From IMG/VR virus record IMGVR_UViG_3300031884_000111, positions 1 through 27,478 of that record: a stretch of 27,478 bases of DNA. One strand, 5' to 3'. The DNA is from a virus. Of the stretch, positions 1 through 27,478 are shown one piece after another. The notes beneath the pieces were generated by a model. The model was not told the DNA's origin, did not search any database, and saw nothing but the letters and a program-made list of their open reading frames with translations. A program made the position numbers and the translations under genes. How positions within the stretch are numbered: position 1 is the first letter of the stretch; each line of letters opens with the position of its first letter.

Positions 1-1834
1 CAGCTTCTTCTTCATCTTTACGCATTGCTTCTTCTTCCTCATCATCGTCATCTTTTTTGAATTCCATGTGACCAGGATGTTCAACCATGCCTTCATCATC
101 AGGCTTGATTTCACCATGATCATGTTCTTTTGGATCAGAACCTTCTGCATCTTTACGCTTTTTAGAATCGTCATCTTTACGCTTCTTGTCAGCTTTACGC
201 ATCATATAGGCTTTAGCTTCAGATTCAGACTCATCATCATCATCTTTTTTAGCCATTTCTTCTTCCTCATCATCATCGTCTTTACGATGTTTTGAGTCAT
301 CATCTTTGCGCTTTTTATCAGCAGCAGTAACTAATGGTGGAGCAGGTAATTCCTTCTCCATCGCATCCATTCTTGCAGCCAAATCGCCTAGCACAGCGAG
401 TACAGCATCCAACTTATCACCTTGGGCATCTGCCTTTGGTGCAATAGTATTGTCATTCATATCAGACACCTCTTGGTTATTTAAAAGAACTCCTGTGGCA
501 TCGCCACCCTTATCCCATACACCTCTAGACCCTCTAGCTTTCGTAACGATAGCTATATGGTCTAAAAGAAATGGAACACCTTCTATTAAGAGTGGCTCGC
601 CATTCTCAGTAGTTAGTGTAGTGTTTCCAGCAGTATTGTCAAATACTACTGAAGGTGAGGTAGAAATCTCTCCCTCACAAATTTCATTTACAGCATCTTG
701 GTCATAGATTTTAGCAATGCCCCAGACTTCATCGCCTTTAATATAAGGAAGCATAATACTTCCTACTGCACGATTTTTAAATTCCTTAGAAGTAAGAACC
801 GCAGAATCTGGATGATCCATAATGACCATTAATCCATTACATCTTTTTAAGAACTCATCATTTAGATAAAGTGATGGGTCTCTCCAGACATTCTCGCCAA
901 TGCTTGACCGATAAGCCAATCCAGTACCAGTAATGCGGATAGCCAATAACATGATATTGGCATACATTTGTGGACTTGGAATAAGGTTATCAGCCATTAA
1001 CTGAGCAACATCGGTCTCAGTCTTAGAGGATGCAATTTTGAATGCAACTTCTAAACCAGGATGTAATGGCAAAGGTGGGCAAAGCGGATCGCACCAATCA
1101 TAGCCAGTAGACTCATAATTGAGTTTGACTTCTTCTTTTTTTACATCTCTAGCAATGTAGGTGCAGAATTGACCATCATCGTGTAATACTTCTAATTTAC
1201 CCTTATAGTCAATGCCAGTTTCTTCTTTAGTTTCTCTGCGAGCAGCTTCTTCTAAAGTTTCGCTTTCTTTTTGATGACCGCCTGGCACACACCAGGTATT
1301 AGGATAATCGCCACCGCCTGAACCTCTGCGAATTAATAAAGTATGACCTTCACCAGTAACAAACATGATTCCAGAAGCCCGACCTGCTGCACCAGCATTA
1401 TTAGCAATTGGAGCAACTAATTCTGGGGTTTTAGCTACTAGATCAGCAGCATCTGGCACACAATTTGGTACTTCTTTGCCATCTTTTTCTTTCATGCCAA
1501 CTTGTTTATAGCCTTCCCAGCAAGGGTCAGCATCTTGACCAAATCTAGGTACTGTTTGAGATTGGTCTTTAAGACCTTGGATGATTTTAGCTACATCAGC
1601 TAAATCACCTTGAAATTTCTTTAATTCATCTTTTTTGCCAGCACGAATGACGATTTCATCATCTTCTTTAAATTCTGGAGTGCTGAGTGGAGTAGCTTTT
1701 TCTGGGAAATCACCAGAATCATCTTCGCTGTGTTTGATGAATTTTTTAGCCACTTCTTTAGGAATTCCAATGTTGCTATGTCCTGCCAATGCAGCATACA
1801 TAGCTTTTCTTTGTTGTTCCGACTTAAATGGCAT
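1..1834 (-). CDS. Nudix + DUF2213 (prohead protease-like) polyprotein, partial
   Basis: Open from ATG at 1834 (weak SD AAGGT) to the window edge, so the C-terminus is missing; at least 611 residues. Order of parts: residues 1-35 carry the phage N-terminal motif FKSEQQRKAMYA; residues 105-126 are the Cys-bracketed phage motif PCWEGYKQVGMK...VPNCVP; residues about 155-235 are a Nudix hydrolase domain with a complete Nudix box at 186-208 (G-x5-E-x7-RE-x-x-EE-x-G-I); residues about 308-440 resemble DUF2213 (VIMDHPDS, STSPSVVF, LDHIAIVTKARG), a family found at the prohead-protease position of phage head operons; from about 505 on the protein is a Lys/Asp/Glu-rich low-complexity tail such as scaffolds have. 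It follows the gp7-like head gene by 9 bp. I infer a head maturation protease with scaffold tail; the Nudix domain's substrate is unknown. Confidence 0.75.
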   Translation of the reverse strand, partial: MPFKSEQQRKAMYAALAGHSNIGIPKEVAKKFIKHSEDDSGDFPEKATPLSTPEFKEDDEIVIRAGKKDELKKFQGDLADVAKIIQGLKDQSQTVPRFGQDADPCWEGYKQVGMKEKDGKEVPNCVPDAADLVAKTPELVAPIANNAGAAGRASGIMFVTGEGHTLLIRRGSGGGDYPNTWCVPGGHQKESETLEEAARRETKEETGIDYKGKLEVLHDDGQFCTYIARDVKKEEVKLNYESTGYDWCDPLCPPLPLHPGLEVAFKIASSKTETDVAQLMADNLIPSPQMYANIMLLAIRITGTGLAYRSSIGENVWRDPSLYLNDEFLKRCNGLMVIMDHPDSAVLTSKEFKNRAVGSIMLPYIKGDEVWGIAKIYDQDAVNEICEGEISTSPSVVFDNTAGNTTLTTENGEPLLIEGVPFLLDHIAIVTKARGSRGVWDKGGDATGVLLNNQEVSDMNDNTIAPKADAQGDKLDAVLAVLGDLAARMDAMEKELPAPPLVTAADKKRKDDDSKHRKDDDDEEEEMAKKDDDDESESEAKAYMMRKADKKRKDDDSKKRKDAEGSDPKEHDHGEIKPDDEGMVEHPGHMEFKKDDDDEEEEAMRKDEEEA

Positions 1835-1843
1835 AAAACTACC

Positions 1844-2644
1844 TTACAGTATTTTTGACGATTGTAACGCTAGTTTGCCTTTTTTTGTAAGCATTTCTTC
1901 AGGCATCTTTCGCAAACTGTAAATATATTTGTAATAACAGCGACAGTATACTTCTTCACCTGGAGTGGTAATGTCATCAGTATATCCATTAGTGGCTTTA
2001 ATAAATCCTTTTTCGCTTGCCCAATTACCTCTAATGACATAAACCTTTTCATCCCTTTCTTTATGATCTTTGCGGTAATCATAATTAATTTGTTTCCAAT
2101 GAGAATGCCATTTACCAGCAATTGCGCCATTATCAACAGCGACAATATCATTAATGTTAGAAATCAATTTATGGGTTTGATCTATTACAACTCGCCTTTG
2201 ATTAAAAGGCATTTTTGCTAAAGACTTTTTAATATTTTGTTTTTCTTTAACTTTGTCGACAGCCAAAGAACCGCCTTTAGGAATGGATGTAGCCCAACCT
2301 TCAAATCTTCTGAGCACATCTGTAATACTTTGTTCTCGATTGTATTTAATCAAGTTTGCAGAAGCCATGATTCTGCGATCTAGTTCAGACCTAAGTTTTG
2401 GCTTTAATCGGTCAATGTCATATTTGGATACTTCTTTATTGACTAGACCGCCTTTAGTCACCAGGCGAGAAAAGGCTGCATTTAAAGACTTTTCCATTTC
2501 CTTTTGCATCTGGGCTTCTGACATCAAAGCCTTTTCTGCTGCTTCTTTAATCTTTTTAAGCCAATTGTCTACTCGACTTTGAGAATCAAAGCCATATTCA
2601 ATAAAGTCATTAATGGCAGCAGTAAGAACTTCAAAAAATGTCAT
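1844..2644 (-). CDS. Mu F / SPP1 gp7-like head morphogenesis (minor head) protein
   Basis: A 266-aa protein with a helical, charged N-terminal half (residues 20-150) and a C-terminal region of gp7/Mu-F character: HSHWKQ at about 180, then YRKDHKERDEKVYVIRGNWA, ending in PGEEVYCRCYYKY. The closing Cys-x-Cys element and the upstream H/W/D-R-x-H pattern are the usual signature of this family, minor capsid components that bind the portal vertex and are needed for head assembly. Its start ATG lies inside the 3' end of the HTH gene (14-bp overlap), suggesting translational coupling. In most phages this gene directly follows the portal; here a roughly 3-kb accessory cassette separates them. Confidence 0.7.
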   Translation of the reverse strand: MTFFEVLTAAINDFIEYGFDSQSRVDNWLKKIKEAAEKALMSEAQMQKEMEKSLNAAFSRLVTKGGLVNKEVSKYDIDRLKPKLRSELDRRIMASANLIKYNREQSITDVLRRFEGWATSIPKGGSLAVDKVKEKQNIKKSLAKMPFNQRRVVIDQTHKLISNINDIVAVDNGAIAGKWHSHWKQINYDYRKDHKERDEKVYVIRGNWASEKGFIKATNGYTDDITTPGEEVYCRCYYKYIYSLRKMPEEMLTKKGKLALQSSKIL

Positions 2645-2840
2645 TCTGTATCTTTAATAAAAATAGTTCCCAGGCAGCAGGGTGCATACGACTTTTGCCA
2701 GTTTCATAATCTGACCATCTTGCTTGGGTAGTATATATTAAAGATGCAGCTTTGGATTGAGATAATGCAGCCCTGGCTGCAATAATTTCTTCTGGTTTTG
2801 GGGTAGTACCAAGACCACCCCTTTTTCTAGTTTTAGTCAT
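2631..2840 (-). CDS. Small XRE-type helix-turn-helix DNA-binding protein
   Basis: A 69-aa protein. Residues about 20-55 read as a Cro/C1-type HTH: SQSKAASLIYTTQARWSDYETGKSRM, then HPAAWELFLLKI, as in many short phage/plasmid transcription regulators. An upstream in-frame TTG (2852) is possible, but the ATG at 2840 is preferred because its overlap with the previous stop is short (8 bp). It is the last small gene of the leftward accessory operon, directly before the head gene. It could control the divergent accessory promoters at 4420-4552, whose spacers hold palindromes; that link is inference. Confidence 0.65.
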   Translation of the reverse strand: MTKTRKRGGLGTTPKPEEIIAARAALSQSKAASLIYTTQARWSDYETGKSRMHPAAWELFLLKIQNDIF

Positions 2841-3009
2841 CTTCTGATACAAGTCCTAAATTAAGGGCAAACACAAACATTTCATATTCAAACTTTTCTA
2901 ATGCTTTGCTTTGGAATGGCAAGTCTGTCAAATATTCGCAAAATAGCAATTTGTCCTGAGTTGCAGCATAAGCCTTGGCATTTTCTAAAGTTAAAAATTT
3001 ATCTATCAT
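2833..3009 (-). CDS. Hypothetical 58-aa protein
   Basis: The start is the ATG at 3009, preceded by a strong SD (AAAGGG, 6 bases before the ATG); the longer frame upstream runs through the UUCG hairpin and is unlikely to be translated. The product is mixed helical (LENAKAYAATQDKLLF, then KALEKFEYEMFVFALNLGL) with one Cys and no recognised domain. It lies in the leftward accessory operon after the LPD29-like gene and overlaps the HTH gene by 8 bp, suggesting coupled translation. Function unknown. Confidence 0.55.
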   Translation of the reverse strand: MIDKFLTLENAKAYAATQDKLLFCEYLTDLPFQSKALEKFEYEMFVFALNLGLVSEDD

Positions 3010-3026
3010 ACTATTCCCTTTCATGG

Positions 3027-3044
3027 AAAGCCCCCGAAGGGGCA
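3027..3044 (-). terminator. UUCG-loop hairpin, weak terminator or processing site (copy 1)
   Basis: On the minus strand TGCCCCTTCGGGGGCTTT forms a 5-bp GC stem closed by a cUUCGg tetraloop, followed by only three T. It sits just after the stop of the LPD29-like gene. An identical 18-mer is at 4103-4120. With so short a T tract it may be an attenuator or an mRNA 3'-end stabiliser. Confidence 0.5.
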
Positions 3045-3048
3045 TCAA

Positions 3049-3546
3049 TTAAGCAGCTTCTACTTCTGGAGCAATGACACCAACTGAAATCCAATATTCA
3101 TTGTGCATATAACCACCAGCAAATAACTTGTAAACCAAGTGACTTGCATACCCATTGAATCTCATGTTGTAAAAACTATGGGCATCTTTGAAACTATCTG
3201 GAGCACCTTCCATGCCAGAGTAATATCCTTTCATGAACTGGTAAATCTTTTCACCCAAGGCATCACTCATTTTATTGTCAACAAAGGCATATTTCACTTG
3301 GGGAATGTCATCCCTGCGATTGCTGATCTCATAAATATCTTCCATGCCATTGAAGTGACCATACTCAAACTGACTGACATAGCTGCTCAACTCAGCATAT
3401 TGCGCTGGGGGCAAATCCTGAACATACACATGAATGCTGCTACCCATGCTATAGCTTTTGCTGCGAACTTGACCAGCGATGCCTTTGGCTTTCATAAACT
3501 GGCGAACCATTTTGGCAGCACCAGCATGACTACTAATTGAACCCAT
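3049..3546 (-). CDS. LPD29-like phage/plasmid accessory protein
   Basis: A 165-aa protein starting at an ATG with SD AAGGAG. The N-terminal 90 residues (SSHAGAAKMVRQFMKAKGI, VRSKSYSMGSSIHVYVQDL, YVSQFEYGHFNGMEDIYE) match what I recall of the Large Polyvalent Protein associated domain 29, usually found in large mobile-element polyproteins and here standing alone. The C-terminal part is Tyr/Phe-rich (FYNMRFNGYASHLVYKLFAGG). It is first behind its own strong promoter (TTGACA-16-TATTAT at 3588-3615). The molecular role of LPD29 is not known to me; family assignment is from memory of the pattern. Confidence 0.5.
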   Translation of the reverse strand: MGSISSHAGAAKMVRQFMKAKGIAGQVRSKSYSMGSSIHVYVQDLPPAQYAELSSYVSQFEYGHFNGMEDIYEISNRRDDIPQVKYAFVDNKMSDALGEKIYQFMKGYYSGMEGAPDSFKDAHSFYNMRFNGYASHLVYKLFAGGYMHNEYWISVGVIAPEVEAA

Positions 3547-3587
3547 GATTAACTCCTTATTTGATGATTAATAAACACTACAACTTA

Positions 3588-3615
3588 ATAATATACTAAT
3601 TAGGGATAATGTCAA
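3588..3615 (-). promoter_or_regulatory. Sigma70-type promoter for the LPD29-like gene
   Basis: Minus-strand TTGACA (3610-3615), 16-bp spacer, TATTAT (3588-3593). The -35 box overlaps the TGA stop of the upstream gene. Downstream the leader TAGTGTTTATTAATCAT matches the leader of the 4381 gene and nearly that of the 4591 gene. Confidence 0.65.
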
Positions 3616-3863
3616 GCAGCTTGTAGCTTTTTTTCACAATATCCATATTCTTCTTCCAAGATCATGCGAATGTGCTCCCGATCCACAGAATCCCCAACTA
3701 CAGGAATACCGCAGCGATACTTGCGACCATCCTTTGATTGCAAAAAGCGGATAGCTTGCTTAATGATTTCATAAGGCACTCCCATGTCATAAATACCGCC
3801 ATCGCCATAAAAGCTGTAAACATATCTAGCGAACACAACCAAATCTTTATAAGCCATAGCCAT
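3612..3863 (-). CDS. Hypothetical 83-aa protein
   Basis: The start is chosen at the ATG at 3863, which has the SD AAAGGA six bases upstream (AAAGGAATTGAAATG); the longer frame begins inside the preceding gene. Visible features are an aromatic N-terminus (AYKDLVVFARYVYSFYGDGG), a Lys/Arg stretch (SKDGRKYRCG) and an acidic C-terminus (ILEEEYGYCEKK). No domain recognised. It is the last gene before the internal promoter at 3588-3615, and its upstream neighbour ends one base before it. Confidence 0.5.
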   Translation of the reverse strand: MAMAYKDLVVFARYVYSFYGDGGIYDMGVPYEIIKQAIRFLQSKDGRKYRCGIPVVGDSVDREHIRMILEEEYGYCEKKLQAA

Positions 3864-3864
3864 T

Positions 3865-4089
3865 TCAATTCCTTTTATTAGCGACACATTCAGCACAATC
3901 ACACTCAACCACATCATTCCTGGCTGATTCCCTTAATTCTTTCATTGAGTCATAACCTCGCACATGAACCAGATCATCAGAGAATCGGAAGCCATAAGGC
4001 AGGTTTAGGATGTAATCAACATATCCATTACCCATTCCTTGATCCCCAGAGACATCGACATCTCGAAAAACATTTAATTTGTATTTCAT
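3865..4089 (-). CDS. Hypothetical 74-aa protein with C-terminal Cys cluster
   Basis: The start is the ATG at 4089, preceded by AAAGGAATTGAT, nearly the same initiation sequence as the next gene; the longer frame starts upstream of the UUCG hairpin. It has a Gly/Asp-rich N-terminal half (VDVSGDQGMGNGYVDYILNLPYGFRF) and ends in ECDCAECVANKRN, where the C-x-C-x2-C spacing could bind metal. Function unknown. Confidence 0.5.
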   Translation of the reverse strand: MKYKLNVFRDVDVSGDQGMGNGYVDYILNLPYGFRFSDDLVHVRGYDSMKELRESARNDVVECDCAECVANKRN

Positions 4090-4102
4090 ATCAATTCCTT
4101 TC

Positions 4103-4120
4103 AAAGCCCCCGAAGGGGCA
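4103..4120 (-). terminator. UUCG-loop hairpin (copy 2)
   Basis: Identical 18-mer to 3027-3044. It follows the stop of the 85-aa gene closely and precedes the SD of the next gene by only a few bases. Confidence 0.5.
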
Positions 4121-4123
4121 GGT

Positions 4124-4381
4124 TTATGCTTCAAACACTCTCAAATGACCAGGGTTCATCCATTCAGCGAACAAGCCATATTTCCGCAACACATTGATGA
4201 TTTCTGGGCTGACTCCAAATTCCCAATCAGGCATTCGATAGCCATCATAGTAGTCAACAAACTGGTAGCTATTGGCTTCTTCAGCACTAATGTCAAAGCG
4301 ATCTTCAGCATCACTATGGACAAAAACTGGAACACCGATTTTTTGCAAGGCATTAAAGGCTCTGCGGTAATTTGCTCTCAT
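4124..4381 (-). CDS. Hypothetical 85-aa protein, first gene of leftward accessory operon
   Basis: The ATG at 4381 has SD AAAGGA (AAAGGAAATTGAAATG). Two short charged/aromatic parts are visible: MRANYRRAFNALQKIGVPVFVHSDAEDRFDI and MPDWEFGVSPEIINVLRKYGLFAEW. No known domain. It is transcribed from the promoter at 4420-4447, divergent from the 47-aa gene pair. Function unknown. Confidence 0.55.
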   Translation of the reverse strand: MRANYRRAFNALQKIGVPVFVHSDAEDRFDISAEEANSYQFVDYYDGYRMPDWEFGVSPEIINVLRKYGLFAEWMNPGHLRVFEA

Positions 4382-4419
4382 TTCAATTTCCTTTCATGAT
4401 TAATAAACACTACCCCTCT

Positions 4420-4447
4420 ATCTTATACCTATTTAGTATAGAGTCAA
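4420..4447 (-). promoter_or_regulatory. Leftward accessory promoter with spacer palindrome
   Basis: Minus-strand TTGACT (4442-4447), 16-bp spacer, TAAGAT (4420-4425). The spacer contains ATACCTATTTAGTAT (plus-strand reading, 4425-4439), an imperfect palindrome closely related to the one in the divergent promoter at 4533-4547, suggesting a shared repressor. Confidence 0.55.
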
Positions 4448-4524
4448 TAGGTTTTGTGCAAAAAACAACAAATATTTTTGATGTTGTATTTTTGTCATAC
4501 ATCTAAAAATAATTGATAAAGTAC

Positions 4525-4552
4525 TTGCATCTATACTTAATAAGTATGATAC
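4525..4552 (+). promoter_or_regulatory. Rightward accessory promoter with perfect palindrome in spacer
   Basis: TTGCAT (4525-4530), 16-bp spacer, TGATAC (4547-4552). Positions 4533-4547 read ATACTTAATAAGTAT, two 7-bp arms around one central base. The same CTATACT-A-ATA-GTAT pattern lies at the same place in the divergent promoter. Confidence 0.5.
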
Positions 4553-4590
4553 TAATAATGTAGTGTTAATCATCAATAAAGGAGTTAATC

Positions 4591-4734
4591 ATGGCTTTTT
4601 ATGTTTGCGGTGTCCCAGTTTTCGGTATTGAGCAAGCCCAGGAGATGTATGCGATTGCGGTTGCTGGTGGTGCGATGATCCAGGCAGAAGCGATTGCAGA
4701 AGTTATTGTCCAAATGCAATACATGGGGGTGTGA
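4591..4734 (+). CDS. Hypothetical 47-aa protein, paralogue A of a tandem pair
   Basis: It starts at an ATG with a good SD (AAAGGAG) 35-40 bases after the rightward promoter. The sequence (FYVCGVPVFGIEQAQEMYAI, then Ala-rich AEAIAEVIVQMQYM) aligns without gaps with the next gene: both are 47 residues and share the pattern F-x-x-x-G-x-x-V-F-x-x-x-Q-A-Q. This is a short amphipathic Ala/Gln-rich helix after a hydrophobic N-terminus; function unknown. The two genes are separated by one base, and the cassette position suggests an accessory (moron-like) role. Confidence 0.6.
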   Translation: MAFYVCGVPVFGIEQAQEMYAIAVAGGAMIQAEAIAEVIVQMQYMGV

Positions 4735-4735
4735 A

Positions 4736-4879
4736 ATGAGTTTTCCTATTTATGGCTATGAAGTGTTTAGTCTCCAGCAAGCCCAGGCAATTTTGGCTTT
4801 AGCGATTGCAAAAGGTCAGGTTCGCAGGGCTGCGGTTGCGAGAGCAGTTATCCAACAATTCCAAGGAGCAGCAGAATGA
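4736..4879 (+). CDS. Hypothetical 47-aa protein, paralogue B of a tandem pair
   Basis: The start is the ATG at 4736, giving exactly the length and N-terminal alignment of paralogue A; the ATG at 4694 lies inside gene A. Motif in common: F-x-x-Y/C-G-x-x-V-F, Q-A-Q, A-x-A-x-A-x-G, V-I-x-Q. Compared with A, the middle is more basic (KGQVRRAAVARA), so the copies have diverged in charge. It overlaps the next gene by 4 bp (ATGA). Confidence 0.6.
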   Translation: MSFPIYGYEVFSLQQAQAILALAIAKGQVRRAAVARAVIQQFQGAAE

Positions 4880-5010
4880 ATATTCAATTGAACCAGGAGC
4901 AAGCAGATTTGCTATTGCATTTGCTCCAGATGGTAGATGGTCGAGTGCAGTATGCAGATGTCCAGGATCAAATCAATAATTTACTTAACCAAGTTGGGGG
5001 TGCAGTATGA
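4876..5010 (+). CDS. Hypothetical 44-aa helical protein
   Basis: It begins at the ATGA overlap with paralogue B and ends with an ATGA overlap into the next gene; SD AGGAG lies within the preceding coding end. It is Gln/Leu-rich and probably all-helical (LNQEQADLLLHLLQMVDG, YADVQDQINNLLNQVGG), a possible small dimerising protein. No family recognised. Confidence 0.55.
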   Translation: MNIQLNQEQADLLLHLLQMVDGRVQYADVQDQINNLLNQVGGAV

Positions 5011-5210
5011 ATATTTTAGTTGCCAAAAAAATTAATGGAATTTTCCAAAAAGTTGGTGTTCGATATGCAAACAAGCTGCCAGATGGCGGTTTCCCAGGAG
5101 TTGTTTATAACTTGTTTGTCAATGCTGATTTTTATTTTAAGGATGAACCAGCAGCAATTTCATTTGACATTATTTTGGGTGGTGATGAATTTCGAGTTTC
5201 TAAATTTTAA
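5007..5210 (+). CDS. Hypothetical 67-aa protein
   Basis: Starts by ATGA overlap with the 44-aa gene. Beta-rich by appearance (NILVAKKINGIFQKVGVRYA, GVVYNLFVNADFYF, ISFDIILGGDEFRVSKF) and Gly/Phe-rich. No recognised domain. It is followed 10 bp later by the 63-aa gene in the same operon. Confidence 0.55.
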   Translation: MNILVAKKINGIFQKVGVRYANKLPDGGFPGVVYNLFVNADFYFKDEPAAISFDIILGGDEFRVSKF

Positions 5211-5220
5211 GGGGATTGTG

Positions 5221-5412
5221 ATGTCTAGTTACTATGAAGATTTAAAAGTTAATAATCCAGCCAAGTATGCAGATTTAAAAATTGCTGGCAATTCTGACAA
5301 AGTTGCATTAAAGAATATGATTCGAGCATTATCTATTTTGCCTGGTCTTAATTCTGAAGCGGATGATCTTCGCCTGGCAGCAGCAAAAAGATTATTAAAG
5401 AATCGCTATTAA
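5221..5412 (+). CDS. Hypothetical 63-aa protein
   Basis: The start is the ATG at 5221, with AAGGGGATTGTG upstream as ribosome-binding site; the longer frame overlaps the previous gene in another frame and is not needed. Sequence: MSSYYEDLKVNNPAKYADLKI, then a basic helix ending RLAAAKRLLKNRY. It is the last gene of the rightward accessory operon, directly before an intrinsic terminator. Function unknown. Confidence 0.55.
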   Translation: MSSYYEDLKVNNPAKYADLKIAGNSDKVALKNMIRALSILPGLNSEADDLRLAAAKRLLKNRY

Positions 5413-5415
5413 AAT

Positions 5416-5435
5416 AAGCCCCTTGTGGGCTTTTT
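5416..5435 (+). terminator. Intrinsic terminator of the rightward accessory operon
   Basis: AAGCCC-CTTGT-GGGCTT stem-loop followed by a T run (the last stem T's plus three more), 4 bp after the stop of the 63-aa gene. Confidence 0.8.
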
Positions 5436-5438
5436 GCT

Positions 5439-5455
5439 CTATCCTATAGGGATAG
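5439..5455. promoter_or_regulatory. Inverted repeat upstream of the 71-aa gene
   Basis: CTATCC-TATAG-GGATAG: two 6-bp arms around 5 bases, between the terminator and the 5488 gene. Downstream TATGATACAAT could be a -10 region, but no good -35 is visible, so this may be an operator overlapping a weak or activated promoter. Confidence 0.35.
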
Positions 5456-5487
5456 ATGTATGATACAATTTAATGAAAGGAGTCTAT

Positions 5488-5703
5488 ATGCAAATAGGCA
5501 AATATGAGATTAGTGACGATGCAATTTTTTGTATTGTTGTTGAAGATGAAATTCCTGTAAGTATTGGTGCTGGCTCTGATATTCCAAGAATTGCCAAATG
5601 GAGCAATGGAGAACCAAAAGAATACAATTTATCGGCTTATCACCTTCCAATTACCAAAGAAAAATTTTATGAATTGGCTATTTTAGACCATTCAGCATCA
5701 TAA
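5488..5703 (+). CDS. Hypothetical 71-aa protein, convergent with the portal gene
   Basis: The start is the ATG at 5488 with SD AAAGGAG seven bases upstream; an ATG at 5473 would place the SD inside the gene. The product (MQIGKYEISDDAIFCIVVEDEIP, SIGAGSDIPRIAKW, YHLPITKEKFYELAIL) has no family I recognise. Its 3' end overlaps the 3' end of the portal gene by 37 bp tail to tail, so both reading frames share sequence; no terminator separates them. Confidence 0.55.
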   Translation: MQIGKYEISDDAIFCIVVEDEIPVSIGAGSDIPRIAKWSNGEPKEYNLSAYHLPITKEKFYELAILDHSAS

Positions 5704-7985
5704 ATTTCTTTCATCTTTTTACCATTAACCTCATAAGTATTTTTTTCTTCTGAGGTTAAATCCCTTTTCTTGGCTATGCCTTCTAAAGTTCTATTTTCTT
5801 TATACAAATCATGAGCCTTGTGTTTTGCTTCTAACATCTGAGGCATATTAATTTGTATTTCAGCATAAGAGCCATTAACCATAAAAACCATATTGACATC
5901 TCGATAACCAGTATCTCCTAGTGATGGAGAATTGGGATCAAGTGTATTTCTATTTTTAACTGGTTCTCCATACTTATCTTTAAGTTTGGAAATAATTTCA
6001 TTTGAATTTTTTAGATTTTTGATTTCAAAAGTAGTTCTTAACAAATCTTTAATTTTGGATGGATCGCCATCATAATCATCAATAATTTTCTCTACAGTCC
6101 TCTGCGATCCCTTTAATGGCACAACATCAATTTCAGCACCAATTTCATCTGCAATGGTTAAATTAAGTTTGTCAAAATCATTTTTATTTTCAGCAACTTT
6201 TTTGTAAATTTCTAATAGTTCTTTTTGTTTATCTTTAGGAAGTTTTTCAATATCTTCTTTTTTAACACTTTCTTTTAGATAATCATCTGGATTAGATGGT
6301 TTAAAAGTCTTTAAAGTTATTCTTTCTTTATGTCCAGGTGCTTTAGGTGGCTCTGCTGCTGTAGGTTTATTTACTGCCTTTGGTGGCTCTGGTGGTTGTG
6401 GAATAGATTTAGCTGCCACAGTATATGGGGCTTGTGCTCGACCACCAGGCATAGTAGTGGTTGCTGCGCTACCACCTGCTCCAGATGTGAATTTTCCATC
6501 CGCATCCCTGGGATGGTCTTGTTCTATGAAAGCATCAGCTTTTGGGGTGGGGTTTGCCCAATCCCCCTTTGCAAAATAAGCATCCAATCTAGGTAAGTTT
6601 TTAAGTTCTTCTTCTGGAATTTCATATTCAGCGATTGCATCAGCATCCAATTGCATAGAACTTTGGAACATATCTGGCATTTCATTCAAATTGTCAGCAG
6701 CCCATTGAATTAAATTTGCTCTATTTTGTGGATCAATAACTGGCAGCATTGTACGAAGTACTTCAGTAACACCTTTTAGCTTAATGTCATCAACTTTGAC
6801 TTTTTCGCTTGGCGGTTCTTCCATGAGTGATTCCCACTCAGGTTTGAAAGCATTTTTCCATGAATAGAATGCTTGCTCATAGGTCATCTTGCCATATTGC
6901 TCTGGATAGGCAGATTGAATAGATTCAAATAATTCTTTATTCCAGGCTCGGTGCATTACGATCTTGTCAAAGAATCGGAACAAAGATTCCATGTCAACTC
7001 GAATGCCATCAATGTACTGGACAATGGCTTTTGCATCTTCAGTACCTTCACCAAAGCCTTGAGTAAATGCTTCATCTTTGAGTAGCATTGCAGGGACATC
7101 GGAAGCAGCAGCAATATTGGCAATGATGTTATCTCTGGCAGTTGTCATTGCAGTTGCAGTATTGGTCAAATCAATGGAGTTGATTTCTTCATCAATATCA
7201 ATTGATAGCACATTGCCAGTACCGCCTTCTTGCAAATAAGTGCGCTTAATACCAGCAGCAGTTTGCATTAAGCGATTGACAATAGACCCAGCAGGTTTTT
7301 GCTTGGCAATAATCAGACCTGACTTAAAAGTAACCAGATCATCAGTAATCATTGACTGTACAAAAGACTTTAGCGGATACAATGCCCTTTGAAACACACT
7401 TCGACCTGTATACCCGAAAGCACTAGATTGGAAAGACAGGTAGATAGGAGTGCCATTGAATACCACCACGCTACGGCTAGGATGATAAGGCTGACCAGCA
7501 GCAGTAGTATATGCAAGAGGTTTTTGAAAGTCTGGCGCATTTGGGTTCTGGTTTGTAACAATCGAACCAGCCATGTTTAATGGGTCTAACTGATTAAAAT
7601 AAATGTTGAGATCAGGAAGCTGCCAAGGATCAATAGGCTCAGTAGTAGGAATCTTATCAGCACCCACAACAATTCCACCAGCCCCATAAGTGCGATTGAT
7701 AAACATAACATCACGAATATGATTAGTAGCACCTAATTTTTCCCATTCTTTTTGAAATGCCTCGACCAACATTTCCTTTGGTTCTGCATCTACAGTAATA
7801 ATTCTGGGTTTTGAAAGAGCCAAGCGAACTGGCTTTTCAACTAATTTACCGCCTAATGGGTGATATTCCCAAATGATTTTGCATAATTCATAACCTGCCT
7901 GTGAACCTGGTTGGATATTCTCAGAACTGAGCAGGTTCATTAATTCACCACCCAGATAAGTATTATTCACCATCACATCAGACAT
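5667..7985 (-). CDS. Portal protein (DUF1073-like) with C-terminal RelA/SpoT-like domain
   Basis: 772 aa, SD AAGGA before ATG 7985. Residues 1-475 are a portal of the DUF1073/gp6-like type: GNVLSIDIDEEINSIDL, then AAASDVPAMLL, GFGEGTEDAKAIVQYIDGIR and FRFFDKIVMHR, in the usual order; its neighbours are TerL upstream and head genes downstream. Around residue 490 comes HPRDADGKFTSG, then a Pro/Ala linker (510-555). Residues about 560-770 look like a RelA/SpoT synthetase fold: K625-x3-R629-x3-K633 (LKGSQRTVEK), D647 in IKDLLRTTFEI, G693-Y694-R695-D-V-N, E709-I-Q-I, then a His-containing AKHKAHDLYKENR. These correspond to the R/K, metal-binding D, G-Y and E-x-Q positions of (p)ppGpp synthetases. 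Ordinary portals of this type end near residue 450-500, so the tail is an added domain. The portal call is firm; the RelA/SpoT call rests on motif reading only. Confidence 0.8.
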   Translation of the reverse strand: MSDVMVNNTYLGGELMNLLSSENIQPGSQAGYELCKIIWEYHPLGGKLVEKPVRLALSKPRIITVDAEPKEMLVEAFQKEWEKLGATNHIRDVMFINRTYGAGGIVVGADKIPTTEPIDPWQLPDLNIYFNQLDPLNMAGSIVTNQNPNAPDFQKPLAYTTAAGQPYHPSRSVVVFNGTPIYLSFQSSAFGYTGRSVFQRALYPLKSFVQSMITDDLVTFKSGLIIAKQKPAGSIVNRLMQTAAGIKRTYLQEGGTGNVLSIDIDEEINSIDLTNTATAMTTARDNIIANIAAASDVPAMLLKDEAFTQGFGEGTEDAKAIVQYIDGIRVDMESLFRFFDKIVMHRAWNKELFESIQSAYPEQYGKMTYEQAFYSWKNAFKPEWESLMEEPPSEKVKVDDIKLKGVTEVLRTMLPVIDPQNRANLIQWAADNLNEMPDMFQSSMQLDADAIAEYEIPEEELKNLPRLDAYFAKGDWANPTPKADAFIEQDHPRDADGKFTSGAGGSAATTTMPGGRAQAPYTVAAKSIPQPPEPPKAVNKPTAAEPPKAPGHKERITLKTFKPSNPDDYLKESVKKEDIEKLPKDKQKELLEIYKKVAENKNDFDKLNLTIADEIGAEIDVVPLKGSQRTVEKIIDDYDGDPSKIKDLLRTTFEIKNLKNSNEIISKLKDKYGEPVKNRNTLDPNSPSLGDTGYRDVNMVFMVNGSYAEIQINMPQMLEAKHKAHDLYKENRTLEGIAKKRDLTSEEKNTYEVNGKKMKEIYDAEWSKIANS

Positions 7986-7994
7986 AGTTATTCC

Positions 7995-9296
7995 TTAGTA
8001 GCCATATTTATCGCCAACACCAATGGCTAAACTATATACGAAAGCATCTAGCAAGTCATCTGCTCTTTTGTAGGCATCTTTATCGCCAATTCTAAATCCA
8101 GTTACCTGAGTTAATAGGTGATTACGACTAGCATTTTTAAATGTCATAGTCTTATCAAAAGCATAATCGCTAATCTTCATTAAGCCCTGGTGAAAGTAAC
8201 CCGATACAGAAATGGCTCTTTCATCCTTGCCTACTGAGGTTAACCCTGAGTCAATGGCATGAGTATTCCATCCTCTTGCTCTGCCTTGTTGAATCAAAAT
8301 TGATCCAGCAGCAGCATCTTCAATAAATGTACCGACAACTCCCTGCCTTGCATTAGTCAATCTAGCGAGTTCTTCTAATCTGGAAAATACACTTGGCATC
8401 CAATTTTCTAGCATTGCGCCATCAATTTGCACAATATCCCAATCCAATAAAATCAGGTTATATGGATTTTGGGTATATCGGTCTACAGCAACATAGACAA
8501 TGGCAGTACCATCATTTTCTTTACCGCCTTTGACCGCAGTATCAATGACTGCATATACACCATCGCATTTACTAGGGTAAACCACAGGTTTATTATCGAC
8601 CAGCAGCTTATCTAGGCTAAAGAATGCTTCACCTGACCAATCCACGAATTCAGCCAGGTATTCTTGCTTAAATACCATTGGATGATTTTCTCTCTCCAGC
8701 TTTTCCAATTCCTCTTTAGGTAGAAATGGATTAGTAAAGGTTGGAGCATGGTATTCAGTAAATCCATGTTCAGGCTGATTGCATATCTGCCAAAAGAAGT
8801 TGTCGCTATCAATTCCATTGGGTGTTGATGCTGTAATACAACTACCTTGATAATCGAGTAATGCTGGTTTGATAGCGGTTTGCCATACTTTAGACATATT
8901 GGGCTTGGTAAAGGCTGCTTCATCAATAAAGGCTTTATGGTATTTCCTGGATCGACCAGCCCTTTCATTTTCCAAAGTCCAGAAGTCTATGCGCCCACCA
9001 GTATAGGTTTGAATAATGCCATCAATCTTAGATGATGACTTAATCATGGGAGCTAATAGATCGGCTATTTCTCTAAAGGCTTCAGATTGGATTTTATAAT
9101 CAGGTGCGAACCACCCTATTTTTTCGCCTTGGGCTGCTCCAGCACAAGCAATGTTTTGCATCATGGCAGTTTTGCCCCATCGCCTACCGCAGCGAATAGC
9201 AAAAAATCGAGTGGAAGCATCAAAGGCTTCTTGTTGTCCCTGGTGTAAAGGGGGTAATTCTATGGGTTCTCTACCTTGTTTTGACAGGGATGCCAT
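7995..9296 (-). CDS. terL: Terminase large subunit (packaging ATPase/nuclease)
   Basis: 433 aa. N-terminal ATPase: Walker A GRRWGKT at 37-43, Walker B FIDEA at 123-127, coupling motif ITASTPNG near 154-161. C-terminal RNase H-like nuclease: acidic residues D252 (VIDTA), E326-D327 (FIEDAAAG) and D413/D414/D417 (ADDLLDAFVY). It pumps DNA into the prohead through the portal and cuts it. The start ATG lies within the end of terS (26-bp overlap) without a clear SD, so translation is probably coupled. The portal gene follows after 9 bp. No key residue is missing. Confidence 0.93.
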   Translation of the reverse strand: MASLSKQGREPIELPPLHQGQQEAFDASTRFFAIRCGRRWGKTAMMQNIACAGAAQGEKIGWFAPDYKIQSEAFREIADLLAPMIKSSSKIDGIIQTYTGGRIDFWTLENERAGRSRKYHKAFIDEAAFTKPNMSKVWQTAIKPALLDYQGSCITASTPNGIDSDNFFWQICNQPEHGFTEYHAPTFTNPFLPKEELEKLERENHPMVFKQEYLAEFVDWSGEAFFSLDKLLVDNKPVVYPSKCDGVYAVIDTAVKGGKENDGTAIVYVAVDRYTQNPYNLILLDWDIVQIDGAMLENWMPSVFSRLEELARLTNARQGVVGTFIEDAAAGSILIQQGRARGWNTHAIDSGLTSVGKDERAISVSGYFHQGLMKISDYAFDKTMTFKNASRNHLLTQVTGFRIGDKDAYKRADDLLDAFVYSLAIGVGDKYGY

Positions 9297-9723
9297 TGAC
9301 TGTCCAGTTATTGTTTTCTACATCAAATTGAACTTGATCGCCATATTTTTTAGGACACCATTTAGCTAATAGTTTTAGCCTAGTATCGACTTGTAATCTA
9401 CGATGATTAAAAGCATCAGCCACTACGACTTTAACTTTTGTTGGTTTTCCTTGATCTTCAATGGTTTCTTTTGTTTCTAAATAGCAAGGAGTATCAGCAA
9501 TCATTAGGGCTTCTTCGGCTATTGCATCAAAGCCAATCTCCCTTGCGTGTGCGATGTGTGCGGAAAATGTATTATCTTTTGCCATCCAATCATACACAGT
9601 TCTCCAGTTTGGCATTCCTTCAGATCGACAAATTGCTCTTAATGGCTCTCCATCTGACAATCTTTCAGTAATCTCATGGGCTATTTCTTCAGTAAAGGTG
9701 GATGGTCTGCCCTTTTCTTTCAT
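9271..9723 (-). CDS. terS: Terminase small subunit
   Basis: The start is ATG 9723, which overlaps the upstream stop as ATGA and has GGAAG at proper distance; an ATG 12 bp upstream lacks a site. The 150-aa product opens with KGRPSTFTEEIAHEITERLSDGEPLRAICRSEGMPNWRTVYDWM, an HTH typical of TerS that binds the packaging start site, then a helical oligomerisation part and RLQVDTRLKLLAKWCPKKYGDQVQ, a common C-terminal motif of this TerS group. Position directly before terL agrees. It recognises cos/pac and hands DNA to TerL. Confidence 0.88.
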   Translation of the reverse strand: MKEKGRPSTFTEEIAHEITERLSDGEPLRAICRSEGMPNWRTVYDWMAKDNTFSAHIAHAREIGFDAIAEEALMIADTPCYLETKETIEDQGKPTKVKVVVADAFNHRRLQVDTRLKLLAKWCPKKYGDQVQFDVENNNWTVNGIPVKTR

Positions 9724-10196
9724 AAATACTTCCATTCACCAAATAATTCTGGTTTTTTCCATGCAGCATATCTAAGCATGGCTTTTCTTTCTTCAATTTT
9801 TTCGGTGGTTGGTATATTTTTCCATTCATTGACAAGTCTAGCCATGAAATTTTTAATAATCCATACTTTTCTTTTAAATGAATCATTTTCATCTCTAAAT
9901 GGTTGATTTCCGCCTTTGGCAATATTAAGAAGTTTTCCAGATTCTTTATATTGAGCAATCATTTGTTTTTCTAGGGATTGCCAATCATTACTTATAGCAC
10001 AGGCTAATATAATCAATTCTACTGAATTTGGATTTTTTCTAATCCATTGATGTAATTTTGTATTTCGCCTTTTTGAGTCATAAATATGTTGTTTTAATCT
10101 TTTTTTTGGATCATCCGATTTTCCAATATAGATTATCTCTCCAGTTTTTTTATCTGAGAGTCCATATATTTTAGAAAATTTAACTTGTTTATCCAT
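9720..10196 (-). CDS. GIY-YIG family nuclease
   Basis: 158 aa; the N-terminal 90 residues form a GIY-YIG domain: IYG (10-12), YIG (23-25), catalytic-type R33 and H37 in KKRLKQH, and E76 in SLEKQMIAQYK. The C-terminal third is basic and has no recognised DNA-binding module. Such genes in phages are often free-standing homing endonucleases; its place just before terS, tightly overlapping it (ATGA), may instead make it part of the packaging operon. Weak SD at ATG 10196. Which role applies cannot be told from sequence. Confidence 0.8.
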   Translation of the reverse strand: MDKQVKFSKIYGLSDKKTGEIIYIGKSDDPKKRLKQHIYDSKRRNTKLHQWIRKNPNSVELIILACAISNDWQSLEKQMIAQYKESGKLLNIAKGGNQPFRDENDSFKRKVWIIKNFMARLVNEWKNIPTTEKIEERKAMLRYAAWKKPELFGEWKYL

Positions 10197-10206
10197 AATT
10201 TCTAGT

Positions 10207-10264
10207 GTCAGGTAGGCATCTTTTGGGATGTAGCGAATGCAAGGACAGTTGCACCCTACCTGAC
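10207..10264. repeat. Long inverted repeat with two internal hairpins between two nuclease genes
   Basis: Arms GTCAGGTAGG (10207-10216) and CCTACCTGAC (10255-10264) are a perfect 10-bp pair. The 38-base interior holds two more pairs: CATC/GATG (10217-10220 with 10227-10230) and TGCAA/TTGCA (10238-10242 with 10249-10253). The whole could fold as a three-way junction on either strand. Candidates: part of the cos/packaging site upstream of terS, a diverged REP-type palindrome, or a structured mRNA leader for the GIY-YIG gene. Confidence 0.6.
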
Positions 10265-10287
10265 GATTGGAATATTAGCACAAGCTA

Positions 10288-10575
10288 TTACAAAGTGTTA
10301 GTAGTAATACTGAGTTTGGTGTTAATCATGTCCAAAAGCGAATCTTCCGATGGGTAGATTTTTTCAAATGATTTTCTCCCCATTCCATGAATCCCTGCAT
10401 TCCCTCTATGATGTTCTCTACACAAGGGGATAACAGGGGCTTGGTCTCTAGGTTTGGTTCTGCGGATGTGGTGCAACTCTGCTGGTGTGCCTTCTCCATA
10501 TCCGAGGTGGTAACACAAAATGCAGCCAAATCTGGCAATTCTGTCATACATCCTTTTTTGTTCTTTATTTGCCAT
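10288..10575 (-). CDS. HNH nuclease resembling Ref (RecA-dependent nuclease) family
   Basis: 95 aa. Zinc/HNH pattern: C18-x2-C21, H35-H36 (ELHHIRR), C52-x2-HH55-56 (PLCREHHRG), H63 in GIHGMGRKSFEKIYPSEDSLL. The order HHIR...R...IPLC..HH.G..G.HG is that of the P1 Ref-type and related phage HNH nucleases that act with RecA in recombination. HNH genes next to terminases can also assist packaging in cos phages. ATG 10575 overlaps the preceding gene by 11 bp and has no clear SD, so coupling is likely. It is the last gene of the replication operon. Confidence 0.72.
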   Translation of the reverse strand: MANKEQKRMYDRIARFGCILCYHLGYGEGTPAELHHIRRTKPRDQAPVIPLCREHHRGNAGIHGMGRKSFEKIYPSEDSLLDMINTKLSITTNTL

Positions 10576-10816
10576 TTATCGCTAATGCAATATTGATTGC
10601 TTTACTTACTGCCTTCCATATTTCTTTAGGAAGTGTAATAGTAATCATGTCTGATCCCTTTAGGCTTGGGGATACTTCTACCCAATGATCCATGTACCAA
10701 GAAAAAAGGCTACCCTCTGGATTTTGGCTAAACCAGATTTGATTAGGCTTTGAGTCTACAGGATTTTGACCCCAGGGCAAAGTACCCATGTATTCAGGAT
10801 TAAAAGAATAACTCAT
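10565..10816 (-). CDS. Hypothetical 83-aa protein
   Basis: Trp/Pro-rich N-terminal part (NPEYMGTLPWGQNPVD, NQIWFSQNPEGSLFSWYMDHWVEV), then a helix (LPKEIWKAVSKAINIALAI). No recognised domain. It starts by ATGA overlap with the upstream 30-aa membrane gene and overlaps the HNH gene by 11 bp, so it belongs to the same tightly coupled operon. Confidence 0.6.
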   Translation of the reverse strand: MSYSFNPEYMGTLPWGQNPVDSKPNQIWFSQNPEGSLFSWYMDHWVEVSPSLKGSDMITITLPKEIWKAVSKAINIALAINGK

Positions 10817-10905
10817 TTCTCATTAGCTTTTCTTAATCTCAATTTAACGACAATAATCAATATTGTTAGGTACATACCAGCCAACATTCCATAAGCGAAT
10901 TCCAT
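10813..10905 (-). CDS. Small 30-aa single-span membrane protein
   Basis: ATG 10905 is preceded by AAAGGCACAAGAGAAATA. The product is a hydrophobic segment (AYGMLAGMYLTILIIVVKL) followed by a basic tail RLRKANEK. The stop overlaps the next start as ATGA. The tail coding sequence resembles the end of the 88-aa gene at 11017-11283 (both end LRKA-x-EK), as described under the junction repeat. Function unknown; small size and one membrane span are typical of phage regulators of host membrane functions. Confidence 0.6.
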   Translation of the reverse strand: MEFAYGMLAGMYLTILIIVVKLRLRKANEK

Positions 10906-10906
10906 T

Positions 10907-11039
10907 ATTTCTCTTGTGCCTTTCTTAACAAAAATGTTTACCTAAATTAAAGACAACATAAATCAATAAAACTGTTGGCAATATTATTTTCATAAACACT
11001 TCAAAAAAACTGTAATTCATTTCTCTTGTGCCTTTCTTA
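10907..11039 (-). repeat. Duplicated gene-junction sequence
   Basis: Plus-strand positions 10907-10927 and 11019-11039 are the same 21 bases (beginning ATTTCTCTTGTGCC, ending TTTCTTA). The right copy encodes the end of the 88-aa gene and supplies the ribosome-binding site of the next gene; the left copy is non-coding and serves only as leader of the 30-aa gene. A third, diverged copy (17 of 21) is at 10815-10835 at the end of the 30-aa gene. Confidence 0.7.
10925..11020 (-). CDS. Small 31-aa single-span membrane protein
   Basis: Starts by ATGA overlap with the 88-aa gene; SD AAAGG in that gene's end. Sequence: MNYSFFEVFMK, then hydrophobic IILPTVLLIYVVFNL and a short GKHFC end. One transmembrane helix predicted by eye. 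The 3' end runs into the second copy of the junction repeat. Function unknown. Confidence 0.55.
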   Translation of the reverse strand: MNYSFFEVFMKIILPTVLLIYVVFNLGKHFC

Positions 11040-11283
11040 GTAATTCATGCGCAAACTCAACAACACCTTCATCAGAAAATTCATAACTATCAAACAATTT
11101 AATTATTTCCTCATCTGTTAGTGTCTTTGCTGGATGGGTGTAGAGTGGTGTGCCGACTTTTAAAACAGTATCAGCCATTACAGGGTCAAATTGTCTTACC
11201 CCAGTTACAAAGGCTACTGGTTCATCATCCCAGACTTTAGGTCTGACTATGCTAAATGTGCCATCTTGATTATCTTTAATCAT
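11017..11283 (-). CDS. Hypothetical 88-aa phage protein with GTPLYTHP motif
   Basis: The start is ATG 11283 with leader CACGAAAGGGAAAAT, the ribosome-binding pattern repeated elsewhere in this phage. The product includes DNQDGTFSIVRPKVWDDEPVAF and GTPLYTHPAKTLTDEEI; the (V)GTPLYTHP stretch is common in short phage proteins of unknown role. The C-terminus is a helix ending LLRKAQEK. Same operon as NinB and the following small membrane genes. Confidence 0.6.
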   Translation of the reverse strand: MIKDNQDGTFSIVRPKVWDDEPVAFVTGVRQFDPVMADTVLKVGTPLYTHPAKTLTDEEIIKLFDSYEFSDEGVVEFAHELLRKAQEK

Positions 11284-11302
11284 ATTTTCCCTTTCGTGGA
11301 TT

Positions 11303-11689
11303 CTATAATACATCAATTCCTTGCTCTACTGCCCATGCCTGGATGTATTCGATCAACTCGATCATTTCAGGTACAGTTAAATCCGATGTCCTGCGAAAAA
11401 CAATATCAACACCATGTCCATCAATTGCTGGTAACATTTCTACTGGTTCTCCCCTTGCTCGGAGCCAAGCTGCTGTTAGGAGTCTTTTCCATGTCTCTAC
11501 TTCTTGTTTTTTTCCTACCCATTCTATTTTTTGGGCTATTTCTTGTATAAGCGCATGAAGTTTTGCATTTTGCTCTAAGCTGCGATTCTTAGGCTTAATC
11601 GAAACTGCATAGCCATCAGGGGCTTCTAAAATAGCTTGAATAGCATTTTTTCTGGCAACATGATGTGCCAGAATAAAGTTGCTTCTCAT
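11303..11689 (-). CDS. ninB: NinB-like recombination protein
   Basis: 128 aa from ATG 11689, which overlaps the upstream stop as ATGA; this decides against the TTG at 11701. Diagnostic segments of the NinB (Orf) family: RSLEQNAKLHALIQEIAQKIEW, WKRLLTAAWLRARGE, IDGHGVDIVFRRTSDLTVPEMIELIEYIQAWAVEQGI. In lambda, Orf/NinB binds ssDNA and SSB and can take the place of RecFOR in loading recombination functions. Here it sits in a nin-like operon with RusA, and the same phage encodes ERF, exonuclease and SSB. Confidence 0.85.
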   Translation of the reverse strand: MRSNFILAHHVARKNAIQAILEAPDGYAVSIKPKNRSLEQNAKLHALIQEIAQKIEWVGKKQEVETWKRLLTAAWLRARGEPVEMLPAIDGHGVDIVFRRTSDLTVPEMIELIEYIQAWAVEQGIDVL

Positions 11690-11835
11690 CTGCTGCCCCA
11701 AATTTGCTTTTCAAGATGAGCAATGTATTCGCTTTGGTGTTGTATGTGTTGCAATAACTTATCATACATTGACCGCCAATACTGAGCATCTTGTAAGGCT
11801 GCGCTAAGTTTCGCTTCTAGTTCTTCTCTATCCAT
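11686..11835 (-). CDS. Hypothetical 49-aa coiled-coil protein
   Basis: Begins at ATG 11835 (AGGAC SD within the overlapping end of the 52-aa gene) and ends with an ATGA overlap into ninB. The sequence DREELEAKLSAALQDAQYWRSMYDKLLQHIQHQSEYIAHLEKQ is continuous heptad-like helix (here cut to its parts: DREELEAKLSAALQD, WRSMYDKLLQHI, EYIAHLEKQ). Function unknown; perhaps a partner of a neighbour. Confidence 0.6.
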   Translation of the reverse strand: MDREELEAKLSAALQDAQYWRSMYDKLLQHIQHQSEYIAHLEKQIWGSR

Positions 11836-11975
11836 TGTCCTGGTTCTCCGCTATTACCTTTTTGAAATTGATCCTTAAAATCTGCTTCTAAAGTAAGCCA
11901 TAAATGTATTACTCTTTCGCTTCTAATGAACTGCTGAAACTTCAAAAGACCCCATTTCCTACGATAAATCAGCAT
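11817..11975 (-). CDS. Hypothetical 52-aa basic protein
   Basis: ATG 11975 with AAGG three bases upstream is chosen; a GTG at 12017 has no SD and would overlap the wHTH gene. Features: basic aromatic start MLIYRRKWGLLKFQQFIRSE, hydrophobic VIHLWLTL, and GNSGEPGQWIEKN at the end. It overlaps the next gene by 19 bp. Not recognised. Confidence 0.45.
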   Translation of the reverse strand: MLIYRRKWGLLKFQQFIRSERVIHLWLTLEADFKDQFQKGNSGEPGQWIEKN

Positions 11976-11997
11976 CTGCCTTACTGCACATTGATGT

Positions 11998-12261
11998 TTA
12001 TGCTTCTGTAAGTTCACTTACACTAACCCTTAGAGGGTGATAGTAATAAGCCCAAACACTTTTACGACCTTTGCCAGAATGATTTGCAATTAATCGCCTA
12101 GTGACATATCGTTGCTTTCTCAAATGACACAAAGCCATTGATACTTCAGGTGCTTTTAAATTGGTTTTTTGTGCCAAAACCGCTAAAGTAAATGGCATAT
12201 CTTCCGATAAAAAAACTGCCCTGACCTTGACCAGAGCATTTGAACTTTTCTTTTCCATCAT
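11998..12261 (-). CDS. Winged-helix DNA-binding protein
   Basis: 87 aa, SD AGGA before the double ATG at 12261/12258. The order of helices FTLAVLAQKTNLKAPEVSMALCHLRKQRYVTRR with a following basic wing (NHSGKGRKSVWAYYY) is a winged helix-turn-helix such as MarR/IclR-like small phage proteins have. It may regulate the operon or act in replication. It follows the alarmone-hydrolase gene after 28 bp. Confidence 0.6.
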   Translation of the reverse strand: MMEKKSSNALVKVRAVFLSEDMPFTLAVLAQKTNLKAPEVSMALCHLRKQRYVTRRLIANHSGKGRKSVWAYYYHPLRVSVSELTEA

Positions 12262-12289
12262 GTTGTCCTGTGTAATAGTTCAAAAAATA

Positions 12290-12772
12290 TTAGCACAATT
12301 CATCGCCACGCAAATAAACAATTGCTTCCATATATTTTTCGTATCTTGCCCAATCAGCCAAAGATGGATTTGCCAATCTACTCATATCGCAGTTATCTCG
12401 CAAATCAGCCAATTTAACGATTCTAGCCAATGGGTTTTTAGAGCATCGAATAATAAATGAATGGTATGACTCACCAGGTCTACGACTGACAGCATCTAAA
12501 ACAGCCAAATTTTCAGGGCTAAATCCTTCAGCCAATAAATCGTCAGAGCTAATATCGCTATCTTCTAAAACATCATGCAATACCGCAGCAATCCTGGCTT
12601 CTGGTGGTACAGACAACATTACTCTTAAAGGATGCAAAATATAAGGCTCACCTGCTTTGTCAACTTGACCAGCATGAGCACTAGCAGCTATGGCAATTGC
12701 ACGATCTAAGCTGGCAGGGATAAATCCCACATCCAACTCAATTAATCCTGCAAATGGTATCGGTTCAATCAC
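12290..12772 (-). CDS. MESH1/SpoT-like HD hydrolase (small alarmone hydrolase)
   Basis: The start is chosen as GTG 12772 (160 aa): it has AAAGG seven bases upstream, and the in-frame ATG at 12796 lies at or before the transcription start expected from the promoter at 12801-12829. HD-domain residues in the spacing of MESH1 and SpoT hydrolases: H33 (SAHAGQVDKAGEPYILHPLRV), H66-D67 (AVLHDVLEDSD), E70-D71, D123 (IVKLADLRDNCDMSRL). Human MESH1 uses H35, H61, D62, E65, D66 and D122. The family cleaves the 3'-diphosphate of (p)ppGpp, and some members cleave NADPH or related nucleotides. No synthetase domain is attached. It has its own promoter within the replication operon. Substrate is inferred, fold is well supported. 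Confidence 0.82.
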   Translation of the reverse strand: MIEPIPFAGLIELDVGFIPASLDRAIAIAASAHAGQVDKAGEPYILHPLRVMLSVPPEARIAAVLHDVLEDSDISSDDLLAEGFSPENLAVLDAVSRRPGESYHSFIIRCSKNPLARIVKLADLRDNCDMSRLANPSLADWARYEKYMEAIVYLRGDELC

Positions 12773-12800
12773 TTTATTACCTTTCGTATCCAACATAAGT

Positions 12801-12829
12801 ATTATAAGCTAAAAACCATTAAACAGCAA
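12801..12829 (-). promoter_or_regulatory. Internal promoter for the alarmone-hydrolase gene
   Basis: Minus-strand TTGCTG (12824-12829), 17-bp spacer, TATAAT (12801-12806). The -35 box lies within the end of the upstream gene. The following TAATACTTATG...ACGAAAGGTA resembles the leaders of the 15167 and 17543 genes. Confidence 0.65.
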
Positions 12830-13256
12830 GACTTCGATAGATAACTCCATCGCTTTCATATCTTTTTTCTTTGGCTTTTTGATACAGTTCAATGACCTTT
12901 TCTGGGTAAACAAGGGCAGGTTTTTCTCGATCATCAAAACAAAAAGCATAAACCAAGGGTGCTTTTTTGCTGCTAAACCATTCAATCATCAAAGGAAGAA
13001 GATCAAATTCTTGTTTTTTAAGGTTTGCTGTGCCTTTTACACACACTACAAAAGTTTCATTAGGGGTATTGACCACAAAATCAGGCAAATTTCTTAATAA
13101 TGGATTGAGATTAAAGAAATTTTCCACATATCCAGCCCTCTCATCGAATCCTAGGCGATTTATTTTGTATCCCTTGGCATTGCAATAGGAAATGAACAAC
13201 TCCTCTCCTAGGTTGGTTTTAATCCTTTCTAAGTAGGGTTTATCGTTGCCTTTCAT
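12819..13256 (-). CDS. Hypothetical protein, possible nuclease-like fold
   Basis: 145 aa, ATGA overlap with the preceding gene. The middle reads LPDFVV-(7)-FVVCVKGTANLKKQEFDLLPLMIEWF, a P-D plus hydrophobic strand ending x-V-K that resembles the PD-(D/E)xK core; however the acidic residue expected two before the Lys is Cys, so catalysis is doubtful. Surroundings: APLVYAFCFDDREKPALVYPE as further strands. It could be an inactive or divergent family member, or unrelated. Between the Zn-protein gene and the alarmone hydrolase. Confidence 0.5.
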   Translation of the reverse strand: MKGNDKPYLERIKTNLGEELFISYCNAKGYKINRLGFDERAGYVENFFNLNPLLRNLPDFVVNTPNETFVVCVKGTANLKKQEFDLLPLMIEWFSSKKAPLVYAFCFDDREKPALVYPEKVIELYQKAKEKRYESDGVIYRSLAV

Positions 13257-13759
13257 TTGTCAAATCCTACATTTGTTCCTCTGTAATTAATTTTGTCTAA
13301 ATAATGATTGCCTACATCCATTGCTTTAGGCATAGGCATACCATCTTCATCAATTACAAAAGTGCGCTTATCAAGTTCTGCCATGATGTTTTTGCGAGTT
13401 TTGAGCAAGTTTTTAGGAATATGTAGTTCTTGCAAACCCATGTCAAAAAGACCTTGAAATACTTTTGTATCTGCCAACTCAAAAAAAGTTGTTTTATTGT
13501 TTCCTTTAAAAAACCTATCTGGGGATGTACACATATCAAAAAGATCAAGCAATTGACTATTTTGATGGATTCTGGCAGTTACCTGGTCATTTTTATGCGG
13601 TTTTAAACCATAATGAAAACGACAGTAAAACTTGCTTTCTCCATTTGTTCCAGCAGAAATTGTGCCAGGCAGACCGCATCCATAAGCCCCGCAGGATAAA
13701 GGCTGACTTTCTTGGTTTGATTCTTCAGGATTTGAAAATTTGACTAATTTGGATTTCAT
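13253..13759 (-). CDS. Hypothetical protein with N-terminal zinc-finger-like motif
   Basis: 168 aa from ATG 13759 (SD AAAGGAAA). Residues about 23-50 hold C-x4-C, then C-R-F-H-Y (CGAYGCGLPGTISAG, FYCRFHYG), a likely metal site. The rest is helical without recognised domain; it ends near GNHYLDKINYRGTNVGFDK. It lies directly behind the replication initiator with ATGA overlap on both sides, so a role in replication is plausible by position only. Confidence 0.55.
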   Translation of the reverse strand: MKSKLVKFSNPEESNQESQPLSCGAYGCGLPGTISAGTNGESKFYCRFHYGLKPHKNDQVTARIHQNSQLLDLFDMCTSPDRFFKGNNKTTFFELADTKVFQGLFDMGLQELHIPKNLLKTRKNIMAELDKRTFVIDEDGMPMPKAMDVGNHYLDKINYRGTNVGFDK

Positions 13760-14448
13760 AGGTATTTCCTTTCGATGATTTTTGTAAAGTTGGTTGGTTT
13801 AATAACCCATTCCAAATCTGCTAAAAATGGTCTCCTATCCTTTGAATGTGTTTTCCCAGTTAAAAACTTGGAACTTTTAATAAATTGAAAAAAATCATTC
13901 CTAAACCATTCCAGGGCTTCTTCCGAACTTTTGCATTCAAATTCAGTAAACAATTCTCTCCAGCGTTGCTTTAAATGGGATTCCCTTGTTTTATTCCAAG
14001 AAATCACTCTTGGTAATTCTGGCAATGTTTGATGATAAATATCAATAATGGCTTGGTGGGGGCATGGTGGAATCTTTGAGTCCACGAATATATCTGTCTC
14101 TGTCTCTGTCTCTGTCTCTGTCTCTGTCTCTGTCTCTGTACTATCACTTTGATATCCTTCTGATATCACCTTGATATCATCTTGTTCCAACCAATGACCA
14201 AGACAAGATAAAATTCTTGTAACTTCTTGTTTTTTAAGCCTTAATCTAAAAGATAGAATATCTAATGATGGCAAATATCCATCATATTCACTTGCGATGA
14301 GCCATAAATTAATTAAATTTTTAGAAGATACTGGATCAAGTTCAAACCACTCTAAATCATCCAGCAAATCTCGATAAAGTTTTACCCAGGGTGGTCTACG
14401 ATCCTTGAAATGTTGAAATTTATTCCAATTTTTAATTTTGTATGTCAT
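13756..14448 (-). CDS. Phage replication protein O-like initiator
   Basis: 230 aa. N-terminal half: WNKFQHFKDRRPPWVKLYRDLLDD followed by a winged-helix-like region (LWLIASEYDGYLP...RLKKQEVTRILSCL). C-terminal half: WFRNDFFQFIKSSKFLTGKTHSKDRRPF and ADLEWVIKPTNFTKIIERKYL, the end typical of phage O/DnaD-like replication proteins. The two are joined by a flexible linker with seven Thr-Glu pairs coded by a hexamer repeat (14093-14140). In lambda, O binds iterons within its own gene and brings DnaB through P; the 11-bp repeats at 14146-14178 have the same place. No helicase loader was recognised nearby. Starts by ATGA overlap with the 65-aa gene. Confidence 0.75.
   Translation of the reverse strand: MTYKIKNWNKFQHFKDRRPPWVKLYRDLLDDLEWFELDPVSSKNLINLWLIASEYDGYLPSLDILSFRLRLKKQEVTRILSCLGHWLEQDDIKVISEGYQSDSTETETETETETETETDIFVDSKIPPCPHQAIIDIYHQTLPELPRVISWNKTRESHLKQRWRELFTEFECKSSEEALEWFRNDFFQFIKSSKFLTGKTHSKDRRPFLADLEWVIKPTNFTKIIERKYL
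14093..14140 (-). repeat. In-frame hexanucleotide tandem repeat (8 units)
   Basis: Plus-strand TCTGTC repeated eight times (last unit TCTGTA) without other interruptions, coding alternating Thr-Glu in the linker of the O-like protein. Six-base units keep the frame when copies are gained or lost. Confidence 0.95.
14146..14178. other. Iteron-like tandem 11-mers, candidate replication origin
   Basis: Three adjacent 11-mers ACTTTGATATC, CTTCTGATATC, ACCTTGATATC; each ends in the palindrome GATATC, placed at 11-bp intervals, about one helical turn. They lie inside the O-like initiator gene at the linker, as iterons do in lambda. Assignment as origin is inference. Confidence 0.5.
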
Positions 14449-14642
14449 TGGATTGCCTTTCTAATTTCATCTGCTTGTGAAATTAGTTTGTCGGCATTTT
14501 TAATGACTGATCGAAATTGACCTATGGTCAAGCAAACTATTTGTTCTTTGGTATTTTCAAGATCACCTGCACATCTAAAACAAATAAATCCTGTTTCATT
14601 GGCATAGACCTCAATTTTGTCTTGAGGGGGAAATTCAAGCAT
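14445..14642 (-). CDS. Hypothetical 65-aa protein
   Basis: The start is ATG 14642 with SD AAAGGA five or six bases upstream; a longer frame reaches 14675 but has no better site. Residues: FPPQDKIEVYANETGFICFRCAGDLENTKEQIVCL, with C-x2-C plus a third Cys, and a C-terminal helix IKNADKLISQADEIRKAIQ. No family recognised. ATGA overlap into the O-like gene. Confidence 0.5.
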   Translation of the reverse strand: MLEFPPQDKIEVYANETGFICFRCAGDLENTKEQIVCLTIGQFRSVIKNADKLISQADEIRKAIQ

Positions 14643-14676
14643 TTTTTCCTTTTTTCCGAAAAAGTTTATTAGCACC

Positions 14677-14703
14677 AGCTATAGCTACCTAAATCCATTT
14701 AGG
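14677..14703. promoter_or_regulatory. Two adjacent palindromes between rusA and the 65-aa gene
   Basis: AGCTATAGCT (14677-14686, perfect 10-bp palindrome) and CCTAAATCCATTTAGG (14688-14703, 7-bp arms around CC), one base apart, in the short gap within the leftward replication operon. Possible operators or an mRNA hairpin. Confidence 0.45.
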
Positions 14704-14729
14704 CAGTCTTAAAAGTTTACAGTAAATTT

Positions 14730-15083
14730 TTAATCTATGACAGATATTTTTATCAGGGTTTTCCCACCCTTTAAAATGCCACCTTCATAGATGTGTATTT
14801 CTTTAAATTGACTATCATCATTGGCTAGACCAGCCTGGACAAGCGAATCCAGTAAAGGTTTGCAGCGATTATCTAAATCTTGAATTTTTTTATCTTTCCA
14901 AAATAATGTGATGTCAATAGATAATTTTTGATCTTCAAAATTAATTTTTTGCTGGTTCACTATATGAGCCACTTGCTGCTTAAACTCCCTGGCTGGTAAT
15001 GTTAAAAATCGCCTATGACCAGAGAATCCCCAATAGCTATTTATAGTGGGTGGAAGCGGTAGTTCCAAAGTAATTTCAGTCAT
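14730..15083 (-). CDS. rusA: RusA-type Holliday junction resolvase
   Basis: 117 aa, the normal length of RusA. N-terminal LPLPPTINSYWG, then the catalytic segment KIQDLDNRCKPLLDSLVQAGLANDDSQ with D69, D71, K75 and D90, in the same spacing as D70, D72, K76 and D91 of E. coli RusA. It cuts four-way junctions as a dimer, resolving recombination or replication intermediates before packaging. First gene of the leftward replication operon, divergent from the ERF operon with an 83-bp promoter region between. Confidence 0.9.
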   Translation of the reverse strand: MTEITLELPLPPTINSYWGFSGHRRFLTLPAREFKQQVAHIVNQQKINFEDQKLSIDITLFWKDKKIQDLDNRCKPLLDSLVQAGLANDDSQFKEIHIYEGGILKGGKTLIKISVID

Positions 15084-15106
15084 GTGGCATTTTTACACAA
15101 AAGTTG

Positions 15107-15134
15107 TTGCAATTGTAATAGTTGTGTGTAATAC
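15107..15134 (+). promoter_or_regulatory. Promoter of the rightward recombination operon
   Basis: TTGCAA (15107-15112), 16-bp spacer, TAATAC (15129-15134). The block TGTAATACTTCTTAT (15127-15141) is repeated exactly at 17497-17511. The leader CTCACGAAAGGT (15147-15158) holds the SD for the 15167 gene. On the minus strand TTACAA / TAAAAA may serve rusA, less certain. Confidence 0.55.
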
Positions 15135-15166
15135 TTCTTATATCAACTCACGAAAGGTAGATAAAT

Positions 15167-15466
15167 ATGTACAACAATAATCGGTATTACGAACCAGAAG
15201 ATGATGATTCAGACAAGATCAATGATCGAGTTGCTGAACTCATGGAAGATGAATACAGCATAGAAAAGTATTCAAATTTCTCAGAAGGCATTTCAGAAGC
15301 CAAAAAAGAAGATCAAGCAATAATTGAGGAAATGTTATCAAAACCTCATATGGATATTGATTTTGAGGCTTTGGGTAGGAAATTGTGGTCAATGGCTTAT
15401 GACTACATGGAGAACTATGCAATTAGTCATGCAGAAGAAAATTTATCAAGCGGTTATTTAGATTAA
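15167..15466 (+). CDS. Hypothetical acidic 99-aa protein
   Basis: First gene of the rightward operon, SD GAAAGG nine bases before ATG. N-terminus is Asn/Tyr then acidic (YEPEDDDSDKINDRVAELMEDE), the rest helical (EDQAIIEEMLSKPHMDIDFEALGRKLWSM). Highly acidic, so possibly a DNA mimic or a regulator, but no family is recognised. ERF follows after 21 bp. Confidence 0.55.
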   Translation: MYNNNRYYEPEDDDSDKINDRVAELMEDEYSIEKYSNFSEGISEAKKEDQAIIEEMLSKPHMDIDFEALGRKLWSMAYDYMENYAISHAEENLSSGYLD

Positions 15467-15487
15467 TCATCAAGAAAGGTAATAAAC

Positions 15488-16030
15488 ATGAGTGCTATTT
15501 ACAAAAAATTAAATCAAGCTAGAAAAGAATTTCATCTTTTAAAGTTAAAAAAATCGGGTCGCAATGATTTTGCCAAGTACAACTATTTTGAACTTGCCGA
15601 CTTTTTGATTCCAGCTTTAGGAGTATTTGAAAACAATGGTCTTTGTGGCATTGTTAGTTTTAATGTTGAACAAGCAAAAATGGCTATTGTTGACATTGAT
15701 TCAGGTGACAAAATAGAAATTGAAAGTCCAATGGGATCAGCCAACTTAAAAGGCTGTCATGAGGTGCAAAACATTGGTGCAGTTGAGACTTATCAACGCA
15801 GATACCTTTGGATGGCAGCCCTGGAGATTGTTGAGCATGATGCCATTGATTCCACTACAGGCGCAGAGCCACCCAGTATTGACCCTTATATCAACAAAAT
15901 TATGTCTGCTTTAAGCGAAGATGCTTTAAAAAAGGTCTACATTGCTGCGGTCAAAACTTTAGGCGAATTGCCAGAGTTGGTCAAAGCCAAAGATATTCGC
16001 AAAGCTGAATTGCTTGGAGCACAATCATGA
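15488..16030 (+). CDS. erf: ERF-family single-strand annealing protein
   Basis: 180 aa. Typical ERF core: YKKLNQARKEFHLLKLKKSGRN, FAKYNYFELADFLIPAL, ESPMGSANLKG, and the hallmark GAVETYQRRYLWMAALEIVEHDA from residue 97. ERF proteins anneal complementary single strands and work with a 5'-3' exonuclease, which is the next gene here (ATGA overlap). The C-terminal 50 residues after PPSIDPY are a helical tail. SD GAAAGG upstream of ATG. Confidence 0.9.
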   Translation: MSAIYKKLNQARKEFHLLKLKKSGRNDFAKYNYFELADFLIPALGVFENNGLCGIVSFNVEQAKMAIVDIDSGDKIEIESPMGSANLKGCHEVQNIGAVETYQRRYLWMAALEIVEHDAIDSTTGAEPPSIDPYINKIMSALSEDALKKVYIAAVKTLGELPELVKAKDIRKAELLGAQS

Positions 16031-16653
16031 TTATTCAAGATTCTATCCATGTAGAACAGGGTACAGATGAATGGAAAAAGGTTCGCCTGGGGTATGTATC
16101 AGCTTCTAACCTAGATGCTGTTATGGCTAAAGGTAAAGGTGGTGCTGAGTCTGTTACTAGGGAAAAATACAAAACTCGCCTGGCAATTGAAAGACTTACT
16201 GGTGAAATTGGTGAGTCTTATTCAAACCCAAGCATGGAATGGGGTGTGGAGACAGAAGAAAAAGCTGCTATGGCTTATGAGGTTTCATGTGAAACATTAT
16301 TAGACAAGACAGGTTTTTGGAAACACTCTAGTATTCCTTGGGTTGGCTGCTCTCCAGATCGGATCGCAACTCCCAATGGCGGTGTGGAAATCAAATGCCC
16401 TGATAGTCATACTCATGTTAAATATTGGCGAAACAAGATTGTGCCTACTGAGTATGTCAAACAAGTACAAGGGCAAATCTGGGTAATGGATTGGGAATGG
16501 TGCGATTTTGTATCTTACGATCCAAGAATGCCTGAAAAGAGTCGCTTATTGATTGTTAAAGCCTATAGGGATGAGCAATTAATTAAGTTGATGGAGCAAG
16601 AGGTAAAGCAGTTTTTGGAAGAAGTTGAACAATTAATCATTGAGTTAGGATAA
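16027..16653 (+). CDS. YqaJ/lambda-exonuclease-like recombination nuclease
   Basis: 208 aa. Motifs in order: Q11-GTDEWKKVRLGYVSAS (YqaJ start), EWGVETEEKAAMAYE (E75/E77), D111 (GCSPDRI), E121-x-K123 (GGVEIKCP) and the Q-V-Q-G-Q (146-150) helix. These are the catalytic residues of the PD-(D/E)xK YqaJ family, which resects dsDNA 5'-3' for the annealing partner. Paired with ERF by ATGA overlap, followed by a coiled-coil gene and SSB. Complete in length. Confidence 0.9.
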   Translation: MIIQDSIHVEQGTDEWKKVRLGYVSASNLDAVMAKGKGGAESVTREKYKTRLAIERLTGEIGESYSNPSMEWGVETEEKAAMAYEVSCETLLDKTGFWKHSSIPWVGCSPDRIATPNGGVEIKCPDSHTHVKYWRNKIVPTEYVKQVQGQIWVMDWEWCDFVSYDPRMPEKSRLLIVKAYRDEQLIKLMEQEVKQFLEEVEQLIIELG

Positions 16654-16656
16654 ATC

Positions 16657-16929
16657 ATGAAATCAAATGCAGAAAATATCAATTGGCAAAAAAAAGCAAA
16701 AATGCTTGAGCAACACAATGACAGTCTTAGTGCTTCAATTCAAAGATATGAACAAAAAATTGAAGAATTAAAGCATCACATATCTGTTTTAGATAAATTA
16801 CAAGAAAGTTTAAGAATAGAAAATAAACAAATAGTAGGTCTTAAAAACAAAATTTCTAGCTATAGAAAACTTATTCAATTCATTATTGGTGTTGAAAATG
16901 GTGATGTATTAACAAGCGAGGTTAAATAA
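16657..16929 (+). CDS. Hypothetical 90-aa coiled-coil protein
   Basis: Residues 10-75 are almost uninterrupted heptads ([56 protein letters not shown]). It begins 3 bp after the exonuclease and ends 2 bp before ssb. Position suggests a helper of the recombination set; no family recognised. It has no strong SD, so it may be coupled to the exonuclease gene. Confidence 0.6.
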
Positions 16930-16931
16930 TC

Positions 16932-17345
16932 ATGGCATCAGTAAATAAAGTAATTATTGTGGGCAATTTAGGAAAAGACCCAGAACAAAGGTCTTTTCCA
17001 GATGGCAGCCCAGTAACCAATATTTCAGTTGCTTGTACAGAGAAATACAAAGATAAGCAGGGTGAGCAGAAAGAAGTAACTGAATGGGTCAATGTAGTCT
17101 TTTTTGGAAAGCTGGCTGAAATCGCTGGTGACTACCTCAAAAAAGGCAGTTCAGTCTATGTTGAAGGCAAACTTAAGACTGAGAAGTATACCGACAAGAA
17201 TACTGGTGTCGAGAAGTACTCTACAAAGGTCATAGGAAGCACAATGCAGATGTTAGGGGGTAAGCCTTCAGAAGATTCAAAACCTTCTCAAAGCCCTCAA
17301 AAGGGTGTTAATTTAACCAATTTAGATGAAGATATTCCTTTTTAA
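16932..17345 (+). CDS. ssb: Single-stranded DNA-binding protein
   Basis: 137 aa. OB-fold region 1-105: [53 protein letters not shown], then a Ser/Pro/Gln linker and the acidic tip LDEDIPF that recruits partner proteins. It coats ssDNA made in replication and recombination and may interact with the phage NinB and ERF. A complete, ordinary SSB; last gene of the contiguous recombination block. Confidence 0.95.
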
Positions 17346-17358
17346 GCTAAAATGATCT

Positions 17359-17442
17359 TGGAGTCCCTATTTCTGGGAGTGGTACACCCAAAAATTACCT
17401 TCTGGTGCAATGCCAGACCTTTCGTGAGAGATAGGGACTCCA
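17359..17442 (+). ncRNA. Candidate structured RNA or leader with anti-SD segment
   Basis: Arms TGGAGTCCCTAT (17359-17370) and ATAGGGACTCCA (17431-17442) are a perfect 12-bp pair. Inside lie two hairpins, 17374-17390 (TGG..GTG with CACCCA) and 17401-17417 (TCTGG with CCAGA), then unpaired ACCTTTCGTGAG (17417-17428). That segment is the exact complement of the RBS leader CTCACGAAAGGT at 15147-15158 and pairs over 10 bases with the leader at 17525-17534. The strand is chosen for that reason; transcription is unproven. An alternative is an old mobile-element or repeat palindrome. Confidence 0.4.
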
Positions 17443-17476
17443 CCCTATGCAAAAAAGCAACAAGTAAAAATAATAC

Positions 17477-17504
17477 TTGTGCCTATAATACATCTATGTA
17501 ATAC
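17477..17504 (+). promoter_or_regulatory. Promoter for the small-gene operon starting at 17543
   Basis: TTGTGC (17477-17482), 16-bp spacer, TAATAC (17499-17504), with the same TGTAATACTTCTTAT block as at 15127. A second possible -10, TATAAT, is at 17484-17489. The leader ends TCACGAAAGGAAATCAAA before ATG 17543. Confidence 0.5.
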
Positions 17505-17542
17505 TTCTTATGTAGTTTGATTATTCACGAAAGGAAATCAAA

Positions 17543-17788
17543 ATGAGTCAAGTAAATCAAATGTATGGTTGTGATCCAGATGCTTTTTTATCAAGCGTCA
17601 AAGAATCTCTTAGCTATCAATTTTCTGGTGCTCTTATGTGCGCTGCCAGCATTATGAGTGATGCCCAGGAAGAAATTGCTGTTGGCATGGATGAAAGAGC
17701 CAGACAGTCTTTGAATAGAGCAAAGTTAATTATTTTTGAAGTAATGGAAGGTAATTTAGTTGGTTCAATTCCAAGGAGTCAATCATGA
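17543..17788 (+). CDS. Hypothetical 81-aa protein
   Basis: Strong SD GAAAGGA before the ATG. Helical and moderately acidic (DAFLSSVKESLSYQF, LMCAASIMSDAQEEIAVGMDE, SLNRAKLIIFEVMEGN). No family recognised. First gene behind the structured element and its own promoter; ATGA overlap to the next gene. Confidence 0.6.
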   Translation: MSQVNQMYGCDPDAFLSSVKESLSYQFSGALMCAASIMSDAQEEIAVGMDERARQSLNRAKLIIFEVMEGNLVGSIPRSQS

Positions 17789-17973
17789 AAATAGTGGAAG
17801 TTTACTTAGTGCCTGAAAAATATAATCCCAGGGTAAAGGCATCAATCCCTGGTTGTTGGATGGCAGTTCGCAGCGATGGAAATGAATATCCAGTTTGTCC
17901 AGACTATGCTGCTTCTAATGCCAATCAAGTATTTGCCATGCTTAATAAATCACAGTCAAGATTAGGAGATTAA
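17785..17973 (+). CDS. Hypothetical 62-aa protein
   Basis: ATGA overlap start. Beta-like sequence (KIVEVYLVPEKYNPRVKASI, GCWMAVRSDGNEYPVCPDY) with two Cys, then an Ala/Asn helix (AASNANQVFAMLNKSQSRL). No recognised domain. Same operon. Confidence 0.55.
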   Translation: MKIVEVYLVPEKYNPRVKASIPGCWMAVRSDGNEYPVCPDYAASNANQVFAMLNKSQSRLGD

Positions 17974-17974
17974 T

Positions 17975-18073
17975 ATGTTTTATGACAGTTGGAATATCCC
18001 TTTGTGGGTCGAAGCCCTTGGTGTTTTAGTTTTTGGCATTATTTTTGGTTGTATGTTTGCTTTATCAATTTAA
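17975..18073 (+). CDS. Small 32-aa membrane protein
   Basis: ATG 17975 with SD AGGAG eight bases upstream. MFYDSWNIPLWVEA, then LGVLVFGIIFGCMFALSI: one hydrophobic span reaching the C-terminus. Too short to assign; among several one-span genes in this operon, which could be membrane-acting (inhibition of host functions, lysis control, exclusion). Confidence 0.55.
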   Translation: MFYDSWNIPLWVEALGVLVFGIIFGCMFALSI

Positions 18074-18082
18074 AGGAAAATC

Positions 18083-18292
18083 ATGAGAACACCTTATATA
18101 TGGACAGCATCTGGTACTGACATTGCTTTGCGCTGGAAAAATCAATATGGTTGGATACCGCCATCTGAACTCCAAGAGTACAAAGATAAATGGAAGTATT
18201 ATCAAAATTTGCCATTAAGAAATTTGGATGACCATGCCAAAGAACTCTATGAGCAAACATTAAAACAAGCGAAAGTAGCGAGAATTAAATGA
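18083..18292 (+). CDS. Hypothetical 69-aa protein
   Basis: SD AAAGGA before ATG. Trp/Tyr-rich and basic (YIWTASGTDIALRWKNQYGW, KDKWKYYQNL), with a C-terminal helix (HAKELYEQTLKQAKVARI). Not recognised. Ends by ATGA overlap with the next small membrane gene. Confidence 0.6.
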   Translation: MRTPYIWTASGTDIALRWKNQYGWIPPSELQEYKDKWKYYQNLPLRNLDDHAKELYEQTLKQAKVARIK

Positions 18293-18375
18293 GCAATGAT
18301 GAAGCCATGTATTTTGCCCTGGTGGTAATTACTGGCTTTATTTTTGTAATATTCATTCACTTTAAGGACAGATAA
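18289..18375 (+). CDS. Small 28-aa membrane protein
   Basis: ATGA overlap with the 69-aa gene. MSNDEAMYF, then ALVVITGFIFVIFIHF and KDR: one transmembrane span with charged ends, N-out/C-in by the positive-inside rule. Function unknown. Confidence 0.5.
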   Translation: MSNDEAMYFALVVITGFIFVIFIHFKDR

Positions 18376-18376
18376 A

Positions 18377-18550
18377 ATGAACACAGAAATTAGTCAACAG
18401 ATCATTAATCTTAAAAAATTAACCAACCGATTAGAAATGTTAAATGCAAATCCTGAAATTCAAGGTAGAAAACAATTGTATGACACCGCTATTGAAATGG
18501 ATGTAGTGATTCAAAACATTATTTTTAATACTGCCAATTATGCAGAATAG
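18377..18550 (+). CDS. Hypothetical 57-aa helical protein
   Basis: Starts 1 bp after the small membrane gene; AAGGACAGATAAA serves as SD. Helical (EISQQIINLKKLTNRLEML, LYDTAIEMDVVIQNIIF). It overlaps the next gene by 11 bp. No family recognised. Confidence 0.5.
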   Translation: MNTEISQQIINLKKLTNRLEMLNANPEIQGRKQLYDTAIEMDVVIQNIIFNTANYAE

Positions 18551-18644
18551 CTGGGCAGATAAAGTAGCTATTTCAGCTATAGCTATTGCAGCAGTCATTA
18601 TAATTTCCGCTATCAGGTTGGCAATTAAACTAGGGGGTATATGA
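18540..18644 (+). CDS. Small 34-aa membrane protein
   Basis: Begins within the end of the 57-aa gene without SD, ends by ATGA into the next gene. MQNSWADKVA, then ISAIAIAAVIIISAIRLAIKLGGI, a long hydrophobic, Ala/Ile-rich span with basic residues at the end. A small holin-like or regulator role is possible but not shown. Start by coupling makes this less certain than its neighbours. Confidence 0.45.
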   Translation: MQNSWADKVAISAIAIAAVIIISAIRLAIKLGGI

Positions 18645-18829
18645 TGACTACTTTTACTTCAGAAGATCGTATTTCTGCCATGAATGAGCCAGTTGTGATT
18701 GTCGATAGTGGTGCTAGTGTTATGGATAAAGAAGATACTGAATCCATGCTTAGATACCAATTACAAGTCATGCAAGCTGAAATTCAGAGACTTAGAAAAA
18801 AGTTAATGGAAGCTGGAATCCATGATTAA
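18641..18829 (+). CDS. Hypothetical 62-aa protein with C-terminal coiled coil
   Basis: SD AGGGGG lies in the end of the preceding gene; ATG at 18641 or 18644. Residues 35-58 are a heptad helix (TESMLRYQLQVMQAEIQRLR). The front part is short and unremarkable (EPVVIVDSGASVMDKED). It overlaps the lipoprotein gene by 8 bp. Confidence 0.55.
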   Translation: MMTTFTSEDRISAMNEPVVIVDSGASVMDKEDTESMLRYQLQVMQAEIQRLRKKLMEAGIHD

Positions 18830-19172
18830 ATTTTTGCCAATCTTTTTGCTATCTGGGTGCTCTTTGATGATTGGCAGCTTTGACCCTGTGGAATATAGCT
18901 ATGTAAACCGCATTCGCACCCAGGCTCAATTGGCTGATTGCTCAAAATTAAATGTATACATCATGTATACACAGACATTAGAACTTAAAAATTACAGTCA
19001 ATACCTTCCAGATAATGACCAGGAAATCGCCTTGGTAAATGACTTGTACAAGTTGGTGGATGGTTTACATAAGATTGACAACCCAAGCCCAGCTTATTGC
19101 AAAGCAAAGATGAATATAATTGAATCTAGTGCAGAATCAATTCAACAAGTTACTGGAAATAAGCCAAAATGA
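18822..19172 (+). CDS. Phage lipoprotein of unknown role
   Basis: 116 aa. A short signal sequence MIKFLPIFLLSGC has a lipobox with lipidated C13, so the product is exported and anchored by lipid in the envelope. Mature part is helical with two further Cys (LADCSKLNVYIMY, AYCKAKMNIIESS) that could form a disulfide. Outer-membrane spanin is unlikely because a typical Rz1 is encoded in the lysis region; superinfection exclusion is an option. ATGA overlap with the next gene. Confidence 0.7.
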   Translation: MIKFLPIFLLSGCSLMIGSFDPVEYSYVNRIRTQAQLADCSKLNVYIMYTQTLELKNYSQYLPDNDQEIALVNDLYKLVDGLHKIDNPSPAYCKAKMNIIESSAESIQQVTGNKPK

Positions 19173-19381
19173 ATATTCAAGAATTAGCTGGTGAAGCCAA
19201 AGGATATAAAGCCCAATTCGATTCTGGTCTTATTACTGATAAAGAATTTAAAGATTTAATTGATAGTCTTGGTATTGCTCAAAAAATTAGCGATAATGCA
19301 GATCAATTTGCACAAAATGAAGAAATTAGAGCCTATCTAATGCAAATGGTACAGCTTGCAGGACTTATCTCAAACCTTTAA
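19169..19381 (+). CDS. Hypothetical 70-aa helical protein
   Basis: ATGA start behind the lipoprotein. Sequence ELAGEAKGYKAQFDSGLITDKEFKDLI resembles short helical phage proteins found near lysis genes. It is the last gene of the rightward operon; its 3' end overlaps by 17 bp, tail to tail, the 3' end of the zinc-finger gene on the other strand. No terminator seen between. Confidence 0.6.
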   Translation: MNIQELAGEAKGYKAQFDSGLITDKEFKDLIDSLGIAQKISDNADQFAQNEEIRAYLMQMVQLAGLISNL

Positions 19382-19577
19382 TTTTTTTTAAGTTTTCTTC
19401 CATTTCCCAATCTTTTCGGCATTCTTGACTACAAAATCTTCCCTCTGGGATGGTGTCATTGCAATATAAACAATGACCACTAAAAGGATTCTTTTTTTGA
19501 TCTCGGATATTTTTAATTGCTAGATTTCTATGTAATTCTTCCATATCCGAGGCATCATCAAAATAATCAGCACTCAT
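19365..19577 (-). CDS. Small zinc-ribbon protein
   Basis: 70 aa. Four-Cys site C36-x2-C39 ... C49-x3-C53 in HCLYCNDTIPEGRFCSQECR, as in short zinc-ribbon proteins (DUF2116-like by pattern). Acidic N-terminus (DYFDDASDMEELH), charged C-terminus. Starts by ATGA overlap with the endolysin gene, ends the leftward lysis operon. Likely regulator or nucleic-acid binder; role not known. Confidence 0.65.
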   Translation of the reverse strand: MSADYFDDASDMEELHRNLAIKNIRDQKKNPFSGHCLYCNDTIPEGRFCSQECRKDWEMEENLKKIKGLR

Positions 19578-20020
19578 GCAAGGTTAGACAAGAATTCCGC
19601 AGTTTCAGCTTGTCTGCGCCTTAAAAGACCAGACAAATGCTTACCAGCAGCCATATCCCATTTATCGAACTCCTGGGCTGCGCCTTCCATGTCTCCCTCA
19701 TTAATTTTCTTTAATAAGGTAGAGCCATTAAAGTTACCTGCCCCACAATTGAATATAAAGTCCACCAGGGCATCAAATTCATTTTGAGTCATATCGGTAG
19801 TTACTTTTGCATTGACATCAGCAGCAGCCTTCTGGACATCTTTCATAAGAAATTCTTCAGCTTGTTCTTGAGTAATAGTTAAGCCTGGGTATACATCGCT
19901 GCCAGTATGTCCATAACCAATAGTCCAGGGATCGCCACCAGTAGCAGGATCAGGATAAGCAGTAAGTCTGCATCCTTCAAATTTCTCAGTAAGGTGAGCA
20001 CCATCTTTAGAATATTCCAT
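19574..20020 (-). CDS. Endolysin, GH24 lysozyme (T4/P22 type)
   Basis: 148 aa. Catalytic triad region: E15 in TEKFEGCRL, D24 in AYPDPATGG, T33 in PWTIGYGHTG; later NEFDALVDFIFNCGAGNF and LSGLLRRRQAE as in the family. It hydrolyses the MurNAc-GlcNAc bond of peptidoglycan. There is no N-terminal signal or SAR segment, so it would need a holin hole to reach the periplasm, in line with the holin candidate three genes upstream. The ATG lies one base after the overlapping stop of the Rz gene. Confidence 0.92.
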   Translation of the reverse strand: MEYSKDGAHLTEKFEGCRLTAYPDPATGGDPWTIGYGHTGSDVYPGLTITQEQAEEFLMKDVQKAAADVNAKVTTDMTQNEFDALVDFIFNCGAGNFNGSTLLKKINEGDMEGAAQEFDKWDMAAGKHLSGLLRRRQAETAEFLSNLA

Positions 20021-20439
20021 TATTTCACCATGAGGGCATTATATTTGTTAATGACATCATTTCTTTCAAGTTCAGTTATTGAGCATTGATTTGCAAACTC
20101 GATAAGAATTTCTGCATCTGACTCAGATAATCTGAGTCCTTTACTTGATATTCTAGGGGTGGTGGGTTCATTTCCTTGGGTGGCAGATTGTTGGCGCAAC
20201 CCCCTAAGTTCAGCAATAGCAACATCATAGCGGTTTTGAAGTTCATCTTTGTCCTTTTGAGTTTTTTGACTAATAGCAGCTTGGTCATTAACTACCTGAG
20301 TTTCATGCTCAACTGCTTGTCTAATCTGGTCATTAACTTGCTCTAAATACTTTGATTCATCAATTTTATGAGTAATGTATGCACTTCCCAAAGAAATACA
20401 TAGCAAAATAACAATTTTTATATATGTTGAAATAAACAT
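20020..20439 (-). CDS. Rz: Rz-like inner-membrane spanin (i-spanin)
   Basis: 139 aa. N-terminal membrane anchor (YIKIVILLCISLGSAYIT), then a long periplasmic helix (residues 30-85; KIDESKYLEQVNDQIRQAVE, QAAISQKTQKDKDELQNRYD), Gln/Pro linker, and a C-terminal part LRLSESDAEILIEFANQC. It spans the periplasm with Rz1 to fuse inner and outer membrane in the last step of lysis. A complete Rz1 gene is nested in another frame (20076-20246). TAATG overlap with the holin-candidate gene. Confidence 0.85.
   Translation of the reverse strand: MFISTYIKIVILLCISLGSAYITHKIDESKYLEQVNDQIRQAVEHETQVVNDQAAISQKTQKDKDELQNRYDVAIAELRGLRQQSATQGNEPTTPRISSKGLRLSESDAEILIEFANQCSITELERNDVINKYNALMVK
20076..20246 (-). CDS. 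Rz1: Rz1-like outer-membrane lipoprotein spanin, nested in Rz
   Basis: 56 aa from ATG 20246, chosen for the SD AAAAGGA six or seven bases before it; the frame extends to 20288 but without a site. MNFKTAMMLLLLNLGGC is a lipoprotein signal with lipobox C17, followed by the Pro-rich NNLPPKEMNPPPLEY typical of Rz1, and a short helix. It lies wholly inside the Rz gene in another frame, the classical lambda arrangement. Confidence 0.85.
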   Translation of the reverse strand: MNFKTAMMLLLLNLGGCANNLPPKEMNPPPLEYQVKDSDYLSQMQKFLSSLQINAQ

Positions 20440-20663
20440 TATTCGGTTTTTTGAGTGGCAGATTTAGCACCAATCATTATTCCAGACCCACCAAGCGTAG
20501 TAGCCAATCCCAAGCCCAGCTTATCAAAGTCAATATCGCCACCATGCCAAACATGAACAAAGCAAATAACAAGAAAACCAAATACGCAAGCAATAGAGCA
20601 AACTCTTGCAGCGCAGTAAGTAGTATTGTCATCTTCAGTCAAAATGTCTTTTAAAAGTTTCAT
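20439..20663 (-). CDS. Holin candidate
   Basis: 74 aa, two hydrophobic spans: RVCSIACVFGFLVICFVHVW (about 20-39) and LGLGLATTLGGSGIMIGA (about 50-67), charged N-terminus MKLLKDILTEDDN and polar C-terminus. Size, two spans and position right before Rz and endolysin agree with a class II holin, which would release the signal-less endolysin. No sequence family remembered with certainty, and two neighbouring membrane proteins could take the role instead. Confidence 0.6.
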   Translation of the reverse strand: MKLLKDILTEDDNTTYCAARVCSIACVFGFLVICFVHVWHGGDIDFDKLGLGLATTLGGSGIMIGAKSATQKTE

Positions 20664-21028
20664 TTTTTAGTGGTAATAGTATCTGAGCCTTTGGTAACAG
20701 TAACTTTATCGCCATCGACTGTAACTGACATAGGGGGTTCTTTGTCGGCTAAATGGTCAAGTCTTTCAATAAGTTGCTGAATAACTTGAAATTCTGGTTT
20801 TTCTTCTTTTTCAGTAGTTCCAGAAACTGCATTCATCATATTGATAATAGCCATGATTGCACCACCAGCCATACCAATAACCGCAGCAATTTTAGCGGTA
20901 TCTAAAAAAATACTAGCTGCAACAGAAATAACAATAATAGCGGTAATATAAGCAAGACCATGTTTACCAATAGATCGACCAGCTACTTCTTTGGCTGAAT
21001 CAAAAGAGGATTGATTTTCTTCTTGCAT
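20660..21028 (-). CDS. Hypothetical membrane protein in lysis region
   Basis: 122 aa from ATG 21028; a TTG at 21049 is in frame but lies in the A-rich end of the upstream gene. Two hydrophobic parts: LAYITAIIVISVAASIFL and IAAVIGMAGGAIMAIINMM, followed by a polar tail with a repetitive beta-like end (SVTVDGDKVTVTKGSDTITT). Neither start has a good SD; translation may depend on coupling or slippage at the nine A before it. ATGA overlap with the holin candidate. It might be a second holin or an antiholin. Confidence 0.6.
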   Translation of the reverse strand: MQEENQSSFDSAKEVAGRSIGKHGLAYITAIIVISVAASIFLDTAKIAAVIGMAGGAIMAIINMMNAVSGTTEKEEKPEFQVIQQLIERLDHLADKEPPMSVTVDGDKVTVTKGSDTITTKK

Positions 21029-21029
21029 A

Positions 21030-21227
21030 TTATTTTTTTTTGGAAACAATCTTTTTTGTAGCTACCTTTTTAACAATTTTTTTAGTTGCTGGCTTTCGAG
21101 TAGTTGCTTTTTTGACTGTGGGTTTTTTCTTAGGAATTGGAAATTCTGGTACTGAAAGATTAATTGTGTAATTAGTTTCAGGCTTTGCAGATTTTCTTTG
21201 AAGTAACGCACAAATAGTTTTAAACAT
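21030..21227 (-). CDS. Lys-rich basic protein, 65 aa
   Basis: Starts by TAATG overlap with the coiled-coil membrane gene. After FPIPKKKP the last 28 residues are Lys/Arg/Thr/Ala-Pro repeats (VKKATTRKPATKKIVKKVA), like the tails of histone H1-type bacterial proteins; the end KKK is coded by nine consecutive A. Very basic, so nucleic-acid or membrane binding is likely. Odd among lysis genes. No family recognised beyond composition. Confidence 0.6.
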   Translation of the reverse strand: MFKTICALLQRKSAKPETNYTINLSVPEFPIPKKKPTVKKATTRKPATKKIVKKVATKKIVSKKK

Positions 21228-21490
21228 TATTTGTCTGCCTTTTTTTCAAGTTTATCGAAGATTTTTCCTAATACATCATCAATTCTATCAAGTCTGGCAT
21301 TAATATCTTCTTTTTTTACATAAGAATTGGGAAGCATTACCTCAAGATTTTTTAAATCTTTGGCTAATTGCCCCTGGGATTTACTTAAATTATCTTGACT
21401 TTTAGCGATGCTATTAGTCCAATAACCAATAAAACCGCTAGTTATAAAATAAAGCAAAGTCAATCCACCGAAGATCGCTTCCCAAGACAT
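21227..21490 (-). CDS. Membrane-anchored coiled-coil protein, 87 aa
   Basis: N-terminal span AIFGGLTLLYFITSGFIGYW, then a Ser/Gln/Lys helix and NSYVKKEDINARLDRIDDVLGKIFDKLEKKADK, a C-terminal coiled coil. Such short phage proteins with a YV-x-K/R-x-D...RID...L motif occur near lysis and tail genes; function not established. ATG follows the previous stop by 2 bp. Confidence 0.6.
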   Translation of the reverse strand: MSWEAIFGGLTLLYFITSGFIGYWTNSIAKSQDNLSKSQGQLAKDLKNLEVMLPNSYVKKEDINARLDRIDDVLGKIFDKLEKKADK

Positions 21491-21492
21491 TT

Positions 21493-21720
21493 TTATTGAA
21501 CTGTAGAAGTTGCTGGATCAGCAGCAGAAGCATCTACAGAAGCATCTACAGTAGCAGGAGCATCTGTAGAGGCAACTTGAGCAGCTTGAGCAGCTTGAAT
21601 TTGAGGGGCAGCTTGGGCTTTCAATGGATCAATTAAATGAGCCACTTCTTCATAAGGCTTTTTAATTAAATGTTGAAAAATAGCTTCTACAAGTTCTTGA
21701 GAAAGGTTAATTAAGTTCAT
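21493..21720 (-). CDS. Hypothetical 75-aa phage protein with Ala-rich tail
   Basis: SD AAAGGA before ATG 21720. N-terminal 38 residues (NLSQELVEAIFQHLIKKPYEEVAHLIDPLKAQA) match a short phage motif (L-x-L...KxPYExVAxLI...) seen near tail/lysis genes. The rest is Ala/Thr/Asp/Gln low complexity (STDAPATVDASVDASAADP). Role unknown. First gene of the lysis block, 46 bp after the tail gene, in a gap with a small GGGA/TCCC hairpin. Confidence 0.6.
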   Translation of the reverse strand: MNLINLSQELVEAIFQHLIKKPYEEVAHLIDPLKAQAAPQIQAAQAAQVASTDAPATVDASVDASAADPATSTVQ

Positions 21721-21766
21721 TTTTGTCCTTTAAAGTTTAGGGATTATTCCCATGTAATAGTATATA

Positions 21767-22108
21767 TTAAGCTGCTTGTGTATTCCAAGGCAAAGGTGTT
21801 ACTGCTGGGCTAACAGGTGGATTGACGATTGATGCAATTTGACCATCAACACAAGCCTGTGTGTTAATTACCAAGTTAGGTTCAGCTTGAATCCATCCCA
21901 ATACCTGAGCTTGTGTAAGCTGTGCGTATGGCGTTGGAGTAGCTGTTGTATCAATCGTAAACTGGCTTGAACCAGCAATTGACGCTGTGTTAGTGCCGTC
22001 TGTACCAGTTACCAAATACTGAGCTAATACTACATACTCATTAATTGGTGCGGGTGGAGAAGGAAGTGTGGACATTGAAGTAATTGTCCAAGTGTATGTA
22101 TTTGCCAT
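21767..22108 (-). CDS. Small tail-associated protein (DUF7936-like)
   Basis: 113 aa. Beta-rich N-terminal part (TYTWTITSMSTLPS, YVVLAQYLVTGTDGTNTASI), then TPTPYAQLTQAQVLGWIQAEP and a Pro-rich end PAVTPLPW. The FTPY-x-x-LT-x-x-QVLGW and closing PLPW pattern is a phage tail-fibre-neighbour family (DUF7936 as I recall it). Placed right after the S74 fibre gene (2 bp), so probably a baseplate or fibre accessory. Confidence 0.6.
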   Translation of the reverse strand: MANTYTWTITSMSTLPSPPAPINEYVVLAQYLVTGTDGTNTASIAGSSQFTIDTTATPTPYAQLTQAQVLGWIQAEPNLVINTQACVDGQIASIVNPPVSPAVTPLPWNTQAA

Positions 22109-22110
22109 TT

Positions 22111-23883
22111 TTATGCTCCTAATTTAGCTTTGAGTGCAGTTACTTCTGCAGATAGTTCTTGGATGGCTGCTGTTAATGTAGCAACGAGGAATGAAGTATC
22201 TACACCTTGATAGATTGGTTTACCTTCAGAATCAACCGCATCTTTTTCGCCAACAACGCAATCAGGAACTACCTCTTGAAGTTCGTGAGCAATAAATCCT
22301 TGACCAGTAGAGTTGTCTGAAAGCCATGTATAAGTGCAAGGTTTTAATTGTGCAACTTTATCTAAAGCATTGGTCATTGGCTGAACATTGGTTTTTAATC
22401 TATGGTCAGAAATTGATAAATAAGAAGTTGTTGTTGAAGTGGCGCAAGTAATATAACCAGCTAAAGTTGAAGATGATGTTCTAAAATATATTTGGTCACC
22501 AGTAGAATTTGTTTGGGCGCAAGATAAAGAAGCACCAGTTGAAGCACCTAAAGATAGTCTAGCGGAATTTTGACTTGAAGTACCAGCATACCAAGTTCCA
22601 TTGTTATCACAATATGCTCTAGGATTACCATCACCATCAGATAACACAATGTAGTTACTTGCTGTACGGATGTCTAGACCGCCTTGATTTCCTGAATAAG
22701 AACCTAAGATGGTGTTTTTTGTTCCTGTGGTTACAGCAGAACCAGCACCATAAACAGCACCAAGAACACCACTACCAACAAATGTATTTTGGCTTCCTGT
22801 TGTTAAAGCATTACCAGAACCAAATCCAACTAAAGTATTGTTTCCTCCAGTTGGAGTTTGACCAGCGTAAGCACCAACAATGGTATTTCCACCTGTAGTT
22901 GCAGCATATCCAGCAACATAACCAATAAACACATTTGAAGCTGTATTTGCACTATATCCAGCTTGATAACCTACTGCTGTGTTATTAGATGCGGTGGTGT
23001 TTTGATTTAATGCTTGATTACCTAATGCTGTGTTGTTACTACCTGTAGTGTTTGATTGAAGCGCAAAATTACCAAAAGAAGCATTTGCGCCACCAGTTGT
23101 ATTATTAACTAAAGATAATTGTCCAAAAGCAGCACCTTGATTACCTGTGGTATTTGATTGTAATGCACTTCTTCCAAAAGCAGTATTTTGAATACCTGTA
23201 GTATTTGCTTGTAATGCTAATGATCCTACAGCACAAACATCCCCTGTGGTATTTGAATAACCAGCTTGATAGCCAACGGCAGTATTAGGTGTGCCTGTAG
23301 TATTACTGTATAAGGATTGATAACCTACTGCTGTGTTATTAGATGCGGTGGTGTTAGCTTGAAGTGAAAAATCACCCACACCCACATTAAATCCACCAGT
23401 AGTAAGGTTGATTAAAGCGCCACGACCAAGAGCATTATTGTTAGTACCTGAAGTTAAACTTGATAAAGCATATCTTCCAATAGCAGTATTAGAGTTTCCT
23501 GTATAAGCAGTAGAAAGCGCATTGCTACCTACCGCAGTTGAAAGAACATCAGTTCCGTTACCCTTACCAACAGTAAGACCTGATATAGAAGCATCATTAG
23601 CTAAAGTTAATGTAGTGCCGTTAAAGGTCATATTGGCAGAGCCAGCCAATGAGCCGCTAGAATTGTATTGGACTTGGGTATTTGAGCCACCAATAGTGCC
23701 TGTAGCTTTTGTAGCTAAAACTTGAACATTTCCAGAATTATCTTTATAGAATAATTTGCCATCAGTAGCATTAATAGCAAGTTCAACTCCAAGTGAAGTG
23801 GTAGTTAAATTGCTTGCAGATGGAGTATTACCAGTAGTAGTACTGCCATAAATCAGGATGGGGGAAAATCCGCTTTGAGCCAT
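22111..23883 (-). CDS. Tail fibre/spike with C-terminal S74 chaperone domain
   Basis: 590 aa. Residues about 130-400 are tandem beta-repeats of the form N-T-A-x-G-x-x-A-L-x-x-N-T-T-G (for example NTAVGYQAGYSNTTG), as in YadA-like stalks and phage fibres. Residues about 490-590 are a peptidase S74 intramolecular chaperone: S491-D-H-R-L-K (autocleavage point), TYTWLSDNSTGQGFIAHELQEVVP, and a closing heptad LTAAIQELSAEVTALKAKL. The chaperone helps trimer folding and is cut off. SD AAAGGAATT before ATG. It lies after the giant fibre, so the two may make one adhesion device. Confidence 0.85.
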   Translation of the reverse strand: MAQSGFSPILIYGSTTTGNTPSASNLTTTSLGVELAINATDGKLFYKDNSGNVQVLATKATGTIGGSNTQVQYNSSGSLAGSANMTFNGTTLTLANDASISGLTVGKGNGTDVLSTAVGSNALSTAYTGNSNTAIGRYALSSLTSGTNNNALGRGALINLTTGGFNVGVGDFSLQANTTASNNTAVGYQSLYSNTTGTPNTAVGYQAGYSNTTGDVCAVGSLALQANTTGIQNTAFGRSALQSNTTGNQGAAFGQLSLVNNTTGGANASFGNFALQSNTTGSNNTALGNQALNQNTTASNNTAVGYQAGYSANTASNVFIGYVAGYAATTGGNTIVGAYAGQTPTGGNNTLVGFGSGNALTTGSQNTFVGSGVLGAVYGAGSAVTTGTKNTILGSYSGNQGGLDIRTASNYIVLSDGDGNPRAYCDNNGTWYAGTSSQNSARLSLGASTGASLSCAQTNSTGDQIYFRTSSSTLAGYITCATSTTTSYLSISDHRLKTNVQPMTNALDKVAQLKPCTYTWLSDNSTGQGFIAHELQEVVPDCVVGEKDAVDSEGKPIYQGVDTSFLVATLTAAIQELSAEVTALKAKLGA

Positions 23884-23907
23884 ATTAATTCCTTTTAGCC
23901 ATTATAT

Positions 23908-26900
23908 TTAAAAAGAGCCACCTGAGATACCCCCAGTAATAGCATTATTGGTGTAATTGTAAGTAAGTCCAGTATTTGTGTATTGTGCTGTATTTCCTGT
24001 TGCAGAAGAAGCAAAAGTAATATAGTTTGTTGCGCCTGATCCAGCAGCAAGATTTAAGTTTGCTGCATTAGTCGCATTAGTGACTGCGGTAGTTCCAATG
24101 ACTGAAACCACTTGTGCTGCGGTAGCTGCGGTAAAGGCAGAAGTCCCATTGCCATAAGCCAGACCTGTCAGAGTTGCAACTCCAGTACCACCATTTCCAA
24201 CTACTAAAGTACCGCCTAAAGTGATAGCACCAGCAGTCGCAGTAGAGGGTGTCAAACCAGTAGTACCAGCACTAAATGTGCTTACAAAGTTTCCAGATAA
24301 AGCACTTGTAGGAATGGTGGTTGATGCGGTCATGGCTGAAGTGCCATTACCATAAACATATCCAGTAAGGGTAGTTGCTCCAGTACCGCCAGATGCAGCC
24401 CCTAGAGTACCTGCCAGGGTAACTGCGCCACCTGTAGCAGTACTGGGGGTTAACCCTGATAAGCTAGTCTGGAAGCTAGTTACTTCACCAGTACCATTGA
24501 CTGCAATAGTAATACCACCAGAACTATTAGTAACTGAGATACCAGCACCAGCAGTAATAGTTGCAAGGGTATAGCCAGTACCATTACCAATTAATAATTG
24601 ACCATTAGTAGGGGTAGTTGAAAGATTTGTACCACCATTGGCTATTGGTAATGTTCCAATACCACTTAATAATTGTGCAGTAGTAGCTACAGTATGAGCA
24701 GATGTACCATTGCCATACAAAATACCAGTTAATGTTCCTGCTTCACCTGTGCCACCATAGAGTGCTCCAATAACATTACCATTCCATGTTCCATTTGTAT
24801 ATGAACCAGCCCAAGAAAGAGTATTAGTAGACCAAGAAGCATTGCTTGGTGCGACATTATGATAATCCCAAGTACCAGCAGCATTAGAATTGGTTAATAA
24901 TGAAACTTGTATAAATGCACCAGACTGAGTTGTACAAATAGTTGTACCAGAATTGTTTTTAACAACAATTGTTCCAGATGATTGATTATTGTTGAATGTA
25001 AATAATGCACCATTAGGTAATGTTGTTGCATCTGGCAATTGAATTGTTTGTCCACCAGAACCAGTAATTACCCAATTTTGAACTGATGAAGCGGTTAAAA
25101 TAATAGTTGTGCCACTTGCTGCTTGATTTGTAAATCCTTCAAATAAGCAATTTGTACTAATGTTGCCATTGGAATCTTTAACTACAATACCACTTGAAGC
25201 ATTTGTATTATTAGCAAGAGCAGTCGCTACTCCAGTACCTAAGCCAGTAATAGAAGTTACTGATGGGGTTACAGTTGTATTAGAAGCTGCGGTCAATTGA
25301 CCTTGTGCATTAACAGTAAATGTTCCAACTTGAGTTGCAGAACCATAACTTCCAGCAGTTACCGCAGTATTTGAAATAGCAATGGTTACTGGAGAACTAC
25401 CATTAAATGATGTTCCAGATAATCCAGTTCCAATGGTTAAAGCATTTGGAGTATCAGCAGTTACAGTAGTTGATCCACCTAAACTGACCGCATTTCCATT
25501 AATGGTGATTGAACTATAGGTCAACCCACTATTAGGAATGGTTGCATTAATCTGATTAGGAGCAATACTAATAGTAGTATTTGAAGCTGCTGTAAGTTGA
25601 CCTTGAGCATTTACTGTATAAGTTGGTACAGTACTAGCCGATCCATAAGAAGCAGCAGTAACACCGCTAGATGCCAGGGCAATAGTTACTGCACTTCCAC
25701 CATTGTATGAAGTACCAGAAAGGCTTGTTCCAATAGTCAATGTAGCCAAGTTGCTACCTAGGGAAATCCCTGATATGGTTGAATTTGCTAACTGAGCATT
25801 AGTAATTGTTCCGCTTAATGCGGTAGTTGGAATTGTGGTCGAAGCAGTTACATTGCCAGTAGTGTTATTGGCATACATATAGCCAGTAAGACCAGTAACC
25901 GCTAAATTGGTAGTGGTTAAATTAGTAAATGTTTCGGAAGAAGAACCTGGTACTTTTTCCCAAACTCCACCAGTAAAGATTGCCCAATCTCCCACATTCC
26001 ATCCAGATACACCATTTAAGGTGGTATTGCCAGCAGTAGAAACTACATAGTAATAACCCTGAGTTCCAACCGAAGAAGTCAAAGTTGGGTTATTAGTTGA
26101 AGCATTCCATGTACCCTGATAAGCAGGAGCATTGGTAGGCTGAGTGCTTACTGAAGTAATTTGACCTTGACTATTGACAGTAATAACTGGAATAGTTGAA
26201 GCATTACCATAAGTTCCAGAAGTAACACCAGAATTAGCAATGGCAATTGTTACTGGAGATGATCCATTAAAAGATGTTCCAGATAGACCTGTACCAATCG
26301 TAAGGGCATTAGGAGTGTCTGCGGTGACTGTAGTAGAACCGCCAAGACTAACAGCATTACCATTAATGGTGATACTAGAATTTGTTAATCCAGAATTAGG
26401 AATAGTGGCATTAATTTGGCTCGGAGCAATACTAATTGCTACCGAACTAAGCGCAGTTAATTGTCCTTGAGCATTGACAGTTGCTTCCAAAGTATTTGAA
26501 GCTGAACCATAACTTCCTGCGGTAACTGTGGTATTTGCTAAAGCAATGGTGGTGGCGATAGAACCATTGTAGGAAGTGCCAGAAAGACCAGTTCCAATAG
26601 TTAAGGTTGGTATGGTAATTCCAGTTAAAGCCAAGGTTGCAGAAGCACGATTTAGGGCTACTGCGGTTGTTCCAATATAGACAGTCGAATTTCCTAAGAC
26701 TGTCGAAGGAATTGTGCCAGTAAGATTTCCAGCAGTTAAATTGGTTAAATTTGCGCCTGAAACCGCACCGAAAAGACCAGACCAAGTACCTGTAGTGACA
26801 GTTCCAGTAGTGGTTAAACTGGTTGATCCAGCTAAAGGACTAGCCCCAATTGAGTTATAAGAAATAGTATAAGCAGTTGCACCATTAAAAACTACAGGAG

Positions 26901-27478
26901 AAGATGCCCCAGACCCACTATTATTAAAAGTAAGGCTATTTGGAAGATCGGCAGTTACTGTTACAGAACCACCAAGATTTACTAAATCACCATTAATAGT
27001 GATAGAAGAATTTGCTAGTTGAGCATTAGTAACTGTACCACTAAGAGCAGTAGTAGGAATGGTTGTAGATGCGGTAATTGCACTAGAACCATTGGCATAA
27101 ACATAGCCAGTATAGTTTCCTAAAGTGACAGTACTATTGGCAGATAAAGTTGTAAATTTGGCTGTAGAAGGAGTTGTAGAGCCTATAGGGGTATTATCTA
27201 AACTATCTATAGTTAGTCCTACACCTTGAATTGTTCCACCAGTTATAGCCACATTATTGGCATTTTGAGTGGACATTGTTCCTAGACCAGACACCTGAGT
27301 ATTGCTAATTGCAATAGAAGTTGTATTGGCTGCGGTAAGTTGTCCCTGTGCATTGACAGTAAAGGTTGCTACAGAGCCAGCAGAGCCATAAGAACCTGCG
27401 GTGACTGCGGTATTAGCCAGAGCAATAGTAACTGCGCTAGAGCCATTAAATGAGCCACCTGATAGCCCTGTACCGATA
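23908..27478 (-). CDS. Giant repetitive tail fibre protein, partial
   Basis: The frame is open to the right edge of the window, so the N-terminus is missing; at least 1189 residues. A GTG at 27294 is only an internal codon, since the upstream translation continues the repeat (GSYGSAG, FTVNAQGQLTAANTTS). The main repeat: LTIGTGLSGTSFNGSSPVTIA, then V-T-A-G-S-Y-G-S-A, VNAQGQLTA; another: GYVYANGSSAITASTTIPT. At about 25935-26130 it has a distinct module (YQGTWNASTNNPTLTSSVGT, GYYYVV, GWNVGDWAIFTGGVWEKVPG) common in phage fibres and probably sugar-binding. No S74 end of its own. Role: host adhesion fibre. Confidence 0.85.
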   Translation of the reverse strand, partial: IGTGLSGGSFNGSSAVTIALANTAVTAGSYGSAGSVATFTVNAQGQLTAANTTSIAISNTQVSGLGTMSTQNANNVAITGGTIQGVGLTIDSLDNTPIGSTTPSTAKFTTLSANSTVTLGNYTGYVYANGSSAITASTTIPTTALSGTVTNAQLANSSITINGDLVNLGGSVTVTADLPNSLTFNNSGSGASSPVVFNGATAYTISYNSIGASPLAGSTSLTTTGTVTTGTWSGLFGAVSGANLTNLTAGNLTGTIPSTVLGNSTVYIGTTAVALNRASATLALTGITIPTLTIGTGLSGTSYNGSIATTIALANTTVTAGSYGSASNTLEATVNAQGQLTALSSVAISIAPSQINATIPNSGLTNSSITINGNAVSLGGSTTVTADTPNALTIGTGLSGTSFNGSSPVTIAIANSGVTSGTYGNASTIPVITVNSQGQITSVSTQPTNAPAYQGTWNASTNNPTLTSSVGTQGYYYVVSTAGNTTLNGVSGWNVGDWAIFTGGVWEKVPGSSSETFTNLTTTNLAVTGLTGYMYANNTTGNVTASTTIPTTALSGTITNAQLANSTISGISLGSNLATLTIGTSLSGTSYNGGSAVTIALASSGVTAASYGSASTVPTYTVNAQGQLTAASNTTISIAPNQINATIPNSGLTYSSITINGNAVSLGGSTTVTADTPNALTIGTGLSGTSFNGSSPVTIAISNTAVTAGSYGSATQVGTFTVNAQGQLTAASNTTVTPSVTSITGLGTGVATALANNTNASSGIVVKDSNGNISTNCLFEGFTNQAASGTTIILTASSVQNWVITGSGGQTIQLPDATTLPNGALFTFNNNQSSGTIVVKNNSGTTICTTQSGAFIQVSLLTNSNAAGTWDYHNVAPSNASWSTNTLSWAGSYTNGTWNGNVIGALYGGTGEAGTLTGILYGNGTSAHTVATTAQLLSGIGTLPIANGGTNLSTTPTNGQLLIGNGTGYTLATITAGAGISVTNSSGGITIAVNGTGEVTSFQTSLSGLTPSTATGGAVTLAGTLGAASGGTGATTLTGYVYGNGTSAMTASTTIPTSALSGNFVSTFSAGTTGLTPSTATAGAITLGGTLVVGNGGTGVATLTGLAYGNGTSAFTAATAAQVVSVIGTTAVTNATNAANLNLAAGSGATNYITFASSATGNTAQYTNTGLTYNYTNNAITGGISGGSF

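What the first reader, a model, noticed from the sequence alone, without database searches (positions are those of the whole stretch)
5667..6310. Portal protein carries a RelA/SpoT-like nucleotidyltransferase domain at its C-terminus
After a normal portal (residues 1-475) and a Pro/Ala linker, about 210 residues show the synthetase motif order: K625/R629/K633, D647 in KDLLRTTFEI, GYRDVN 693-698, EIQI 709-712, AKHKAHDLYKENR. The residues needed for pyrophosphate transfer seem present, so this might be an active alarmone-type or RNA/nucleotide pyrophosphorylating enzyme delivered or held at the portal vertex, or a decoy for host toxSAS/CapRel-type defences. A fused enzyme on the packaging portal is unusual.
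Basis: partly seen in the sequence, partly recalled or inferred. Interest (0 to 1): 0.85.

Follow-up and report, generated by a model that had tools for sequence, protein, structure and literature searches.

The report
Phage portal protein carrying an alarmone toxin
A freshwater bacteriophage has attached what looks like an ATP-consuming toxin enzyme to the protein ring through which its DNA enters and leaves the virus head, and carries two matching antidote genes, one of them overlapping the toxin gene on the opposite DNA strand.

Summary
Residues ~560-772 of the 772-aa portal ORF (window 5667-7985, minus) are a complete small-alarmone-synthetase domain: catalytic residues conserved, AlphaFold pLDDT 94.8, closest solved structure by sequence and fold Tas1, the (p)ppApp-making T6SS toxin. 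It comes with protection. A 71-aa gene (5488-5703, plus) lies tail-to-tail with the portal gene, overlapping it by 37 nt. This gene family is present in 33/33 toxin-bearing loci and 0/39 toxin-free ones; it co-diverges and is exchanged together with the toxin, and its model's first PDB match, though weak, is Tis1, the Tas1 immunity protein. An Aph1-type (p)ppApp hydrolase lies at 12290-12796. Sister phages with similar portals carry other alleles, a Zeta-like kinase, the toxin as a separate ORF, or nothing: a polymorphic toxin system on the portal. It resembles the known MuF-carried Apk2 toxins but differs in carrier, in the convergent immunity gene, and in showing no integrase. In more distant phages the same immunity gene lies antisense, wholly inside the toxin ORF. 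Activity, exact substrate and delivery at infection are inferred. Verdict: new variant of a known kind.

The parts
5667..7985 (-). Portal protein with C-terminal Apk-type synthetase domain (772 aa)
   Evidence: ORF; PF06381 6e-16 and PHROG 146 1.5e-51 for the portal part
6606..7985 (-). Portal module, residues 1-460
   Evidence: aligned to portals that end at ~470 aa in sister phages
6489..6518 (-). Junction motif DHPRDADGKF, residues 490-499, start of the Gly/Ala/Pro linker
   Evidence: same motif at the module boundary of fused portals and of many stand-alone cargo ORFs; 0 hits in shuffled sequences
5667..6308 (-). Tas1-like pyrophosphokinase domain, residues 560-772
   Evidence: Tas1 E 8.7e-13; invariant catalytic residues; AF2 pLDDT 94.8; Foldseek/VIA top hit Tas1
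5488..5703 (+). Candidate immunity protein (71 aa), Tis1/IapK-like role, convergent with the toxin, 37-nt overlap (5667-5703)
   Evidence: 33/33 toxin loci vs 0/39 others; AF2 model's first PDB match is Tis1, 6ox6_B (weak: E 2.7, Z 4.1); co-divergence; cassette exchange
5476..5482 (+). Shine-Dalgarno AAAGGAG of the immunity gene, 5 nt before its ATG
   Evidence: sequence; SD-like sites at most homologues too
12290..12796 (-). Aph1-type HD hydrolase (168 aa), predicted (p)ppApp hydrolase, second protection layer
   Evidence: PDB 7smg '(p)ppApp hydrolase' E 3.6e-30, next best (Rel enzymes) 1.2e-10

Best explanation
The phage carries a portal-borne polymorphic toxin module. The C-terminal domain is an adenosine 3'-pyrophosphokinase of the Tas1/Apk kind that moves pyrophosphate from ATP onto adenine nucleotides, making (p)ppApp and draining ATP. 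As part of the portal it is built into the head at the portal vertex. During particle production the 71-aa convergent gene product most likely binds and blocks the domain, as Tis1/IapK do, and the Aph1-type hydrolase destroys any (p)ppApp formed. I infer that the domain, possibly cut loose at the HPRDxDGKF/Pro-Ala junction, reaches the next host with the DNA and arrests its metabolism at the start of infection; phage-made antidotes would then restore nucleotide pools. Shown by computation: fold, catalytic residues, linked immunity-type gene and hydrolase, cassette exchange. Inferred: catalytic activity, substrate ATP, blocking by the 71-aa protein, release and delivery, biological purpose. The confidence given is for an active adenosine-type pyrophosphokinase with its own immunity; for delivery into the next host alone I would say about 0.5.
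For: Tas1 is the best match by sequence and by structure, and K625/R629/K633/D647/R650/E709/Q711 are invariant. Immunity gene in 33/33 toxin loci and 0/39 others; over 28 portal clusters at 97%, the 9 with toxin all have it and the 19 without lack it. Its predicted fold has Tis1, the immunity protein in the very structure the toxin matches, as first hit among 350,542 chains (weak scores). Window and L007 are ~97-100% identical along most of the portal down to ~6385, then 53-72% over toxin plus immunity gene to ~5502, then 99-100% again: toxin and immunity exchanged as one unit. Toxin-immunity distances rho 0.84 vs toxin-portal 0.58. Aph1-type hydrolase 3.6e-30 to a (p)ppApp hydrolase. Alarmone hydrolase and toxin co-occur in 23 whole records (7 both, 1 toxin only, 1 hydrolase only, 14 neither; Fisher p 2.5e-4). 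Variable C-termini on similar portals: Apk, Zeta-like, others. The same toxin domain occurs in large ORFs with DarB-like, ddrB-ParB or RadC domains; P1 DdrB is known to be packaged in the head (PMC5512222). The MuF-carried counterpart makes (p)ppApp only and has the same two antidote types (PMC12226406).
Against: No experiment. The portal is not itself injected in known phages, so delivery needs a release step nobody has shown; no internal start with a convincing Shine-Dalgarno that would make a free toxin was found in the window's linker. Syn3 is GYRDxN, not the GxN described for Apk toxins. The Tis1 match is weak (E 2.7, Z 4.1) and a profile search of the immunity family found no Tis1 in the PDB. 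Many loci are near-identical, so counts are not independent. L045 has an Aph1-type gene without the toxin; sister phages carry a MESH1-type rather than an Aph1-type hydrolase.
Confidence: 0.72

Rival explanations
1. The domain is a toxSAS that pyrophosphorylates the CCA end of tRNA (like FaRel2, CapRel) and so stops translation; the hydrolases remove the pyrophosphate from tRNA.
For: Same fold family; CapRel and FaRel2 appear among the structural matches (CapRel Z 12.0, FaRel2 Z 7.4). The syn3 motif GYRDxN departs from GxN of Apk (PMC12226406). Sister phages have MESH1-type hydrolases.
Against: Tas1 is the closest by sequence and structure. The window's own hydrolase is nearest to the (p)ppApp hydrolase by about 20 orders of magnitude in E-value. 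The Asn of GxN is kept in most homologues.
Confidence: 0.15
2. The toxin is not delivered; it acts in the infected, producing cell, e.g. as an addiction or superinfection-exclusion device or to drain ATP at lysis, and the portal fusion only limits its dose.
For: Antidotes are encoded by the phage itself, so the producing cell is at risk; no release mechanism is shown; portals are not ejected in known phages (own knowledge).
Against: In sister phages the same domain is in stand-alone ORFs directly after the portal gene and, more distantly, in large ORFs with DarB-like or ddrB-ParB domains typical of virion-packaged proteins; attachment to a virion protein would be pointless for purely intracellular action.
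Confidence: 0.22
3. A catalytically dead decoy or trigger-sink that occupies host toxSAS/CapRel-type defences.
For: A CapRel-type immune system is directly activated by a viral capsid protein (PMC9712102, title and start of abstract only).
Against: All catalytic residues invariant; a dead decoy would not need a co-inherited immunity gene exchanged together with it or an alarmone hydrolase.
Confidence: 0.04
4. Artefact: chimeric assembly joined a portal and an unrelated synthetase.
For: The window is a metagenomic virus record.
Against: The fusion is found in many separate assemblies, with portal identities from 77 to 100%, and the junction is alike each time.
Confidence: 0.01

Closest known systems
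Apk2: MuF-domain phage toxins with adenosine 3'-pyrophosphokinase domain, IapK and Aph1 (PMC12226406)
   Same: Tas1-like synthetase domain at the C-terminus of a head protein; a small blocking-type immunity gene and an Aph1-type hydrolase in the same phage
   Different: Carrier is the portal, not MuF (this phage has a separate MuF-like gene without a toxin); immunity gene is convergent and overlaps the toxin instead of following it; Aph1 gene is 4.3 kb upstream; no integrase found in any of 21 records, whereas MuF toxins were tied to temperate phages (PMC5576092)
Tas1-Tis1 of Pseudomonas aeruginosa T6SS (Apk1; PDB 6ox6)
   Same: Closest solved structure of the toxin domain; the immunity candidate's first fold match is Tis1
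   Different: PAAR/T6SS carrier; bacterial, not phage; GYSGVN instead of GYRDVN in syn3
Portal fusions to 2H, PBECR or InPase domains and polyvalent virion proteins (Iyer et al. 2017, PMC5512222)
   Same: Effector-type enzyme domains fused to a portal protein
   Different: That survey reports RelA/SpoT domains on MuF and polyvalent proteins; in the passages read I found no portal-RelA/SpoT fusion and no immunity gene for them
Exported alarmone synthetases (SaEAS, PMC12691689)
   Same: Among the best structural matches; same idea of delivered synthetases
   Different: Secretion-system carriers; phage portal carriers not mentioned

Membership tests
Apk / Tas1-like (p)ppApp synthetase domain | RSH synthetase fold closest to Tas1 | tested here: met
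Apk / Tas1-like (p)ppApp synthetase domain | Catalytic residues (K/R cluster, syn D, syn E, Q) conserved | tested here: met
Apk / Tas1-like (p)ppApp synthetase domain | Syn3 GxN signature | tested here: inconclusive
   GYRDVN: Asn kept, Gly replaced by Asp (signature from PMC12226406)
Apk / Tas1-like (p)ppApp synthetase domain | Makes (p)ppApp from ATP | not testable with these tools
   needs enzyme assay
PF04607 RelA_SpoT | Score above the curated cut-off | tested here: not met
   18.6 bits against 27
Apk2 | N-terminal MuF domain | tested here: not met
   N-terminus is Phage_portal_3; a separate MuF-like head-morphogenesis ORF at 1844-2644 has no toxin
Apk2 | Immunity genes (iapK, aph1) following the toxin gene | tested here: inconclusive
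   Aph1-type gene present but 4.3 kb upstream; small immunity candidate present but convergent
Apk2 | Found in temperate phage/prophage | tested here: inconclusive
   no PF00589 or PF00239 in 21 related records, all possibly incomplete
Polymorphic toxin system | Constant N-terminus with exchangeable C-terminal toxin and co-exchanged immunity gene | tested here: met
Aph1 (p)ppApp hydrolase (gene 12290-12796) | Nearest characterised relative is a (p)ppApp hydrolase; HD residues kept | tested here: met
   7smg 3.6e-30; QVDKAG as in 7smg QIDKAG where Rel has QYRKSG
Aph1 (p)ppApp hydrolase (gene 12290-12796) | Published (p)ppApp-specific signature | not tested
   defining paper not held
Tis1/IapK immunity protein | Sequence homology to Tis1 | tested here: inconclusive
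   no sequence match in PDB
Tis1/IapK immunity protein | Tis1-like fold | tested here: inconclusive
   first hit is 6ox6_B but E 2.7, Z 4.1
Tis1/IapK immunity protein | Binds and blocks the toxin | not testable with these tools
   needs binding and rescue assays

The most novel reading that the evidence does not exclude
The portal is a polymorphic-toxin delivery platform of apparently virulent phages, and the matching immunity gene is encoded on the strand opposite the toxin: tail-to-tail in the portal group, and wholly antisense inside the toxin ORF, both frames translated, in a second group of large virion-type proteins. That would give a toxin gene that can hardly be inherited without its antidote.
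Probability: 0.55. Interest if true: 0.87.

Novelty: new variant of a known kind. Interest (0 to 1): 0.74.

Why it matters
It widens the carriage of alarmone toxins from minor head proteins (MuF) to the portal, a structural part of every tailed phage, and to phages without a recognisable integrase, where the usual story of prophage-borne weapons against competitors does not fit. The physiological role of phage Apk toxins is stated as open in the literature (PMC12226406); a virion component that can be purified and tested makes that question direct. The antisense immunity gene would be an unusual way to lock toxin and antidote together.

Tried and rejected
Decoy reading: rejected for intact catalytic residues and co-inherited antidotes. 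Assembly chimera: rejected by recurrence. Internal translation start giving free toxin: the in-frame ATGs in the linker have no Shine-Dalgarno in the window or relatives (one TTG with an AAGGA upstream in L007 only). Codon-position test for the nested antisense genes: substitutions fall on immunity codon position 3, but in the observed phase this coincides with toxin codon position 3, so the test cannot say which frame is constrained; I relied instead on homology to the non-nested family, Shine-Dalgarno-like sites in several nested copies, and absence of stops. Sigma-70-like sites near the immunity gene are not above chance. PADLOC models gave nothing. Host: not identified; the only scan of genome contigs gave five distant relatives of the toxin domain, and the nearest isolated-phage portals are only 44-47% identical. 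Literature searches found no portal-RelA/SpoT fusion or antisense immunity gene, but the library holds open-licence papers only.

Full report
What is there. The ORF at 5667-7985 (minus strand) encodes 772 residues. Residues 38-329 match Phage_portal_3 (PF06381, 6e-16) and 12-438 match the PHROG 146 portal family (1.5e-51). A terminase-type ORF lies directly upstream (7995-9296). Plain phmmer of residues 560-772 against the PDB finds Tas1, the (p)ppApp-synthesising T6SS effector of Pseudomonas aeruginosa, at E 8.7e-13. PF04607 is hit only below its cut-off (18.6 of 27 bits). In an alignment of 15 phage homologues K625, R629, K633, D647, R650, G693-Y694, E709 and Q711 are invariant, and they remain so when a Bordetella phage protein and Tas1 are added. 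AlphaFold2 gives pLDDT 94.8, pTM 0.86. Against the PDB the first match is Tas1 chain A (Foldseek 3.3e-7; VIA Z 15.5 over 167 residues), with the exported synthetase SaEAS and RelP/RelQ close behind.

The fusion recurs. A scan of IMG/VR with the portal found 250 relatives, of which 80 loci were kept. Most portals there end at about 470 aa. Others continue, after a constant junction, into the synthetase domain, into a P-loop domain that matches Zeta toxin (just under the cut-off on the portal, above it in stand-alone versions), or into unassigned sequence. In further sister phages the synthetase domain is a separate ~305-aa ORF directly after a short portal. The junction [DEHN]xPR[DG]xxG[KRQ][FW] followed by Gly/Ser/Ala occurs at the boundary of the fused portals and in many stand-alone cargo ORFs, and never in shuffled sequences; the more divergent portals L104-L106 do not show it. 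One portal cluster (over 97% identical) contains both synthetase-bearing and other C-termini (L023/L033 against L047).

An immunity gene on the other strand. In each synthetase-bearing locus of this group with enough sequence a 65-77 aa ORF lies convergent to, and overlaps, the toxin's 3' end. A profile finds it in 33 of 33 such loci and in 0 of 39 loci without the synthetase; by portal cluster the split is 9 with and 19 without. In the window it is 5488-5703 (plus), with AAAGGAG five bases before the ATG and a 37-base overlap with the portal gene. Its model (pLDDT 86.8) has as first match among 350,542 PDB chains chain B of 6ox6, that is Tis1, the immunity protein crystallised with Tas1. The scores are weak (Foldseek E 2.7; VIA Z 4.1) and sequence search does not find Tis1, so this is suggestive by its specificity, not by its strength. 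Between the window and L007, two near-identical phages, nucleotide identity is about 97-100% along the portal (one stretch at 92%) to ~6385, 53-72% across toxin and immunity gene to ~5502, and 99-100% just beyond. Toxin and immunity distances correlate at rho 0.84, against 0.58 for toxin and portal (pairs are not independent). This is the behaviour of a cognate toxin-immunity cassette.

A second protection layer. The HD gene at 12290-12796 is closest to PDB 7smg, a (p)ppApp hydrolase (3.6e-30; the next hits, Rel enzymes, are at 1e-10), and shares QVDKAG/QIDKAG where Rel has QYRKSG. Sister phages with the toxin carry instead a MESH1-like hydrolase downstream. Over 23 whole records, 7 have toxin and hydrolase, 1 toxin only (a fragment whose sister L010 has part of the gene), 1 hydrolase only and 14 neither (Fisher p 2.5e-4). 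For the MuF-borne Apk2 toxins, experiments showed that Aph1 protects across toxins while IapK is mostly specific (PMC12226406); the pattern here, an unchanged hydrolase and a co-exchanged small gene, is what that would predict.

A second, stranger arrangement elsewhere. A wider scan brought a group in which the synthetase domain sits inside larger ORFs, some with DarB-like, ddrB-ParB or RadC domains. There the immunity homologue lies antisense and wholly inside the toxin ORF, right after the synthetase domain, in 30 loci and always in the same phase. The profile built only from the non-nested group already finds most of these, at 1e-5 to 1e-12. The toxin frame through this stretch has 0 stops in 1306 codons, against 51 in 1121 in the non-nested group where that frame is not coding, and several nested copies have Shine-Dalgarno-like sites before their ATG. 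Some of the more divergent copies lack an obvious start. The codon-position test cannot separate the two frames because their third positions coincide. This lies outside the window and is the most novel lead.

How it works, most likely. Shown by computation: a complete Tas1-like synthetase domain on the portal, a tightly linked small gene, an Aph1-type hydrolase, and exchange of toxin with the small gene. Inferred: the domain makes (p)ppApp and drains ATP; the small protein blocks it during assembly; the hydrolase mops up; and the domain reaches the next host, perhaps after cleavage at the junction, to arrest host metabolism. Against delivery stands the fact that portals are not known to be injected; for it, the same domain occurs in large ORFs with DarB-like, ddrB-ParB or RadC domains, the kind of protein of which P1 DdrB is known to be packaged in the head (PMC5512222). 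No tyrosine integrase or serine recombinase was found in 21 related records of up to 52 kb, so the group looks virulent, though completeness is unknown.

Compared with the known. Apk2 toxins (MuF carrier, IapK, Aph1) are the closest system. This is not an Apk2 by definition since its carrier is the portal. RelA/SpoT domains on MuF and on polyvalent proteins, and portal fusions to 2H, PBECR and InPase domains, are published (PMC3482391, PMC5512222); I found no portal-synthetase fusion and no antisense immunity gene in the papers that could be searched, which is a limited library. Hence: new variant of a known kind.

Noticed in passing
window 2-1834 (-): Nudix hydrolase domain (PF00293, 2e-15) fused in front of a DUF2213 (head maturation protease type) domain; a second enzyme attached to a head protein of the same phage. 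PHROG 6216 covers the same layout (7e-113).
   Followed up: no
L108-L142, e.g. L108 6606-6863 (-) within 3781-7023 (+); L134 6579-6845 (-) within 5092-11358 (+): Immunity homologue encoded antisense and wholly inside the toxin ORF; the L134 ORF also holds a DarB-like antirestriction region (PHROG 10089, 3.6e-271).
   Followed up: partly
L026, L027, L040, L044 (portal C-termini); L032 5622-7052, L035 2504-3676, L038 5511-6647: Zeta-toxin-like P-loop domains as alternative cargo, fused to the portal or as stand-alone ORFs with the same HPRDxDGKF junction.
   Followed up: partly
L043 4069-4998, L045 9404-10936, L058 9422-10882, L012 13417-13908, L074 8814-9266: Stand-alone ORFs next to head genes have similar ~35-45 aa N-terminal modules with unrelated C-termini; possibly a virion-targeting tag.
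   Followed up: no
L045 4382-4966: Aph1-type hydrolase (53% identical to the window's) in a phage without the synthetase; defence against other phages' toxins, or a relic.
   Followed up: no
window 3049-3546 (-): Conserved small protein with a weak LPD29 (large polyvalent protein associated domain) match, E 1.6e-4, below the cut-off.
   Followed up: no
window 9720-10196 (-): GIY-YIG endonuclease ORF (PF01541, 5e-9) just upstream of the terminase genes, likely a homing endonuclease.
   Followed up: no
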